A model generated the notes under the pieces. It was given only the letters and a program-made list of their open reading frames with translations. It was not told the origin of the DNA and searched no databases. Positions 1 through 64,000 of a stretch of DNA of 64,000 nucleotides are shown piece by piece. The position numbers and the translations under genes were made by a program. Within the stretch, counting starts at the first letter, position 1. The number at the start of each line of letters is the position of its first letter. This stretch comes from Desulfopila aestuarii DSM 18488. Its GTDB lineage: Bacteria > Desulfobacterota > Desulfobulbia > Desulfobulbales > Desulfocapsaceae. The stretch covers positions 1 through 64,000 of the forward strand of contig CAMBBS010000005.1 of the NCBI GenBank assembly GCA_945863875.1. Reading direction: 5' to 3'.

Positions 1-2136
1 GATATCGGCAGTGTAGCCTGACATGAACAGGCATCTCATTTGGGGATAATCTTCCAGAAGCAGGTCGGCTAGGTCGCGGCCGTTTAAGCCGGGCATAATT
101 ACATCGGTCATGAGCATGTCGATTTCGCCAAAAAAATCGGCAGCCCGGCGAATGGCCTCTTCCGGTGAACCGGCGGGCAGGACAGCATAGCCAAGCTTTT
201 TGAGCATGGCCATGGTCATGCTCAGAATAGCCGCCTCGTCTTCAACAAGCAGGATGGTTGCTTTGCCACGCATGACAGGTGGTGGAGCCAATTCCTTGTC
301 CGCCTGTTTGGTATCGCCGTGATAACGGGGCAGGTAAATGGTAAAGCTGGTTCCCAGACCTAATCCACTGGAGACATTGATAAAACCATTGTTTTGTCTC
401 ACGGCACCGAATACAGTAGCCAGGCCAAGGCCGGTTCCCTCGCCGACACCTTTGGTGGTGAAGAAAGGTTCAAAAATTTGCGACAAAGTCAGTTTGTCGA
501 TGCCGCAGCCGCTGTCGGTCACGGTCATGCGCACATACTCTCCGGGAACACATTCGGTGTGTGCGGCACAGTATTCTTCACTCAAGATGCTGTTTTCTGT
601 TTGTACGGTCATCCGGCCGATGCCGGCAATAGCATCTCGGCCATTGATGCAGAGGTTCACCAATACGAGATCGATCTGCGCTGGGTCAACCTTCACCGGC
701 CATAAATCATCTCCAGGCTGCCAGGTGAGATTGATGTCCTCGCCAATGAGCCGCCGCAGCATTTTGAGCATTCCTTCCACCGTTTCGTTCAGGTTGAGCA
801 CCTTCGGTTCAATGGTCTGTTTGCGAGCAAAGGCCAGGAGCTGTCTGGTAATATCAGCGGAGCGAAGAGCGGCTTTTTCGATCTCTTTAAGTTTGTTATA
901 GAGGGGATGAGACTGATCCACCTCCGTCAGGGCAAGTTCCGCATAGCCAAGGATCACTCCGAGCATATTGTTGAAATCGTGCGCCACACCGCCCGCCAAC
1001 TGGCCGATGGCTTCCATTTTTTGCGTCTGGCGATATTGCTCCTCCAGCTGGGTTTTTTCTGCCAGGGTTTTGGCCATATTATGAAAAGCCTCGGTCAGTA
1101 TGGCAATCTCTCCGGTTTGCGTTTTCTGCTCGATGCGGGCTTCGAAGTCCCCCTGGGAAAACTTTCTTGTCAACGTAACAAGACGCTGTATTGGAGAAAT
1201 CAATGTCTTCCTGCCAATCGCCCAGGAGATGAGCAGAGACACCATAGTGGCCAGAATGAGGAGCAGGACATTTCTGGTCAAGGCTGCGTTGGCAGGTCTA
1301 ATGATATGGTTTTCGGGAATACCAGTCCAGACATACAGATAAGGGGTGTTTTCGTCACTGAGATAAAGTTTTTCATAGGCTAATATTCGGCGCAGGCCAT
1401 CTGATCCGCTGGCGAAAAAGAGTCCTTCCCTGGCACCGTTACTGGCAATGTTCCATGGCTTGGCCTGAATGGGCTGGCCGATGGGATTGGTGTTTTTTTG
1501 TGCGGGATAATAAAACATGCGGATGCCATTATGGTCGGTTACCGCCAAAAACGATTTTTCGGGCAGTGTTGTCACGTCATAGAAACCAGCAAAGACATCG
1601 AGCTTGATGGCGGCGGTCAAAAGATTTCTGAGATTGTCTTCCTTGTCAAGAACCGGATAGGCAAAGGTAAACGCTGGATTTGCCGTCCCGACCCTGGTGA
1701 TAATATATTCGCCAACTGCAAAATCTTTTTTTGCCAGAGCTTCCTTGACGTGCTTGCGATCAGCAAGGTTGATTTCGGTAAAAGTTTTGCCCGAAGCGAT
1801 GACTTGTCCGCTGAGGTCAACGAGCGCGATATTGTCAAAGTTAGGATTCTGCTCCAGCATAGCTCTGAAGAGAGGATTGCATTCGCTGGCATCTCCGCTT
1901 TGAATTGCCGGGAGCAGCGACAGGGTAGAGAGTATCTGTTTTGTCGACTGGGTGATTCCTTTTTGTGCCTCGGCCATGGTCCGGGTCAAGAGCAAAACAT
2001 CCGATTTGGCCGTTTCGATACGTTCCTGTCGCTGCTCCAGGCCGGAATATAAAAGAATGGCCAGGCAGGGTATAACGGCAAAGAGTATCAGCATCGCCAA
2101 TTTGTTTTTTATGGAACGTATATGCAAAAAATTCAT
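1..2136 (-). CDS. Hybrid sensor histidine kinase with receiver domain (3' end outside window)
   Basis: At least 712 codons are visible, and the gene continues past the left edge. Reading from the ATG at 2136 there is an N-terminal membrane helix (about residues 10-28), a roughly 270-residue extracytoplasmic region resembling a double-Cache sensor, and a second membrane helix near 305-325. A HAMP linker follows, then a HisKA box with the phospho-acceptor His at about 386 (motif [11 protein letters not shown]). The ATPase domain has N, G1 (DSGCGID) and G2 (GEGTGLGLA) motifs. A receiver domain starts with LLVEDE near 630, and the likely phospho-Asp is at about 677 (MTDVIMPG). It should sense an external ligand and pass phosphate to its own receiver; no output domain is visible. 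No strong Shine-Dalgarno precedes the ATG. The ligand is unknown. Confidence 0.93.
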
Positions 2137-2460
2137 TTCTATTTGATCAGGCTGTCCGGGATTATAGCTGTTGTCATCAAAGAGGTTGGCTTTCAGCAGC
2201 TGTGGTGTTCGTCACGATAAACGTACCTCACCCGTGAAAGCAGGGCAAGGAGATCATGAACCGGTGTCATGGCAATGTCTTGCTTCAACGTTGTTGAGCT
2301 GAAAGGAATGATGAACTGGTAAAAAAAGATTGCCGCTTGAAAAAATATCTTTGTTGTGGTCAAGTTTTGCCGTTGAAGCACTTGCACGGCTTTTCTCCAC
2401 CGAAAACATCGACTTTTTGAAAGTATTCAATATAACTGTAGAAATAACAAAGGATTACTT
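2137..2460. other. Intergenic region, no supported feature
   Basis: This stretch separates the divergent kinase and SNF2 genes. I see no convincing promoter pair, hairpin or gene. A 64-codon minus-strand frame (2193-2387) has no recognisable motif or ribosome site. A good ribosome site (AAAGGA) lies just before the SNF2 start. Confidence 0.5.
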
Positions 2461-5130
2461 ATGGTTACGCTGCAGATCGATACCATCCGGCAACTTGCCG
2501 ATTCCCCAGTAATTTATAAACGCGGGGAGTTCCTGCAGAAAAACGGCGCCTTTCGCCGTATCGCGGAACAGTGCGGAGAAGGCCGGTATGTGTATGAGGT
2601 TGATGGGAATTATGGCAATTACCGAACCGAGGTTATCTTAAACGGCGGGGTAAGCAGCCATTGTGATTGTCCCTACCCTGGGCCCGGTTGCAAGCATATC
2701 GTAGCGATACTGCTGGAGGTATTCGATCACCAGGGTGAGTCTGCAGGGTTGCCGCTTGAATCTTTCGACCAGCAGGTGCAATACCTTTCCTACGAGGAGA
2801 TCAGACAACAGGCCCTTGACGATCGTCACCGGCGGGCAAAACAAGAGGCCTTGACCGTATCTCAGGGGGATATGCTCAAAGGCGATCACCTGGTAACGAC
2901 GGCAAAGGGGCGGCAATACCAGGTAACGCTGCATAACCCGGCGACCGGCGCCGGTCACTGTTCCTGTCCTGATTTCTATTCTAATAAACTGTCAACGTGC
3001 AAGCATCTGATTTTTCTCAGTACCTGTCTGAAGGGGCAAAAAGGATTTGCTGCTCGGCTTGCTCGGGAGACCTTCCCCTATGTCGATATCTTTTGGGACA
3101 GTGCCGCCGGCAAACCACGGCTCTTTCATGAACAGAAAAGTGCCGATAACGGCGAAGAACTGACCGGTCTGCTGACGGAAATATTTGACGGGCAGAACCT
3201 CTTTCGCCAAGACGATATTGTCGATTTTATTCCGTATCTGCCCAGGCTGGAGCGCTTTAAACAGGTTCGTGTTCAGGAACCGGTCATGGGCAGGCTGACC
3301 AATGCCGCTACGGACAGCGAATTGGCCCTTGCCGCAGCCGGACCGGCCGCGGATATCTCCAGCTGTTTGCGGGTGACGCCCTATGCCTATCAGCAAGAGG
3401 GTATTGTCTTCGGACTCTATAAAAAGGCGGTGCTGATCGGCGATGAGATGGGTCTCGGCAAGACCCTGCAGGCCATTGGCCTGTGCATCTGTAAAAAAAA
3501 TGTCTTTGGTTTTCGAAAGGTTCTGGTTGTCACCATGAGTTCGTTAAAGCAGCAGTGGCAGCGGGAAATCGAGCGGTTCAGCGATGAAAAGGCCTGTATA
3601 ATCGCCGGTAATGCGCAAAAAAGAAAAGAACAGTATCACACGGATAGCAGCCTGTTTAAGATTACCAATTATGAAGCGGTTCTTCGGGATGTAACGATAA
3701 TTTCCCGCCTGAAACCGGATGTGATCGTTCTGGATGAAGCACAGCGTATTAAAAATTTTGAGACGAAAACCGCGGAGGCGGTGAAGAGTCTGCCGCGGCA
3801 GCATGCAATTATTCTGACCGGTACGCCCCTGGAGAACAAGCTGGAAGACGTCTATTCTCTGGTGCAGTTTCTCGACCCGGAACAACTCAACCCTCTCTGG
3901 CAGTTTGCCGCTGACCATTTTCTTCTCAGTCGTCGTAAAAAGGGCGACATTCTCGGTTATGTCAATCTGCATAAACTGCATGAAAAATTAAAAACCCTGG
4001 TCATTCGCCGCCGCAAGGAAGAAGTGCTGGAGCAACTGCCCGAGTTGATCGTCAACAATTATTATATCGATCTGCACCAAGAACAGGCGGAAATCCATGC
4101 CGGATACTCCAAGTCGCTTCTGCCGTTGTTGAACAAAAAATTTCTCACGCCGATGGATTTGCTGCGTATTCAGGCGCTCCTGCTGAAAATGCGCCAGACC
4201 TGTGATTCTACTTACTTGATAGACCGGCAGACAAATATCTCGCCCAAGCTCGATGAACTGGCCACTATCCTTGACGAACTGATCAAGCAAAATGGGCGCA
4301 AGGTGGTGATTTTCAGTGAATGGACCACCATGACCATGCTCATCGGCAAACATCTTTCCCGGGCGGCCATCGCCTTTGTAGAGCTGTCCGGCAAGGTACC
4401 GGTTGTCAAGCGCCAGGCCCTGATCGATGAATTCAACACGAACCCGGACTGCAAGGTGTTTTTGTCCACCGACGCCGGAGGGACCGGTTTGAATCTGCAG
4501 GCCGCCGATTGTGTGGTGAACTTTGAGCTGCCCTGGAATCCGGCCAAGCTGAATCAGCGGATCGGCAGAGTTCACCGAATCGGTCAGAAAAGCACATGTA
4601 TCAATGTGATCAATCTGATAGCAAAGTACAGCATTGAAGAGCGGATCATGGCCGGGATCAAATTAAAGGGAGAGCTCTTTGATGGTGTTTTTGACGGTGG
4701 CGAGGATGAGGTGATGCTCGACCGGCAAAAACGTCAGGAGCTGGTCAACCAGCTGCGCGAGATGATGGGGGAAGAGGCCGGGATGGTCCGGCCGGAGTCG
4801 CTGCCTGGCGAAGAACTTACCGAAGATACACCACATTTTCTTAATCCCGAGGTGTTCAAGAATGAGGTTGATTTTGTTGGAGAAGAGCGTGGCGACACCC
4901 TGGACGAGCCCTTGCCGGAGGCATCTCCGGCGGAGCCGGACAGCCGGTCGGCCGAGCAGATGGAAGAGGTCTTAAACCAGGGGATGGGCTTTATCAGTGG
5001 GCTTCTGGAGATGGCCACCGGCAAGAAGCTGGGTGTTGCCGAAGGCGGCGAGAAAATGGTGACGCTTGATAAAAAAACCGGCGAGGTAACGCTCAAGTTT
5101 ACCCTGCCGGGTTTTGCCCCGACGAGATAA
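2461..5130 (+). CDS. SNF2/Rad54-family helicase-like ATPase with two SWIM zinc fingers
   Basis: The product is 889 residues. Two SWIM-type CxC...CxH clusters occur in the N-terminal part: CDCPYPGPGCKH near residue 65 and CSCPDF...TCKH near 163. A full SNF2 motor follows: Walker A DEMGLGKT near 330, a DEAQ motif II near 425, TGTPLEN motif III, and GTGLNLQ plus QRIGRVHRIGQ motifs V-VI near 680-700. The last 150 residues are acidic and low in complexity. Family members are DNA translocases that remodel protein-DNA complexes; the SWIM fingers probably bind nucleic acid or protein. The start is set by an AAAGGA ribosome site 6-8 bases upstream. It stands alone, so its specific role (repair, transcription recycling or defence) cannot be read from context. 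Confidence 0.93.
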   Translation: MVTLQIDTIRQLADSPVIYKRGEFLQKNGAFRRIAEQCGEGRYVYEVDGNYGNYRTEVILNGGVSSHCDCPYPGPGCKHIVAILLEVFDHQGESAGLPLESFDQQVQYLSYEEIRQQALDDRHRRAKQEALTVSQGDMLKGDHLVTTAKGRQYQVTLHNPATGAGHCSCPDFYSNKLSTCKHLIFLSTCLKGQKGFAARLARETFPYVDIFWDSAAGKPRLFHEQKSADNGEELTGLLTEIFDGQNLFRQDDIVDFIPYLPRLERFKQVRVQEPVMGRLTNAATDSELALAAAGPAADISSCLRVTPYAYQQEGIVFGLYKKAVLIGDEMGLGKTLQAIGLCICKKNVFGFRKVLVVTMSSLKQQWQREIERFSDEKACIIAGNAQKRKEQYHTDSSLFKITNYEAVLRDVTIISRLKPDVIVLDEAQRIKNFETKTAEAVKSLPRQHAIILTGTPLENKLEDVYSLVQFLDPEQLNPLWQFAADHFLLSRRKKGDILGYVNLHKLHEKLKTLVIRRRKEEVLEQLPELIVNNYYIDLHQEQAEIHAGYSKSLLPLLNKKFLTPMDLLRIQALLLKMRQTCDSTYLIDRQTNISPKLDELATILDELIKQNGRKVVIFSEWTTMTMLIGKHLSRAAIAFVELSGKVPVVKRQALIDEFNTNPDCKVFLSTDAGGTGLNLQAADCVVNFELPWNPAKLNQRIGRVHRIGQKSTCINVINLIAKYSIEERIMAGIKLKGELFDGVFDGGEDEVMLDRQKRQELVNQLREMMGEEAGMVRPESLPGEELTEDTPHFLNPEVFKNEVDFVGEERGDTLDEPLPEASPAEPDSRSAEQMEEVLNQGMGFISGLLEMATGKKLGVAEGGEKMVTLDKKTGEVTLKFTLPGFAPTR

Positions 5131-5173
5131 TCCCGAGGCCGCCGAAGGTTCACCAGAAAACACGAAAAGCGGA

Positions 5174-6115
5174 CTACACCGTTCGTATCGGCTGGCCTGC
5201 CTTAAAGGCGCGGATGTTTTCCACCGTCTGGCCGATAATTCGCTGCCGTGCTTCGCGACTGGCCCAGGCGATATGCGGCGTGATGATCAGGTTGGGCAGC
5301 TTTGCCTCCAGGAGTGGATGGGAATCTTTTGGGGGTTCGACGCTCAAGACATCGATTGCCGCACCGGCGATTTTTTTCGTCTGCAGGGCCTGCAGCAGAG
5401 CCGCCTCGTCGACAATGCCGCCCCGGGCACAGTTAATCAGAAAGGACGTCGGTTTCATCAGATCGAAGGCCTCTGCATTTATCAGATTTCTCGTCTGGTT
5501 GGTGAGCGGACAATGCAAGGTCAGGACGTCAACCTCGGCAAGCATCTCGGCCAGCGGCGGGCGATCATCCGTTGGATTGCCGGGTCTGCGGGCAATGACA
5601 ACTCTCATGCCGAATGCCCGGGCGATTGTTGCGATGCCGTGGCCAAGATTGCCGTAGCCGACTATGCCCAGGGTCTTGCCTTTCAGCTCAACGATGGGGT
5701 AATCGAGAAAGCAGAACTGACTGGCCGTCTGCCAGCGCCCGGCCTGCACCGCGGCATGGTAGGCAAGCAGGTTGGTGTGCAGGGCGAGCAGCATCGAGAA
5801 GACGTGCTGCACAACCGAATCGGTACCGTATGCCTGGCAGTTGCATACGGTGACTCCCAGGTCGGACGCACCGCCCAGATCGACGACATCGGTGCCGGTG
5901 GCAACGATGCAGATCAGTCGGACGGAGGGGGCCGCGGCAAGATGCTGCCGGGATATTTTCACCTTGTTGAGGATGACAATATCCGCACCGGTTATTCTTT
6001 CGGCAACCTCCCCGGGGGCTGTGGTGGGGAATAACCGCAGTAGACTGCATTCTTTTTCGAGGTGGTCGATGAACAGATCATCAAGCCCTTCGGTGTCGAG
6101 AAAAACTGCTTTCAT
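5174..6115 (-). CDS. D-isomer 2-hydroxyacid dehydrogenase (glycerate/hydroxypyruvate reductase-like)
   Basis: This 313-residue protein is of normal length for the NAD(P)-dependent D-2-hydroxyacid dehydrogenase family. The Rossmann glycine motif GYGNLG lies at about 153-158. The catalytic triad is present: Arg231 in NCARGGIVDE, Glu260 in LSVEPP and His281 in TPHIAWAS. It should interconvert a 2-ketoacid and its D-2-hydroxyacid in the cytoplasm. Sequence alone does not separate glycerate dehydrogenase from related specificities. It converges on the SNF2 gene with a 43-base gap and is divergent from the NlpC gene. Confidence 0.92.
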   Translation of the reverse strand: MKAVFLDTEGLDDLFIDHLEKECSLLRLFPTTAPGEVAERITGADIVILNKVKISRQHLAAAPSVRLICIVATGTDVVDLGGASDLGVTVCNCQAYGTDSVVQHVFSMLLALHTNLLAYHAAVQAGRWQTASQFCFLDYPIVELKGKTLGIVGYGNLGHGIATIARAFGMRVVIARRPGNPTDDRPPLAEMLAEVDVLTLHCPLTNQTRNLINAEAFDLMKPTSFLINCARGGIVDEAALLQALQTKKIAGAAIDVLSVEPPKDSHPLLEAKLPNLIITPHIAWASREARQRIIGQTVENIRAFKAGQPIRTV

Positions 6116-6189
6116 GGTATCTCCTTTCTGCGTGAGTGGGGCATAGTGCAGCTTTTTGGTATTTTTTTGCGGGAATATGTTCGGCTCTA

Positions 6190-6216
6190 TTGAAATTATA
6201 GTATTTATTTTATAAT
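6190..6216 (+). promoter_or_regulatory. Candidate sigma-70 promoter for the NlpC/P60 gene
   Basis: TTGAAA at 6190-6195 and a perfect TATAAT at 6211-6216 are separated by 15 bases, slightly short. The predicted transcript would have a leader of about 115 bases that carries the hairpin at 6274-6298. Confidence 0.45.
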
Positions 6217-6273
6217 ATCAACAGAAGTAACCGTTAGGGGAGTGCAGGACGAATGCTGGGCTCAGTCTTTCTT

Positions 6274-6298
6274 GCTCCCCCCGGTAAACGGGATAAGC
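6274..6298 (+). promoter_or_regulatory. Structured leader motif, copy A of three
   Basis: An inner stem CCCG/CGGG (6280-6283 with 6289-6292) closes a GTAAA loop. An outer GCT/AGC stem (6274-6276 with 6296-6298) encloses it. The same design recurs at 6982-7008 and 53180-53204, each time upstream of a plus-strand gene. It matches no riboswitch class I know, so its function is unknown. Confidence 0.35.
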
Positions 6299-6338
6299 TC
6301 CTTCACTGAATATTATCCGATGCGCGGAGAACGACTGC

Positions 6339-6938
6339 TTGAATGACCTGAAAGTGAAAATGGAGTTGCCGGGCACCATTCGCGTGCTTTTCCCGTTGCT
6401 GCTCGTCGTCTTTCTCTTTGCTTTCTGCGGGTGCATGAGCAAGAGCACGGTCACCTACTTTCCCCAACAAAAAACTTCCGATAAAAAGTCACAAGCTGAG
6501 CAAAACGAACAGGTGACCGCGGCTCTTCGGCAATATTTCGCGAGCTGGCAGGGGACCCGGTACAGCCACGGCGGGCTCTCCCGCAGAGGCGTGGATTGTT
6601 CCGGTTTGACCCTGCTTACCTATAAGGAATTGTTCGGAAAAAATCTGCCTCGAACCGTCCAGGAGCAGGCAGAAGAAGGCACAAAGATCTCAAAGGCTGC
6701 TTTACAAGCAGGTGACCTTGTCTTTTTTAAGACGGGAGTTTTCCAAAGACATGTAGGAATCTATTTGAAAGAAGATCTTTTTTTTCACGCTTCCCCCACA
6801 AAAGGAGTGATGATTTCCAGTCTCAACAATGCCTATTGGCAAAAGAAATTCTGGCAGGCTCAACGCTTAAAATCTGGAACGGATTCTGGAAAGTCATCGA
6901 CAGCGATAAACCAGCAAACCGTGGCGGCGGATTATTAA
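6339..6938 (+). CDS. NlpC/P60 family lipoprotein, cell-wall endopeptidase
   Basis: The 199-residue protein has a signal sequence ending in a lipobox-like FCGC (lipidated Cys about 32), then a C-terminal NlpC/P60 domain. The catalytic Cys is at about 87 (GVDCSGLT), with His138 (QRHVGIYL) and a second His150 (FFHASP). Such enzymes cut peptide bonds in peptidoglycan stem peptides from the periplasmic face. The TTG at 6339 has a well-placed GGAGA eight bases upstream. An in-frame ATG at 6360 lacks one but would still give a complete signal peptide, so the start is uncertain. The gene stands alone. Confidence 0.88.
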   Translation: MNDLKVKMELPGTIRVLFPLLLVVFLFAFCGCMSKSTVTYFPQQKTSDKKSQAEQNEQVTAALRQYFASWQGTRYSHGGLSRRGVDCSGLTLLTYKELFGKNLPRTVQEQAEEGTKISKAALQAGDLVFFKTGVFQRHVGIYLKEDLFFHASPTKGVMISSLNNAYWQKKFWQAQRLKSGTDSGKSSTAINQQTVAADY

Positions 6939-6981
6939 GGTAGCGCTGCGGTTCCCCTCTCAAAGATCATCCACACGTTTT

Positions 6982-7021
6982 GCTCACCCCGGCATACGGG
7001 AAACGAGCCGGGACTCTTTTT
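6982..7021 (+). terminator. Hairpin with T-run, also copy B of the structured leader motif
   Basis: Two mutually exclusive foldings are visible. CCCGGC (6988-6993) can pair with GCCGGG (7007-7012), followed by five T at 7017-7021, which is a Rho-independent terminator after the NlpC gene. Alternatively CCCG/CGGG (6988-6991 with 6997-7000) nests inside GCTC/GAGC (6982-6985 with 7005-7008), as in copies A and C. Such competition resembles an attenuator, but this is inference. Confidence 0.45.
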
Positions 7022-7176
7022 ATCAGCAGCGGGCCCTGTTGCGTCGAATCATCGTTGCATCGTTCGAAAATAGACTTTTCTTTGGTAAAATGCTAAAGAG
7101 GCCTGAGATGGGAAGATTGTTATCAGCGCGAGGAGCGCGCATTGCCGAAATTTACTTCTTTTAACGATAGAGAAAT

Positions 7177-8472
7177 ATGGAAAGATTCCTTGTTATAACT
7201 TTCGCTGCTTTGATTGGAACCGGTTTTTATTACTGGTTTTCCCGGATGGTTCATAAAGAATCCATGCAGGAATTTATAAATTCGCATCTATGGCTGCTGC
7301 ATCCCAATGCCATCTGCTACTGGCGGACGGCGATGGCGCTGATCGGTTTTGTTCTCTATTTCTTTTCCGGGTACCAAGCCTTTGCCATAATCATATTTAC
7401 CTTCGCCGCGATCCTGGACGGGGTAGACGGCATCGTGGCGAGAAATTGCGATATGGTCACGGAATGGGGTGAGTGGCTGGATCCATTGTGTGATAAGTTG
7501 ACCTATCTGCCCCCTTTGCTTGGTTTTGCCTATACCGGGATAGTTTCGATCAAGCTGGTGTGGATTCTGGTGGCGGTGGAACTGTTTGGTCAGTTTTTTG
7601 CCAGAAGGATTCTGTCTATTCTGAGCTATTCAGTAGCGGCGAATAATTTCGGCAAAATCAAGGCGATTATCTGCTTTGCCCTGGTCATTTTTTGTGCATT
7701 ACTCGATGAGAACCCGGGCGTGATCAATATCGGTGACGCGGTTCTACTGGCCAGCATTGTCCTCTCGGCAGCCTCGGTGGTTTTTAAGTTTATCCCCAAC
7801 TGGCTGTATGCCGATATTCTTTCGACACTCAATTTTATCTGCGGCCTTACCAGCCTCTACTTTACCTATAATCACCGCTATGCCTGGGCCATTTTTGTTA
7901 TCATACTCGGGCAGTTGTTTGATCTGTTTGATGGCCGGATGGCCGAAAAGCATGGCGGTACCGTCTATGGGCCGTATCTGGACGACATTGCTGATTTTGT
8001 CAGCTTCGGGCTTTCTCCCGCCTATATCATATTTCAATCCGGTGGCTCGTTGGCCTGGCTCTTTGGCTTGATTTTCTTCAGCGGTGTTGCCTATCGACTT
8101 ATCCGGTTTGTTACTGTCGATAAAAAACGAAAAGACCTGCCCGAAGGTATCTTTAACGGTCTTCCCAGTCCGGCAGGTGCATTGATTGTTCTTGGCGCCG
8201 CCTTAGTCGTTTCGCCGAATCTGCTCTGGTTGACCACAGCACTGTCCGTCGTATTGATGGTGAGCCACATCCGCTTTGCCCATTTCGGACGCGTTATCCT
8301 CAAGCAGATCCCCAGGCCGTTGTTTATTCTGCTCAGTGCAATGATTATCGTCACCATCGCCTTCATCCTGAAGACCAAAAGCGTGCACATGTTTGGCTAT
8401 CTTATTCTTTGCTCTGTTTTTATTTATTTGATAGCAGGAAGAAAATACTTGAGGCAGGACGTGCCGTCCTGA
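7177..8472 (+). CDS. Tandem CDP-alcohol phosphatidyltransferase fusion (PgsA-like plus PssA-like halves)
   Basis: The 431-residue polytopic membrane protein has two CDP-alcohol phosphatidyltransferase signatures. The first, residues 81-106, fits the canonical pattern exactly: D-x2-DG-x2-AR-x8-G-x3-D-x3-D (DGVDGIVAR...GEWLDPLCD). The second, starting near 249, reads DLFDGRMAE...GPYLDDIAD; the usual Arg is Glu and the spacing is one shorter. It is followed by SFGLSPA and GLPSPAGA, typical of the phosphatidylserine-synthase side of the family. Each half has about five to six membrane helices. Single-domain enzymes of about 180-260 residues are the norm, so this looks like a fusion catalysing, or scaffolding, two head-group transfers from CDP-diacylglycerol. 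Substrates are not determined. No strong ribosome site precedes the ATG. Confidence 0.85.
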   Translation: MERFLVITFAALIGTGFYYWFSRMVHKESMQEFINSHLWLLHPNAICYWRTAMALIGFVLYFFSGYQAFAIIIFTFAAILDGVDGIVARNCDMVTEWGEWLDPLCDKLTYLPPLLGFAYTGIVSIKLVWILVAVELFGQFFARRILSILSYSVAANNFGKIKAIICFALVIFCALLDENPGVINIGDAVLLASIVLSAASVVFKFIPNWLYADILSTLNFICGLTSLYFTYNHRYAWAIFVIILGQLFDLFDGRMAEKHGGTVYGPYLDDIADFVSFGLSPAYIIFQSGGSLAWLFGLIFFSGVAYRLIRFVTVDKKRKDLPEGIFNGLPSPAGALIVLGAALVVSPNLLWLTTALSVVLMVSHIRFAHFGRVILKQIPRPLFILLSAMIIVTIAFILKTKSVHMFGYLILCSVFIYLIAGRKYLRQDVPS

Positions 8473-8569
8473 GCGGCACAGAAAATGGACAGTATCGTTT
8501 TTGCCGAAGCGGCAGCTGTGCTGAATTCTCAGACAGGCCCCTGGCTTTTGCGGACAGTCTGCACAACAG

Positions 8570-11500
8570 TCAAGGCTGCCAGAGATAGCGTGCAGAGATG
8601 CGTTTTATGTCTTCGATGATGAGATAGAGGCAGGGGACCAGCGCCAGGGTGATGGCCGTCGCAAAGACGATACCGAACCCAAGGGACAGGGCCATGGGGA
8701 CCATAAATCTGGCCTGCCGCGACGTCTCAAAGATCATCGGGGCCAGGCCGCCGAAGGTGGTGAGGGTGGTCAGCAGCACCGGCCGAAAGCGACGAACTCC
8801 CGCCGCGCGAATTGCCTGGGCCGGAGAATCCCCCTTGCGCTGCTGTTTGTTGGCGAAGTCCACCAGCACCAGCGAGTCGTTGACCACTACCCCGGTCAGG
8901 GCAACCATGCCCATCATACTCATGATGCTCAGGTTGTAGCCCATGATCATATGGCCGAACACCGCGCCGATGATACCGAACGGAATGGCGATCATGACCA
9001 TAATCGGCTGTAGGTAACTGCGAAAAGGAATGGCCAGCAGGAAGTAGATGCCGCCCAGGGCAAAGAGAAACCCGGAAAAGAGGCTGGTCATACTTTCCTG
9101 ACGATCCGCCTGGCGTCCGGTATAACCGTAACTCAGGCCTGGAAAGGTCGCGGCGAGTTCCGGGAGTACCGTTTTGTTCAGCGCCTCCAGGATGATCGGC
9201 GATTCGCCGATGGGGGCGACATCGGCTGATACGGTGACGGTTCGCCGACCGTCGCGCCTGGTGATGCTGGTATAGGCCCGGCCTCGTTCAACGGTGGCTA
9301 CTTCCTGCAGGGGAACGAAGACTCCTCCGGGGGTGGTGATGAGGAGGGATTCCACGTTGAATTCGCTGATGCGCTGCGCCTCTGCGAGACGGACCCTGAC
9401 GGTTACTTCATTGTTGCCGCGCTGCTGCCTGAGGGCGACAGCCCCCTGGTAGGCGTTGCGCAGCTGTCTGCCGACCTCGATTGTGGTCAGACCCAGACTT
9501 TCTCCCCATTCGTTCACCTTATAGTTAAGCTGGATTTTTCCCGGCGTATAGCCGTCATCGACATCTTTCACCGGAGAAAAATCTTCGAGTCTTGCCGCCA
9601 GAAGAGAGCTTGCCTGGTCAAGGGTGGTGATATCACGGTGGCTGAGCTCTATGGCAAGTGACGCCCCGCTGCCGGGACCGCCTCGATCGGATTCATAGCG
9701 CAGGGCTTGAATGCCGACTATCGGTCCGGTTGTCTGACGCCAGAGCTGGGTGATGGCCTCGGTACTCAGGGGCCGTATCGCCGGGGGGGTGAGATAGCCG
9801 TTGACCTCCACGACGTTGCCGTTGATGAGGGCGTACACGGATTCCAGCAGCTGTTCCTTGTCATTGCCGTCAGCAATTTTGTCAAGACCGTCGAGCAGCT
9901 GGTCGCGAACCCGCTCCATTTCCGCGGTCGGGCTGCCGTAGGGCAGCGTTACCGTGGCCACGGTCTGGTCCGATTCAACCCGGGGTGAGAGAATCATGCG
10001 GATCCGGCCGCTTTTTACATAGCCGGCGGTGGTGATGAGCACGGCAAGCAGCAGGGCGGCCGTCAGATAGCGAACCTGCAGGGTTTTCTCAAGCAGCGGT
10101 CCGTAAATATGATGAATACCATAGAGAACCTTGCGGCCGAACGCCTGCTGCAAACCGCCGAGAAATCTGGTGACCGGGTTATTGCCGTTTTTTCGGCTGT
10201 GCGCCAGATGCGCCGGCAGAATGAGCAGTGATTCAAGCCATGAAAAGAGAAAGACCAGTATGACCACCACGGGAATAACACGCCAGACCTTGCCCATGAC
10301 GCCCGGCACCAGGGCGAGCGGGGCAAAGGCGACGATGTTGGTCAGGATGCTGTAGGCAATCGGCGTCGCCACATCCTTTGCCCCCTGGATGGCGGCATCG
10401 ATACGGTTCAGGCCCTGCTGCCGATATTCGTAGATATTTTCACCGGCAATAATGGCGTCATCGACGACAATACCGAGGGCGATGATAAAAGCGAACATCG
10501 AGATGACATTGATGGAAACATCGAAAAAAGGCAGGAACAGCAAGCAGCCGAGGAAAGAGATGGGGATGCCCATCGTCACCCAGAAGGCCAGTTTCAGTTC
10601 GAGAAAGGCGCCGAGAAGGACAAGCACCAGAATGAGACCGAGGAAGGCGTTTTTCAACAGGAGATCGAGGCGCTGTTTATATATTTCCGATTGATCACTG
10701 GAGATGGCCCAGCCGACGGTCGGTGGCAGATCAATCTCCATTTCCGCCATTGCCCTGTGGGTGGCCTCGGACACGCCGAGGGGGGTCTGCTCGCCCACCC
10801 GGTACACCAGCAACTGCATGGAGGGTTTTCGGTTAAAGGTGGCGAAACGGGTGGCGTCTTCGAAACTTTCCCGCACCTCGGCAATATCTTCCAGATGCAC
10901 GATCGAGCCGTTCGGCGTGGTCAATACCGGGATTGCGGCAAAGTCCTCAGCCCAGTTTCTGCGGTCTTTCACGCGCAACAGCACTTCTCCGCCGGCTGTT
11001 TCCAGTTTTCCGCCGGGGATCTCCACCGATGCCTCGTCAAGTATCCTGGCTACTTGTGCCAGGGTCAGATTGTATTTACGTAAATTCTCCAGAGGAACGG
11101 CGACCTCGATTTCGTAGTCACGACCAGCCATCAGGTCGACCTGGGTGATACCTTCCGTCAGCAGGAGCCGGTCCCGCACCTGTTCCACCACTTCACGCAG
11201 GGAACGTTCCGGCACGTCGCCGAAGAGGTTGAGGCGGAGAACCTGACGCTTTATGGCGTCAAGCGTGATGATCGGATCTTCGGCATCAACCGGGAAGGTC
11301 GTTATCCTGTCTACTTCCTGTTGGATGTCCTGGAAGGCCTTTTGCACGTCGGCGTCGTCACGCAGTTCGGCGACGATGCGGGCACTGCCTTCGTCGGCCG
11401 TGGCGTTGACTTCCTTGAGGCCGTCAATGGCGCGGATGGCCTCTTCAACCGCCAGGACGATGCCCTGTTCGACCTCTTCCGGGCTGGAACCGGGATAGGC

Positions 11501-11674
11501 GACGCTGATGGACACCGTGTTCAGCTGAAATTCGGGAAACACCTCGCGCTTGATCTTCGAGCTCATATAGAAACCGCCAAGGAGCAGCGCGATCATGATG
11601 AGGTTTGGCGTGACCCGGTTGTAGACCATCCAGGCAATGATGCCCTGGTCTTTTGCCTGTGTGGCTCCGTTCAC
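8570..11674 (-). CDS. RND-type efflux transporter, inner-membrane pump subunit
   Basis: At 1034 residues this has the standard length of an AcrB/HAE1-like pump. An N-terminal helix precedes a large periplasmic porter domain (YPGSSPEEVEQGI). The TM4 signature IALGIVVDDAIIAGENI carries the paired Asp of proton relay. A second half repeats the layout and ends in GYNLSIMSMMGMVALTGVVVNDS and LTTFGGLAPMIFE. It exports drugs, solvents or lipids using proton motive force with the adaptor and channel encoded upstream. Its start overlaps the adaptor stop by four bases (ATGA), so the two are translationally coupled. Substrate is unknown. Confidence 0.95.
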   Translation of the reverse strand: MNGATQAKDQGIIAWMVYNRVTPNLIMIALLLGGFYMSSKIKREVFPEFQLNTVSISVAYPGSSPEEVEQGIVLAVEEAIRAIDGLKEVNATADEGSARIVAELRDDADVQKAFQDIQQEVDRITTFPVDAEDPIITLDAIKRQVLRLNLFGDVPERSLREVVEQVRDRLLLTEGITQVDLMAGRDYEIEVAVPLENLRKYNLTLAQVARILDEASVEIPGGKLETAGGEVLLRVKDRRNWAEDFAAIPVLTTPNGSIVHLEDIAEVRESFEDATRFATFNRKPSMQLLVYRVGEQTPLGVSEATHRAMAEMEIDLPPTVGWAISSDQSEIYKQRLDLLLKNAFLGLILVLVLLGAFLELKLAFWVTMGIPISFLGCLLFLPFFDVSINVISMFAFIIALGIVVDDAIIAGENIYEYRQQGLNRIDAAIQGAKDVATPIAYSILTNIVAFAPLALVPGVMGKVWRVIPVVVILVFLFSWLESLLILPAHLAHSRKNGNNPVTRFLGGLQQAFGRKVLYGIHHIYGPLLEKTLQVRYLTAALLLAVLITTAGYVKSGRIRMILSPRVESDQTVATVTLPYGSPTAEMERVRDQLLDGLDKIADGNDKEQLLESVYALINGNVVEVNGYLTPPAIRPLSTEAITQLWRQTTGPIVGIQALRYESDRGGPGSGASLAIELSHRDITTLDQASSLLAARLEDFSPVKDVDDGYTPGKIQLNYKVNEWGESLGLTTIEVGRQLRNAYQGAVALRQQRGNNEVTVRVRLAEAQRISEFNVESLLITTPGGVFVPLQEVATVERGRAYTSITRRDGRRTVTVSADVAPIGESPIILEALNKTVLPELAATFPGLSYGYTGRQADRQESMTSLFSGFLFALGGIYFLLAIPFRSYLQPIMVMIAIPFGIIGAVFGHMIMGYNLSIMSMMGMVALTGVVVNDSLVLVDFANKQQRKGDSPAQAIRAAGVRRFRPVLLTTLTTFGGLAPMIFETSRQARFMVPMALSLGFGIVFATAITLALVPCLYLIIEDIKRISARYLWQP

Positions 11675-12957
11675 TGGGTAACCCCACGTTTTTTTGCCGG
11701 CGAATCGTCGGCTACGGTCTGGTCATTGCCCAGGCTTTTTTTGCCCTCCGGCAGTAGTTTTATGGGAATTCCGGCTACCGGCGCGGTAAGGTCGGAGACA
11801 ATCAGCTTTTCTCCCTCGGCGAGGCCCGAGGTGATAAAAACCTGTTGGCTGGTTTTGGCAACAATGTCAACCTGGCGGATTTCCAGCGTCTGGTCGTCAC
11901 TGAGGAGCCAGATGCTGTTTCCTTCGCGCAGGTGGTTGCGCTCGATCGGCACGACGTCGGTAAGTTCGGTTCCGGCAATCTCGGCCCGAACAAAAGAGCC
12001 GAGCAGGAGTTGCGGTTTTTTCCTGTTGTCCGGCAACCGGTTGAGGGGATCCTTGACGGCCACATAGACGGCAGCCATTCTGCCCTGTTCTTCGATATCG
12101 GCGGCCAGGCGGATGACCCGGCCGGTACGAAAGGCATCATCGCCGGTTTTTTCCTGATGAAAGATGCGGACTTCCGAACCCTCTTTGCCGCCGGATGGAA
12201 AAGTTATCCAGCGCAGCTGGCTTGTCGGGATGGCCAGTTTCAGCCAGAATTCATCCGTGCCGACCAGTCTGGCCAGGACGGTTGCCTCGGAGACCCTCGC
12301 GCCCAGGTTGACCGATCTGGACAGGACGACGCCGTTAAAAGGCGCTTTGACCCGGGTCCGTGTCAGATGCAGTTCCGCCTGGGCCAGTGTCGCCTTGGCC
12401 CCGTCCAAAGTGGCTTTCTGGATCTCGAGCTGGGGTTCGCGCAGCATAAGTTTTTTTTCGGTCTCGCTTACTTTCTGACCGAGAATGTCAAATTCCTGCT
12501 GCGAGACACGCTGGTTGCCCATCTCCAGTTGAAGAGTGTACCGGGCCTTGGCAACCTCACTTTTCAGCCGCATGATCGTCAGTTGGTAATCGGCAGGATC
12601 GAGGCTCACCAGCAACTCGTCCTTGGCAAAAAAGCCTCCGGGAACCATCTTGTCGCTCATCTTGACGATCTCCCCACCGACACCGGGGGTCAGATTGATC
12701 TCTTTTGCCGCGAGGATCGTACCCATGCCGCTGAGAATGAGTCGATGGTTGCCGGAGCTGACCTGCTGCACCTCAACCAGCGGCGGGCTTGGCTCGCGTT
12801 GGCTCGGTTTCGCCTCGGGACCGGTCTTCACATAGTAGGCGGCAAGGGTCACTGCGCATGCGAGAACGACGATTGAGAGCAAGAACTGCAGAAGAACGGT
12901 GAGGAACCGTTTCTTCTTCGGGGCTTCTTCCGGAGCAGGATTGTCTGCCGATTTCAT
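11671..12957 (-). CDS. RND periplasmic adaptor (membrane fusion protein)
   Basis: The 428-residue protein has a basic cytoplasmic N-terminus, one membrane helix (about 22-45) and the HlyD/AcrA layout: a split lipoyl/barrel-sandwich half (TPGVGGEIVKM ... KAPFNGVVLSRSVNLGARV), an alpha-helical hairpin between the halves (about 130-205), a beta-barrel and a membrane-proximal domain. It links the RND pump to the outer-membrane channel. It starts three bases after the channel stop and overlaps the pump start, so all three are one operon read leftwards. Confidence 0.94.
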   Translation of the reverse strand: MKSADNPAPEEAPKKKRFLTVLLQFLLSIVVLACAVTLAAYYVKTGPEAKPSQREPSPPLVEVQQVSSGNHRLILSGMGTILAAKEINLTPGVGGEIVKMSDKMVPGGFFAKDELLVSLDPADYQLTIMRLKSEVAKARYTLQLEMGNQRVSQQEFDILGQKVSETEKKLMLREPQLEIQKATLDGAKATLAQAELHLTRTRVKAPFNGVVLSRSVNLGARVSEATVLARLVGTDEFWLKLAIPTSQLRWITFPSGGKEGSEVRIFHQEKTGDDAFRTGRVIRLAADIEEQGRMAAVYVAVKDPLNRLPDNRKKPQLLLGSFVRAEIAGTELTDVVPIERNHLREGNSIWLLSDDQTLEIRQVDIVAKTSQQVFITSGLAEGEKLIVSDLTAPVAGIPIKLLPEGKKSLGNDQTVADDSPAKKRGVTQ

Positions 12958-12960
12958 TAT

Positions 12961-14433
12961 TTACTGCCTCATGCTGGAGTGATCGAAGGTTGTCGAGATT
13001 TCGAAGCTGTTTATGGCAACCGGTCCCCTGTCGGCAGGAGGAAGACGCCCGCTCAGTGCCCGATAGAGCGATATACGGAAAGTTATCAACTGGCGCCTGC
13101 TGGTGAGAATGGAGCGTTGTAAGTTCTGGTGGGACAGGAGGGCCAGCAGAACCCTCTGGTAGTTCTCCACCCCCTGCCGGTAACGGTCCCCTACGTTTTT
13201 AATGGTTTCCGCGGCATATTGCAGCTGTGTCTCAAGGCTGCTGAGGATGACCTGCTGTTCCTTTTCCCTGACGAGACTGTTTTCCACCTCGCCGATGGCC
13301 TCCAGAATAGTCTGCCCATATCTGTAAAACAGTTGTCCGGCAATCGATTCATTTCTTGCCACCTCCGCTTCGCGCCTCCCCCCGTCAAAAAGGGGGCCGA
13401 AGAGGTTGGCTCCAAGGGTAGAGAACCAGTTGTTGAAAAGATCTCCCGAGTTTTCCCCGGTGGCGGACAGGTCCGCCGAGATGCTTAGTCTGGGCAACCG
13501 ATCGGCCGCCGCAGCGGCCAGGCGATTATCAGCAGCCTGCAGTCTCTGCAGGCTGCTGCCGATATCCGGCCTTTTGGTGAGAAGGTCAAGAGGGACACCG
13601 GTTTCGGGCAGAGGCGGCAGGGTGGGTAGCTGAACTCGCTGCACCATTGCCGCGCTTGTCGGGACGACGCCCAGCAGGATGGCCAACTGATTCGCCAAGA
13701 TGTCACGCTCTGCCCGCAATGCGGCCAGACCACCGATGGTACTTTCCACCAGCTGGCGCTGCTGCAGCACATCAGCGATCCCGACTTTGCCGGCTTTAAA
13801 TTGAGCAGAAATCAGCTGCAGCACCTTGGCGTTGGTGTCCTGCTGCTCTTTCAGCAGTACCAGCTGCAGGTCAGCTTCCACCAGCTGGTACCAGGTGAGG
13901 GCTACCTGCGCGGTCAGGGATATGACCGCGGTATGGTAATCGGCCTCCGTGGCGTTGGTATCAAGGACTGCGGCGTCTCGCTGGCTGCGCACTCTGCCCC
14001 AGAGGTCAATTTCGTAGGAGGCGGCCAGGCCAAGGGAAAAAGTTTCCCGGCTGGAATCGGTGGTGTGATCTCTGGTCGAGGCGGCGGAACCCTGGCCATC
14101 AAGACCAGGAACAAGCGCGGCTCCCGCTTGTCTGGCGATCGCCTGGGCCTCGTTGATCTTTTCCCGGGTGGCCTGCAGGGAAAAATTATCGCCTATGGCC
14201 CTGTCTATGAGCAGAGTGAGGGTGTCATCCTGGAAGTCGAGCCACCACTGGGCCTGTAACGGTACCTCGCCAGGCATGGAAAAATTCGCCGGCAGATCGA
14301 TCGGCGAAACAGGCCGCCTGGTCACGGGCGTACACGCACAGAGAAGAGTCAAGGATAAAACGATTATTCCTGTCACTGCCGGCGAAGAGAAACCCAGATA
14401 TGTAGCGGTACGTGCCTTTGTCAAATTAGTCAT
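12961..14433 (-). CDS. Outer-membrane efflux lipoprotein, NodT/TolC family
   Basis: The mature protein is of the outer-membrane factor family, about 490 residues, with two repeated OEP halves (TREKINEAQAIARQAGAALVPGLDG in the first; the second ends with coiled helices near the C-terminus). A lipoprotein signal ends at LLCAC, so it is probably acylated in the outer membrane. I chose the ATG at 14433 because it gives a compact signal peptide; an upstream TTG at 14493 would add 20 residues. Neither has a clear ribosome site. First gene of the efflux operon, with adaptor and pump downstream. Confidence 0.92.
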   Translation of the reverse strand: MTNLTKARTATYLGFSSPAVTGIIVLSLTLLCACTPVTRRPVSPIDLPANFSMPGEVPLQAQWWLDFQDDTLTLLIDRAIGDNFSLQATREKINEAQAIARQAGAALVPGLDGQGSAASTRDHTTDSSRETFSLGLAASYEIDLWGRVRSQRDAAVLDTNATEADYHTAVISLTAQVALTWYQLVEADLQLVLLKEQQDTNAKVLQLISAQFKAGKVGIADVLQQRQLVESTIGGLAALRAERDILANQLAILLGVVPTSAAMVQRVQLPTLPPLPETGVPLDLLTKRPDIGSSLQRLQAADNRLAAAAADRLPRLSISADLSATGENSGDLFNNWFSTLGANLFGPLFDGGRREAEVARNESIAGQLFYRYGQTILEAIGEVENSLVREKEQQVILSSLETQLQYAAETIKNVGDRYRQGVENYQRVLLALLSHQNLQRSILTSRRQLITFRISLYRALSGRLPPADRGPVAINSFEISTTFDHSSMRQ

Positions 14434-14623
14434 CACCGGGAAATGGCCGCTGGGGAATGGCTGCCGTATTGCATTTAAGCATAGAGTGAACAACAGTATG
14501 TCGTAATTGATTTCATGGCAACCGGCAAGTGCATCGGCGGCCGGAAAAAAGAAAAAGCAGGCACAAAATTTACGGTTGCTTGGTGGCGAAACAACGCGTA
14601 TCGGACAGAAATATGCAGGCAGT

Positions 14624-15094
14624 TCAGCCGGAAAAAATAAAGAATTTACGCAGGGTGTAGTTGATCATCACCGCGGTCAACATATTGCTGCCGAAGGCGT
14701 AGGTGGTGAGGATGCCGAACCGTTTGATGAGGGCGATCATCAGCAGGGTGCCAAGATAGGTGCTGATGCCGGAGACGGCGTAAAAGAGCAGAATTTCGAT
14801 GATGACATGGTATCTGCCGCCCTGGAAAACCCAGAGAATGTTGGCGATGTAGGCCACCATGTTGGACACGACAAAGGCGGTGTAGTTGCAGATCATCGAG
14901 TTGCGTGCCCGGGTGGCGTCATTGATGGGCACAATGGGCATTTTGAACAAGCGGACGAAATGGTCTTTTTCCTGCAGTGCCGGAAAAATTTTCCAGCCGA
15001 TGAGGTGAAAGAGGGTGATATGTGTGAGCGCAGCAAGTCCTCCCGCCAGAGCATACTTAAGGAATTGAAGAATTGCCGGGTTATCAAGGTGCAT
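14624..15094 (-). CDS. GtrA-like four-helix membrane protein
   Basis: The 156-residue protein has four predicted membrane helices and the GtrA fold signatures: an N-terminal FLKYALAGGLAALTH and a C-terminal NYTLRKFFIF. GtrA proteins are thought to flip or help flip undecaprenyl-phosphate sugars across the inner membrane for cell-surface glycosylation. An insert of about 25 residues between helices one and two is longer than usual. No glycosyltransferase neighbour is present, so the sugar substrate is unknown. It follows no obvious ribosome site. Confidence 0.8.
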   Translation of the reverse strand: MHLDNPAILQFLKYALAGGLAALTHITLFHLIGWKIFPALQEKDHFVRLFKMPIVPINDATRARNSMICNYTAFVVSNMVAYIANILWVFQGGRYHVIIEILLFYAVSGISTYLGTLLMIALIKRFGILTTYAFGSNMLTAVMINYTLRKFFIFSG

Positions 15095-15674
15095 AAATGG
15101 AGTAGTGTTGCAAAAGGAAGCGGTAAAGTGTCTGGATATGCCGGACGGCAGCAGAAATCATCAGTCAGACAGTATACAGGCGATGGAAAAAGATACCATG
15201 CGAATTTTGCGGTATATCGGGGGAATCCGGCACCGATTCATACTATCCGGTGAATACAGCGGCCACCGCGCCGGCCACTTTGCTAACCTTCAAAAACGAT
15301 GGGGGAAGGCCGTATGGAAAAATCAGTTTTGCCTGGGTGTTGATGGGCTTTCCTTGCTGAAATGGACGTCAATTCCCTGGGCTATTGACTCTTCGCTACA
15401 TCCCTGTTTTGCGAAACATGGAAATCTGGTATATTAGTTCTTGAGTGAGCCGGTGGTAGTGTTGGTTATGTTTGTTCCTCATAGACCGTGATCAACCCAT
15501 GCACTTTTCCAACTTTACTCTGCTGCAGTTATTGAACTGCCACATCAAGGCATCTATGAGATGATCCAGGCGCTTCCATCGTGAAGAAAGGGTTTGACTG
15601 GCCAGTATTGCTTGAAAAGAAGAGGGATGTTGTTTCTGCAAAAGTTAATGCACTTCACAAAAGGAGATGGGGAA
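15095..15674. other. 580-base region without a supported gene
   Basis: A 110-codon plus-strand frame (15105-15437) has no motif or ribosome site and I do not call it. A possible promoter (TTGCGA, 15 bases, TATATT near 15410-15436) would give a long leader for the CBS gene. Nothing else was recognised. Confidence 0.4.
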
Positions 15675-16226
15675 ATGGAGAAAATGAAAGTAGGTGATTT
15701 AATGGTTCCGGTAGACAGCTTTCCCAAGATTTCCGTTAATGCCGGGTTCTACGATGCACTGCAGGCGCTGGAGAATGCTCACAACGAATATGTTTCGGGA
15801 GAATCCGGAGAAAGAATTCTCCTGGTGGAGAACGAAAATGGAAAGATTATAGGAAAACTCAGTCCCATGGACCTGTTACGGGGGCTGGAAACAAACTACA
15901 CCAGGGCAGATTCCGAAAAGGTCCTCACCAGTTACGGTTATGCGAATATCTGGAAATCCTTCCAGGAAGATTATAATTTATGGGAAACTCCTTTCAGGGA
16001 TCTGTGCCGCAAAGCGACACAGGTTCATTTGAAAAGTTTTCTCAAAGGTCCGTCCGAAGGCCAGACGGTAGGCATGCATGACCCGTTGGCCAAGTGCTTT
16101 CACCGGTTCGTAATGAATCGGCATGACGCTCTCTTTGTCGTTGAGGGCGATCAGATTGTCGGTCTCCTGAAGTTTTCCGATGTCTATAAAGAGGTTTTGA
16201 AAACCATGAAAGAATGCGGTATATAA
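15675..16226 (+). CDS. CBS-pair domain protein
   Basis: The 183-residue soluble protein has an N-terminal CBS motif (KVGDLMVP, ISVNAGFYDALQAL, ILLVENENGKIIGKLSPMDLLRGLE) and a second CBS motif at the C-terminus (FVMNRHDALFVVEGDQIVGLLKFSDVYKEV). CBS pairs bind adenosyl nucleotides and act as energy or metabolite sensors; here there is no attached effector domain. The start at 15675 is fixed by a strong AAGGAGATGGGG ribosome site. No operon partner; the function of the stand-alone CBS protein is unknown. Confidence 0.85.
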   Translation: MEKMKVGDLMVPVDSFPKISVNAGFYDALQALENAHNEYVSGESGERILLVENENGKIIGKLSPMDLLRGLETNYTRADSEKVLTSYGYANIWKSFQEDYNLWETPFRDLCRKATQVHLKSFLKGPSEGQTVGMHDPLAKCFHRFVMNRHDALFVVEGDQIVGLLKFSDVYKEVLKTMKECGI

Positions 16227-16284
16227 GTCCACATTCTCACCTGCAGCCGCAATAGTTCTGCCAAAACCAATATCATCCGGAAAT

Positions 16285-16321
16285 GAAAAAGACAACCGGC
16301 TGGATTACTTCAACCGGTTGT
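16285..16321 (-). terminator. Rho-independent terminator of the PA14 lipoprotein gene
   Basis: An eight-base stem (ACAACCGG at 16292-16299 with CCGGTTGT at 16314-16321) is followed on the minus strand by a T-run (plus-strand A-run at 16286-16290). It lies between convergent genes. Confidence 0.7.
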
Positions 16322-16394
16322 TGTGTTACGGTTATCCCTCCCTGCCAAAGGCCCTGCCGCAGGATCACCCTTGACGGCTTCGCGTGCTACCGTT

Positions 16395-17018
16395 TTAATG
16401 GGTGCCAGATCTTTTCTCCGATGCTGCGTGCCTTACAGAATCGTCCGGCAGATGTGCGTATGTCCTCGCGGGAATCACTTCGAATGCATCTTTTCCAGGG
16501 GGTTTCCAGTACAGTGTCAGGGACGCCGATCCTTTTCGCTGGAAGTACTTGACCATCAGTGCATGCCATCCGGTTTCCTGCACGGCAAGTGTCTCGACGC
16601 CGGACAATCGATCCGGGTGAACGTCCGGGTCGATGAGGATGCTTCTGCCGTCAATGAAGACCTCTATCCCATCGTTGGACAGGGCCTGGAACTGGTACAG
16701 ACCCATCTGGTCGAGGAGGAGATATCCCTTCATCTGCACCCCCACTCCGCGGCTCAGGCCACTGCCAAAAACTTCGTTTTCGCCGAACTGGTTATCGATC
16801 ACGAGAATGGGTGCACCGGGTCTCCCTTTTTCCAGGATTGCTCGGTCTCCGTCGGGGATCTGCCGAACATTACGAAACATCCCATTGAAATATAACACCC
16901 GGAGTCCCGGCTCCAGGCGATCTTCAAGCTCTTTGCCGCCAAGAAGTGTCTGCGGGCCTGTACATCCGGTCAGCATCGTCAGGAACATTACAGTGTGGAT
17001 AATGGATTTATGCAACAT
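16395..17018 (-). CDS. Small PA14-domain lipoprotein
   Basis: The 207-residue protein starts with a lipoprotein signal (lipobox MLTGC). The rest resembles a PA14 domain, a beta-barrel carbohydrate-binding module: LYFNGMF near the start, FQALSNDGIEVFIDG and a WHALMVKYFQRKGSASLTLYWK strand pair near the end. PA14 is usually attached to a larger enzyme or adhesin, so a lipid-anchored module on its own is uncommon. It could bind glycans in the periplasm or at the surface. The ATG at 17018 has GGAGG upstream at good spacing; a TTG five codons earlier is less likely. Confidence 0.78.
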   Translation of the reverse strand: MLHKSIIHTVMFLTMLTGCTGPQTLLGGKELEDRLEPGLRVLYFNGMFRNVRQIPDGDRAILEKGRPGAPILVIDNQFGENEVFGSGLSRGVGVQMKGYLLLDQMGLYQFQALSNDGIEVFIDGRSILIDPDVHPDRLSGVETLAVQETGWHALMVKYFQRKGSASLTLYWKPPGKDAFEVIPARTYAHLPDDSVRHAASEKRSGTH

Positions 17019-17448
17019 GTCTTCGCCCTCCAATATGAATAGCTGCGCAGTTTTTTGAGCAGTTCTTGTGTTCGAATCGGTCGTTTTGAGAACGCCGGGT
17101 AGCTCCCCCAGGAATGCTCTGAATGGTTACAGGTAATACTTCATTAGCTTACTCCTGAAAGTCTGTCAGAAAAACAAGAAAACCAAGAAAACTTTTAATA
17201 TTGAAAACGTGAAGATACCACCTTCTAAACGCCTTTGACCAGAGCAATGGGCGGGGGGCCGATCGAATCTACTGCCGTCAGATCCTACTGTACCAGACCC
17301 TGAAATGGAAGCATATGCGTTATTGAGAATGCATTTTTTGTTGACTTACAGGCTGGTCGGAGCGATAAGTACCGGATAATACGATGCCGTATACATCATG
17401 CGGCAATGCAGGCTGGAATGGTCTTCCCGAGTGAAACGGAGTAACTTG
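17019..17448. other. Divergent intergenic region between the PA14 lipoprotein and the potassium operon
   Basis: No gene seen. It holds the promoter candidate at 17341-17369. The rest is unremarkable, with an A-rich stretch near 17165-17200. Confidence 0.4.
17341..17369 (+). promoter_or_regulatory. Candidate sigma-70 promoter of the Trk operon
   Basis: TTGACT (17341-17346) is separated by exactly 17 bases from GATAAG (17364-17369). The start codon of trkA lies about 75 bases further on. Confidence 0.45.
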
Positions 17449-18786
17449 ATGAAAATATTAATTTATGGCGCTTCCGAGGTCGGCTATATGGCCGCCCTGC
17501 GACTGAGCAGGGACCACGATATCACCATACTCGATGAACATGACGGCATCCCGGAAAGATTTGGTCATCTCGATGTGAGTTATGTCAACGGCAGCGGAGC
17601 CGATGTTAACGCCCTGGAACAGGCCGAGACAGCGGCCAAGGATCTTTTCATCGCCTGTTCCACCCGTGATGAAGCAAATATCGTCGCCTGCTGGACAGTG
17701 AAACGCATTACCGATATTGAAACGATCTGTTTCGTCCGCACGATGGAGCTGTATAACAACCTGATGTTCTATAGCCAGGGCCGTTATCGGGCGCCGTATG
17801 ATATCGATACGGTGATTTGGCCGGAACAGCTGCTCACCGAGGATATTTTCCGTATCGTCTCGGTGCCCGAGGCGATCGATGTCGAGTTTTTCGTCAAAGG
17901 TCGGGCAAAACTGTTCGAATACCGCATCAAAGAAGACTCGACCATTCTCAACAAACGGGTGATGGACTGCGTCTTCCCGCAAAATGTCCTGATTGTCGGC
18001 ATAATGCGCGATAATAAGCTGTTTATTCCTGATGGCTCGACGGTTATTGCCATAAACGACAAGGTGGTCTTCATGGGGACCGGGATCGCCCTCGACATCC
18101 TGGCCGCCCGATTCTTTCAAAAAACCAACAAGATCAGAAAAGTAGCGCTGATCGGCGGCGGCAGTGTCGGTTACCTGCTTGCCGAGAAGCTCGAACAGGC
18201 ACGCATTCGCGTGACCATTATTGAACACGACAAGGAACGCTGCCTCTTTCTGGCGAACAACCTGAAAAAATCCCTCGTCCTCAATGGCGACGGCACGGAC
18301 TTCGAGTTGCTGGAGAGCGAGGCCATTGGTGACGCCGACGCGATCATCTGCGTCACCAATAATGACGAAAAAAACCTGCTCTGCTCCCTGCTCGTCAAGC
18401 AGCTCAGTAAGGGACGTATTATTACCCGGGTCAGCAACACGCAGACGGCGCTGCTTTTCGACCGGGTCGGCATCGATGTTGTCGTGTCGCCCCGGGAGGC
18501 GGCGTTAAAAGAACTTCTCAATCGGGTGCAGGCGCATGATGTCGATATCCTCGCGCTGATTGAAGGCGGGCAGGGGGAGGTCCTGCGCGTCACGGTGCCC
18601 GAGGGTTTTCGCGAATCACGGGTCGTTGATCTGACGTTCAGCGCGAAAGCGGTCATCGGGGCCATCCAGCGCGGCAAGCAGGTTATTGTCCCGCACGGGG
18701 AGACGACATTAAAGGCCGGCGATCTGCTGCATATCTTTACCATGGCTGCCGATGCGGAAGCCATCAAGAAGATGTTTGCCCTATGA
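17449..18786 (+). CDS. trkA: Trk potassium uptake regulatory subunit TrkA (two RCK halves)
   Basis: The 445-residue cytoplasmic protein has duplicated TrkA-N/TrkA-C units. The first NAD-binding motif is degenerate (GASEVG); the second is standard (GGGSVGYLLAEKLEQ) with NGDGTDFELLESE and CVTNNDEKN downstream. TrkA binds NAD(H)/ATP and gates the TrkH channel at the inner membrane. The start at 17449 is chosen for its GGAG ribosome site and because the first strand MKILIYG begins there. It overlaps the TrkH start by four bases and opens a five-gene operon. Confidence 0.92.
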   Translation: MKILIYGASEVGYMAALRLSRDHDITILDEHDGIPERFGHLDVSYVNGSGADVNALEQAETAAKDLFIACSTRDEANIVACWTVKRITDIETICFVRTMELYNNLMFYSQGRYRAPYDIDTVIWPEQLLTEDIFRIVSVPEAIDVEFFVKGRAKLFEYRIKEDSTILNKRVMDCVFPQNVLIVGIMRDNKLFIPDGSTVIAINDKVVFMGTGIALDILAARFFQKTNKIRKVALIGGGSVGYLLAEKLEQARIRVTIIEHDKERCLFLANNLKKSLVLNGDGTDFELLESEAIGDADAIICVTNNDEKNLLCSLLVKQLSKGRIITRVSNTQTALLFDRVGIDVVVSPREAALKELLNRVQAHDVDILALIEGGQGEVLRVTVPEGFRESRVVDLTFSAKAVIGAIQRGKQVIVPHGETTLKAGDLLHIFTMAADAEAIKKMFAL

Positions 18787-20240
18787 AACGAGAACACATT
18801 TACTCATCTCTCGGTATCATCCTCGTTGCCTTTGGCGTGATCCTGCTGAGTCCGATCGTGGTCGCCCTTATTGAGAAGGACTACTTTGCCATTCTGCCAT
18901 TTTCCGTTGCTTCCGGCAGTTCGGTTATCCTCGGCATGCTGCTCCAGAAAGCCGGTGGTTTTCTGCGCAATTTCGACACACTCAAGCGCAATGAAGGATT
19001 TTTGATCGTTTCTCTCGCCTGGATGGTCACCGCAGCGATGGGGGCGATCCCGTATCTTTTTTTCGGCCTCCATCCGCTCGATGCCTATTTTGAATCCGTA
19101 TCCGGCATCACCACGACCGGGGCGACAATCTTTATAGATTTTTCCCTGTATCCGAAAAGTCTTTTTTTCTGGCGCAGTCTGTCCCAGTGGCTTGGCGGCA
19201 TGGGCATTATCGTGCTGTTTGTCGCTATTCTGCCTCAGTTCAAGGTGGCGGGCAGACAGATGTTCTTTGCCGAATCTCCCGGCCCGACGGAGGAAAAAGT
19301 AACACCCCGCATCACCCAGACGGCAAAAGCCCTCTGGCTGGTCTACTTTGTCCTGACGCTCCTGGAAATAGCCTGCCTGATATGGGCGGGCATGCCGGTA
19401 TTTGACGCCGTCTGCAATTCTTTGACGACCTTGGCCGCCGGGGGGTTTTCGCCGCATCCGCTATCGATCATGGGCTATAACAGCCCGACCATCACCTGGA
19501 TAATAACCGGCTTTATGTTTCTGGCCGGTTCCAACTTCGCCTTGCAATACCAGACAGTCGCCCGACGACACCTGGCCACCTTAATAAAAAGAGAGGAATT
19601 TCGTGGTTATGCTCTCATTATCCTTGTCGTGTCGATTTTTCTCGCCGTGGCGCTCATTGTAAACGAGAAGAGCAGCTGGTCCGATTCGATCCGCGAGAGC
19701 CTCTTTCAGATTGTCTCGATTCTCACCACCACCGGCTTCTCCTCTTCCGATTTCGCCCTGTGGTCAGTTGCCGCCCAGACGCTGATTTTCAGTGTTATGC
19801 TCGTTGGCGGCTGTGCCGGTTCGGCCGGGGGTGGCATCAAGGTTATCCGCGTCATTCTCGGCGCAAAATATATGCGCCGGGAGATAGTGCAACTCGTTCA
19901 TCCCCGTGTGGTCATGCCGATCAAAATCGATGGCAAAACCGTCCCGGATGCCATCCAGTTTCAGGTTCTTGGTTTTCTCTTATTCTATATCGTGCTGATG
20001 ACCATCTCCGCCTATGCAGTGACCATGATTGAAGGCTCATCCTCCATAGGCCTTGTTGGAACCGCGGCGACCATCGGCAATATCGGCCCCGGATTTGGTG
20101 AAATCGGTCCCATGGGCACCTATGGCAACCTCTCCTGGGCGACCAAGGTTGTCTTTATCGTCAATATGATTGTCGGCCGCCTGGAGCTTATCCCCTTCCT
20201 GGCCATGCTCCATCCGGATTTCTGGCGCCTGAGAAAATGA
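18783..20240 (+). CDS. trkH: Potassium transporter TrkH
   Basis: The 485-residue inner-membrane protein has the TrkH/TrkG layout of four M1-P-M2 repeats. Pore loops with the conserved Gly are visible: SVSGITTTGATIF, LTTLAAGGFSPH, ILTTTGFSSSDF and TAATIGNIGPGFG. The motif GGCAGSAGGGIKVIR is also typical of TrkH. It conducts K+ (or Na+) under control of the TrkA ring encoded just upstream. ATGA overlaps at both ends couple its translation to its neighbours. Confidence 0.93.
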   Translation: MKREHIYSSLGIILVAFGVILLSPIVVALIEKDYFAILPFSVASGSSVILGMLLQKAGGFLRNFDTLKRNEGFLIVSLAWMVTAAMGAIPYLFFGLHPLDAYFESVSGITTTGATIFIDFSLYPKSLFFWRSLSQWLGGMGIIVLFVAILPQFKVAGRQMFFAESPGPTEEKVTPRITQTAKALWLVYFVLTLLEIACLIWAGMPVFDAVCNSLTTLAAGGFSPHPLSIMGYNSPTITWIITGFMFLAGSNFALQYQTVARRHLATLIKREEFRGYALIILVVSIFLAVALIVNEKSSWSDSIRESLFQIVSILTTTGFSSSDFALWSVAAQTLIFSVMLVGGCAGSAGGGIKVIRVILGAKYMRREIVQLVHPRVVMPIKIDGKTVPDAIQFQVLGFLLFYIVLMTISAYAVTMIEGSSSIGLVGTAATIGNIGPGFGEIGPMGTYGNLSWATKVVFIVNMIVGRLELIPFLAMLHPDFWRLRK

Positions 20241-22267
20241 AAATAATTTCCAAAGACCGGTCTTCCGTGGCGCGGGTCGGTGCGGAAGGCGCGCTGCTGG
20301 TCCTCTCGCCGCTGCCGTTTCTCCTGGCCGGCTTTGGCGCCGCAGAACTGTTTTACCCCTGGCGTATGGGTGTCGCCTGTCTTGCGGCGTTTGCCTGTGT
20401 GCTTTGCGGCCTGACGCTTTTTCGTCTGCCGGGATTCGGGAAATTGTGCGGAACTCTATCGAGCTTTGGCTGTTTTATTTTAGCCTGGCCCTTTGTCGCT
20501 GCTGATCCTTTTGTGGCACTGGTCAGCACAATCATCCTGATCAGCCTGTTGTACTTTCTCCTTGAGAGCCAAACTGCCTGCCATGAAGCCAGGAAAAGTG
20601 ATCATTTAGGACGATGTTTCCAAAGGGCCTGGTGGGCTTTGCTGATGGTTCCCCTGCTTGTTTTGCTCAACAAGATTCTTGGAACATCAGGGGCGCCCTT
20701 CAGTGTGTATGTGATTGTTACCGCCTCAGGTATTGCCCAGCTGCTCTTTTTTCACTGGGCCCTGGAAAAAAGGGTCAAGGCGCTTTTTTTTCTGCCTGGT
20801 GCGGCAATACTCTCGCTCGGACTGGGTATTTTTTTGCCGGCATCGGATACCCTATCCGGTCTTGTTTTCGGGGTGGCGGTATTTCTCAGTGTGCTCGGCC
20901 TGTTCCTGCTCTTCCTGTTCAGGGCTGCAGCCGTTTATGAAACAACCGACAGTTGGACTATTCTGCTTGATCACCCCGCACGGCTGTTGCTGTTTACCTT
21001 TCTCGCGCTCTGTGCGCTGGGGACATTTTTGCTGGTGCTGCCGGTTTCGACCAGGACCGGGACCATAGATCTTATAGACGCCGCCTTCACGGCGGTGAGT
21101 GCCGTTTGCGTCACCGGACTTGTCGTCCTCGATACGCCGTATGATTTCACGGGTGCCGGGCAGTTTTTTATAGTTATTCTCATCCAGCTCGGAGGTCTCG
21201 GCATCATGGGTATAGCCACCGTTGCCCTCTATGCAATGGGCCGTCGCCTGAGCCTGCGGCAGGAGCGGCTGATGTCTTCCATAACCGCTACCGAGCAGAG
21301 TGACCTGTTCCAATCCCTGGCCACAATTTTAAAATTTACCTTTCTCGTCGAAGGACTTGGCGCGCTGCTGCTGGCAATTGCTTTTTATCATGCGGGAGAT
21401 TCACTGGCCTATGCGCTCTGGCGAGGATTGTTCACCGCCGTATCGGCGTTCTGCAACGCCGGATTTGCCCTGCAAAGCGAGAGTCTCATCGCCTATCAGG
21501 AAAAGCCAATTATTGTGCAGACAATCGCTGCGCTTATCATCGCCGGCGGTATGGCCCCGGCCATATGCCTGGCAATTCCAGGATGGCTGCGAGGCAGGCG
21601 AATTCCGATCCCGGCACAAATAGCTCTGGTCACGTCTGTGGTATTGCTGTTTTCAGGTGCCTTTGTTTTCCTGGCGTTTGAATGGGACGGGGCGCTGGCC
21701 GAGCTGTCATTTGGCCACAAAATGCAGAATGCCTGGTTCCAGTCAGTGACCCTGAGAACGGCCGGGTTCAATAGCGTGGATATAGCCGCGGTGACCAGCC
21801 CGACCTTTCTCGTCATGCTCTGTTTCATGTTCATCGGCGGCAGTCCCGGAGGGACGGCGGGCGGTGTTAAAACGACTACAATCGGCATTCTGGCCATGAC
21901 ATTCTGGGCGAATGTGACGAATCGTAAAGATGTTATCATCCAGAAAAGGAAAATTGATCCGGCGACCATATACCAGGCCGTCACCGTTGTCGTCTCCGGT
22001 ATCATCATATGGCTGGCCACCGTTTTTATGCTCGAGGCAACCCAGCAGATTTCGGCCCGCGACCTTATTTTTGAAGCAACGTCCGCCCTGGCAACGGTAG
22101 GGCTGTCAACCGGCGCAACGCCAAGACTCGATGAGATTGGCAAGATCATCATTATAATCGCGATGTTTGTTGGCAGAATTGGTCCCATTACCTTGTTCAT
22201 GCTGTTGAGTGATGAACAGGTGACGACATCGTCACAATACCTGGATGTGAAAATTTCTATAACATAA
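20237..22267 (+). CDS. Second TrkH/KtrB-type potassium transporter with long N-terminal membrane extension
   Basis: The 676-residue protein holds a KtrB-like core in its C-terminal 440 residues. Pore loops include AVSAVCVTGLV, AVSAFCNAGFAL, VTLRTAGFNSVD and SALATVGLSTGA, and there is a GGSPGGTAGGVKTTT motif. The first 230 residues add roughly seven hydrophobic helices not found in ordinary KtrB (about 440-450 residues). It should import K+ with the KtrA-like protein encoded 16 bases downstream. The role of the extension is unknown; similar long TrkH proteins exist in other bacteria. Confidence 0.9.
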   Translation: MKIISKDRSSVARVGAEGALLVLSPLPFLLAGFGAAELFYPWRMGVACLAAFACVLCGLTLFRLPGFGKLCGTLSSFGCFILAWPFVAADPFVALVSTIILISLLYFLLESQTACHEARKSDHLGRCFQRAWWALLMVPLLVLLNKILGTSGAPFSVYVIVTASGIAQLLFFHWALEKRVKALFFLPGAAILSLGLGIFLPASDTLSGLVFGVAVFLSVLGLFLLFLFRAAAVYETTDSWTILLDHPARLLLFTFLALCALGTFLLVLPVSTRTGTIDLIDAAFTAVSAVCVTGLVVLDTPYDFTGAGQFFIVILIQLGGLGIMGIATVALYAMGRRLSLRQERLMSSITATEQSDLFQSLATILKFTFLVEGLGALLLAIAFYHAGDSLAYALWRGLFTAVSAFCNAGFALQSESLIAYQEKPIIVQTIAALIIAGGMAPAICLAIPGWLRGRRIPIPAQIALVTSVVLLFSGAFVFLAFEWDGALAELSFGHKMQNAWFQSVTLRTAGFNSVDIAAVTSPTFLVMLCFMFIGGSPGGTAGGVKTTTIGILAMTFWANVTNRKDVIIQKRKIDPATIYQAVTVVVSGIIIWLATVFMLEATQQISARDLIFEATSALATVGLSTGATPRLDEIGKIIIIIAMFVGRIGPITLFMLLSDEQVTTSSQYLDVKISIT

Positions 22268-22283
22268 TCGAGGAATCAAGAAT

Positions 22284-22949
22284 ATGGCCCAGCAGATACT
22301 GATTATTGGTCTTGGTCAATTCGGCATGTCACTGGCCCGGACCTTATCGGAGAAAGGCGCTGAGGTGCTCGCCGTCGACGTGCGGAAAAGTCTTGTCGAA
22401 GAAGCGGCATCTTTTGTCACCGAGGCCGTTGTTGCCAATGCCGCCGATGAATCGGAATTAGCCCGTCTTGAACCGGGCAGAAGAGATTCGGCGGTGTGCG
22501 CCATCGGCGACGACTCGCGGGAAGCCTCCATAATATGTACCGCCTTACTGCGGCAAATGGGCGTGCCGGTTATTATCTCACGGGCCAATGATATCGTGCA
22601 TCAGCGGATATTGCAGTTGGTCGGCGCCCATCAAATCATCAACCCGGAATATGAGTTCGGCAAACGGTTTGCCAATCGTCTCCTGTACAAACATGTCATA
22701 ACCGACACGAATATTGGTGAGAGCCTGCATCTCACGGAGATTCTCGTGCAGCCGTCAATGGTCGGGAAGACGCTTGTCGACCTCGCCCTGCCAAAGCGTT
22801 TCGGCGTGCAGGTGGTCGGCGTCCGACGAGGGGGGCAGGGGAAAATTGACCAGCCTTCCCCCGGTGTCCCCCTGCAGGCGGATGAGCAACTGATAATTGT
22901 CTCGCGCGAGTCGGCGATTGCAGAATTGATACAGGGTGTCAGAGAATGA
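22284..22949 (+). CDS. KtrA/TrkA-type RCK regulator
   Basis: The 221-residue protein is one RCK unit: TrkA-N with GLGQFGMSLARTL and the acidic strand end VDV, then TrkA-C (EILVQPSMVGKTLVDLALPKRFG). This is the size of KtrA, which forms an octameric ring gating KtrB in response to nucleotides. It lies between the long KtrB-like gene and a sensor-like gene whose start overlaps its stop by four bases. Confidence 0.92.
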   Translation: MAQQILIIGLGQFGMSLARTLSEKGAEVLAVDVRKSLVEEAASFVTEAVVANAADESELARLEPGRRDSAVCAIGDDSREASIICTALLRQMGVPVIISRANDIVHQRILQLVGAHQIINPEYEFGKRFANRLLYKHVITDTNIGESLHLTEILVQPSMVGKTLVDLALPKRFGVQVVGVRRGGQGKIDQPSPGVPLQADEQLIIVSRESAIAELIQGVRE

Positions 22950-23608
22950 AGCTCTTGACCATGGTGCGACTGGGGGCCTTGCTGTTGATTGGTTTGAATG
23001 TGCTGATGGGGCTGGGAACGATATGGGTTTTTATGCGGATGGCTCCGGCAATTGAGATCATCATTGAGCGAAATGAGCGCTCTCTTGAAGCATGCGAAAG
23101 GATGCTGGTGTCGTTGGCCATAAGCGGCACCGACCGGTCCGAGAGCCGGCAATTGGAGCTCTCTTTCGAAGAGGCGTTGCAGACGGCGCAAAATAACATT
23201 ACGGAAGCCGAAGAGCCCGCGCCGCTTGCAATGATTGATCGAAATTATCGGGAGGCATTCGAAAACGATTTTCCAGCCAGGAGACAAACGATTACGGCAA
23301 TCAGCAGGTTGGCGCAGATCAATCGAGAGGCAATGGTGCGCGCGGATAAGAGAGCCAGGCAATTTGGCAATGGTGGCGCCTGGGGTGTTGTTTTTATGGC
23401 CTCTGCCGTGTTTCTCGCCGGTCTTCTCTTTATGCGAACGTTGAAAAGAAATCTGGTAAAACCGCTGGAAGAGATCTGTTCGGTCCTCTTGGCGTACAGG
23501 CTGGGTGATACCATGCGCAGATGCAGCGGAGCAGATTTGTCACGAGATGTCAAAACTATTTTCGATGGGATGAACGAATTGCTCGATAACACCCGCTCGA
23601 AGTCGTGA
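22946..23608 (+). CDS. Sensor-like membrane protein without an output domain
   Basis: The 220-residue protein has two membrane helices (about 9-30 and 147-168). Between them is an all-helical periplasmic segment of about 115 residues with few Cys, like the four-helix-bundle sensors of chemoreceptors and kinases. A C-terminal 50-residue HAMP-like stretch follows (KPLEEICSVLLAYRLGD). No kinase, cyclase or methyl-accepting domain follows. It is the last gene of the potassium operon, overlapping ktrA by four bases. It may sense an external cue for the Trk/Ktr complexes; that is inference from context. Confidence 0.7.
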   Translation: MKLLTMVRLGALLLIGLNVLMGLGTIWVFMRMAPAIEIIIERNERSLEACERMLVSLAISGTDRSESRQLELSFEEALQTAQNNITEAEEPAPLAMIDRNYREAFENDFPARRQTITAISRLAQINREAMVRADKRARQFGNGGAWGVVFMASAVFLAGLLFMRTLKRNLVKPLEEICSVLLAYRLGDTMRRCSGADLSRDVKTIFDGMNELLDNTRSKS

Positions 23609-23641
23609 CGAAGAAGCGCCTGGCCGGCGCTTCTTCGTCAC
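23605..23641. terminator. Perfect 16-bp inverted repeat between convergent genes
   Basis: The 16-base arms (23605-23620 and 23626-23641) flank a 5-base loop. The left arm contains the stop codon of the sensor-like gene, and the minus-strand epimerase gene ends at 23645. There is no real T-run, but the stem strength and position suggest bidirectional termination or mRNA 3'-end protection. Confidence 0.6.
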
Positions 23642-23644
23642 GTA

Positions 23645-24778
23645 TTATCTCTCCAGCATATTATTGAACGGACCAATGCCCTTGGCGTGGATATCGTCAA
23701 TTAATTTTTGTGGATTATTGATAAATGTTTGTTCCACCGGTTTTTCTATGGCCAGATTTGCATTGTAGCTGGAAATGAGGTTTTCGTGGCTCCAGCGTTT
23801 CAGGTAATAACTAACCAGTTCGGGCAGGCGGGTGAAGATGCTTTCCTCGGGCATGGGATCGGCAAACGAAGAGTTCTTTAACCGCTCGCAGGAGAGGGTC
23901 TGTGGTTTGTAGAAACTGTCCAGAAACATCAGTTCCGGCGGCAGGGTCGCTTTCAGGCCGATTCTTCTGAAGATGCGCAGGAGGATATTCAGGACGTTTT
24001 TGCCTGAATTGGCCATCCAGTAGGGAACATAGATTTCCTTGGGCTGGTTCAAACGCAGATAGGATTTGATGGTCAGGATGAGTGTCGCGAGGTCCACCGG
24101 ATTTTTATCAACGAAATGATACGTTCTGCTGTGGAATTCGGCACGATTTTCCAGCATATGATGGATGAAGTGCGGCAGTTTTCGCGCGTTGGTGTAGGAG
24201 TGCAGGGTGTTTTTCTTGGTGAACAGCACCGGCATCGATTCGTCGGCAATGGAGAATAACAGGCGGTGAAAGCCTTGGATCTTGTGATCATGGGCGCCGT
24301 ACACAATAGCCAGCCGAACACAGGAGAAGTCGAGGCCCTCTTTCTCGGCCATGAGCTTTAAGGTTGCCTCGGCCATGAGTTTAGATTTGGCGTAATTGCT
24401 TAAGTCAGGGGAGAGAGGCAGGGTGTCGTCTTCCCGCAGGTTTTCGCCGGGGGGTAATGTCGCCGCGGAGCTGATATGGATGTACGGTATTTTCAGGCTG
24501 TTTGCCGCTCGGGCGAGGATAATCGGTCCCTGGTAGTTTACTTCGAAGGCCAGCTGGGCGTCTGAGCCGAGATTGGCCATGGCGGCATTAATGACGAAGT
24601 CCGGTTTGACATCGGCCAGGTAGCGGCGAATGTCGTTTTCTTCGCGGATAGAGAATTTTTTGCTGCTTGGCGCGCGGATGTCGACGGTTTCGGGATGATG
24701 CGTTTTGTAATAGTTGACAATTGTACCGCCGATCAGGCCGGAGCCGCCGATCAGGACGCCTATTTTTTTTGAAGCCAT
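23645..24778 (-). CDS. NAD-dependent epimerase/dehydratase (extended SDR)
   Basis: The 377-residue protein has an N-terminal Rossmann motif GGSGLIGG, an aspartate-free acidic loop, the HISSAA(T) strand and the catalytic YAKSK (SNYAKSKLMAE) of extended short-chain dehydrogenases. These enzymes act on nucleotide sugars or steroid-like substrates. The C-terminal 100 residues are not family-typical. The ATG at 24778 has AAAGGGAG six bases upstream, so an upstream in-frame GTG is rejected. No sugar-pathway neighbour gives the substrate. Confidence 0.86.
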   Translation of the reverse strand: MASKKIGVLIGGSGLIGGTIVNYYKTHHPETVDIRAPSSKKFSIREENDIRRYLADVKPDFVINAAMANLGSDAQLAFEVNYQGPIILARAANSLKIPYIHISSAATLPPGENLREDDTLPLSPDLSNYAKSKLMAEATLKLMAEKEGLDFSCVRLAIVYGAHDHKIQGFHRLLFSIADESMPVLFTKKNTLHSYTNARKLPHFIHHMLENRAEFHSRTYHFVDKNPVDLATLILTIKSYLRLNQPKEIYVPYWMANSGKNVLNILLRIFRRIGLKATLPPELMFLDSFYKPQTLSCERLKNSSFADPMPEESIFTRLPELVSYYLKRWSHENLISSYNANLAIEKPVEQTFINNPQKLIDDIHAKGIGPFNNMLER

Positions 24779-24855
24779 CAGAACTCCCTTTTGCTGCACT
24801 GTTACCTGGTCTTGTTACAAGCGGTGTGCTGCCAGGCAAAACCGGCCGCCTGACT

Positions 24856-25023
24856 CTATTGGTCTTTTTTTATCTCGCGAACAGTGACATTTGTCCCTCG
24901 CGGCGGTTGCACACAGCGCGATTTGTAGAGCACTTCCATCTGAAGAAGCGCGGTATCGATGGCATCGTCTTCCGTGTTTGTCCTGTCCTGATTGTTGATG
25001 TTGTTGTCATTTACTGCATCCAT
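24856..25023 (-). CDS. Small hypothetical protein, 55 residues
   Basis: An acidic N-terminal half rich in Asn/Asp (MDAVNDNNINNQDRTN) is followed by an amphipathic stretch ending in EIKKDQ, with a single Cys. The ATG has a GAGGG ribosome site seven bases upstream. It precedes the epimerase gene on the same strand by about 80 bases. Not recognised; the good ribosome site is the main support. Confidence 0.45.
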   Translation of the reverse strand: MDAVNDNNINNQDRTNTEDDAIDTALLQMEVLYKSRCVQPPRGTNVTVREIKKDQ

Positions 25024-25330
25024 TTTCGCACCCTCGCTTCTTTTGTCCCGTTCGAAAAATATCCGTTACTCTGCCTGTAAAAAGAGAGTACGAATTTGCA
25101 AATCAGTTATCAACCCTTATTTTCGTCTGGAGGCAATTCGTTTGATCCGGAGAATTTTCAGCCGGCGGCATACTGAGCGGGAAATATATTCAGGATGCCG
25201 CCGCTCCCGGCCGCTTTACCCGATATGCCCAATCTCCAGAAGTCAGGGTGCGGAAGATGGCGGCCCGGCCGGCCATATGTCAGGCAACAATGTGTCAAGA
25301 ACCACCATCTGTTCATTTACCGTTGCACGG
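25024..25330. other. Intergenic region with an inverted repeat
   Basis: Near 25160-25203, GGCGGCAT pairs with ATGCCGCC, and CTGA/TCAG nests inside. It could be a folded RNA or a protein site. No gene is supported here. Confidence 0.3.
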
Positions 25331-26335
25331 TTATTTTGTGCGCAGCAGGTCGTTATATATCTCTGTCAGTTCGATGAAGAGTTCGTGGTCCCCGCCCCGG
25401 TCGGGATGGAGTTGCATGGCCTTTTGCCGGTAAAGGCGGTTGAGTTGCTGCCGGCTCATTTTTTTCAATTCTTCACTCGAGGTGGCAAAGATCTTGCTGA
25501 TCTTTGCGGCGGACCTGGCCGACTTTTTTTCCGGCCAGCGAAAGGTCCGATGGCCGGCCATAAATGTCCTGGCGAAATCTTCGAGAAATGACCGGCGGGC
25601 TGGGGTGTAGTCGAAGAACATGAGGAGGTAACGGATCAGGTGGCGGTGCAGCGAGTCGGTGGGTTTTTTTTCCTGCCAGAATATGCAGTCTCTGTTTAAC
25701 CGGCACAGCTCTTGTTCGAGATGTTCGCCCATTTCATCAAGAGCCAGTGATTCGGGCAGCCACGGGGCAAAGGATTGATGAAAGTATCGCTGCAGATTAA
25801 AAATGGCATAGACATATTGCAGATAATGGCCTGGCTCCAGGGCCGACTCCTCGGCGGTAAACCAGTATTCCCGTTCATCGCGGCTCTGGCCAAGCAGGGG
25901 ACGGCAGCACGTTTCATGCAGGCGGGACAGGCGGCTCTGGTCAACCGCCCCGTAACGCAGATAATAGAGTCGCCGACGATCAAACAGATGGATCTGGTGG
26001 TCGATTTTCTGTCGATCTTCCGCCGTTAACCGCCCCCCTGGGTAACCGCTGCGACCCTGGAAAAGGGTGAGCCTCTGCTGTGTCGGCCGGGGTAGAAAAT
26101 CCCACAGCAGCCGTTCGAGCACCAACTCGGCATCGTCTCTGGTATGGGCTGCGACGGCGGCAACAAGATCGCTGTGAAAGAGAACGATGTCATCACCAAA
26201 AGGTTCAATGAAGCGGCCCGGATTGCTGCCGAGCGTATACACCAGCCGATACGCAAATGAGTTCTCCGCAGTTTGGTAAGACTGGCGGATCTGGTATAGT
26301 GTGTTGCAACCGTCAAGGAGTTTTGCCAAATACAT
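25331..26335 (-). CDS. Protein with C-terminal J-domain (class III DnaJ-like)
   Basis: The 334-residue protein ends in a short J-domain: KKMSRQQLNRLYRQKAMQ, the HPD tripeptide in LHPDRGG, then FIELTEIYNDLL. The J-domain recruits and activates DnaK. The first 265 residues are not recognised; they are rich in Arg, Tyr and Leu and probably helical (YLQYVYAIFNLQRYF). J-domains usually lie at the N-terminus, so C-terminal placement with a large novel client or localisation domain is notable. ATG 26335 was preferred to a TTG four codons upstream; neither has a clear ribosome site. Confidence 0.8.
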   Translation of the reverse strand: MYLAKLLDGCNTLYQIRQSYQTAENSFAYRLVYTLGSNPGRFIEPFGDDIVLFHSDLVAAVAAHTRDDAELVLERLLWDFLPRPTQQRLTLFQGRSGYPGGRLTAEDRQKIDHQIHLFDRRRLYYLRYGAVDQSRLSRLHETCCRPLLGQSRDEREYWFTAEESALEPGHYLQYVYAIFNLQRYFHQSFAPWLPESLALDEMGEHLEQELCRLNRDCIFWQEKKPTDSLHRHLIRYLLMFFDYTPARRSFLEDFARTFMAGHRTFRWPEKKSARSAAKISKIFATSSEELKKMSRQQLNRLYRQKAMQLHPDRGGDHELFIELTEIYNDLLRTK

Positions 26336-26455
26336 AACAGGTATCAAAGGAAGAGATTTCCGTCAGGCTGCCAGTGGTGCAAGGGTTGACTTTTTTCAGT
26401 GTCTCAAGGTAGCTAATCCCCATTAAAGGGGCATTGAACAAAATCACAGCTGACA

Positions 26456-26483
26456 TTGAAGTACACGCCTACTAATGTATACA
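26456..26483 (+). promoter_or_regulatory. Candidate promoter of the RCK channel gene
   Basis: TTGAAG (26456-26461), a 16-base spacer and TATACA (26478-26483). It lies 25 bases before the start codon. A small CCCC/GGGG hairpin sits upstream at 26417-26430. Confidence 0.4.
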
Positions 26484-26508
26484 CTTTTTCTTATTATTCC
26501 GATCGATC

Positions 26509-28203
26509 ATGAAATTTTTGCCATCCCAGCTGCTGTTTTTCTTTCAGAATAAAACAGCCAAAAAAAATATGGTTCTCTTGACGAAATTTCTTAGTTTTAT
26601 TTTCGCCATAATTGCTTTGTACAGTACCCTTTTTCATCTGCTCATGCTCTACGAAGGGCGGGAATACAGCTGGATAACCGGCCTGTACTGGACCCTCACC
26701 GTCATGTCCACCCTTGGCTTTGGGGATATTACCTTCTCAACCGATCTGGGATTGGTCTTTACTCTTGCCGTATTGGGTTCTGGTATCATCCTGCTCCTGA
26801 TTATGCTGCCGTTCACCTTTATTCAATTTTTTTATTCGCCGTGGCTTGAGGCGCAATCAAAGAGCCGCACCCCGCGCGGATTGCCCGAAGGTACCTCCGG
26901 TCACATTATTATCACCAATCTGGATCCGATAACGGAAAAGCTGGTCGCTAAATTAAGAAGGCGGAATTTCCAGTATGTCCTTGTCGTCGATGAGTTGCAA
27001 CGGGCCACGGAGCTCTACGATGCCGGGTATAAGGTTGTTGTTGGAGAGCCCGACGATCCTGAAACCTACCATCGCCTCCGGGTAAAGGATGCTGCCCTGG
27101 TGGTCGCGACAAATGATGACCAGATAAATACCTCCGTCGCCTTTACCGTCCGAGAGGTAAGCAGAAAAGTCCCCATTGTCGCCAGTGCCAATAATGAAAA
27201 TTCCCTCGATATCCTCGAGTTTCCCGGCAATATTCATGTCTTCCAGTTCGCTAAGATGCTCGGCCATGCCCTGGGGAAGCGAACATTTGGTCTGGGCAGA
27301 CCGGTGAATGTCGTCAGCAGCTTCGACAGATTGCATATTGCAGAGATATCGGCAATACAGACTTCGCTTGGCGGGAAGAGCCTTGCTGAAATAGGGATGC
27401 GGGGGAAGACCGGGGTGACGGTCGTCGGACTCTGGGAAAAAGGCCGGTTCGAAGTGCCGCAACCCCACGCGGTGATTAATTCAACGGCACTGCTTCTTTT
27501 AGCCGGAACCAATAGGCAGCTGAAGAAATTCGAAGACCATTATGCCACCCCCGGAAGAGCCTATTCTCCCGATGCCCCCGTGCTTATCCTCGGTGGCGGG
27601 CGTGTTGGTCTTGCCGCCGCGGAAACCCTCGATGAACATGGCATCAGCTACCGGATTGTCGAAAAACGCACGGTCTTGACGTCCGGAAAAGGCGCCAGTT
27701 TTATTGAGGGCGATGCCGCGGATATCAAGGTTTTGGCAAAAGCCGGGATTATGGAAGCCAGAACGGTGATCATCACCACCCATAATGATGCCATGAATAT
27801 TTATCTGACTTTCTACTGTCGCCAATTACGCTCGGAAATGCAGATTATCAGCCGGGCAACCAGTGAGCGGAGCGTTTCAAAACTGCATATGGCCGGTGCT
27901 GATCTGGTTATGTCCTATGCCTCGATGGGGGCAAATACCATTATCAACATTTTGAAGAGCGACGAAATTTCCATGTTTACCGAAGGGTTGAACATCTTTA
28001 GTCGACCAACGCCCGTCTCCCTGATCGGCAAAAACCTGGTGGAGAGCAATATCAGGGAAAAATCCGGCTGTTCCGTTATTGCCATGAAGTCTGCGGGCAA
28101 CCTGATCGTGGGGCCTGATCCTTCTCTTCCCCTCAACGGCAAGGATGACCTGATTCTTATCGGGACAACCGAAGCAGAGCAGAAATTTCTCGAGCTTTTT
28201 TAA
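26509..28203 (+). CDS. Two-helix potassium channel with tandem RCK domains (GsuK-like)
   Basis: The 564-residue protein has two membrane helices flanking a pore loop with the K+ filter TLGFGD at residues 68-73. Two cytoplasmic TrkA-N/RCK units follow: a degenerate one at about 130 (HIIITNLDPITEKL) and one with GGGRVG near 365. A TrkA-C domain ends the chain. The layout matches MthK/GsuK-type ligand-gated K+ channels, in which nucleotides or divalent cations open the pore. No clear ribosome site precedes the ATG. The phosphatidyltransferase gene starts 27 bases after its stop. Confidence 0.92.
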   Translation: MKFLPSQLLFFFQNKTAKKNMVLLTKFLSFIFAIIALYSTLFHLLMLYEGREYSWITGLYWTLTVMSTLGFGDITFSTDLGLVFTLAVLGSGIILLLIMLPFTFIQFFYSPWLEAQSKSRTPRGLPEGTSGHIIITNLDPITEKLVAKLRRRNFQYVLVVDELQRATELYDAGYKVVVGEPDDPETYHRLRVKDAALVVATNDDQINTSVAFTVREVSRKVPIVASANNENSLDILEFPGNIHVFQFAKMLGHALGKRTFGLGRPVNVVSSFDRLHIAEISAIQTSLGGKSLAEIGMRGKTGVTVVGLWEKGRFEVPQPHAVINSTALLLLAGTNRQLKKFEDHYATPGRAYSPDAPVLILGGGRVGLAAAETLDEHGISYRIVEKRTVLTSGKGASFIEGDAADIKVLAKAGIMEARTVIITTHNDAMNIYLTFYCRQLRSEMQIISRATSERSVSKLHMAGADLVMSYASMGANTIINILKSDEISMFTEGLNIFSRPTPVSLIGKNLVESNIREKSGCSVIAMKSAGNLIVGPDPSLPLNGKDDLILIGTTEAEQKFLELF

Positions 28204-28230
28204 CATGTCTTCAGATGGGGAGATGGCGGC

Positions 28231-28836
28231 ATGCTGGATCGCTGGACAATACAGGCGTTGAGAAAACCCCTGACCCGGATGGCCGGGGGACTGCACCGCC
28301 TCGGCTGCCGCCCGGATCAGGTCTCCTGTGTGGCATTTGCCATCGGCATGGTCGCCCTGCCTGCCCTGTATCTGCACATGTACCGGCTGGCGCTGGCCTG
28401 TATCGTTCTCAACCGGATTGGCGATGGGCTGGATGGGGCGTTGGCCAGGCTGACAAAACCGAGTGATGCCGGAGCCTTTCTTGATATCGTCCTCGATTTT
28501 ATCTTCTATTCGTCGGTCGTACTCGGCTTTGCCCTGGCATCTCCTGCAGCCAACAGCCTGGCGGCGGCCGTCCTGCTCTTTAGTTTTGTCGGCACGGGCA
28601 GCAGTTTTCTCGCCTTTGCTGTTATGGCCGAGAGGCGGGGAATCGAAAATATCGCCCATCTGCGCAAAGGAATTTATTACCTCGCCGGTCTTGCCGAGGG
28701 AACCGAGACCGTGGTTTTTCTCATGCTGTTTTGTATCTTTCCCGGCCAGTTTCCCCTGCTGGCCGCACTTTTTACCGCCATCTGTCTGCTGACGACCGTG
28801 ACACGGGTGATTGGCGGCTATCTCGCCCTGCGCTGA
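28231..28836 (+). CDS. CDP-alcohol phosphatidyltransferase family protein
   Basis: The 201-residue membrane protein has the family signature DGLDGALAR...GAFLDIVLD, which contains all four Asp residues. About five to six hydrophobic helices are present. It transfers a phosphatidyl group from CDP-diacylglycerol to an alcohol, but the acceptor cannot be told from sequence. It is probably co-transcribed with the K+ channel, an unexpected pairing. Confidence 0.88.
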   Translation: MLDRWTIQALRKPLTRMAGGLHRLGCRPDQVSCVAFAIGMVALPALYLHMYRLALACIVLNRIGDGLDGALARLTKPSDAGAFLDIVLDFIFYSSVVLGFALASPAANSLAAAVLLFSFVGTGSSFLAFAVMAERRGIENIAHLRKGIYYLAGLAEGTETVVFLMLFCIFPGQFPLLAALFTAICLLTTVTRVIGGYLALR

Positions 28837-29066
28837 GCTGCACAGTAAACTTTTGCCCCGCCGCTCGCCACACGATCCCGCGGTTTGCAGCTTCTTCATG
28901 TTCCACCCGGATCTTTTCAGGGGGGGGGCTCCAAAAAACCTTGTCTTTTTTGCATTTCGTCGCCACTGTGCATGTAATAGCATATAGCTCACTTTCCCCA
29001 CCCATTTCGCTATCGCAGGGAGGATTTTTTTTAACCGTAGCGCTGAAGGCGTATCGGGCGAAAGAA

Positions 29067-30112
29067 TGGGTTGCTGGTTGAGGCCAAGGGCCTGCAAATA
29101 TTGGCACTGGATATCAGTCAGGGGCATAGCCAGGCGACAGATCACGCCGAATCTGACGATCTGAAGGCCCGCAAACATCGCGCTCATCATGCATGCGGTG
29201 GGGCGGCGTGTCTTATTGTTGTCCCAACCGGGAAGCTCAACGTTATTCTCGAGCACATGTTGACGCAGAAGGTGCTCGATGAGGTCCCAGATCAGCAGCG
29301 CCATCCGTAAAATTGGGCCGAGTACCTCAATTCGTTCCGGTTTCTTAAGGAACATGCCGTTGACGATCAGCGGATCCTTGGGAAAGGAAAAGTTGCGCCC
29401 GATGGTGTACTGTTCTTTGTAATGGGCGCAGATTGTCCCCGGTCACCATGGCGGCATCGGCAATAGACAGGAAGGCACCGGGTGCGAGTTCATGCCTTGC
29501 CACGTGCTTGGAGATACGGCTCAGCAGGTCGTTGTTGACCGTCTTGTCGCTGGCGTTGCCGTCTATGCATCCTCCCGGGACAGGGATATTTTCGCCGACG
29601 CACAGCATCTTGACCAGAAACTGTTTCAAATCCGGCCGCTGGTCCTTGCTGTGGCCGTAGGTGATGTTGATTTTGTCGGAATCAGCGCTGCACTGGTCAT
29701 AATTTTCCCAGATGTCGACCGAGGTAGTGTCGAAATGCACCTTGCCCATGTCCAAGGGGAACCGCCGGCAAGCCTGGCAGGCGACCCCGCCGAAGAGTTT
29801 TTCGGCTCCCACCTCGAGGATGGCATCCATGGCAGGACCTGCGCTCGTATCATTGCAAACCGAGTCGGCGAGCTGGCGGCCAAGTAAAAGTGCAGTGTCC
29901 TGGTGCTTGGAAAAATCGGCCTGACGGTACAGCGGACTGCGCCCCGAGAGCGTATCGCGTACCAACGGCCGGAACGGTTGTGCCTGCGTCTGCATCCGTT
30001 TCGGTGGGCACGACGCGGTTGATCGTCTCCATCGGCCCTATGCGGCGGCAGTTGACAGATGGTCAAGCCGGGTGACCCTCATGTTCTCAAGGGGCTTGCC
30101 GATCTCTTGCAT
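29067..30112 (-). pseudogene. Degraded IS1634-family transposase
   Basis: Pieces of one transposase are spread over different frames of the minus strand. They are: an N-terminal RVTRLDHL ending in a stop (about 30035), METINRVVPTE, LSGRSPLYR, the conserved core with FDTTSVDIWENYD, ITYGHSKDQRPDLKQF and DGNASDKT, and the C-terminal block FLKKPERIEVLG to QYLQALGL. At least two frameshifts occur. A large internal segment between MVTGDNL and TIGRNFSFPKDP is missing compared with full-length family members. It cannot be functional. Confidence 0.85.
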
Positions 30113-30128
30113 ATGTTCCCCCTCGATT

Positions 30129-30467
30129 TTACTGGCGAAGGGCAAACTTTCCCGGCGCGACCCGACGCACAAGGATGCCCTGATGATCTTTTTTGGCCAA
30201 GGCGCTGGAGAGCGAATCTCTATCCGTGAGACGGCCGTGTCGCTCCTTGAGCAACTCGACCAACTCGTCGACATGCACCGGGCGCTGTTCCTGTGTAAGT
30301 ATGATGACGGACAAATCCACCAGTGACTGACGTTTACGGGCCTTGCGCTGCGGCGGCATTTCACTCTCCTCTTCTCTGCCGCGAAGTTTTCGAACGCTCT
30401 TTAGCTGCAGCTCTAACATGGCCTCAAAGGTCTCCAGAATCACCTGACGAATCGCTTGTTTTTCCAT
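30129..30467 (-). CDS. Small accessory ORF of the IS1634-like element (DNA-binding-like)
   Basis: The 112-residue protein lies just upstream of the transposase remnant on the same strand and still has an open frame. It is strongly charged, with a basic centre (PPQRKARKRQ) and a C-terminal half that resembles a winged helix (VHVDELVELLKER ... ALAKKDHQGILVRRVAPGKFAL). The winged-helix reading is inference. It has an AGGA ribosome site (TCCTGGAG before the ATG). It probably came in with the element. Confidence 0.65.
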   Translation of the reverse strand: MEKQAIRQVILETFEAMLELQLKSVRKLRGREEESEMPPQRKARKRQSLVDLSVIILTQEQRPVHVDELVELLKERHGRLTDRDSLSSALAKKDHQGILVRRVAPGKFALRQ

Positions 30468-30485
30468 ATTTTTTCTCCAGGACTG

Positions 30486-30527
30486 ACGTATGTTAACAAA
30501 TCATGTTTATTGTTATTGTACATACGT
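30486..30527. repeat. Inverted repeat upstream of the IS remnant
   Basis: ACGTATGT (30486-30493) and ACATACGT (30520-30527) are perfect inverted arms separated by 26 AT-rich bases. It lies upstream of the accessory ORF, so it may be a regulator site or part of the element's end. I could not pair it with a matching end on the other side. Confidence 0.4.
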
Positions 30528-30786
30528 TTATTGAGGAGTGCAATGAGTATTTTGTTGAAAGTAAAAAAAGTGCAAATAGTTCAGGAAATGCACACGAGGC
30601 AGGGGAGTATGAATGAATTGCAACAGCTGCGCCCTCTCGGTAGCGGCGAATTTAACGAAACGTCTTTTTTACGTAAGTGTAAAAATAGCTCGAATCAACA
30701 AATAAGGGTGGGGCATGTGAGCTGTGGAGTGATGAGGAGCCGAAGGGTAATTGATATGTAATTACGGAAATCGTAAAAATATAAGC

Positions 30787-30813
30787 TTGATTATATTGTA
30801 TTCGTAATATAAT
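30787..30813 (+). promoter_or_regulatory. Promoter with overlapping palindromic operator, Lrp-type regulator and gcv operon
   Basis: TTGATT (30787-30792), 15 bases, then a perfect TATAAT (30808-30813). A perfect inverted repeat, ATTATATT (30790-30797) and AATATAAT (30806-30813), overlaps both elements. A second repeat, TTACG/CGTAA (30762-30766 and 30772-30776), lies just upstream. This fits autoregulation by the AsnC/Lrp-type protein encoded 27 bases downstream; that link is inference. Confidence 0.55.
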
Positions 30814-30839
30814 GTCTTTTTGGTGAGTGCTCTGTGTGA

Positions 30840-31334
30840 ATGGCTATTTTGCAGCAAAACTGCTATAACCAAAAGGTGGTGTCCGGGGTGGAGATCGATG
30901 AAATAAATCTGGCGATAATCAATCATCTGAAGGATGGGCGGATGCCGTTCAAGAAGATTGCCGATTTACTGGCACTCTCCGAGGGCACGGTCCGGGCCAG
31001 GGTGAAGAAACTGAAAGAAGAGGGCATCCTTGACATTACCGCCCTGGTTGACCCGGAGTCCCTGCCGGACCAGAACATCGTCCTGGTCGGGGTACGGCTC
31101 AAGGATATGGACCTGGTCAAAAAGGGCGAGGAGTTCAGCAAACTGCGCGGGGTGATCTCCGTCTGTGTCGTCACCGGCCGCTTTGACCTTATTCTCATTG
31201 TGCTGCTCACCAAGGATTTTACCATGCTGCAATTCTACACGGAAGAGGTGGCCCGACTGGAAAATGTCAGGGCGGTGGAAACCTTCGTTGTCTATAAAAG
31301 TTTTAACCTGAAGGTGCCTCTGACCCTGCCGTAA
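30840..31334 (+). CDS. Lrp/AsnC-family transcriptional regulator
   Basis: The 164-residue protein has an N-terminal helix-turn-helix (PFKKIADLLALSEGTVRARVKKLKEEGIL) and a C-terminal AsnC-type RAM ligand-binding domain (VRLKDMDLV ... VTGRFDLILIVLLTKD). Such proteins sense amino acids and form octamers on DNA. It starts the run of glycine-cleavage genes, 60 bases before gcvT on the same strand, so glycine or a one-carbon signal is a likely effector (inference). Confidence 0.92.
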   Translation: MAILQQNCYNQKVVSGVEIDEINLAIINHLKDGRMPFKKIADLLALSEGTVRARVKKLKEEGILDITALVDPESLPDQNIVLVGVRLKDMDLVKKGEEFSKLRGVISVCVVTGRFDLILIVLLTKDFTMLQFYTEEVARLENVRAVETFVVYKSFNLKVPLTLP

Positions 31335-31394
31335 TCAAAGACAGGACAGTCGTGCGGAATATTGGCGCAGAATAACAGATTGAGGGGGGGATAA

Positions 31395-32657
31395 ATGAAC
31401 ACAACAAAAAAGACCGTACTCCATGGCTGGCATGCCGAGAATGGGGCGAATATGGCTCTTTTCGGCAACTACGACATGCCTCTCTGGTATAAGACGGGGG
31501 CAAAGGCGGAACATCTGGCCGTTATTCAGGCCGCCGGTATTTTTGATACCAGCCACATGGCCGCGGTATCGGTGCACGGCGCCGGGGCCAGGGCACTTCT
31601 GCAGCGTTGTCTGAGTAAGGATATTGATACCTGTATCGGCAAGGAGAAAACACCCCTCGCTGATGGCCGCTGTGCCTATGGCGTTTTTCTCCATGCCGAC
31701 GGTACGGTCATCGATGATGCCATCGTCTACCAGCTGCAGCCGGAATCCTTCATGGTGGTGGTCAATGCCGGCATGGGCGGAGAGATTGCCGCCCACCTGC
31801 AAAAAAATATCGGCGAAAACAGTGCCAGCGTCGAGGATCTGACCGATCGCGTCGGTAAAATGGATATCCAGGGTCCGGAATCAGCCCGGGTTCTGACAAA
31901 AATACTGCGAGACCCGGCGGCTGTTTTTGACCGGATGGTCTATTTTTCCTTCAAGGGCGGTTTTGACGGCCTGCAGACCTCCCCGCCGGTGGAGCTTGTC
32001 GATGGCACCCCACTGCTTCTTTCCCGGACCGGTTATACCGGAGAATTCGGCTTTGAACTGTTTGTCTCCATCGATAAGCTAGCCGCGCTCTGGTCGATGG
32101 TGCTTGGGGCCGGGCGTGACGAGGGCGTTCTCGCCTGCGGGCTGGCCGCCAGGGATTCTCTTCGGGCCGGGGCTGTTCTGCCGCTTTCGCATCAGGATAT
32201 CGGTCCGTGGCCCTTTTTGCAAAACCCCTGGCCGTTCGCCTTGCCGTGGAATGATGACAACGTTGCCTTCAGCAAGGATTTTATCGGTGGTTCCGCCCTG
32301 CTGCAGTCCACATGGTCGAAGCATACCCTGCCCTTTGCCGGATACGATCCGCGCAAGATCGGTGCGGGCGGCGGGAGTTTTGTTACCTCCGAATCCGGGG
32401 AGAGGCTCGGGACAATTCTTACCTGTACAACGGATATGGCCATCGGCCGGGTGGCTGGAGCAATCGTCAGTATGGCTCCAAATAGCGACTTTCAGGCGAA
32501 GGGACTGTGCTGCGGCTTTGTGCTGCTCGATAAAAAATGCAGTCCTGGGGAACAGGTGATACTGACCGATGGAAAGCGGAAAATAAAGGTTGAAATACGA
32601 TCGGATGTCCGTCCGAACCGGACGGCGAGAAGCCCGATCGGCAAGATGCTGGCGTGA
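31395..32657 (+). CDS. gcvT: Glycine cleavage system T protein (aminomethyltransferase)
   Basis: The 420-residue protein belongs to the GcvT family: HMAAVSVHG near the start, the catalytic Asp in GTVIDDAIVY at about 101-110, GPESARVL, and SRTGYTGEFGFEL in the middle. It transfers the methylene group from the aminomethyl-lipoyl arm of GcvH to tetrahydrofolate and releases ammonia. It is longer than the usual 365 residues, with extra material after residue 270. A strong GAGGGGGG ribosome site precedes the ATG. gcvH follows after about 40 bases. Confidence 0.9.
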   Translation: MNTTKKTVLHGWHAENGANMALFGNYDMPLWYKTGAKAEHLAVIQAAGIFDTSHMAAVSVHGAGARALLQRCLSKDIDTCIGKEKTPLADGRCAYGVFLHADGTVIDDAIVYQLQPESFMVVVNAGMGGEIAAHLQKNIGENSASVEDLTDRVGKMDIQGPESARVLTKILRDPAAVFDRMVYFSFKGGFDGLQTSPPVELVDGTPLLLSRTGYTGEFGFELFVSIDKLAALWSMVLGAGRDEGVLACGLAARDSLRAGAVLPLSHQDIGPWPFLQNPWPFALPWNDDNVAFSKDFIGGSALLQSTWSKHTLPFAGYDPRKIGAGGGSFVTSESGERLGTILTCTTDMAIGRVAGAIVSMAPNSDFQAKGLCCGFVLLDKKCSPGEQVILTDGKRKIKVEIRSDVRPNRTARSPIGKMLA

Positions 32658-32699
32658 CTGGTGGCTTCGGTCAAAAAATTAAACAGGGAGGTATGGGCC

Positions 32700-33095
32700 G
32701 TGAAAGAATTTAATGAGCTGGCTTTTAAAGATGGGTTGCGCTACTCGAATGATCATGAATGGGTGAGCGAAAAAGGCACTACCCTGAAGGTCGGCGTCAG
32801 TGATTACGCCCAGGACCAGATGGGCGATATCGTCTATGTCGAGTTGCCCGAGGTGGGCGCAACCTTTGAGAAAGGTGATGAGTTCGGCACGCTCGAGTCG
32901 GTAAAGGCGGTTTCCGAGCTGTATCTGCCGATAAGCGGCGAGGTTGTCGCGGTCAATGAAGACCTAGGTGATGCACCGGAGTTGATCAACCGGGATTGCT
33001 ATGCAAACTGGATTATCGAGATAAAACCTGCCGACATGAGCGAACTCGAAGATTTGCTCTCCGTCGATGCCTATCGGGAGTTACTAAAAGGATAA
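32700..33095 (+). CDS. gcvH: Glycine cleavage system H protein (lipoyl carrier)
   Basis: The 131-residue protein is of standard H-protein length. It contains the lipoyl-Lys site LESVKAVSE (Lys69) between two glycine-rich beta halves and the family's N-terminal RYSNDHEW. The lipoyl arm carries aminomethyl groups between the P, T and L proteins. The GTG at 32700 is chosen because GGGAGGT sits six to seven bases upstream; an in-frame GTG at 32661 would add 13 unsupported residues. Confidence 0.94.
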   Translation: MKEFNELAFKDGLRYSNDHEWVSEKGTTLKVGVSDYAQDQMGDIVYVELPEVGATFEKGDEFGTLESVKAVSELYLPISGEVVAVNEDLGDAPELINRDCYANWIIEIKPADMSELEDLLSVDAYRELLKG

Positions 33096-33099
33096 AACC

Positions 33100-34443
33100 A
33101 TGCGCTATTTGCCACATACTGACCTAGAAATCGGTGCAATGCTCGACGTCGTCGGCAGAAAAAGCCTGGATGAGCTGTTCTGCTCGGTACCCGAAGGGTG
33201 CCGCTGCGAAGGACCAATGGATTTACCCGAACCGCTCAACGAGTGGTCGCTGACCGATCATGTCGCGCAGCTTGCCGAAAAAATGACGGTAAACCACCAC
33301 GACAAGGTGCTGATCGGCGCCGGCAGCTATCACCACAATATTCCGGTAACGATCGCCTCTCTGATGGGCCGGTCGGAGTTTCTCACCGCCTATACCCCCT
33401 ATCAGCCGGAAATAGCCCAGGGAACCCTGCAGGGCATCTACGAATATCAGACCCTGACCGCCAGGCTGCTCGGCATGGATGTGGCCAACGCCTCGATTTA
33501 CGATGGCGCCTCCGCCCTGGCCGAGGCCCTGTTGATGGGGCTGAGGATTGGTAAGAAAAAGCCCAAAGTGGCGATCTCCAGAGCCATCCACCCGCATTAC
33601 CGGGCGGTGGTCAAGACCTATCTTGATCCATCGCAGTATGAGCTGGTCGAGCTGCCGGTGGATGAAGACGGCCGCACCGACCTGAGCGGTCTTGGTGACA
33701 TCGATGGGCTGGCGGCGGTAGCCATCCAGTCGCCGAATTTTTTTGGTGTGATCGAAGACCTGTCTGCCCTGGGTCAGACTATCCATGGCCATGGCGCCCT
33801 GTTTATCAGCTGTTTCACCGAACCCCTCGCCTACGGCCTGGTGAAAAATCCCGGCGAATGCGGTGCGGATATCGTCTGCGGTGAGGGCCAGAGTTTTGGC
33901 CTGCCGCGATCTTTTGGCGGACCGGGGCTCGGCATGTTTGCCTGCCGCGACCAGTTTGTCAGGAATATGCCCGGCAGGCTGGTCGGAGAAACCGTTGATC
34001 TGGACGGCAAGCGTGGTTTCGTGCTGACGCTGTCCACCCGCGAGCAACATATCAGGCGGGAAAAAGCCACGTCGAATATCTGTTCCAATCAGGGCATCTG
34101 TACCCTCACCGCGGCGATGTATATGTCTTCTCTTGGCGGTTCAGGGCTGCGCCAGCTGGCCAGGCTCAATTATGACAAGAGTGAATATTTCAAGGCCCAG
34201 CTGATCAAAAATGGCGCGAAGGTCGTCTTTGATTCCCCGACCTTCAATGAGTTTGTCGTAGAATTCAAGGCAGATTTTCGGCCGATCTATACAAGGTTAT
34301 TAGAAAAGAGAATTGTTGCCGGTCTGGAACTTGGTCGATATTATCCGGAACTTGCCGGAAAATATCTGTTTTGCGTGACGGAAACGGTTGCCAGGGACGT
34401 AATCGATGCAGTGGCAGGTGAGGTGTCAACTCCTCCGTCCTGA
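33100..34443 (+). CDS. gcvPA: Glycine dehydrogenase (decarboxylating) subunit 1
   Basis: The 447-residue protein is the N-terminal-type subunit of the two-subunit P protein: MRYLPHTD at the start, GAGSYHHNIP, YTPYQPEIAQGTLQ, SNICSNQG near 325, and a fold-type-I layout. With subunit 2 it decarboxylates glycine using PLP and loads GcvH. The AAAGGATAAAACC leader couples it to gcvH. Its last five codons and the stop lie inside the left end of the IscB-like element: the stop TGA (34441-34443) falls in the loop of the first hairpin of that element, so the native C-terminus has probably been changed by the insertion. Confidence 0.92.
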   Translation: MRYLPHTDLEIGAMLDVVGRKSLDELFCSVPEGCRCEGPMDLPEPLNEWSLTDHVAQLAEKMTVNHHDKVLIGAGSYHHNIPVTIASLMGRSEFLTAYTPYQPEIAQGTLQGIYEYQTLTARLLGMDVANASIYDGASALAEALLMGLRIGKKKPKVAISRAIHPHYRAVVKTYLDPSQYELVELPVDEDGRTDLSGLGDIDGLAAVAIQSPNFFGVIEDLSALGQTIHGHGALFISCFTEPLAYGLVKNPGECGADIVCGEGQSFGLPRSFGGPGLGMFACRDQFVRNMPGRLVGETVDLDGKRGFVLTLSTREQHIRREKATSNICSNQGICTLTAAMYMSSLGGSGLRQLARLNYDKSEYFKAQLIKNGAKVVFDSPTFNEFVVEFKADFRPIYTRLLEKRIVAGLELGRYYPELAGKYLFCVTETVARDVIDAVAGEVSTPPS

Positions 34444-34519
34444 AGGGCGGAGCTTGTGCAAGCAAGGTCCTCTGTTGACCAACCACGGCCAGGGCGCAAG
34501 ACGACAAACATTGCCCTGG
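34425..34519 (+). ncRNA. Structured left end of an IscB-type element (omega-RNA-like remnant)
   Basis: Three nested structures are visible. GTCAAC (34425-34430) pairs with GTTGAC (34474-34479). Inside is CTCCGTCC-TGAA-GGGCGGAG (34433-34452) and a small CTTG/CAAG hairpin (34453-34462). A second stem follows, CCAGGGC (34489-34495) with GCCCTGG (34513-34519). IscB elements carry their guide-RNA scaffold at this place, immediately 5' of the nuclease frame, with the guide drawn from the flanking DNA. Whether it is still transcribed as a guide RNA is unknown. Confidence 0.5.
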
Positions 34520-34967
34520 TGGCAGAGTGTCAGCAGGGGGGATTGGCCGGATACGAAGCCAGAGAATATCTTTGTAAACGGTTCATCGCAATTCTTGCCC
34601 GGGCCAAAGCACCGTTACAGGATGGTGGTGCAAGCAACTCGATTCGCTATGCCACCGGCGGCAGGTTGCAGGCATTCGGCCTGCAGGTTTCCTTCTCGTC
34701 CGGAGGAAGAACCACGTATAGCCGGACGAACCAAGGCTACGGAAAATCCCATTGGCTTGATGCCGTTTGTGTCGGTGCAACAGGCAGGCGTGTCCATATT
34801 CCGCCGGGACGTACGTTGGCAGGGTGTCTGTGCGAAAGCCCGGCAGTTTCAACATCAAGACAGAAGCGGGTACAATGCAGGGGATTGCATGGAGACATTG
34901 CTCTCTTTTGCAGCGTACCGATGGTTACAACTACTACTTAGGAGACAGCGTATCCTCCTCCACCTGA
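34513..34967 (+). pseudogene. Truncated, frameshifted IscB-type RNA-guided nuclease
   Basis: Two reading frames together match the C-terminal part of IscB. Frame one (34513 to about 34805) carries QQGGLAGYEAREYL, then ILARAKAPLQD, SNSIRYATGGRLQAFGL, SGGRTTYSRTNQGYGKSHW and LDAVCVG, which includes the RuvC-III His/Asp motif. Frame two (about 34809-34967) carries GTYVGRVSVRKPGSFNIK and CSLLQRTDGYNYY. The N-terminal RuvC-I, bridge helix and RuvC-II glutamate region are absent. The segment where the HNH nuclease should lie, between REYL and ILARAKAP, is deleted. An HNH-less IsrB origin is possible, but the ILARAKAPLQD join favours IscB with a deletion. Dead as a nuclease. Confidence 0.75.
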
Positions 34968-34996
34968 AGGAAGAGGTATCCACGCTGTAATTTTAG

Positions 34997-36454
34997 ATGA
35001 AAAAGACACCGGGCAGAAGTGGATTGATTTTTGACGAACCCTTGCTCTGGGAAAAAGGCAAGAAGGGCAGGCACGGCATGAGTATTCCGGCAAGCGATGT
35101 TCCGGCAGCTGCCTTGCCGGAGGCACTGCAGGGGGCGGGGCCGGATTTTCCCGACCTGAGTGAAATCGATGTGGTGCGCCATTATACCCGCCTGTCCCAA
35201 TGGAATTACGGCGTGGACAGCGGCATGTATCCCCTGGGCTCCTGCACCATGAAATATAATCCGAAGATCAACGAGAAGGTGGCCGCTACCCCGGAACTGG
35301 CGGCGGCCCACCCGATGCTCGGCGATGAATATGTCCAGGGTAACCTGCAGATCATGTTCGAGCTGCAGGAGTATCTGGCCGCCATCACCGGGCTTCCCGG
35401 CGTTTCATTGCAGCCGGCGGCCGGAGCCCATGGCGAGCTCACCGGGATGCTGGTTTTTGCCGCCTGTCACCGGGCACGGCATTCAAAGAGAACAAAGATC
35501 CTTATCCCTGACACGGCCCACGGCACCAATCCGGCCAGCGCCGCTCTGTGTGGCTATAAGCCGGTACCGATCAAGTCCGGGGCGAACGGCATCCTGCGCG
35601 TGGAATCGGTGGCCGAGGTGATGGATGAAGAGACCGCCGGGATCATGATCACCAACCCCAATACCCTCGGCTTGTTTGAAACCAATATTCGTCAGATCGC
35701 TGAAATTGTCCATGCCAAGGGTGGTCTGGTCTACGGTGACGGGGCGAATATGAATGCGGTCATGGGGGTCATCAGCGCCGCCAGGTGTGGCGTCGATGTC
35801 ATGCATCTGAACCTGCACAAGACCTTCTCGACACCCCATGGCGGCGGCGGTCCGGGTGCGGGTCCCCTCTGCGTCACCGGAGAGCTGGAGAAATATCTGC
35901 CGATACCACGGGCGGTCAAAGACGGCGACACCTATCGCCTCGATTTTGATTGCCCCGACTCCGTCGGCCGGGTACACGCCTTTCACGGCAACTTTGGCGT
36001 GCTGCTCCGGGCCTACAGCTATATCCGGACCATGGGCGCGGAAAATCTGAAAAAGGCCAGCCAGCTGGCGGTGCTCAACGCCGCCTATATTAAAGAAAAG
36101 TTAAAGGGTACCCTGCAGCTGGCCTACAACCGGCCGTGTATGCACGAATGTGTCTTTTCCGACGGGCTGCAGCAGGAAGATAAAATAACCACGCTGGATA
36201 TGGCCAAGCGGCTTATCGATCACGGTTATCATCCGCCCACCATTTATTTCCCCCTGGTGGTGCACGGAGCGATCATGATCGAGCCCACCGAGACCGAATG
36301 TAAGGAGGATATCGATCAGTTTATCGAGACGGTGAAGCTGGTGGTGCAAGAGGCGAAAGACAATCCGGAACTGCTGCGGCAGGCGCCGGTGATGGCCAAG
36401 ATGCGGCGACTGGATGAAACCCGGGCTGCCCGCAATCCCTGTCTCTGCGGCTAA
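34997..36454 (+). CDS. gcvPB: Glycine dehydrogenase (decarboxylating) subunit 2
   Basis: The 485-residue C-terminal-type P subunit has the PLP-binding Lys in LHKTFSTPHGGGGPG (about 275), and SGMYPLGSCTMKYNP and PAAGAHGE motifs. It forms the glycine-decarboxylating complex with GcvPA. It is separated from gcvPA by 553 bases of IscB-element remnant. I see no good ribosome site before its ATG, only GAAGAGG about 20 bases away, so the insertion may have removed the native one. Its stop overlaps the lipB start (TAATG). Confidence 0.94.
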   Translation: MKKTPGRSGLIFDEPLLWEKGKKGRHGMSIPASDVPAAALPEALQGAGPDFPDLSEIDVVRHYTRLSQWNYGVDSGMYPLGSCTMKYNPKINEKVAATPELAAAHPMLGDEYVQGNLQIMFELQEYLAAITGLPGVSLQPAAGAHGELTGMLVFAACHRARHSKRTKILIPDTAHGTNPASAALCGYKPVPIKSGANGILRVESVAEVMDEETAGIMITNPNTLGLFETNIRQIAEIVHAKGGLVYGDGANMNAVMGVISAARCGVDVMHLNLHKTFSTPHGGGGPGAGPLCVTGELEKYLPIPRAVKDGDTYRLDFDCPDSVGRVHAFHGNFGVLLRAYSYIRTMGAENLKKASQLAVLNAAYIKEKLKGTLQLAYNRPCMHECVFSDGLQQEDKITTLDMAKRLIDHGYHPPTIYFPLVVHGAIMIEPTETECKEDIDQFIETVKLVVQEAKDNPELLRQAPVMAKMRRLDETRAARNPCLCG

Positions 36455-37215
36455 TGGTCGTTCCCGTGGCAACGGCGGCGCGCATGGCCGATCTCGGTCT
36501 GGTCGACTATGCGGCGGCCTATGCCCTGCAGCTTGGTCTGGTTGAAAAGCGCCGGGGCGGTACGGTTGCCGACGATGTCTTTTTAGTGACCGAGCATCCC
36601 GGTACCTTCACCCTCGGCAGGCGCGGCGGACGAGAAAATCTCATGGTCTCCGAACGGTTTCTCCAGGAAAAAAACATCCCCCTGGTGCATATTGAACGTG
36701 GCGGTGATATCACCTATCATGGCTGGGGACAGCTGGTTGTCTATCCCATTCTGCACCTGCGCCAGGCCGGGCTGACGGTTTCCGCCTATGTCGCATGTCT
36801 CGAAGAGATCATGATCGGTCTGGCCGCCGCCGGTGGCGTGACCGCAGGGCGGGATCCCCGCAACCACGGCGTCTGGGTAGGTGACAAAAAACTCGGCAGC
36901 GTCGGGATTGCCGTGCGGCATGGGGTGGCCTTTCATGGGCTGGCCCTGAACGTCAATATCTCCCTTGAGCCGTTCACCTGGGTCAATCCCTGTGGACTGA
37001 CCGGGGTGCGGATGACCAGTCTCAGTCGTGAAAGCGGCCGGGGGATTAACCTTGACGAGGTCAAAAATTACCTGCCTGCTCTGCTTACGCAGGTCTTTGC
37101 CCGTGAATTTGTAGCAATAGAGAGGAAGCATGTCGATGTCAGCATCCATAAACAAGATAACGACGGCCAAACCGAAGTGGCTCAGGCGCAGTTTGCCGAC
37201 CGGCCCGGAATATGA
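36454..37215 (+). CDS. lipB: Octanoyl-[carrier protein] transferase (lipoate biosynthesis)
   Basis: The 253-residue protein has LipB motifs: FTLGRRGG, ERGGDITYHGWGQLVVYP, the lysine in KKLGSVGIAVR (Lys146) and the catalytic Cys180 in NPCGLTGVRMTSL. It moves octanoate from acyl carrier protein to apo-lipoyl proteins such as GcvH. It starts on the last base of gcvPB's stop (TAATG). Its 3' end overlaps lipA by 86 bases. The tail of about 50 residues past the catalytic Cys is longer than in short LipB proteins. Confidence 0.93.
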   Translation: MVVPVATAARMADLGLVDYAAAYALQLGLVEKRRGGTVADDVFLVTEHPGTFTLGRRGGRENLMVSERFLQEKNIPLVHIERGGDITYHGWGQLVVYPILHLRQAGLTVSAYVACLEEIMIGLAAAGGVTAGRDPRNHGVWVGDKKLGSVGIAVRHGVAFHGLALNVNISLEPFTWVNPCGLTGVRMTSLSRESGRGINLDEVKNYLPALLTQVFAREFVAIERKHVDVSIHKQDNDGQTEVAQAQFADRPGI

Positions 37216-38047
37216 AAAAATCCGCCAGCTGCTGAAAAGCCACGATCTGACCACCGTCTGTCAAGAAGCCAAGTGCCCGAATCAGTTTGAATGCTACGGC
37301 AAAGGGACGGCGACCTTCATGATCCTTGGCGAGCGCTGTACGCGTAACTGCCGCTTCTGTGCCGTCGGCCACCGGCCGGAAAGCCTGCCCGACCCCGAGG
37401 AACCGGAACGCGTCGCCGAGGCGGTGGTCCTTCTCGGCCTGCGGTATGCGGTGGTCACCTCGGTGACCCGGGACGATCTTGCCGACGGCGGGGCGTCTCT
37501 TTTTGCAGAAACAATCCAGGCGATCCGCCGGCGCAGCCCGAAAGCCCTGGTGGAAGTGCTCATCCCCGACCTGCAGGGGGATCGGTCTGCCCTGCAGGTC
37601 CTTCTTGATGCGGCACCGGATGTCCTCAACCATAATATCGAGACGGTTGCTCCCCTCTACCGGGCAGTGCGCCCCCAGGCCGAATATCGTCGCTCCCTGG
37701 AACTCCTGCGTCGGGCCAAAGAAATGCATCCCGGGATTCCGACCAAATCGGGCATCATGCTCGGCTTTGGCGAAACCCATGTCGAGCTCCTGCAGACCTG
37801 GCAGGATTTGTTGGCGGCGGGGGTCGATATTCTCACCATGGGTCAGTATCTGCAGCCAAGTGGTGAACATCTACCGGTACAGCGCTTTGTGCCGCCGGAG
37901 GAATTTGCCGAACTGGCAGCAAAGGCGCTGGCGCTGGGATTTGCCGGCGTGGCTTCCGGCCCCTTTGTCCGGTCCAGCTATCAGGCGGAAAAACTCTATC
38001 GCCAGGCCCTCGGGCGGATGCAGGGTTTAACAGACCCCCTCACTTAA
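37130..38047 (+). CDS. lipA: Lipoyl synthase (radical SAM)
   Basis: The 305-residue protein has the auxiliary-cluster Cys at 44, 49 and 55 (CQEAKCPNQFEC) and the radical-SAM CxxxCxxC at 70, 74 and 77 (CTRNCRFC), plus the RSSY motif near the end. It inserts two sulfur atoms into the octanoyl chain of lipoyl proteins. The ATG at 37130 is inside lipB and is preceded by AGAGGAAGC; a Met two codons later is also possible. With lipB it supplies the cofactor for the glycine-cleavage H protein encoded upstream. Confidence 0.95.
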   Translation: MSMSASINKITTAKPKWLRRSLPTGPEYEKIRQLLKSHDLTTVCQEAKCPNQFECYGKGTATFMILGERCTRNCRFCAVGHRPESLPDPEEPERVAEAVVLLGLRYAVVTSVTRDDLADGGASLFAETIQAIRRRSPKALVEVLIPDLQGDRSALQVLLDAAPDVLNHNIETVAPLYRAVRPQAEYRRSLELLRRAKEMHPGIPTKSGIMLGFGETHVELLQTWQDLLAAGVDILTMGQYLQPSGEHLPVQRFVPPEEFAELAAKALALGFAGVASGPFVRSSYQAEKLYRQALGRMQGLTDPLT

Positions 38048-38102
38048 GCCAGAAAAAACAGCGGCGTTTTCAGTCCCTGTTTATCGACGGGCCGTCCCTT
38101 TG

Positions 38103-38672
38103 TTACATTTTGCGAATGGTGTCGCGTATTTCCGCGTCTTGCAGAATCTGATTGACGATATCGGTCAACTGGCCATTCAGCATTTTTTCCAGGTCCTTGA
38201 CAGGAGGGCGGGTGGCCGAATCACGGTTGGCCTGCCTGGAATAGGTCTTGGTGAAAGTGATTGCACTGGTTTTTATGGTCAGGGTGAGCTGGCTCTTGGC
38301 GGCACTGGTGTAGAGGATTTTGGTGCGTGTTACCATGGCGACAAGCTCATTAATATCGAGCCGTATACGGACCGGGGCATCGGTGTGAAACGATAAACCC
38401 TGTTTCTGAAGGCCATCCGCCAGCCTCTCGGCGACCAGGATATGCGGTGCCACCTCGTTTGGTATCTCTATCTTAGATTTGTCCTTTATTTGGTAAACGA
38501 CCACTGCACTGTCTTTACGGGCATCATGCCCGGTGAGGGCGGCAGAGAGGGTGTTAGCGTAGATCCCCATGGGTTGACTTCTTGGCGGCAGATTGAGGTT
38601 CGTGGTAAGGGGGTATTGAGCCCCGCATCCCGTGAGGAGGAGGGTCAGGGCGAGAAGAAAGATTTTTTTCAT
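38103..38672 (-). CDS. YajG-like lipoprotein
   Basis: The 189-residue protein has a signal peptide with lipobox LLTGC. The rest follows YajG-family lipoproteins: a Lys/Asp-rich VVYQIKDK region, GLQKQGLSFHTDAPVRIRLDINEL and YTSAAKSQLTLTIKT. Function of the family is unknown; it localises to the outer membrane in known members. Convergent with lipA and tandem with the EamA transporter gene. Confidence 0.72.
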   Translation of the reverse strand: MKKIFLLALTLLLTGCGAQYPLTTNLNLPPRSQPMGIYANTLSAALTGHDARKDSAVVVYQIKDKSKIEIPNEVAPHILVAERLADGLQKQGLSFHTDAPVRIRLDINELVAMVTRTKILYTSAAKSQLTLTIKTSAITFTKTYSRQANRDSATRPPVKDLEKMLNGQLTDIVNQILQDAEIRDTIRKM

Positions 38673-38736
38673 TGGTAACTCCTGGTTGATTGAAAGTGTG
38701 ATGGGGGGACATTGAGTAGCATTATGGCCGGTATCT

Positions 38737-39606
38737 TCATTGGTGTCCGTTCTGGGTCAAATATACTCCCCCAATGATAAAGACTCCAGCAAAGAGCTGC
38801 CAGACGGTAAAGGTTTCTCCAAGAATCAACCAGCCCATGATCGCGGCGAAAATCGGGATAAGGTTGATATAGGACGCTGCAACATTTGCCGGCAGATGCT
38901 TGACGCCGTAATTGTAAAGGCCGTAGGCACCAAGGGTGATCACCGCGCCGAGGTAAATGACAGCGATTCCGGGGCCGACATGCCACTGATCGGGGAGCCT
39001 GGTTGATGGCAGAAAAAGCAGGGGAAAATAAAAAATACAGCCGATGAATGCCTGCATGGCGGTGAGGAAAAAAGGTGAGTATCGCTCGGTCAAGGACTTG
39101 AGGGAGATAGTATACCCTGCGGCGCAGACCATGGCGAGAAATTCTAAAAAGTTGCCGAATAATGGATTGGGCGCATCCATGCTTGGAGTGCTTTCGAGGG
39201 TCAGCCAGCAGACTCCGGCAATGGCGATGACCGATCCGAGCCATGATTTAAACCTGATGCGTTCCTTGAGTATGACGGTGGCGGCGACCATAACCAGTAT
39301 CGGCAGCAGCGCGGTAATCATGCCGGCCTGGGAAGCGGTAGTGTTTTCTACCGCTTTAGCCTCAAAGATAAAATAGAGACAGGGTTCGCAGAAGGCCATC
39401 AAAAGAATCAGTTTATAGTCGCCACGGCGATAATGCAGGGCCTCGGTGACTCTGCGGCCGACGGCGAGAAAACAGAGGGAGCCGACGAGCATGCGACCGA
39501 ATATCACCACCATCGGATCATAGGCCCGAAAGGCGATCTTCAAGGCGATAAAAGAGCTGGACCAGAGAATAACCGCGAGAAGCAGGGCAAAACTCGCCAT
39601 GCTCAT
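38737..39606 (-). CDS. EamA/DMT-family transporter
   Basis: The 289-residue protein has ten membrane helices in two EamA repeats. The first begins LLLAVILWSSSFIALKIAF, and the second begins GNFLEFLAMVCAAGYTISLK and carries SYINLIPIFAAIMGWLILGE. These are drug/metabolite exporters. The ATG at 39606 is chosen because GCAGGAAC sits five bases upstream and membrane helix one starts at once. An upstream start would add 42 non-homologous residues. Substrate unknown. Confidence 0.87.
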   Translation of the reverse strand: MSMASFALLLAVILWSSSFIALKIAFRAYDPMVVIFGRMLVGSLCFLAVGRRVTEALHYRRGDYKLILLMAFCEPCLYFIFEAKAVENTTASQAGMITALLPILVMVAATVILKERIRFKSWLGSVIAIAGVCWLTLESTPSMDAPNPLFGNFLEFLAMVCAAGYTISLKSLTERYSPFFLTAMQAFIGCIFYFPLLFLPSTRLPDQWHVGPGIAVIYLGAVITLGAYGLYNYGVKHLPANVAASYINLIPIFAAIMGWLILGETFTVWQLFAGVFIIGGVYLTQNGHQ

Positions 39607-39762
39607 GTTCCTGCAACCGGGCAATGAGACCATATTGATTGTCGAAAAAAGTGGCAACGGGTTAAGGAAAGTTACGGTGTCGGCCCAGCCGTAAAAAGAA
39701 GAGATACAGGAGGGCGGACGGGGCTGGGACAAGGAGTAGTTTTTCCGGGCTTCCTCAAAAAG

Positions 39763-39777
39763 GCTCCTCGCAATGAC
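39763..39777 (-). repeat. Possible fragment of a GTCATTGCGAGGAGC-type dispersed repeat
   Basis: On the minus strand, GTCATTGCGAGGAGC appears in a non-coding spacer. I recall this core from dispersed repeats in several bacterial genomes. Only one short copy is visible here. Confidence 0.3.
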
Positions 39778-39891
39778 GTGCCCTCCGGTCTGCTTGGTGC
39801 AAGGCTACCCTTTCAGGGGAATTTTGGCAATTATTTTAACGCCAGGCCGAATAATTATGGCTGCGCAGGCTTCGAATTTTACCACCATGGC

Positions 39892-40422
39892 TCATGTTCC
39901 AGCGGCAGCTGCACCACTCTTTCCGATATGCCATGCTTTGCCTATATTTTCCCCAAGAGACCAGTATGTATTGTCCGGCATTGTCAAGGTGAACGGATTG
40001 ACTTTTTTGATATCCAAGGCGCCATCCGTCATATATTTTTCTTCTGTGAAAACCTCTTTGGGCTCACCTATGTAAAGCGTATTGGACTCCAGTTTGACCG
40101 TTTCAAATAAAGAGCATGACATGCAAACCGGACATTCTTCGATAAGCGGGGCTTGGTCCAACTCACCGAAGAATACTTTGAAAAGTGTCGATTTGTCCGT
40201 TTTTTTTCCGGAAACGATACCGCAATAATCAGTTTTCTCGATTAATTCAGCATCAGGAATACTGATGCTGAATTGTTTGTTTTCTTCGATGCCTCTCTTG
40301 GTGTGATGCGGTCCTAGCGCCACCGCAAACAAAGGCGGCTTGGAATTGACTCTTGCGACCAAGGCGACAGCCATGAAATTTGCTTTTTCCTGAACAATAG
40401 CGCCTACCAATACCATCGGCAT
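39892..40422 (-). CDS. Flavin reductase-like (flavoredoxin) protein, 5' end disrupted
   Basis: The 176-residue frame begins inside the flavin-reductase domain (MVLVGAIVQEKANFMAVAL, then PPLFAVALGPHHTKRG and NKQFSISIPD). This is the FMN-binding flavoredoxin fold, which passes electrons in anaerobes. The natural N-terminus is in the next frame: an ATG at 40468 is followed by eight A, and with seven A it would read MKKITIDRGAAFLYPMP straight into this gene. So the gene is either frameshifted, read by slippage at the A8 tract, or mis-sequenced. The family usually carries those residues, so 40422 is a fallback start. Confidence 0.7.
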   Translation of the reverse strand: MPMVLVGAIVQEKANFMAVALVARVNSKPPLFAVALGPHHTKRGIEENKQFSISIPDAELIEKTDYCGIVSGKKTDKSTLFKVFFGELDQAPLIEECPVCMSCSLFETVKLESNTLYIGEPKEVFTEEKYMTDGALDIKKVNPFTLTMPDNTYWSLGENIGKAWHIGKSGAAAAGT

Positions 40423-40500
40423 CGGGTATAAAAAAGCAGCGCCACGGTCAATGGTGATTTTTTTTCATAAATAGCAAGCCGATGTTTCCTGCGCTTTGCC

Positions 40501-40677
40501 TCAGAGGAATTTGCCGACAAGATTCGTCATGATAACCAGGAAACCAAAAAAACAGCCGATTTTGAGAATTTTAACATGCCTGTCACTTAGATCGTGCCAT
40601 CGTTTTGGTTTGTACAAACCAGACGACAAAGCGAGAAATATAAGTGCCAATAATGCGTAGGCGACTATAATTCCCAT
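40501..40677 (-). CDS. Small two-helix membrane protein (58 residues)
   Basis: The ATG at 40677 has GAAGGAGATAAAA directly upstream. The product has a membrane helix (about 3-20), a short basic segment YKPKRWHDLSDRHVKILK, and a second helix ending in VGKFL. No family recognised. It sits between the flavin-reductase and glycine-zipper lipoprotein genes on the same strand. Confidence 0.7.
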   Translation of the reverse strand: MGIIVAYALLALIFLALSSGLYKPKRWHDLSDRHVKILKIGCFFGFLVIMTNLVGKFL

Positions 40678-40762
40678 ATTTTTATCTCCTTCATATTCCG
40701 TCCCCGCAGGATGATCAACATTGCACAACAGATGCCGGCGAGGGGATAGTCATGCCGTGCAG

Positions 40763-41215
40763 TTAATTCTGTAACTCCCATTGACCGGCACTGTTTCGAC
40801 AGGCGGTGGTATAGGTTTTTTCCGTTCTGCCGTCGATGGTCGCGAGGATTTCCGCTCTGCGGCAGTAGGTTTGCGGCTGTTGCGGCGGGGTGTATGCCGG
40901 CTGTGGCACAACCTGGTAATAGTTGCTGTTGTCGGGGTTTTGCCATGTGGTTGCCTGGCCGGATGGCCCGTATTCGTAGGCCTGATTCAGTTGCTGCCGG
41001 TCAAATTTATCCATCTCGTTACCGACTATATAGCCAAGCAGCGTGCCCACCGCCGCGCCGATCAGGGTTGCTTCGGTATTGCTGCCGATGGCCTGGCCAA
41101 TGAGCGCCCCGCTTGCGCCGCCGATCGCCATACCCTGTTGTCCCTTGGTGTAATTGGCACAGGAGCTGAGGCCGATGGTGACAAGCGGCAGCAGAATTAA
41201 AATGAAATTTTTCAT
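40763..41215 (-). CDS. Glycine-zipper 17-kDa-antigen-type lipoprotein
   Basis: The 150-residue protein has a lipobox ending LSSC and a glycine-zipper segment (GGASGALIGQAIGSNTEATLIGAAVGTLLGYIVG) typical of the Rickettsia 17 kDa surface antigen family. A C-terminal domain carries two Cys (YCRRAEILATIDG ... TACRNSAGQW). It should be anchored in the outer membrane and may stabilise the envelope. An inverted repeat TGACTG-N5-CAGTCA (41243-41259) lies about 30 bases upstream of its start. Confidence 0.86.
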   Translation of the reverse strand: MKNFILILLPLVTIGLSSCANYTKGQQGMAIGGASGALIGQAIGSNTEATLIGAAVGTLLGYIVGNEMDKFDRQQLNQAYEYGPSGQATTWQNPDNSNYYQVVPQPAYTPPQQPQTYCRRAEILATIDGRTEKTYTTACRNSAGQWELQN

Positions 41216-41242
41216 GTTCGGTTCTCCCTTGTGGTGTATTTT

Positions 41243-41259
41243 TGACTGACGACCAGTCA
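41243..41259. promoter_or_regulatory. Inverted repeat upstream of the glycine-zipper lipoprotein
   Basis: TGACTG at 41243-41248 and CAGTCA at 41254-41259, with a 5-base centre, could be an operator. No −10/−35 pair was clear beside it. Confidence 0.3.
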
Positions 41260-41354
41260 GCCTGGCATTATTTTGTCGGCCATTTTAAACGGTATGCATC
41301 TTCGGGAATGATGGCAATTTCCAGAGCAGCGCCGTGGCCGGAACCCTTCTCTTT

Positions 41355-42062
41355 TTAAAACAGCAGTTCCGCAAAGGTTGCTATTGACGGATACCGGCTG
41401 GAAAAATTCACCGGAAGCCGGGAACTGGGCCTGGCGATATGGACCAGATGGCGCATGCCGGAGGTTCTTGCCGAGTGCAGCACCTTTTCGGTGTCGTCGA
41501 TAAAAAGCGTTCGTTCTTGCTCATAGGGTAAAAGTCCCTGCAGCCTGTCCCAGAATTCCGGCTGTTCTTTGGCGAGTCCAACCTCCTGGGAGCAGATCAT
41601 CCGTTCAAACCAATATTCCAGACCGACCTCGGCCATTTTTATCTCCAGTGTCTTCGGGTGAGCGTTGGTGATCAGGTAGAGTTTTTTGCCGATTCTCCGC
41701 ATGTATTCAAAATAATCGATAATATGTGGATGCAGTCGGATCAGGTGGCTGACCTCTCTCTTTAAGGCGGCAATGTCGAGACCCAGACGGTCCGACCAGT
41801 AATCCAGATCGGTCCACTGCAGGGTGTTCTCCACACTCCGATAGGTTGTGAGCAGCAGGTGTCGGGCGGTGGCGATATCGACCTGGTTCCGCTCGGCGTA
41901 GTTCTCCGGGACAAAATGCTCCCAGAAATAGTCGTCGTAATATTTATCCAGGAGCGTGCCGTCCATATCAAGAAAGACCCGGTCAATCCCCTCCCAGGAA
42001 AAGTCGACGGGAATCTGCTGCCGTAGTTCAGGCGCTTGGTTGAACGAGTGCGGTGAGTTCAT
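41355..42062 (-). CDS. HAD-superfamily nucleotidase (YrfG-like)
   Basis: The product is about 235 residues. Motif I FLDMDGTLLD, motif II ITNAHPKT, and motif III/IV region near SQEVGLAKEQPEFWDRL then FIDDTEKVL are all HAD-class phosphatase signatures. The YrfG/GMP-IMP 5'-nucleotidase group fits best. The start is uncertain: ATG 42062 and ATG 42092 are both in frame and both overlap the mfd stop (42028); neither has a good ribosome site. Confidence 0.85.
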   Translation of the reverse strand: MNSPHSFNQAPELRQQIPVDFSWEGIDRVFLDMDGTLLDKYYDDYFWEHFVPENYAERNQVDIATARHLLLTTYRSVENTLQWTDLDYWSDRLGLDIAALKREVSHLIRLHPHIIDYFEYMRRIGKKLYLITNAHPKTLEIKMAEVGLEYWFERMICSQEVGLAKEQPEFWDRLQGLLPYEQERTLFIDDTEKVLHSARTSGMRHLVHIARPSSRLPVNFSSRYPSIATFAELLF

Positions 42063-45000
42063 GAAGAGTGGCGGCGATAGTATCGAAGACATGTTCCATG
42101 GAGGACAGGCGGCCGCTGATAACCAGGCGACTGTCCGGAGTTAGTTTTGGGGCAATGTGGTTTTTTCTGCCGCTGTTTTTCTGCAGATAGCGCAGCAGCA
42201 TCTCCGGAGTCAGCGGCGTGTCGTCGAGAAAGGTGAAAACGAGACTGTCCCGGCCCTGTTCCAGTTTACTGATACGCAGGGCACCGAGATCCTTTTTCAG
42301 ACGAATGATGCGGAACAGGGTGACGGTCTCCACCGGCAGCGGTCCGTAACGGTCAACGAGCTCATCCTCGAGATCGAGCTGCATTTCCGCCGGGGCGGTG
42401 TTCAGGGCGGCCATTCTTTTATAGGTGATATAGCGCTGGCTGATATCGGGGATGTACCTTTCCGGGATATAGGCGGAAAGCTGCAGGTTGACCTCCGGGT
42501 CAACATCATCGGTGCTGCTCTCCTGCTCGGTTTGTGCCGCCTGGGCCTTCAGGTCGGCCACGGTTTTTTGCAGCAGATCAAGATAGAGCTCGTAACCGAT
42601 GGCGGCGATATTGCCGCTCTGGGAGACACCGAGAAGATTGCCGCCGCCGCGTATCTGCAGGTCACTCATCGCCAGTTTGAAGCCGCCGCCCAGTTCGTTG
42701 CAGTCCATGAGGGCGCGGAGTCTTTCCCGCGAATCCTTGCTGAGGCTGTCCAGAGAGGGGACCAGCAGATAGGCAAACGATTGCGTGCTGGAACGGCCGA
42801 CCCGGCCGCGCAGCTGATAGATTTCCGCCAGGCCGAGCATGTCGGCCCGGTTGATGACGATGGTGTTGGCCGAGGGGATGTCCAGCCCGGATTCAATAAT
42901 AGTCGTGCTGACCAGGACGTTGATCTTTTTCTGGACGAAGGAGACCATGATCTCTTCGAGTTCCTTGCCGGCCATCTGGCCATGGGCCACGGCTATTTTT
43001 GCCTCGGGCACCAGCTTCTGAATCAGGGCGGCCATCTGGTGGATCGATTTAACGCGGTTGTGTACGAAAAAGATCTGCCCGCCCCGCCGCAGTTCTTTGT
43101 TGATGGCCTCCTTGATGACCAGCTCATCATAGCGGGCAACAAAGGTCTTTACCGGTTGGCGATGCTCCGGCGGGGTGGAAATGACCGACAGATCCCGAAT
43201 GGACAACAGTGACATCTGCAGGGTGCGCGGGATCGGCGTGGCGGTGAGGGTGAGGATATCCACCTCGGCGCGCATTTTTTTCAGCTTTTCCTTGTGGGCG
43301 ACGCCGAAACGGTGTTCCTCGTCAACGACCAGCAGGCCGAGATTGTGGAAGGTGACGTCTTTCGAGAGCAGCCGATGCGTGCCGATAACGATATCCACCC
43401 GGCCGCTGTGCAGATCTTTCAGCATGGTTCGCTGCTCGGCGGTAGTGCGGAACCGGTTCAGGCAGCCGATGGTGACCGGAAAGCCCTGCAACCGCTCGGC
43501 GAAGGTCTTGGCATGCTGCTCGGCGAGTACGGTGGTCGGGACTAAAATGGCCACCTGGTAGCCGTCCTCGACCACCTTGAATGCCGCCCGCACGGCGACT
43601 TCCGTCTTGCCGTAGCCGACATCGCCGCAGACCAGACGGTCCATGGGCCGGTCACTGGTCAGGTCCTGGATGACATCGTTGATCGATTTTTCCTGTCCGG
43701 GCGTCTCATCAAAGGCAAAAGATTCTTCCAGTTCATGGAACATCTGTCCGGGCGGGGAAAAGCGCCTCCCTTCCCTGATCTCTCTTTTGGCATAGATATC
43801 AAGTAGTTCCTGGGCGACCTTCCAGACCTCTTCCTTCACCTTGGCCTTGGTCGTCTTCCAGTTCTGCGTGCCGAGTTTGTCGATTTTCGGCTCGCGGTCG
43901 GACAGCCCCTGGTATTTGCTGATCAGGTTGAGCCGGTCCACCGGCAGGTAGAGCTTGTCGCCGTCGCGATACTCGATGAGGACGAAGTCGTTGATCACCG
44001 ATTGAAATTCAATGGTGCTCAGCCCCCGGTACATACCCAGGCCATGATCGCGGTGGACGACAATGTCGCCGTCATTGAGCTCGCTGAAACGAAGAGGTTC
44101 GCCCTGCTGTTTCTTCTTGGCCTTTCCGCCTAGTCGCATCTCGCCGAACAGTTCACTCTCGGACAGGAGATGAATTTTGTCCTGCACGAGCGTAAAACCG
44201 GCCGACAGGGGATGGTCGCAGAGGTAGAGTGTCTCGGCATCGAGTTTTGGCCCAAGGTGATCGAGGTCGAGAGGCGACGGCAGAACTTCGATCTGATGCC
44301 CATGTTTGCCGAGAAGCTCGGCCAGGTTCCTGGTATGGCGCGAGGAACGGCAGCAGGCGATCACCGTTTCGCCGGTTTTTTGCCACTGAAAAATCTGCTC
44401 GGACAGGGGCGCGAGGAGGCCTGTTTTCGTCCTTTTCAGGGAAATGTCCTGTTTGAGGAGCTGATGATTGCTCGACGAAACGGTGAGGAGGCGTTCCTTG
44501 CCCCGGGGGAAATCGGTGACCAGCAGTTGCCTGAAGCCGTCAAGCTGTCGTTCCAGCTCTTCTCTGCCGACAAAAAGCTGTTCGGGCAGCAGGGCAGGCG
44601 TGGAGGTGGAGGTGGCGGTCTGGTAATTGGAAAAAATACGCTCGTAGGTGAGGTCCATGCTCTGCCGGATACTTTCCGGGTCGAGGAGCAGCACGACGGT
44701 GTCCCTGGGCAGGAAATCGAGCACCGAGGAACTAGGCGGGCTGTGGTCGTGGAAAAAGAGCGGCAGGAAAAATTCCATGCCGGCAAATCGCCGTCCGCTG
44801 TTCGTCAGTTCCATGAGGCGGGCGGTTTCTTCGCTGTTCCAATTGCACGTCTCACCCTGCCGGGCGAAAAGTTTTGCCAGCTTTTTACGGCTCGCCTCCG
44901 AGCTGGAGTCAAAGAGCAGATCGGTGACCGGCAGCAGCGTTGCCTCGCTGATGTCTCCGGTGGAACGTTGGCTAAACGGATCAAAAGCACGCAGGGATTC

Positions 45001-45582
45001 GATGGTGTCGCCGAAAAAATCAAGTCGAATCGGCCCCTCATGCAGCGTGCCGGTTTCTGTGGTGAAAGGCGGCGGATAAATATCGATGATGCCGCCCCGG
45101 ACGGAAAAATCGCCGACCGACTGCACCAGGGCAACCTTGTCATAGCCGAGGTAGGCGAGCTTTTTCAGCAGGTCGTCCTGGTCGCAATCCTCGCCGGCCA
45201 TCAGGTACTCGGCAACACTGGTGAGCAGGTTCGCCGGCATGATGCGGCGCAGCAGGGCCTCGATCGAGGTGACCATGATGCCGCCCGGGCCCTGTTTTAA
45301 GCGATAGAGTGCCGAAAGCCTGGCGGCGGTGGTCCGCTGGTCCGGCGACAAGGGGGTATAGGGCGGAATTTCGTGACCGGGGTAGGGGAGAACCTGTCTG
45401 TCGGTAAAAAGGAGCAGGTCCTGCTCAAAAATTGCCAGTAAATGCTCGTCCGGAACAATGCAGCAACAGCTGTGCTGCCTGGCGACGGTTGCCGCAAGCC
45501 ATGCCGGGCTTGCTCCGCGGAGTCCTGTGACCGTGATGCTCCCCGTGTCGTGCAAGAGCGATGTGAGTGTCTTGAATGTCAT
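42028..45582 (-). CDS. mfd: Transcription-repair coupling factor
   Basis: The 1184-residue protein has the Mfd layout: a UvrB-like N-terminal region (YPGHEIPPYTPLSPDQRTTAARLSALYRL), the RNA-polymerase-interacting domain near residue 500 (DGDIVVHRDHGLGMYRGL), a RecG/PriA-type translocase with Walker A GDVGYGKTEVAVR and DEEHRFGV (motif II), TATPIPRTLQ and the TRG motif, and a C-terminal TRCF domain. It dislodges stalled RNA polymerase and recruits UvrA. A strong terminator hairpin ends two bases before its ATG, so it has no room for a ribosome site. Confidence 0.96.
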   Translation of the reverse strand: MTFKTLTSLLHDTGSITVTGLRGASPAWLAATVARQHSCCCIVPDEHLLAIFEQDLLLFTDRQVLPYPGHEIPPYTPLSPDQRTTAARLSALYRLKQGPGGIMVTSIEALLRRIMPANLLTSVAEYLMAGEDCDQDDLLKKLAYLGYDKVALVQSVGDFSVRGGIIDIYPPPFTTETGTLHEGPIRLDFFGDTIESLRAFDPFSQRSTGDISEATLLPVTDLLFDSSSEASRKKLAKLFARQGETCNWNSEETARLMELTNSGRRFAGMEFFLPLFFHDHSPPSSSVLDFLPRDTVVLLLDPESIRQSMDLTYERIFSNYQTATSTSTPALLPEQLFVGREELERQLDGFRQLLVTDFPRGKERLLTVSSSNHQLLKQDISLKRTKTGLLAPLSEQIFQWQKTGETVIACCRSSRHTRNLAELLGKHGHQIEVLPSPLDLDHLGPKLDAETLYLCDHPLSAGFTLVQDKIHLLSESELFGEMRLGGKAKKKQQGEPLRFSELNDGDIVVHRDHGLGMYRGLSTIEFQSVINDFVLIEYRDGDKLYLPVDRLNLISKYQGLSDREPKIDKLGTQNWKTTKAKVKEEVWKVAQELLDIYAKREIREGRRFSPPGQMFHELEESFAFDETPGQEKSINDVIQDLTSDRPMDRLVCGDVGYGKTEVAVRAAFKVVEDGYQVAILVPTTVLAEQHAKTFAERLQGFPVTIGCLNRFRTTAEQRTMLKDLHSGRVDIVIGTHRLLSKDVTFHNLGLLVVDEEHRFGVAHKEKLKKMRAEVDILTLTATPIPRTLQMSLLSIRDLSVISTPPEHRQPVKTFVARYDELVIKEAINKELRRGGQIFFVHNRVKSIHQMAALIQKLVPEAKIAVAHGQMAGKELEEIMVSFVQKKINVLVSTTIIESGLDIPSANTIVINRADMLGLAEIYQLRGRVGRSSTQSFAYLLVPSLDSLSKDSRERLRALMDCNELGGGFKLAMSDLQIRGGGNLLGVSQSGNIAAIGYELYLDLLQKTVADLKAQAAQTEQESSTDDVDPEVNLQLSAYIPERYIPDISQRYITYKRMAALNTAPAEMQLDLEDELVDRYGPLPVETVTLFRIIRLKKDLGALRISKLEQGRDSLVFTFLDDTPLTPEMLLRYLQKNSGRKNHIAPKLTPDSRLVISGRLSSMEHVFDTIAATLHELTALVQPSA

Positions 45583-45583
45583 G

Positions 45584-45618
45584 AAAAAAAGTGCCGGTTA
45601 TGGCGAACATAACCGGCA
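45584..45618 (-). terminator. Rho-independent terminator after bamA, abutting the mfd start
   Basis: Minus-strand stem TGCCGGTTAT/ATAACCGGCA (plus-strand arms 45592-45601 and 45609-45618), a 7-base loop, then seven T (plus-strand A 45584-45590). The T-run ends one base from the mfd ATG. It must stop most bamA transcripts or couple read-through to mfd. Confidence 0.8.
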
Positions 45619-45643
45619 GAAAAAAATTATTGGCCGCAACAAA

Positions 45644-48334
45644 TCAGAAGGTGCCACCGACGCTGAAATCCCACACCGAATCGTCTTCATCGTCGAGGGG
45701 GTCAAGATTGAATCCCCAGACAACGCTGAGCGGGCCCATAGGTGAGAGCCATTGTATGCCAAGGCCGACCGCGTTTTTGATATTGTCGTTGACCTCGCCC
45801 CAATTTTCGTCATCGTCCATCACCTGCCCGGAATCATAGAAGAACAGACCGTGCAGACCCTGGGTTTCCAGCAGGGGGAAAATAAACTCCACATTGGTAT
45901 ACCACATCTTGTCGCCACCGATCCGCTCACCGGTGTCCGGATCAATAGGGCTGATCTTGCCGAACTCAAAGCCACGGACGGAGTTGAGTCCTCCGAGATA
46001 AAAACGTTCATAAACCGGGAGCTTGCCGGCTTCGTTTTCAAAGACCTGCCCGGCTGAGCCTTCGACATGAAAAACGGTTTTGAAGGGAATGGGGAAATAC
46101 CAGCCGGAAGAGCCTTCCACCTTGGTAAACTGGGCATCGCCCCCCAGTGGGCCGCCGCCATATTTGACACTGACCACATTCCTCGAACCTTCCGAGGCAC
46201 CGTAGAGTTTATTCCGGGTGTCCCGGACGAGGGACATCTTGATGGCGCTGGTGATATGCAGATCAACGGACTCCTGGATAATATAGGAGGCGTTCTCCGA
46301 GACATCGGTCAGATCGGTATCGGTATAGCTGTAGTTGCCGAAGATCTTCCATTTGCCGAATAACGGATAGCCGATACGAACACCACCTCCCACGGAATCC
46401 TTGGTGTAGTCGTCGTATTCACGTTCGGTACTGAACAGGTCCAGCCCCCAGGAAAGGGCGGAATCATTGAGATGGGGATTGGTGTACCCCAGATTGTACC
46501 TCGAGCTTGAGCTGCTGACATTGCCGCTGAGCGACAGGGTGTCACCCCGGCCGAGGAAGTTGTTCTCGGAAATCTGTCCCATGAGAATGAGATTATCCGC
46601 TGAACTGAAGCCGGCGCCGATACTGAAATTCCCGGTACTCTTCTCCTTGACCTCGACGATGACGTTCATGCGGTCGGGATTGAGAGAGGGTTCAGGGATG
46701 ATGTTCACCTCTTCAAAATAGGTCAGCCGCTGCAGGGCCTGGGTGGACTCGCGTAAGGCCTTCGAGTCGAAGACGCCGCCCTCGGCGATGAGTAATTCCC
46801 GCCGGATGACGTTGTCCCGGGTGCGGCTGTTCCCCCTGATGCTTATCCGTTCGATGTAGACGAGATTGTTCTTGCGGATATCAAAGGTAACATCCATGTG
46901 ATCCCCGGCCGGGGTCTTTTTGACAATCGGCCTGATGTCCGCAAAAGCAAAACCGGCCTCGGAGTAGGAGTCGGTCAATTTGAGAATATCGTCTCGAATG
47001 GCCTGTCGGCTGAGATATTCTTTATCCTGGATGGTCAGCAGCTTCATCAACTCGTCTTTTCCTGTCAGCAGGTCACCGGTAAAATCGACTGTTCCGAGTT
47101 TAAACCGGGTGCCTTCTTCGACGACGAATTTGACGTAGAGCCATTCTTCTTCCTGTTTTATTTCCGGCTCGCCGATTTTCGCTTCCAGAAAACCCTGGTC
47201 ATTATAGTAGGTGACAATCCGCGCGGCGTCCTGCTGTACCATGTTCATATCAAGCAGGCCGCCTTCCGTCAGCCATGACATAAACCATTTTTCACTTGTT
47301 TCGATCTGATCCAGGAGTTCATCGTCATCAAAGGTCGTGTTCCCCTCAACGCTGATCTCCTTAATGTACATTTTTACCCCTTCGTCGATGGTGAACTCAA
47401 CAACGGCTCCCTGGTTGTCGGGGTAAGAGATTTTCGAGGTAACCTTGCTGTTATAAAATCCTTTCGTCTTATAGAGCTGGCGGATCGCTTCTTCGGCGAC
47501 AGTGATCTTGGCCGGGTTGAGAATAAAGTGTTCCTTGATGTTGGCCGCCCCTTTGACATCCTCTTCCTTTACTTCATCCATTCCTGTATAGATAACGGAT
47601 TTTATCACCGGTTTCTCGACGACCCGGAATATGACTTTTTTTCCTTTCGGGGTATCACTGACGTCAATCTGCACATCATTGAAATAGCCCATGGAATAGA
47701 TTTCTTTCAGATCCTTTCTGAGGGTCGCCTGGTCATACGCGTCACCCACTTTCGTTGTTATCTTTCGCAGGATTGCCCCGGAATCGATCCGCTTGTTGCC
47801 TTCTGGAGCAAGAGAAGCGATGCGGAAATCCCTCTCGGTATAACGCGTTATTTCGGAGACAATGGTGTCAAAGGCTGCCCGCAGCCCATCGGGGGAGTCG
47901 ACCGTTTGATAATAGTAGGTTGGATTTCCGGGCGAGAGAAGATCAAAAAGTTTAATATCCACGCTGATCTGGCTGCCGATCTGGGTAAGCGTGCCGGTGA
48001 CGAGATTATCGGAATCGGTCTTTGCCGCTATCTCCTGCATCACCTTTCCCACCGGTGGCCAGCTCCCCTGGTAGTTTGCCAGTTTCTCCGCCTCACTGCG
48101 CGCAAGGAAGAGGATGTCCGTTTGGCCGAGGGCTCCCTGCAGGTCGCGGTCCGCTTTTTCCTGCAGGTTGCTGATCTCGCCACCACTTTTAATGCTCAAA
48201 GGGAGAAAAGTGGTCTTGGCATTTCCTGCCTGGACAGGAGAGGCTGCAAGCAGGAGAAAAAACGACAAGGTCAGACAAAAAATCGGTGCAAGCTTTGCCT
48301 CTGTTTGAAAAAAAATCTTCCTGAATATCGTCAT
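45644..48334 (-). CDS. bamA: Outer-membrane assembly factor BamA with extra N-terminal domain
   Basis: The 896-residue protein begins with a signal peptide ending SPVQA. A segment of about 140 residues follows that is not part of ordinary BamA. It resembles TolB-N/FlgO-like folds (LVTGTLTQIGSQISVDIKLFDL). Then come five POTRA repeats (for example AGANIKEHFILN, EGNTTFDDDELLDQI) and a C-terminal beta-barrel with VRGFEFGKISPID and a terminal Phe. It inserts beta-barrel proteins into the outer membrane. The ATG at 48334 has AGGAAGG upstream. A promoter lies 110 bases upstream. Confidence 0.93.
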   Translation of the reverse strand: MTIFRKIFFQTEAKLAPIFCLTLSFFLLLAASPVQAGNAKTTFLPLSIKSGGEISNLQEKADRDLQGALGQTDILFLARSEAEKLANYQGSWPPVGKVMQEIAAKTDSDNLVTGTLTQIGSQISVDIKLFDLLSPGNPTYYYQTVDSPDGLRAAFDTIVSEITRYTERDFRIASLAPEGNKRIDSGAILRKITTKVGDAYDQATLRKDLKEIYSMGYFNDVQIDVSDTPKGKKVIFRVVEKPVIKSVIYTGMDEVKEEDVKGAANIKEHFILNPAKITVAEEAIRQLYKTKGFYNSKVTSKISYPDNQGAVVEFTIDEGVKMYIKEISVEGNTTFDDDELLDQIETSEKWFMSWLTEGGLLDMNMVQQDAARIVTYYNDQGFLEAKIGEPEIKQEEEWLYVKFVVEEGTRFKLGTVDFTGDLLTGKDELMKLLTIQDKEYLSRQAIRDDILKLTDSYSEAGFAFADIRPIVKKTPAGDHMDVTFDIRKNNLVYIERISIRGNSRTRDNVIRRELLIAEGGVFDSKALRESTQALQRLTYFEEVNIIPEPSLNPDRMNVIVEVKEKSTGNFSIGAGFSSADNLILMGQISENNFLGRGDTLSLSGNVSSSSSRYNLGYTNPHLNDSALSWGLDLFSTEREYDDYTKDSVGGGVRIGYPLFGKWKIFGNYSYTDTDLTDVSENASYIIQESVDLHITSAIKMSLVRDTRNKLYGASEGSRNVVSVKYGGGPLGGDAQFTKVEGSSGWYFPIPFKTVFHVEGSAGQVFENEAGKLPVYERFYLGGLNSVRGFEFGKISPIDPDTGERIGGDKMWYTNVEFIFPLLETQGLHGLFFYDSGQVMDDDENWGEVNDNIKNAVGLGIQWLSPMGPLSVVWGFNLDPLDDEDDSVWDFSVGGTF

Positions 48335-48442
48335 ACAAACCTTCCTGTTAATGAAATCACAGCCAGACGGAGGGGGCAAAGCCTGCCTTCTCCGATATGC
48401 ACTGTTACCCTTTGATGAGCCGACATGATTAAAAGCGTCAGC

Positions 48443-48470
48443 ATTATGCCATGTTTCCTCTTAATTGCAA
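48443..48470 (-). promoter_or_regulatory. Candidate promoter of bamA
   Basis: On the minus strand TTGCAA, 16 bases, CATAAT (plus-strand coordinates 48465-48470 and 48443-48448). It is well placed for bamA. Confidence 0.5.
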
Positions 48471-48632
48471 AGGATCCAAACGACTAGAGGGGAAAAATAT
48501 GGGAATTGCCGGGGAGAGTGCACCGTCAATGCGTGCCGAAGTCCGTGGTAGCCGAGGCGGGATGCCCTGTCAGAGATGCGGCAACTGGAAAAAGCAATAC
48601 ATGAAAAAGGGGAAGTGTGCGCCTGTCCGGTG

Positions 48633-48946
48633 ATGAGCCGGGCTGTTTTTTGCAAACAGGCGGAGTCTCAGCAAGGCGGATTGGCTGGTAAGCGCAGGAG
48701 ATACTGTGCCGCGCAGGCGAAACCAGGCCGGATTGCCCGCTGGAGAAATTTGCGAGGGGCGTTTGACGCACGGGCGACGAGCAATTTTCAAGGTGCGGGG
48801 GTTTGTCTCGTTGACGATGTTTTACCACCGGTACAACCGTCGGGGAGTGCGGCCGGGTGATCCTGCAAAAGGGTGCAGTTGCAGTGAAGGAACTTGCCTG
48901 GGCAACAGTCGATAATTCGCACCGGGGCAGGCCCTGGCCGTGGTAA
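48633..48946 (+). pseudogene. Frameshifted ComF-like phosphoribosyltransferase remnant
   Basis: Three frames joined by small shifts resemble the C-terminal half of ComF/GntX-type phosphoribosyltransferases. One frame gives RRRNQAGLPAGE, a second WRNLRGAFDARATSNFQGAGVCLVDDVL, and a third (after one missing base in the PRPP loop) TTGTTVGECGRVILQKGAVAVKELAWATVDN, ending at the TAA at 48944-48946. VCLVDDVLTTGTT is the PRPP-binding signature. The N-terminal zinc ribbon is not clear; a 44-codon frame (48499-48633) with CxxC just upstream might be a leftover. ComF assists DNA uptake, and this copy appears non-functional. Confidence 0.6.
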
Positions 48947-48964
48947 AAAAAATTAAACTATTCG

Positions 48965-49013
48965 AAAAAAAAGTGTCTCAGCTGAAACCCGCGATATGAC
49001 TAAGCTGTGACAC
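48965..49013 (-). terminator. Minus-strand hairpin followed by eight T, with no gene upstream
   Basis: Arms of 11 bases (plus-strand 48973-48983 and 49003-49013, one mismatch) flank a 19-base loop. On the minus strand they are followed by TTTTTTTT (plus-strand A 48965-48972). It looks like a Rho-independent terminator for a leftward transcript starting between here and dnaA, possibly a small RNA, because no minus-strand gene is seen there. Confidence 0.45.
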
Positions 49014-49045
49014 GATGACATTGGAAAAGTTGAGGTATATTGAGT

Positions 49046-49114
49046 AATTTTTACTAAAATGGAGATATATCAAGTTGTGTATTTTTGTGTAACTGTTGAT
49101 AACTTTGTGGATAA
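49046..49114. other. Probable origin-like region (oriC candidate) with two DnaA boxes
   Basis: A perfect DnaA box TGTGGATAA (49106-49114) and a near-consensus TGTTGATAA (49094-49102) lie three bases apart in the same orientation. They follow an AT-rich segment (49046-49093) and lie about 390 bases upstream of dnaA. This is the usual place for oriC or for DnaA autoregulation. Additional boxes could not be confirmed by eye. Confidence 0.55.
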
Positions 49115-49498
49115 GCACCTAAGGGTGCTAGATATCGCAAGAAAAGAGTACTGGAATGGAAGGCTCGCAAACCGTGGACCTTGCGCTCTTTGAAATCGTA
49201 GATGCTCCTAAAATCAATGAGTTGTTGGTGGTGTGGAGAACCCGGCGAAGTCGTCTGAAAATATCTGAAAATCGTCTTTGACGGAAAAAAAAAAGTAGAG
49301 TTTATTCCCTCACATAAACTTCACATCGGGTGATTCCCATTCGATGTTTCTACTAAATGCTTTGTAAAAGCTGAAAGTTGCTTCATTTTAGGTATGCGAA
49401 TTGCCACAGAGTGATTGTCTGGGGCATTGTTCCGGCTGGGCGAACGAAGTTTTGTTCGTCAATAATTTATAGTGTCACGAGGGATGAAGGATTCTTTT
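49115..49498. other. Leader region upstream of dnaA
   Basis: No gene is supported. A short hairpin (GGCGAAC with GTTCGTC, about 49438-49459) lies just before the dnaA start. No convincing promoter pair was found by eye. Confidence 0.35.
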
Positions 49499-50836
49499 AT
49501 GGTCTGGTCGAAAATTAAAGAAAGTCTTAAAGAGACTCTTGCGGATAATATTTTTCAACTCTGGATAGAGCCACTCCAGTTTGAGCGTTTGCAGGGAGAT
49601 AAATTCTACCTGTCGGGACCGGATAGATATTTCAGCGCCTATGTTAAGCAGAACTTTTCATCGGTGATCGAAGACAAATTACAGGAAAATGGCCTGCTCG
49701 CGGCGCAGATTGTTTTTTGTGAAAAAAATCGAAACGATGCACCTGTTTTTTCGACCAAAAAGAGTGTGTCCGGAACCCAGATGCGGCTGCCGAGTGTCCC
49801 TGTCAACAATTCAAAATTCCGCGCCCTGCACCCGCGTTATACCTTTGATGAGTTCATGGTCGGCGACTGCAATATTCTTGCCGAGTCCGCCTGCAGGTCA
49901 ATGGTCGCCGAGGATGGGCTGGTTGGACCTTGCCTCTATATTAATAGTGGCACCGGTCTCGGCAAAAGTCATCTGACCCATGCCGTGGCCCATAAAGTGT
50001 ATACGGAATCGCCGATGACCAGGCTGTACTACCTGACCGCCAAACAGTTCGCAGCGGAGATGATCCGTGGCATTCAGACGAAGACCATGGATGATTTCAA
50101 GCGCAAATACCAGGAAAACTGTGATATCCTTCTGGTCGAGGACATCCATTCTCTGACCGGCAAGAAAAAAACCCAGGAGGAGCTCAATGACATTCTCGAT
50201 ACCCTGATTAAATCGGGCAAGAGAATTATCCTGACCTCTAATAGCACCCCGGGCGATTTGGTCGGTATCGACAACGAATTTCGCTCGAGGATGACCTCCG
50301 GGCTGGTTACCACCATGAAAGCTCCGGATGTCGAGACACGCTACCGGATTGTTGAAAAGAAGGCCCTGCAGCAGCAGCTCTTTCTCGACGAGGAGCTGGT
50401 CGGCTATCTGGCCAACCATATTCGTGGTGATGTCCGGAAAATCGAATCAGCGCTCATTGCCGTTCGTGCCAGGGCGCGACTGACCGGCGGTCACGTGGAC
50501 ATGGATCTTGTCCGGGAAGTGGTGGCGTCGATCATCGGTGTGAACCAGACACTTACCGCGGCGATGATCGGCGAGCTGGTCAGCGGCCAGTTCAAGGTAA
50601 GCGTCAAGGACCTGCAGTCAAAGTCGAGGAAAAAGGCCGTTACTACCCCGCGGCAGATTGCCATGTACCTGGCCCGCAAGTACACCGAGGAATCCCTGGT
50701 CGACATAGGTAAAACCTTCAACCGGGATCATTCAACGGTTCTGCACTCCATCAAGGTTGTCTCCACCAAGCTGGTCCGGGACACCTCGGTCAATGCGCAG
50801 CTGGAAATATTGAGCAACAAGGTCAAGCAGCTCTAA
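49499..50836 (+). CDS. dnaA: Chromosomal replication initiator DnaA
   Basis: The 445-residue protein has DnaA domain I (VWSKIKESLKETLADNIFQLWIEPL), a linker, the AAA+ domain with Walker A GTGLGKSH near 160 and Walker B ILLVEDIHSL, and a C-terminal DNA-binding domain (SRKKAVTTPRQIAMYLARK ... NRDHSTVLHSIK). It opens oriC. Several motifs are divergent (for example VEDIHSL for the usual DDIQFL). The ATG at 49499 has AAGGA seven bases upstream and is preferred to the GTG/ATG starts at 49472/49484. It is followed by a terminator and is not beside dnaN. Confidence 0.95.
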   Translation: MVWSKIKESLKETLADNIFQLWIEPLQFERLQGDKFYLSGPDRYFSAYVKQNFSSVIEDKLQENGLLAAQIVFCEKNRNDAPVFSTKKSVSGTQMRLPSVPVNNSKFRALHPRYTFDEFMVGDCNILAESACRSMVAEDGLVGPCLYINSGTGLGKSHLTHAVAHKVYTESPMTRLYYLTAKQFAAEMIRGIQTKTMDDFKRKYQENCDILLVEDIHSLTGKKKTQEELNDILDTLIKSGKRIILTSNSTPGDLVGIDNEFRSRMTSGLVTTMKAPDVETRYRIVEKKALQQQLFLDEELVGYLANHIRGDVRKIESALIAVRARARLTGGHVDMDLVREVVASIIGVNQTLTAAMIGELVSGQFKVSVKDLQSKSRKKAVTTPRQIAMYLARKYTEESLVDIGKTFNRDHSTVLHSIKVVSTKLVRDTSVNAQLEILSNKVKQL

Positions 50837-50907
50837 CTAAAACGCTGCAGGACAAAACGTCTGCCGCCTGATTTTTCCTTGTCCGGGCAGAAAGCTTCAA
50901 ACAGCAG

Positions 50908-50945
50908 CAGGGCCTGGTCGTCATGACGACCAGGCCCTGTTTTAT
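50908..50945 (+). terminator. Rho-independent terminator of dnaA
   Basis: A perfect 32-base palindrome (CAGGGCCTGGTCGTCA and its complement, 50908-50939) is followed by TTTTATT. It isolates dnaA from the convergent protoporphyrinogen oxidase gene. Confidence 0.85.
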
Positions 50946-50968
50946 TGGTGCATGCCGCCAAGGTGCTG

Positions 50969-52372
50969 TCAAAAATAGACGCCCTTGAGGTCCGCTCCCT
51001 GCTGCGTGCCGGCCGATGCGGTAACAATTGCGCCAGCCGCGCGGCTGGCGCATTTCATCATATCGTTCAGGCCAATACCCTCCCAGCCGAAGCCGACAAT
51101 CTGCAGTCCGGGATGGGTTGCCAGGAATTTTTCCCGCCATGCCAGCAGTCGCGGATAGTTTTTCTCCAGTTGCGGGATGCCGCCGCTGGACCGCAGAACG
51201 GTGGTATAGGCTGGTTCTCCTTTCAACTGGAGGATGTCCCGCACGTCGTTCAGGGCCTTTTGTGTCAGGGTCTGGTCATCGAAGGCAAGTCGCTCGGGAT
51301 GCCTTCTGCCGCCGACCAGGGTTTCAAAGACCACATGACCTTTGGGTGCGCGTCCGGGGAACATGTTCGAGGAAAAGAGCGAGCCGAGGGTGAATCGCTG
51401 TGCGCATTCCGGCGTGAGGTAGCCAAAACCGGGCGGGAGTTTGCTGTCATCGGTAAAACCGAAGACAACGCTGGCGATCCAGGTCTCGGGGATGGATTTT
51501 TCCGGCAGGCTCGGGTCGATGTGGTCAAGGAGCTGCAGCGCACCATTGGCCGGCAGGGCGAAGACGACATTTTTTGCCTGGAACAGCCCCCTGGAGGTGT
51601 GCACCTGCCAGCCGCCGTTATCGGCATCGACAGAGGTGACCGTGGTGTGCAGGTGGAGATCCCGGCCGCGGATCAGGTTTTCGCTGAGCCGCTCAGGTAA
51701 TCGCTGCATGCCCGAGGGAAAACTGGTCATCGCCGGCATGGTGAAGGTGGCCTTTTCCTTCCCCTGTCGTTTTTTCTGCCACATCCTGGCCGCAAGACCG
51801 CGCAGTACCGAGCCGTATTCTTTTTCCAGCGCCCGTGCTCCGGGCATGACACTGTCGATGGTCAGCCGGTTGACATCGCCGGCATAGGTTCCGGTGTAGA
51901 CGGCGTCAAGAAAAGGGAGCAGGGCCGGGCCGAAACGATGGTTAACCCATTTGGCCACCGTCGGTTCCCCGTCCAGGGGCGGTTGCCATAATTCCGCCAG
52001 AACCCGCAATTTGGCCGGCCATGGAATGAGTGGCGCCCTGAGAATCTTGCCGGGGGTCTGCGGGATGAGGTTGAGTTTGCCGTTCAGATAGACATATCGG
52101 ACGAAATCGATCAGCGGCGCTTTAATGCATTCGCGGTCGAGTCCGGTTTCCGCCAGGATCTCTCTACTTTCGGCGCAGTTGTCTAAAAAACCATGCGGGC
52201 CGATTTCGGTGATATAGCCCTGGTCATGGTGTGTGCGAATGACACCGCCTGTATGGCCGCTTTTTTCCAGGATGCAAAAACGGTGGTTGGGTTTGTGCAG
52301 CCGCAATTTATGGGCGACGGTGAGGCCGGACAGACCTCCGCCTAAGATAAGAGTTTGATATTGCCTGTTCAT
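50969..52372 (-). CDS. hemY: Protoporphyrinogen oxidase (FAD-dependent)
   Basis: The 467-residue protein starts with the FAD-binding GGGLSGLTVAHKL and carries the family's EKSGHTGGVIRT and NGKLNLIPQTPGKIL motifs, plus the C-terminal GYEWEGIGLNDMM-like end (GFGWEGIGLNDMM). It oxidises protoporphyrinogen IX to protoporphyrin IX in haem synthesis; coproporphyrinogen oxidase activity is also seen in related proteins. Its start overlaps the stop of the phosphoesterase gene by four bases (ATGA). Confidence 0.88.
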   Translation of the reverse strand: MNRQYQTLILGGGLSGLTVAHKLRLHKPNHRFCILEKSGHTGGVIRTHHDQGYITEIGPHGFLDNCAESREILAETGLDRECIKAPLIDFVRYVYLNGKLNLIPQTPGKILRAPLIPWPAKLRVLAELWQPPLDGEPTVAKWVNHRFGPALLPFLDAVYTGTYAGDVNRLTIDSVMPGARALEKEYGSVLRGLAARMWQKKRQGKEKATFTMPAMTSFPSGMQRLPERLSENLIRGRDLHLHTTVTSVDADNGGWQVHTSRGLFQAKNVVFALPANGALQLLDHIDPSLPEKSIPETWIASVVFGFTDDSKLPPGFGYLTPECAQRFTLGSLFSSNMFPGRAPKGHVVFETLVGGRRHPERLAFDDQTLTQKALNDVRDILQLKGEPAYTTVLRSSGGIPQLEKNYPRLLAWREKFLATHPGLQIVGFGWEGIGLNDMMKCASRAAGAIVTASAGTQQGADLKGVYF

Positions 52373-53052
52373 TGAAGGGTTATTTCGAGTTGAGATTGAC
52401 TGACAGTAATGGTTACCCAGCCGCCTTGCCTGAGCATGCCGTGATTATAGACAGGCGTGCTGCAAATCATGTCACGCCCTTTTGCTTCATGGATATGGCC
52501 GGTAATACAGAGATCCGGCCGGTAGTGTTCAATGGCCGTGCGGATGGCTTTTGAGCCAACGTGCTTGCCGTTGGATAATCTGTCGACCGCGGTATGAAAG
52601 GGTGGCACATGGGAAATGAGGATGAGCGGGATTTTTCGCTTATGCAGGGGCTGGGCCAGGGCGATGTATTCCTGCCCCTGGCGAAAGGCCCTGCCGGCCA
52701 GGGCGGCAAGCTCTTTTTCCGGGAATTCCGACGGGGTGCGAAAGGGCGTAAAGTTCGAGCCGCCGACCCCGACCAGGCACACCTCGCCCCGGACCAGCCT
52801 GGCTTGCCCGTGCAGGTTGATGTCCAGCTGCTCCAGATAGTCGTTGACCTCGCGCCTATCGAGGTTGCCGAATTGGCCGAGCACGTTTGGATTGATTTTG
52901 AGGATGTCATCAAGAACGGTTTTCGTCTCCTTTGCACCACCGTAGTTTGTCAGGTCTCCACTGAGAAGCACCAGGTCGGCCTCTTTGATGCCGGGTATTC
53001 TCTCGACCCCGGCGGTGGCCATATGTATATCCCCAAAGGCGATTATTTTCAT
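52369..53052 (-). CDS. Calcineurin-like metallophosphoesterase
   Basis: The 227-residue protein has metallophosphoesterase motifs in order: GDIH (7-10), GDLTN (32-36), GNLD (a GNHD variant), SHVPPF and GHIHEAKGRD. These bind two metals. The substrate is unknown; the fold is shared with icc/YfcE-type phosphodiesterases. It overlaps hemY by four bases, so the two are co-translated. Confidence 0.88.
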   Translation of the reverse strand: MKIIAFGDIHMATAGVERIPGIKEADLVLLSGDLTNYGGAKETKTVLDDILKINPNVLGQFGNLDRREVNDYLEQLDINLHGQARLVRGEVCLVGVGGSNFTPFRTPSEFPEKELAALAGRAFRQGQEYIALAQPLHKRKIPLILISHVPPFHTAVDRLSNGKHVGSKAIRTAIEHYRPDLCITGHIHEAKGRDMICSTPVYNHGMLRQGGWVTITVSQSQLEITLQ

Positions 53053-53155
53053 AGGGTTTTACCTGGTGCAAAGGGCGGGCGACGAGGGTTTACAGGCTCT
53101 TGACAGTTGAGCATCGATGCTTACCATTTTGGCCGACTTTCTCCAAAAAATCAAT

Positions 53156-53204
53156 GGAGAGGGAAAAGGCTTTTTCCCTCTCCAGCCCCGATAAACGGGA
53201 TGAG
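53156..53204 (+). promoter_or_regulatory. Structured leader motif, copy C, upstream of htpG
   Basis: A 12-bp stem GGAGAGGGAAAA/TTTTCCCTCTCC (53156-53167 and 53172-53183) with loop GGCT precedes the CCCG-ATAAA-CGGG hairpin (53187-53199). A CTC/GAG outer pairing (53180-53182 and 53202-53204) overlaps the right arm of the long stem, so the two structures compete. It lies about 85 bases upstream of the htpG start. Confidence 0.45.
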
Positions 53205-53287
53205 TATCTGCACGAAAAACTGTTCTGCTAAAAAATACGGGAGAGTCTTTCGCAGGTATCCACGTACTCCATTATGTGAGGTAAAAC

Positions 53288-55168
<1,881 letters not shown>

Positions 55169-55190
55169 TCCCGACCCGTGTCTCGCCTCT

Positions 55191-55220
55191 GCCCCATGCC
55201 GGTTTTGTCCGGCATGGGGC
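55191..55220 (+). terminator. Terminator after htpG
   Basis: A 12-bp stem (GCCCCATGCCGG at 55191-55202 with CCGGCATGGGGC at 55209-55220). The T-run is weak, so the termination efficiency is uncertain. Confidence 0.6.
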
Positions 55221-55362
55221 ACTCCTTTCTGCCCCAAAGCTCTTTTTCTGCGGTGAAAATTCCTCTTATTTCCCGTTGGTCGGGGTTAATCGTTGAAAAA
55301 TAAATACCCACAGGCTATAGAGTTGTTGATGTTTAACAACAATCTGCTCTTTGGAGAATTGT

Positions 55363-55752
55363 ATGGTTTTGCGAACGAATTTTGTCCTGCTGCTGCTCCT
55401 TGCTCTGGTGGCCATTTCCGGTTGTTACAACACGCCGGTTCGTCATCTCGCCGCCGATGTCGCCCTGCTGAAGGTTGGCGAGTCGACCGAGGAAGATGTC
55501 TTGATCTTTCTCGGCGCCCCGGATAAACAGCAGGAACTTGATGCAGGGGTGGAAAAGTGGCTGTACAATGACAAGCACATGACCTTTTTAGAAAAGGCGC
55601 CCCTTGTCGGCAAACGCCTGGGGGCCCCGGAATACCGTCAGGTTGTCGTCACGCTACAGAACAAGATCGTCACCGGGGTTACCTACTCCTCTTCCGATGC
55701 CGACGATCTCGGCTGGTCGGATGACTTTTCCTGGCAAGAGAAAAAAGAGTGA
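55363..55752 (+). CDS. BamE/SmpA-like small lipoprotein
   Basis: The 129-residue protein has a signal peptide with lipobox AISGC. A segment VGESTEEDVLIFLGAPD resembles the BamE/SmpA repeat used in outer-membrane assembly accessories. The ATG at 55363 has GGAGAATTG upstream. Its stop overlaps the pcm start by one base (TGATG). Confidence 0.75.
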   Translation: MVLRTNFVLLLLLALVAISGCYNTPVRHLAADVALLKVGESTEEDVLIFLGAPDKQQELDAGVEKWLYNDKHMTFLEKAPLVGKRLGAPEYRQVVVTLQNKIVTGVTYSSSDADDLGWSDDFSWQEKKE

Positions 55753-56396
55753 TGGATCAGTACCGAACCGGGCGCGAACGAATGGTCCTGGAACAGCTCC
55801 GGAGCCGTGATATTGTCGACGAAGGTCTTCTGGCCGTCATGGCCGAGGTGCCGCGGCACTGTTTCGTCGATGACGCCATGCGTGGCCGGGCCTATGGCGA
55901 TCATCCTTTACCGATCGGCGCCGGCCAGACCATTTCACAGCCCTATATTGTCGCCTTTATGACCCAGGCGCTGCACTTGACCGGTCAGGAAAAGGTTCTT
56001 GAGATAGGCACCGGCAGTGGGTACCAGACCGCGGTTCTCTGCCGTCTGTGCAGCCAGGTATATACGGTGGAGCGAATTAACTCACTTTTAGCCGGGGCCA
56101 GGAAGGTCTTTGATCAGCTGCGCTACTATAATATCAGGTCGAAACTGGACGACGGGACCGTTGGCTGGCCGGAAAATGGACCCTATGATGCAATTATGGT
56201 CACCGCCGGCGGTCCGGAGATCCCCGAACCGCTGATAGAACAGCTTGCCGATCCCGGCCGGTTGATTATTCCGGTCGGCACGCAGCATGTGCAGGAGTTG
56301 CAGCTGCTTGAGAAAAAAGAAGGGCAGGTCGAGGTGACTAATCTTGCCAGTGTCCGTTTTGTCGACCTGGTGGGAGAACATGGCTGGGGTAAGTGA
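55752..56396 (+). CDS. pcm: Protein-L-isoaspartate O-methyltransferase
   Basis: The 214-residue protein has the SAM-binding motif EIGTGSGYQTAVL (around 80) and post-motif GAGQTISQPYIVAFM. It repairs isoaspartyl residues in aged proteins. Its ATG shares a base with the lipoprotein stop (TGATG). Confidence 0.93.
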   Translation: MDQYRTGRERMVLEQLRSRDIVDEGLLAVMAEVPRHCFVDDAMRGRAYGDHPLPIGAGQTISQPYIVAFMTQALHLTGQEKVLEIGTGSGYQTAVLCRLCSQVYTVERINSLLAGARKVFDQLRYYNIRSKLDDGTVGWPENGPYDAIMVTAGGPEIPEPLIEQLADPGRLIIPVGTQHVQELQLLEKKEGQVEVTNLASVRFVDLVGEHGWGK

Positions 56397-56400
56397 AACG

Positions 56401-56997
56401 ATGGGTGCGCCGGGGCTGATCCGCCGCCTTTATGACCGGTGCATGGAGTGGATCAGCGGGCGGCATGGGGAATGGGTGCTGTTTCTCATCGCCATTGTCG
56501 AATCCTCGTTTTTCCCCATTCCTCCCGATGTCTTTCTTATTGCCATGTGTGTGGTCCGACCTGGCAGATCTTTTCGCTACGCGTTGATCTGCTCCGTAGG
56601 GTCGGTTCTGGGCGGCGGGCTGGGCTATGGGCTCGGCTACTGGTTTATGGACGGTATCGGTATGTCCATTATCGACTGGTACGGCCTGTCGGAGAGATAT
56701 GGTCTGGTCCAGCAATATTTCAAGGCATATGATGTCTGGATAGTCGGCACGGCCGGGTTTACGCCCATTCCTTACAAGCTTTTCACCATCACTGCCGGTT
56801 TTGTCCAGTCGAACTTTTTTACCTTTATGCTCGTCTCGCTGCTCGCCCGTTCCGCCCGCTTCTTCCTCGTTGCCGGGCTTATCTGGCGATTTGGCCCGCA
56901 GATCAGGCGGTTTATTGACCGCTACTTCAATATCCTGTCCATCACCTTTGTTGTCTTGTTGATCGGCGGTTTTGTGCTGATAAAAACCATCCTCTAA
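56401..56997 (+). CDS. DedA/VTT-type membrane protein (YqaA-like)
   Basis: The 198-residue protein has the SNARE-associated/VTT pattern: ESSFFPIPPDVFLIAM near the start, a GSVLGGGLGYGLGYW turn, and TPIPYKLFTITAGF. DedA-family proteins affect lipid flipping and membrane potential. ATG 56401 lies four bases after the pcm stop; an in-frame ATG at 56380 overlaps pcm and is possible. Confidence 0.85.
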   Translation: MGAPGLIRRLYDRCMEWISGRHGEWVLFLIAIVESSFFPIPPDVFLIAMCVVRPGRSFRYALICSVGSVLGGGLGYGLGYWFMDGIGMSIIDWYGLSERYGLVQQYFKAYDVWIVGTAGFTPIPYKLFTITAGFVQSNFFTFMLVSLLARSARFFLVAGLIWRFGPQIRRFIDRYFNILSITFVVLLIGGFVLIKTIL

Positions 56998-57050
56998 AGA
57001 GAACAGGGTGGTGGCCCCCCAGGGGAAATACGGCGCATCGGAAGGACGGT

Positions 57051-57818
57051 TTAGGTACTTTTGACGAAAAGCCACTCGGTCGCGTTTGAATTTTCAGGAC
57101 TGAAACAATAGCCGTCGACTCGGAATTCCCGCAGCCTGGCCGCCTTGTCGATATGGTGGGTGATGGCAAAATCGATCATCATCCCCCGTGCTCTCTTGGC
57201 ATGAATGGGAATCGTGCGCAGTCGACCATTGTGCACTTGTTGAAAGGTGATATGCACCATCTCCGCCTGCAGTTTCTTCTCGTCAACGACCTTGGAATAT
57301 TCCTTGGAGGCAAGATTGACCAGCACGCTGTCCCCGTTTTCTGCGAAGGTTTCGTTGAGGCTCGCCGTAATTTTTTCCCGCCAGAACTGATAGAGGTTAT
57401 CGACCCCTGCCACCGACAGGGAACAGCCCATTTCCAGCCGGTACGGCTGCATCAGATCAAGTGGCCTGAGCAGGCCATAGAGACCGGAGAGGATAAAGAG
57501 ATGCTCCTGGGCATAGCGTAGTTGCTCCGGGCTGTAGTCTGCCGCCGCTATGGCACTGTAGGCATCTCCCTGAAAGGTAAAAAGCGCCTGTTTGGCATTG
57601 TCCGGGGAGAAGGGGGTGGTGAACGCGTGGATGCGCTGGTAGCTTGATTCGGTCAGCCGTTCGCTGGTCCGCATCAGCCGACCGAGTTCGTCCCGGTCGA
57701 GCAGCTTGAGGAAGTCGATGAGGATTTTCGCGTGGTCGAGCAGCAGGGGCTGGGTGTACTGTGCATGTATTCGTTTGTTATATTGCTGGGTCTTTGAAGG
57801 AGCGGTGAGTATCTGCAT
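57051..57818 (-). CDS. yaaA: YaaA-family peroxide-stress protein
   Basis: The 255-residue protein matches the YaaA/UPF0246 family: FQGDAYSAI, HLFILSGLYGLLRPLDLMQPYRLEMG, and NLASKEYSKVVD. Members protect against hydrogen peroxide by limiting free iron. AGGAAATTTC precedes the ATG. A perfect 12-bp palindrome AAGGTATACCTT (57874-57885) lies in the shared upstream region. Confidence 0.93.
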   Translation of the reverse strand: MQILTAPSKTQQYNKRIHAQYTQPLLLDHAKILIDFLKLLDRDELGRLMRTSERLTESSYQRIHAFTTPFSPDNAKQALFTFQGDAYSAIAAADYSPEQLRYAQEHLFILSGLYGLLRPLDLMQPYRLEMGCSLSVAGVDNLYQFWREKITASLNETFAENGDSVLVNLASKEYSKVVDEKKLQAEMVHITFQQVHNGRLRTIPIHAKRARGMMIDFAITHHIDKAARLREFRVDGYCFSPENSNATEWLFVKST

Positions 57819-57873
57819 GAAATTTCCTGGAAGAATAAGCTGAAATTACTTAAAGAATGTTCACTCTTGCGGT

Positions 57874-57885
57874 AAGGTATACCTT
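57874..57885. promoter_or_regulatory. Palindrome AAGGTATACCTT in divergent intergenic region
   Basis: A perfect 12-bp palindrome about 55 bases upstream of the YaaA start and 70 bases upstream of the divergent gene. It could be a regulator half-site pair controlling both genes. Confidence 0.3.
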
Positions 57886-57924
57886 TTCCATGATACCACA
57901 TAAATGATGGCTGAAGATTCAATT

Positions 57925-57939
57925 TTGTCAAATTGACAA
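57925..57939. promoter_or_regulatory. Perfect palindrome TTGTCAA-A-TTGACAA before the 57952 gene
   Basis: A 15-base palindrome with one central base lies 12 bases before the start codon, overlapping the ribosome-site region. It may be an operator. Confidence 0.35.
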
Positions 57940-57951
57940 TGGAGGAGAGAA

Positions 57952-58380
57952 ATGGATGCTGCACAGACCGCTGCCCAGGAAATCGAATCTTTTCTTAACA
58001 GTTGGCCGGGTGAGGTACAGCCGATGCGTGACTGGTTCGGGAGATTTTATAGGGAGTTGGCTTCGCTTGAGGGCGTGACCTTTACCTTTGCCGCGCGGCC
58101 GGGGGTGAGCTATTCGATGCGACCGGTGCATAAGCATCAGAAGGAAAAGGCTCTCTTTGCCATCGTCGATGTCATTGATGACGATCCCGGCGAGAGATGG
58201 CTGTCGGTATGTTTTTATGAAGACATGATCACCGATCCCGCCGGGCGTGGAGAAATCATTCCCGGCGGCCTGTCCGGCCAGGACGGCTACTGTTTTGACA
58301 TGTACGAAAATGATGAGGAACTGGCTGGGTATCTGCTTGGCCGTTTGCAGGAGGCCGCCGCCGCCGCGGCCGGCGACTGA
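57952..58380 (+). CDS. Conserved-looking protein of unknown function
   Basis: The 142-residue acidic soluble protein has no signal sequence. It contains GVTFTFAARPGVSYSMRPVH and the conserved-looking KEKALFAIVDVIDDDPGERWLSVCFYEDMITDP. GGAGGAGAG sits directly upstream of the ATG. Not recognised as a named family. It is divergent from YaaA and ends at a terminator. Confidence 0.75.
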   Translation: MDAAQTAAQEIESFLNSWPGEVQPMRDWFGRFYRELASLEGVTFTFAARPGVSYSMRPVHKHQKEKALFAIVDVIDDDPGERWLSVCFYEDMITDPAGRGEIIPGGLSGQDGYCFDMYENDEELAGYLLGRLQEAAAAAAGD

Positions 58381-58392
58381 CATCATTGTAGC

Positions 58393-58435
58393 CACGCCCC
58401 GGTCACGGGGAGCACAAGTGCTCGGGGCGTGTTTT
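58393..58435 (+). terminator. Rho-independent terminator after the 57952 gene
   Basis: CACGCCCC (58393-58400) pairs with GGGGCGTG (58424-58431), enclosing a GAGCAC/GTGCTC hairpin and followed by TTTT. Confidence 0.7.
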
Positions 58436-58457
58436 ATGCGTGGTGAAAAAAACGGGG

Positions 58458-59840
58458 TCAGTTCTTAAAACTGTGGATCGGCGCCGGCATTCTGCCGCCC
58501 CAGGCGATGAACCTGCTCGACTTGCCGATGTTTCTTACCGGCATAATCGGGCTTGCGCCGAAAAGGCCGCCGAAACTGACAGAGTCACCGACCTCCTTGC
58601 CAGGCACCGGGATGAGGCGCGCGGCGGTGGTCTTGGCGTTGATCAGGCCAAGAGCCATCTCGTCGGCGATGATTGCCGAGATGGTATCGGCATCGACCGA
58701 CCCGGGAATGGCGATCATATCCAGGCCGACGGAACAGACGCAGGTCATCGCCTCGAGTTTTTCCAGACAGAGCGAGCCGTCACCCACCGCTTCGGCGAGC
58801 ATGGCGTCTTCCATGACCGGGATAAAAGCACCGCTCAGACCGCCCACTGTTTTACTGGCAAAGATGCCGCCTTTTTTCACGGCGTCGTTGAGCATGGCGA
58901 GAATGGCAGTGGTACCGGGGGCACCGATGGCGTCCACCCCGAGAATCTTGAAAATTTCGCCGACGCTGTCGCCGATGGTCGGCGTCGGGGCCAGGGACAG
59001 ATCGACCACGCCGAAGTCTATGCCCAGGGATTTGGAGACGACGCGGCCGATAAGCTCGCCGCAGCGGGTAACCCGGAAGGTGGTCTGTTTGATCTCCTCG
59101 GCCAGTTCATCGAGCTGCAGGCTGCCCGGCTCCGGATGTTTCTCGATAAGCCGCTCCAGGGCCCGGGCTATGACCCCTGGTCCACTGACACCGACGTTGA
59201 GGACTGCATCCGCTTCTTCCACGCCATGAATGGCGCCGGCCATGAACGGATTGTCGCCGGGCTGATTGCAGAAGACGACAAACTTTGCCGCCCCAAAGCC
59301 GCCCTGATCGGCGGTCCTTGCCGCCAGCTCTTTAATGGTGTGGCCCATCATCGCCAGGGCGTCCATATTGATGCCTTTCTGGGTGGTGCCGATATTTATC
59401 GAGGAACAGACCTTTTCGGTCTGCGCCAGAGCCTCCGGGATCGAGGCGATAAATTCCCGGTCGGTTCTGGTCATCCCCTTCTCCACCTGGGCGGAAAAGC
59501 CGCCGAGGATATCAACGCCGACGGCTGTTGCCGCCTGGTCGAGGGTTCTGGCGATGCGGACAAAATCATCGCGAAGAAAACCGGCCCCGACAAAGGCTAT
59601 CGGGGTTACGGCAATACGCTTATTGACGATGGGAATACCATATTTTTTACTTATTGTATCGCAGGTTGCCACGAAATTCCCGGCATAGCCGACTATTTTC
59701 TCATGAATTTTCTGGCATGTTTGTTCGACATCGCCTCCTCGGCAATCGAGAAGACTGATGCCCATGGTCACTGTACGGACATCGAGATTTTCTTTTTGAA
59801 TCATCTCGACGGTGGCAAGAATCTGGTCGGAACGTAGCAT
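58458..59840 (-). CDS. UPF0210/DUF711 family protein
   Basis: The 460-residue protein matches UPF0210: [19 protein letters not shown] near 30, [12 protein letters not shown], and the [24 protein letters not shown] region. Function is unknown. Neighbouring ACT-domain genes are a known pairing with UPF0210, and that is what lies upstream here. AGGAG is ten bases before the ATG. Confidence 0.9.
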
Positions 59841-59902
59841 GGTCGTTGTTTCTCCTGTCCCGTAACAATGCGTGATGCGGGAATAAAAATGATCGGCTTT
59901 CT

Positions 59903-60463
59903 TCAGTGCAGGGTGACTTCGTTGGTTACCTGAAAAATGTCATTATGCTGCATCATGATGGTCAGCCCGCTTTGCCGTGAGTATTCTTCAAGCTCCTGCT
60001 GCAGGGTGTCAAGTGATGTGGTGCAGTGTTTCAGATCCAGCTGCAGGGCCATGGTGTACTGGTCGTTTTTCAGGGTGGTCGCCAGGTCGAAGATGTTGAT
60101 ATTGTGGTTGTAACAGAACAGGCTGATACCGTGGACGATGCCGCTCTTGTTCGGTCCCTGCACGGTGAGAATATACGTCTCTTCGGGTGGGCCCATATTT
60201 TCTTCTTGCTGGTCGGCGGTAAGCTCCTTGATCGACACTTCAAATTTACAGCTGGTTTTGATATGGGAAATGGCGGCGAGGAGATCTTCTTTGGTCACTT
60301 CCGGGGGAAAGGAAGCACTGAGAATCATCGTCAAATAGCCGCAGAGAACCGTCTGGTTTAAATCGGCGACATCGCCGCCAAGTTGGTAGATGGCCCCGGT
60401 AATGTCGGCAATTATTCCCGGTCTGTCCTTGGACATCACCGAAATGATCATCTGTTTCCTCAT
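59903..60463 (-). CDS. Two-ACT-domain regulatory protein (GcvR-like)
   Basis: The 186-residue protein has two ACT domains: [32 protein letters not shown] at the N-terminus and [30 protein letters not shown] in the second half. ACT domains bind amino acids. It precedes the UPF0210 gene on the same strand. GcvR-type ACT pairs regulate glycine metabolism in some bacteria; a role here is inference. AGGAGTAAAG precedes the ATG. Confidence 0.88.
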
Positions 60464-60501
60464 GCTCTTTACTCCTGGTTGCAGGCGGCAAGTTCCCGGG
60501 G

Positions 60502-60530
60502 AGATTCTTTTCAGCTTGTTAAAAGAATCT
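60502..60530. repeat. 10-bp inverted repeat upstream of the ACT gene
   Basis: AGATTCTTTT (60502-60511) and AAAAGAATCT (60521-60530) are perfect inverted arms. They sit about 40 bases upstream of the ACT start, so they may form a leader hairpin or an operator. Confidence 0.45.
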
Positions 60531-60858
60531 CGTCAGGGTGTTTGCACCGACTTGTTTTCCCTCTCTCGGGGGTAGTTTTTATGGTGACGGCAGGTTTTGC
60601 AGCTGTTGGCTATGCCCAGCGAAATCCGGCATTATCGCACTGATTATAAAAATCAGCAAGCAGGAAAATCGTATTTTCCAGGCAGTGACCGGCTGTTTTG
60701 CCGCCTTTGCCGTGAATTAATGAGTATTTTTGGGCTATTCCTTGTATACTTCAGCCTTTTTATGATTTTATGACTGGACGGAGAACCTGGCAGGCCGGTG
60801 AGAAGGACAGAAGACACGACCAGGGCCTGGGGGAATTCTGCACCGTGAGTGGGAAGAG
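60531..60858. other. Intergenic region, no supported gene
   Basis: Only short, featureless frames. AT-rich stretch near 60720-60775 may hold a promoter for the gene at 60859, but I could not fix a −10/−35 pair. Confidence 0.35.
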
Positions 60859-61881
60859 ATGATGGAAAAAAAATTATTTGTCGATGGGCTGAAAGAAGGT
60901 GACCGGTTTGAAGACCTCTTTCTGGTTAAAAACGTCAAACTTGGCGAGACCCGGGCGGGCAAGCCGTATCTGGTGTTGACCGTCATGGACAAGAGCGGCG
61001 AAGTATCCGGGCCGGTCTGGGATAATGTCCCGGCACTGCAGGAAATTTGTCAGACTGGAACAGTGGTGCGGCTGACGGGGATGGTGCAGTCGTATCGTGA
61101 CGCCCTGCAGCTGCGTATTGATGGGGTCAGCCGGGTTGCCGAGGCGGACGTTGACCTGGGCCATTTCTATCCTGCCTCGCCGAGAAACATCCAGGAAATG
61201 GCCGATGGGCTGCAGGCCCTTGTCCTCGGAGTGAGCAATCCTTTTTTAAAGAAACTGCTCAACCATTTTTTTAAAAAAGGTGAGTGGTGGTCGTGCTTCC
61301 AGGCGGCCCCTGCCGCCAAGGGCATTCACCATGCCTATATCGGCGGCCTGCTCGAACATTCCCTGTCGGTGGCCGGAGTTGCTGATTTTCTGGCGAAACA
61401 CTATGCAGGGGTTGACCGGTCGCTGCTTATCGCCGGCGCTTTGCTGCACGATATTGGTAAACTCGAAGAGCTGAAGATGGAAGGGGGAATCGTCGAATAT
61501 ACCGTGCGCGGCAGGCTGAAAGGGCATCTGGTTATCGGCAGTGAAATGGTGGCTCAGGCGGCCGGAAAAATAGATAATTTCCCCGAAGAGCTGCTGGAAC
61601 AGCTGCAGCATCTCATCCTTAGTCATCATGGCCGGCAGGAATTCGGTTCGCCGACCGTGCCGATGACCGTGGAGGCATTCATGCTCAGTTTTCTGGATGA
61701 CCTCGATGCCAAAATGAATATTACCGAACAGCTGAGAAGGAAAATGGACAAAAAGGAAAGAAGCTGGACCGATTACCAGCGCAGTCTTGAGCGTTATCTC
61801 TATCTGGGCGGCTTTGGCGAAAAAGGGCAGGATAACGAGACCGCTCAGTCGGCCAACAGCCGGCAGCCCTCTCTTTTTTAA
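60859..61881 (+). CDS. YhaM-like OB-fold plus HD-domain 3'-5' exoribonuclease
   Basis: The 340-residue protein has an N-terminal OB-fold region (GKPYLVLTVMDKSGEVSG) and a C-terminal HD domain with the metal motif GLLEHSL ... LLHDIGKLEEL and the second His site (LILSHHGRQEFGSP). This is the YhaM/CBF1 layout: Mn-dependent exonuclease on RNA/DNA. A second in-frame ATG follows the first. It begins a run with holB, ricT and metG. Confidence 0.87.
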   Translation: MMEKKLFVDGLKEGDRFEDLFLVKNVKLGETRAGKPYLVLTVMDKSGEVSGPVWDNVPALQEICQTGTVVRLTGMVQSYRDALQLRIDGVSRVAEADVDLGHFYPASPRNIQEMADGLQALVLGVSNPFLKKLLNHFFKKGEWWSCFQAAPAAKGIHHAYIGGLLEHSLSVAGVADFLAKHYAGVDRSLLIAGALLHDIGKLEELKMEGGIVEYTVRGRLKGHLVIGSEMVAQAAGKIDNFPEELLEQLQHLILSHHGRQEFGSPTVPMTVEAFMLSFLDDLDAKMNITEQLRRKMDKKERSWTDYQRSLERYLYLGGFGEKGQDNETAQSANSRQPSLF

Positions 61882-61901
61882 CTGACGGGAGTGTTGGACG
61901 G

Positions 61902-62891
61902 ATGACGGGCATGGCGGTTTCCTCTTTTTGCTGTTTCACCCAGCTCTTTGGCCAGGAGAAGGCCAAGCGGATGCTCAGCCGCTCTCTTGCCGCCGGTCGT
62001 GTGCCGCATGCCTATATCTTCAAGGGGCCGGAAGGGGTCGGCAAAAGGCTGTTTGCCAGGGGGGTCGCCGCCGCGGTAAACTGTCGGGATAAAGAACGGA
62101 TCGGGGCCTGCGGGGTCTGTGTCTCGTGTAAAAAGTTCCGTTCGATGAATCACCCTGATTTTCAGGTGGTCAGTCCGGAGAAAGGGGTGATCAAAATTGA
62201 TCAGATCCGGCGGCTGACGAAGGAACTCAGCTACCCGCCCTATGAATCGACCATGCGCGTCGTGGTGCTGGAAGATGTCCAGACCATGCGCCGTGAGGCG
62301 GCCAACAGCCTGCTGAAGACCCTGGAAGAACCGCCGGAAAACAACCTGCTTATCCTCACCGCCGAGGCCTCGCAGGAGATTCTGCCGACCCTGACCTCAA
62401 GATGCCAGGTGGTGCCGTTTAGCCAATTGAGTGTTGATGATACGGTGACTATTCTTGTGCAGCAGGGGGTTGAACGCGAAGCCGCCCTCCTTCTGGCGCG
62501 GCTTTCCGAGGGGAGTCCCGGCAAGGCCCTGCTGTTTCATAAAACGGCCATGATCGGTCTGTGGCGAAAAACGGTGTCGTTTTTATCGGATAAGGCGATG
62601 GATGCCGATCGCGATGTTGGAGAACTCTTGCATTTAGCGGAAAATATGGCAAGTCTGAAAGAAGAGCTGCCATCTCTTCTGGGGCTGCTTAAAATCTGGT
62701 TAAGGGATCTTCTCCTCGGAGGCGCCGCAGACGGGTCCGGGGCGATTACCGGCACCATTTCGGGGAAGAGTTGGCATTCGAGTGAACTTTTTGTTAAATT
62801 ACAGGCTATTGATCGGGCGGAGAGGGAACTTGCCCGTAACTGTACCCGAAGCCTCGTCTGTGAGGTTCTTTTGTTCAAGTTGCAGTGCTAA
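61902..62891 (+). CDS. holB: DNA polymerase III delta-prime subunit
   Basis: The 329-residue AAA+ protein has Walker A GPEGVGKR, a zinc cluster (CGVCVSCKKF), the SRC motif in LTSRCQVVPF and DnaX-type sensor regions (NSLLKTLEEPPENNLLIL). It helps load the sliding clamp. GGGAG is ten bases upstream of the start. Confidence 0.92.
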   Translation: MTGMAVSSFCCFTQLFGQEKAKRMLSRSLAAGRVPHAYIFKGPEGVGKRLFARGVAAAVNCRDKERIGACGVCVSCKKFRSMNHPDFQVVSPEKGVIKIDQIRRLTKELSYPPYESTMRVVVLEDVQTMRREAANSLLKTLEEPPENNLLILTAEASQEILPTLTSRCQVVPFSQLSVDDTVTILVQQGVEREAALLLARLSEGSPGKALLFHKTAMIGLWRKTVSFLSDKAMDADRDVGELLHLAENMASLKEELPSLLGLLKIWLRDLLLGGAADGSGAITGTISGKSWHSSELFVKLQAIDRAERELARNCTRSLVCEVLLFKLQC

Positions 62892-62921
62892 CGAGCTGAA
62901 GCACTAAAGGATACATGCTCT

Positions 62922-63824
62922 ATGTCAGTCAGTGAAAACGAAATTTATGTCGATGAAGCACCTGCGCAGGAACCGGTGTACTATCGGTTTCAGTTTCGCC
63001 AAGGTGGGCAGCAGTTTACCGGTGCCGGCCCCTTTCCCGGGCTCGTCGCCGGCACCGTGGTGATGGTCAAGACGGATCATGGCCTTGAGCCAGCGCGTAT
63101 AGCGGGCTATTCCCCGATATGCGGATGCCATGGACCGAAGGGGCAGGCCAACCATGAACTTGAACGGGTGGCCCAGGGAGTTGAGCTGGAAAAATTCGTC
63201 AACCTGGCGGAAACTGAAGAAATTGCTTTTAAGGTGTGCCGTTCCTTGATAGAAAAACATAGTCTTGGCATGCATCTTGTCAGGGTGGAACGTTTTTTCA
63301 ACGGCAGCAAAATGATTTTCTATTTTACCGCCGACAGCAGGGTCGACTTCAGGATGCTGGTAAAAGACCTCGTCCAGGAGTTTCGCACCAGAGTGGAAAT
63401 GCGTCAGGTCGGGGTGCGCCATGAAACGAAAATGATCGGTGGTATCGGCACCTGCGGGCGCGAGCTGTGCTGTTCTTCGTATATTAAAAATTTTGAATCG
63501 GTGTCGATTAAAATGGCCAAAGAGCAAGATCTTCCGCTCAACCCGACGAAAATATCCGGGGTGTGCAATCGGCTGCTCTGCTGTTTGACCTATGAGTACG
63601 AAACCTACAAAAAACAACGCAAGAACATGCCGAAGACGGGTAAAAAGGTCAAGGTCGACGGCGAACAGTATCTCGTTAAACGGCAGATGCCGCTGCAGGA
63701 TGCGGTCATTGCCGAAAACAGCGCCGGTGACGATGTCGTGCTGAAAAAAGACCAGTGGGAGTTGTCGCAGCCTTTAAAAAAAGACAATCCCGAGAAGAAA
63801 AGAGAAAAGAAAAAAGGCAAGTAG
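62922..63824 (+). CDS. ricT: PSP1-domain protein RicT-like
   Basis: The 300-residue protein has the PSP1 domain with the paired Cys clusters CGRELCCSSY and CNRLLCCLTYEYETY. RicT belongs to a complex that affects RNase Y in Bacillus; the role in Gram-negatives is unclear. The C-terminal 60 residues are Lys/Glu-rich. It lies between holB and metG, a common neighbourhood. Confidence 0.88.
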   Translation: MSVSENEIYVDEAPAQEPVYYRFQFRQGGQQFTGAGPFPGLVAGTVVMVKTDHGLEPARIAGYSPICGCHGPKGQANHELERVAQGVELEKFVNLAETEEIAFKVCRSLIEKHSLGMHLVRVERFFNGSKMIFYFTADSRVDFRMLVKDLVQEFRTRVEMRQVGVRHETKMIGGIGTCGRELCCSSYIKNFESVSIKMAKEQDLPLNPTKISGVCNRLLCCLTYEYETYKKQRKNMPKTGKKVKVDGEQYLVKRQMPLQDAVIAENSAGDDVVLKKDQWELSQPLKKDNPEKKREKKKGK

Positions 63825-63855
63825 GCAACTTTGTTGGGCGACAACGGCCGGATAA

Positions 63856-64000
<145 letters not shown>

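What the first reader, a model, noticed from the sequence alone, without database searches (positions are those of the whole stretch)
34425..34967. IscB-type RNA-guided nuclease fossil inside the glycine-cleavage operon
Between gcvPA and gcvPB lies a 550-base remnant whose two frames match the C-terminal half of IscB. They retain the RuvC-III HWLDAVCVG motif and GYEAREYL, but RuvC-I, the bridge helix and the entire HNH domain are missing, and a frameshift separates the parts. Mobile OMEGA elements inserted in a core operon and then domesticated or decayed are rarely noted. It records a past guide-dependent nuclease in this lineage.
Basis: partly seen in the sequence, partly recalled or inferred. 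Interest (0 to 1): 0.85.

Follow-up and report, generated by a model that had tools for sequence, protein, structure and literature searches.

The report
IscB transposon remnant at gcvPB start
A shrunken copy of a mobile element that once encoded the Cas9-like nuclease IscB sits exactly in front of the start codon of a core metabolic gene, and its sister copies in the same genome keep their reading frame open while their protein sequence drifts freely, which hints that the host needs ribosomes to pass through them.

Summary
Window 34425-34996 is an internally deleted IscB/HEARO (OMEGA) element: five pieces of a 1,599-bp element joined by four deletions. It keeps both ends, a RuvC-I stub, GYEAREYL, RuvC-III and the C-terminal tail; bridge helix, RuvC-II and HNH are gone.

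It is not a lone fossil. The genome has 25 right ends of this element. One copy has a complete iscB (435 aa) and HEARO RNA. The 14 other same-genus genomes searched have no DNA match.

The element separates gcvPA from the gcvPB start codon; in 22 of 25 relatives these genes overlap as ATGA. All 25 right ends abut NTGA, and at 18 an ORF of at least 100 aa starts there.

Unexpectedly, iscB variants across copies are flat by codon position and nonsynonymous:synonymous is neutral, yet in-frame stop-creating variants are depleted (3 versus 13.9 expected, P=0.0003); the other two frames show no depletion. Seven of eight shared deletions are in frame, against 1 of 11 private ones.

Best reading: selection keeps decaying copies translatable so that expression reaches the gene behind. 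That cause is inferred, and the window copy alone gives no evidence for it.

The parts
33100..34443 (+). gcvPA; its last codons and TGA stop (34441-34443) now come from the left end of the element
   Evidence: NF001696 575 bits, profile 2-442/447; ORF list; left boundary from sister copies
34425..34495 (+). element left end, element positions 1-71: 8-bp hairpin at about 34433-34452 with the gcvPA stop in its loop, and the first third of what is the HEARO RNA in full copies
   Evidence: alignment to the full copy; hairpin read from the sequence; no Rfam hit in the window itself
34496..34536 (+). element 447-487: RuvC-I stub without the Asp
34537..34573 (+). element 800-836: GYEAREYL segment; a 312-nt in-frame deletion precedes it (RuvC-I rest, bridge helix, RuvC-II)
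34574..34804 (+). element 1011-1241: RuvC-III (HWLDAVCVG); a 174-nt in-frame deletion before it removes the HNH domain
34805..34996 (+). element 1408-1599: C-terminal (TAM-interacting) part and right end ending TTTTAG; a 166-nt deletion before it shifts the frame
34456..34941 (+). 161-codon ORF (GTG) through the remnant, starting shortly after the gcvPA stop
34454..34990 (+). 178-codon ORF (TTG) open across the remnant, ending 6 nt before the gcvPB ATG; candidate relay frame (inference)
34997..36454 (+). gcvPB; its ATGA is the NTGA that flanks the element's right end
   Evidence: NF003346 692 bits; start conserved in relatives

Best explanation
SHOWN: 34425-34996 is an internally deleted copy of an IscB/HEARO (OMEGA) element of the IS200/IS605 kind, which in this genome lies directly 5' of NTGA. 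Here it lies at what is the gcvPA-stop/gcvPB-start ATGA overlap in relatives, leaving both proteins essentially whole but placing the upstream region that carries GAGGTG in relatives about 570 nt away from the gcvPB ATG. SHOWN for the family: deletions shared between copies are nearly all in frame and in-frame stops are avoided, while the amino-acid sequence evolves without detectable constraint. INFERRED: once a copy sits between a gene's ribosome-binding region and its start codon, the host depends on expression crossing the element. Copies that block translation (stops, frame breaks) are lost with their host lineages, and copies that shrink but stay open survive. Ribosomes that translate the remnant frame would stop 6 to about 56 nt before the host ATG and re-initiate, or simply prevent Rho-type polarity.
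For: Family identity and anatomy. Copies, one full iscB ORF (447 bits, profile 1-314) and HEARO RNA at 154.7 bits. Site: right flank NTGA in 25 of 25 right ends (23 ATGA, 1 TTGA, 1 GTGA), ORF of at least 100 aa from that NTG in 18 of 25, against 471 of 2,489 RTGA sites in other genomes (binomial P about 1e-8) and 17 of 124 non-interior ATGA sites in the window being starts of genes called by a simple script. Named genes behind: argJ, nicotinate phosphoribosyltransferase, leucyl aminopeptidase, Mrp/ApbC, ferredoxin-thioredoxin reductase, gcvPB. Empty sites: gcvPA/gcvPB ATGA overlap in 22 of 25 relatives and the L080 locus in 3 relatives aligned. Frame without protein: codon positions 123/148/139 (P=0.31), private nonsyn:syn 175:64 against 164.8:68.4 expected, stop-creating variants 3 against 13.9 in frame (P=0.0003) but 19 against 13.5 and 18 against 16.2 in the other frames. 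One of those 3 (L066) is no stop because its codon has several changes; the others are in L082 (iscB start deleted) and L073 (right end lost). Shared deletions in frame 7 of 8 against 1 of 11 private (Fisher P=0.0012). Simulation of private events in 17 copies: total open run 12,378 nt against a maximum of 12,057 in 2,000 null sets. Frame-restoring pairs in L080, L082 and L088.
Against: No single copy is significant in the simulation; the window copy has P=0.595. L065 and L075 have no long ORF starting at their right end and yet are open. One shared deletion (116 nt) and 10 of 11 private in-ORF deletions are out of frame; L083 is not compensated (347 nt). The right end is no better conserved than the rest (4.7% against 4.2% divergence), so no ribosome-binding site is visibly kept. 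The purine stretch GGAAGAGG in the right end lies about 20 nt from the ATG, too far for a normal Shine-Dalgarno. Shine-Dalgarno-like 4-mers are only mildly enriched in the left flanks (10 of 25 against 23%, P=0.04). The gcvPA flank is about 6 nt shorter than in relatives, unexplained. No expression data.
Confidence: 0.5

Rival explanations
1. Ordinary neutral decay: non-autonomous deletion derivatives of an IscB element, spread in trans and then decaying. The open frames are leftovers of a once-coding sequence and the in-frame bias is chance plus shared ancestry.
For: Divergence is uniform along the element; codon positions are flat; no single copy is significant; 10 of 21 deletion junctions lie in imperfect direct repeats at P<0.02, as slippage would give.
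Against: Stop depletion is specific to the coding frame; the simulated private-event null is exceeded by the total of 17 copies; in-frame bias of shared deletions P=0.0012.
Confidence: 0.33
2. The deleted copies still encode working miniature proteins (IsrB-like, HNH-less) that are used by the element or the host.
For: The 174-nt deletion removes just the HNH domain; ORFs of 238-399 aa from the iscB ATG remain open in many copies; IsrB without HNH is a natural nickase (PMC9581776, passages).
Against: No amino-acid constraint on private or shared variants; many copies also lack the bridge helix or catalytic motifs.
Confidence: 0.07
3. Element-level selection: translation in cis of any peptide helps a copy's RNA or its mobilisation, so open copies multiply more.
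For: Shared variants too contain no stop (0 against 4.6 expected) and shared deletions are in frame.
Against: Frame-restoring private pairs in L080 and L082 suggest selection after insertion; no known need for translation in cis by IS200/IS605 elements (recalled).
Confidence: 0.1

Closest known systems
IscB / OMEGA systems with HEARO RNA (Rfam RF02033, NCBIfam NF040563)
   Same: Full copy L062 has a complete IscB profile match, HEARO RNA upstream and an NTGA flank
   Different: The window copy has lost most of the RNA, PLMP, bridge helix, RuvC-II and HNH
IsrB (e.g. DtIsrB, TAM NTGA; PMC9581776 passages)
   Same: HNH-less derivatives; NTGA beside the element
   Different: HNH loss here is a 174-nt deletion in copies about 91-96% identical to an HNH-bearing copy; no sign of protein function
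Non-autonomous internally deleted IS derivatives (MITE/PATE-like; recalled)
   Same: Both ends kept, interior deleted, many copies
   Different: Reading frame stays open and copies sit at host start codons
HEARO elements integrating before ATGA or GTGA (recalled from Weinberg et al. 2009; paper not held)
   Same: Right flank ATGA; the readable ends of relatives from other phyla are mostly RTGA too (31 of 34 classified)
   Different: The start-codon position and the frame-without-protein signature did not turn up in the listings of searches, which cover open-licence papers only

Membership tests
IscB (OMEGA nuclease) - window copy | Profile match to guided_IscB | tested here: inconclusive
   E=7.3e-13 over 63 of 314 positions, below cut-off: homologous remnant
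IscB (OMEGA nuclease) - window copy | RuvC-I/II/III, bridge helix and HNH | tested here: not met
   Only RuvC-III and stubs remain
IscB (OMEGA nuclease) - window copy | HEARO/omega RNA upstream | tested here: not met
   No Rfam hit in the window; only element positions 1-71 remain
IscB (OMEGA nuclease) - sister copy L062 | Full profile match and HEARO RNA | tested here: met
   447 bits over 1-314 and 154.7 bits; the best PDB sequence relatives are IscB structures
IscB (OMEGA nuclease) - sister copy L062 | RNA-guided cleavage | not testable with these tools
   needs biochemistry
IsrB | Naturally HNH-less lineage with kept RuvC and bridge helix | tested here: not met
   HNH-less copies are about 91-96% identical in DNA to the HNH-bearing copy, and many lack the bridge helix
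IS200/IS605-type non-autonomous element | Constant ends, no target duplication, fixed flank motif | tested here: met
   ends and motif; absence of duplication seen at the L080 locus
IS200/IS605-type non-autonomous element | Mobilised by a Y1 TnpA in trans | tested here: inconclusive
   25 Y1_Tnp matches in the genome; which one, if any, acts is unknown

The most novel reading that the evidence does not exclude
A Cas9-ancestor element whose target motif NTGA doubles as a start codon settles at the join between ribosome-binding region and start codon of host genes. It is then kept as a translatable, sequence-indifferent relay: selection preserves an open reading frame but not the protein, so that operons such as gcvPA-gcvPB keep running through it while it shrinks by in-frame deletions.
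Probability: 0.3. Interest if true: 0.75.

Novelty: new variant of a known kind. Interest (0 to 1): 0.58.

Why it matters
If the relay reading is right, it separates selection for being translated from selection for a protein, in a natural set of 25 or more related insertions. It would explain how elements that insert at start codons are tolerated in core operons. It also gives testable cases (gcvPB, argJ, mrp, nicotinate phosphoribosyltransferase) for re-initiation after long inserts. Even if wrong, the genome is a clear record of how IscB elements lose HNH and bridge helix stepwise.

Tried and rejected
Rfam on the window: no match at gathering threshold. Pfam on the remnant: only a weak unrelated match (Megourin, below cut-off). 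PDB sequence search with the remnant: none. A functional mini-IscB: rejected as main reading because codon positions are flat. A conserved ribosome-binding site in the right end: not seen. A self-splicing origin: Rfam on L062, L068, L084 and L085 gave only HEARO (2 hits). Replication in another genome: Scytonema NIES-4073 (one family searched) has divergent or identical copies rather than an evident set of close deletion derivatives, so I did not use it. Start-codon position in 34 of the 65 relatives, those whose right boundary I could read by eye: 9 of 12 ATGA but only 3 of 19 GTGA ends start an ORF of at least 100 aa, so the rule does not hold for GTGA elements. Four-gamete conflict among deletions (A with C, F with C; read) points to recombination or repeat deletion; not resolved, although copies with the HNH deletion share a nearby substitution.

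Rows dropped before counts: L095 (no element match) and L096 (21-nt match) from copy counts; L062, L088, right-end fragments and contig-cut copies from the 17-copy simulation; L097 (own), L123 and L126 from the relatives' junction count, where 2 further loci had no close gcvPA. Three of the 25 junctions are not ATGA: in L103 gcvPA appears to end TAA directly before ATG, and the automatic call missed it. Of 65 loci, 57 were printed and 34 classified. 34 own-genome loci hold the element, the window's included, but some contig-end halves may be one copy, so I count right ends.

Full report
What is there. The window is contig C5 of a 4.69-Mb, 93-contig genome. Between gcvPA (33100-34443) and gcvPB (34997-36454), both strong family matches, lies 34425-34996. 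Aligned to the full-length element of the same genome (L062:1001-2599, 1,599 bp, iscB ORF at element 263-1570, 435 aa) it consists of element positions 1-71, 447-487, 800-836, 1011-1241 and 1408-1599. The deletions are 375, 312, 174 and 166 nt. Similarity to IscB is beyond chance: E=7.3e-13 to the NCBIfam model, 81% identity over 78 aa and 87% over 53 aa to the full copy. Domain borders are read from motifs I recall, with the NCBIfam and PDB matches as support.

It is one of many. The left and right ends are each found at 25 places (two further right-end pieces are cut short and one left-end match is a 20-nt chance-level hit). 34 loci, the window's included, hold parts of the element; some at contig ends may be halves of one copy. 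One copy has the whole iscB profile (447 bits), and 23 places match HEARO RNA, 20 of them over the cut-off. Blastn with the full element finds nothing in the 14 other same-genus genomes searched, so the spread is specific to this lineage as far as sampled. In genome contigs the relatives found are 34-69% identical over their best segment, many of them from cyanobacteria.

Where it sits. All 25 right ends end in a TTTTAG-like hexamer followed by NTGA: 23 ATGA, one TTGA, one GTGA. At 18 of 25 the NTG opens an ORF of at least 100 aa. Ten of these 18 were scanned against families; eight gave a family, several of them housekeeping genes, and L068 and L074 gave none. gcvPB was scanned; the remaining seven were not scanned. 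In the other genomes 19% of RTGA sites open such an ORF, giving P about 1e-8. In the window, 17 of 124 ATGA sites outside gene interiors are starts of genes called by a simple script, giving P about 5e-11; with a cautious 25% it is about 1e-6. The NTGA motif equals the TAM reported for DtIsrB (PMC9581776, passages seen). HEARO integration before ATGA or GTGA is recalled from Weinberg et al. 2009, which is not held.

The gcv site. In 25 relatives with adjacent gcvPA and gcvPB the two genes lie directly together, and 22 show the ATGA stop/start overlap, mostly with GAGGTG just before it. The window insertion lies between that region and the ATG: gcvPA now ends in the loop of the left-end hairpin, and gcvPB keeps its own ATG. 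The left flank is about 6 nt shorter than in relatives, which I cannot explain. gcvPB has no second close copy in the genome (the only other match is gcvPA). A second empty site, at the ferredoxin-thioredoxin reductase gene behind copy L080, aligns through the junction in three relatives.

The unexpected part. Across the copies the 410 distinct iscB variants fall evenly on codon positions (123, 148, 139; P=0.31), and nonsynonymous:synonymous counts equal neutral expectation for private and for shared variants. By that measure the protein is unconstrained, although the full copy L062 itself has few private nonsynonymous changes (2, with 5 synonymous). Yet stop-creating variants in the iscB frame number 3 where 13.9 are expected (P=0.0003), against 19/13.5 and 18/16.2 in the two other frames. 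One of the three (L066) is not a stop in its actual codon, one is in L082 whose iscB start is deleted, and one is in L073, which has lost the right end. Deletions found in two or more copies are in frame in 7 of 8 cases; private in-ORF deletions in 1 of 11 (P=0.0012). Three copies (L080, L082, L088) carry pairs of out-of-frame changes that sum to a multiple of three; L083 does not. All 17 copies tested have a stop-free frame that reaches element position 1541 or beyond. When only private events are randomised, the summed open length (12,378 nt) exceeds all 2,000 null sets (maximum 12,057), though no copy is significant alone and the window copy has P=0.595.

How it may work. I infer that a copy between a ribosome-binding region and its start codon survives only if expression can cross it. 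A remnant frame that stays open lets ribosomes move to within 6 to about 56 nt of the host ATG, or protects the transcript from polarity. In the window, two frames do so: GTG 34456-34941 and TTG 34454-34990. Against this: two copies without a long ORF at their right end are open as well (L065, L075), and the right end shows no extra conservation. Plain neutral decay stays the main rival. Deletion junctions lie in imperfect direct repeats in 10 of 21 cases at P<0.02, so slippage is a likely cause of many of the deletions themselves.

Verdict. The finding is real and correctly named as IscB-derived. As a fossil in a core operon it is a new instance of a known kind. The family-wide signature of frame kept and protein not kept, at start codons, is the part worth following.

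Noticed in passing
L076 element 734-830 and 837-1011: This copy shows that the common 270-nt loss in other copies is two in-frame steps (96 nt and the 174-nt HNH deletion).
   Followed up: yes
L084, L066, L083, L068 and others: Deletions occur in all four combinations for two pairs (A with C, F with C), suggesting recombination between copies or repeated deletion at the same places.
   Followed up: partly
L137-L194, right boundaries: In other phyla, IscB elements ending at ATGA mostly sit at starts of ORFs (9 of 12 classified), those ending at GTGA do not (3 of 19).
   Followed up: partly
window 34411-34425: The gcvPA flank is about 6 nt shorter than in relatives; small loss at insertion or lineage difference.
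   Followed up: no
L086, L089, L093: Copies reduced to little more than the right end (76-142 nt of element) directly before NTGA; L086 and L093 precede ORFs of 257 and 123 aa.
   Followed up: partly
own genome: 25 matches to the Y1 transposase family, several broken; none was tied to this element.
   Followed up: no
G000:C25:56683-56874: A weak IscB-profile match (194-258) with no DNA match to this element; possibly a different family or chance.
   Followed up: no
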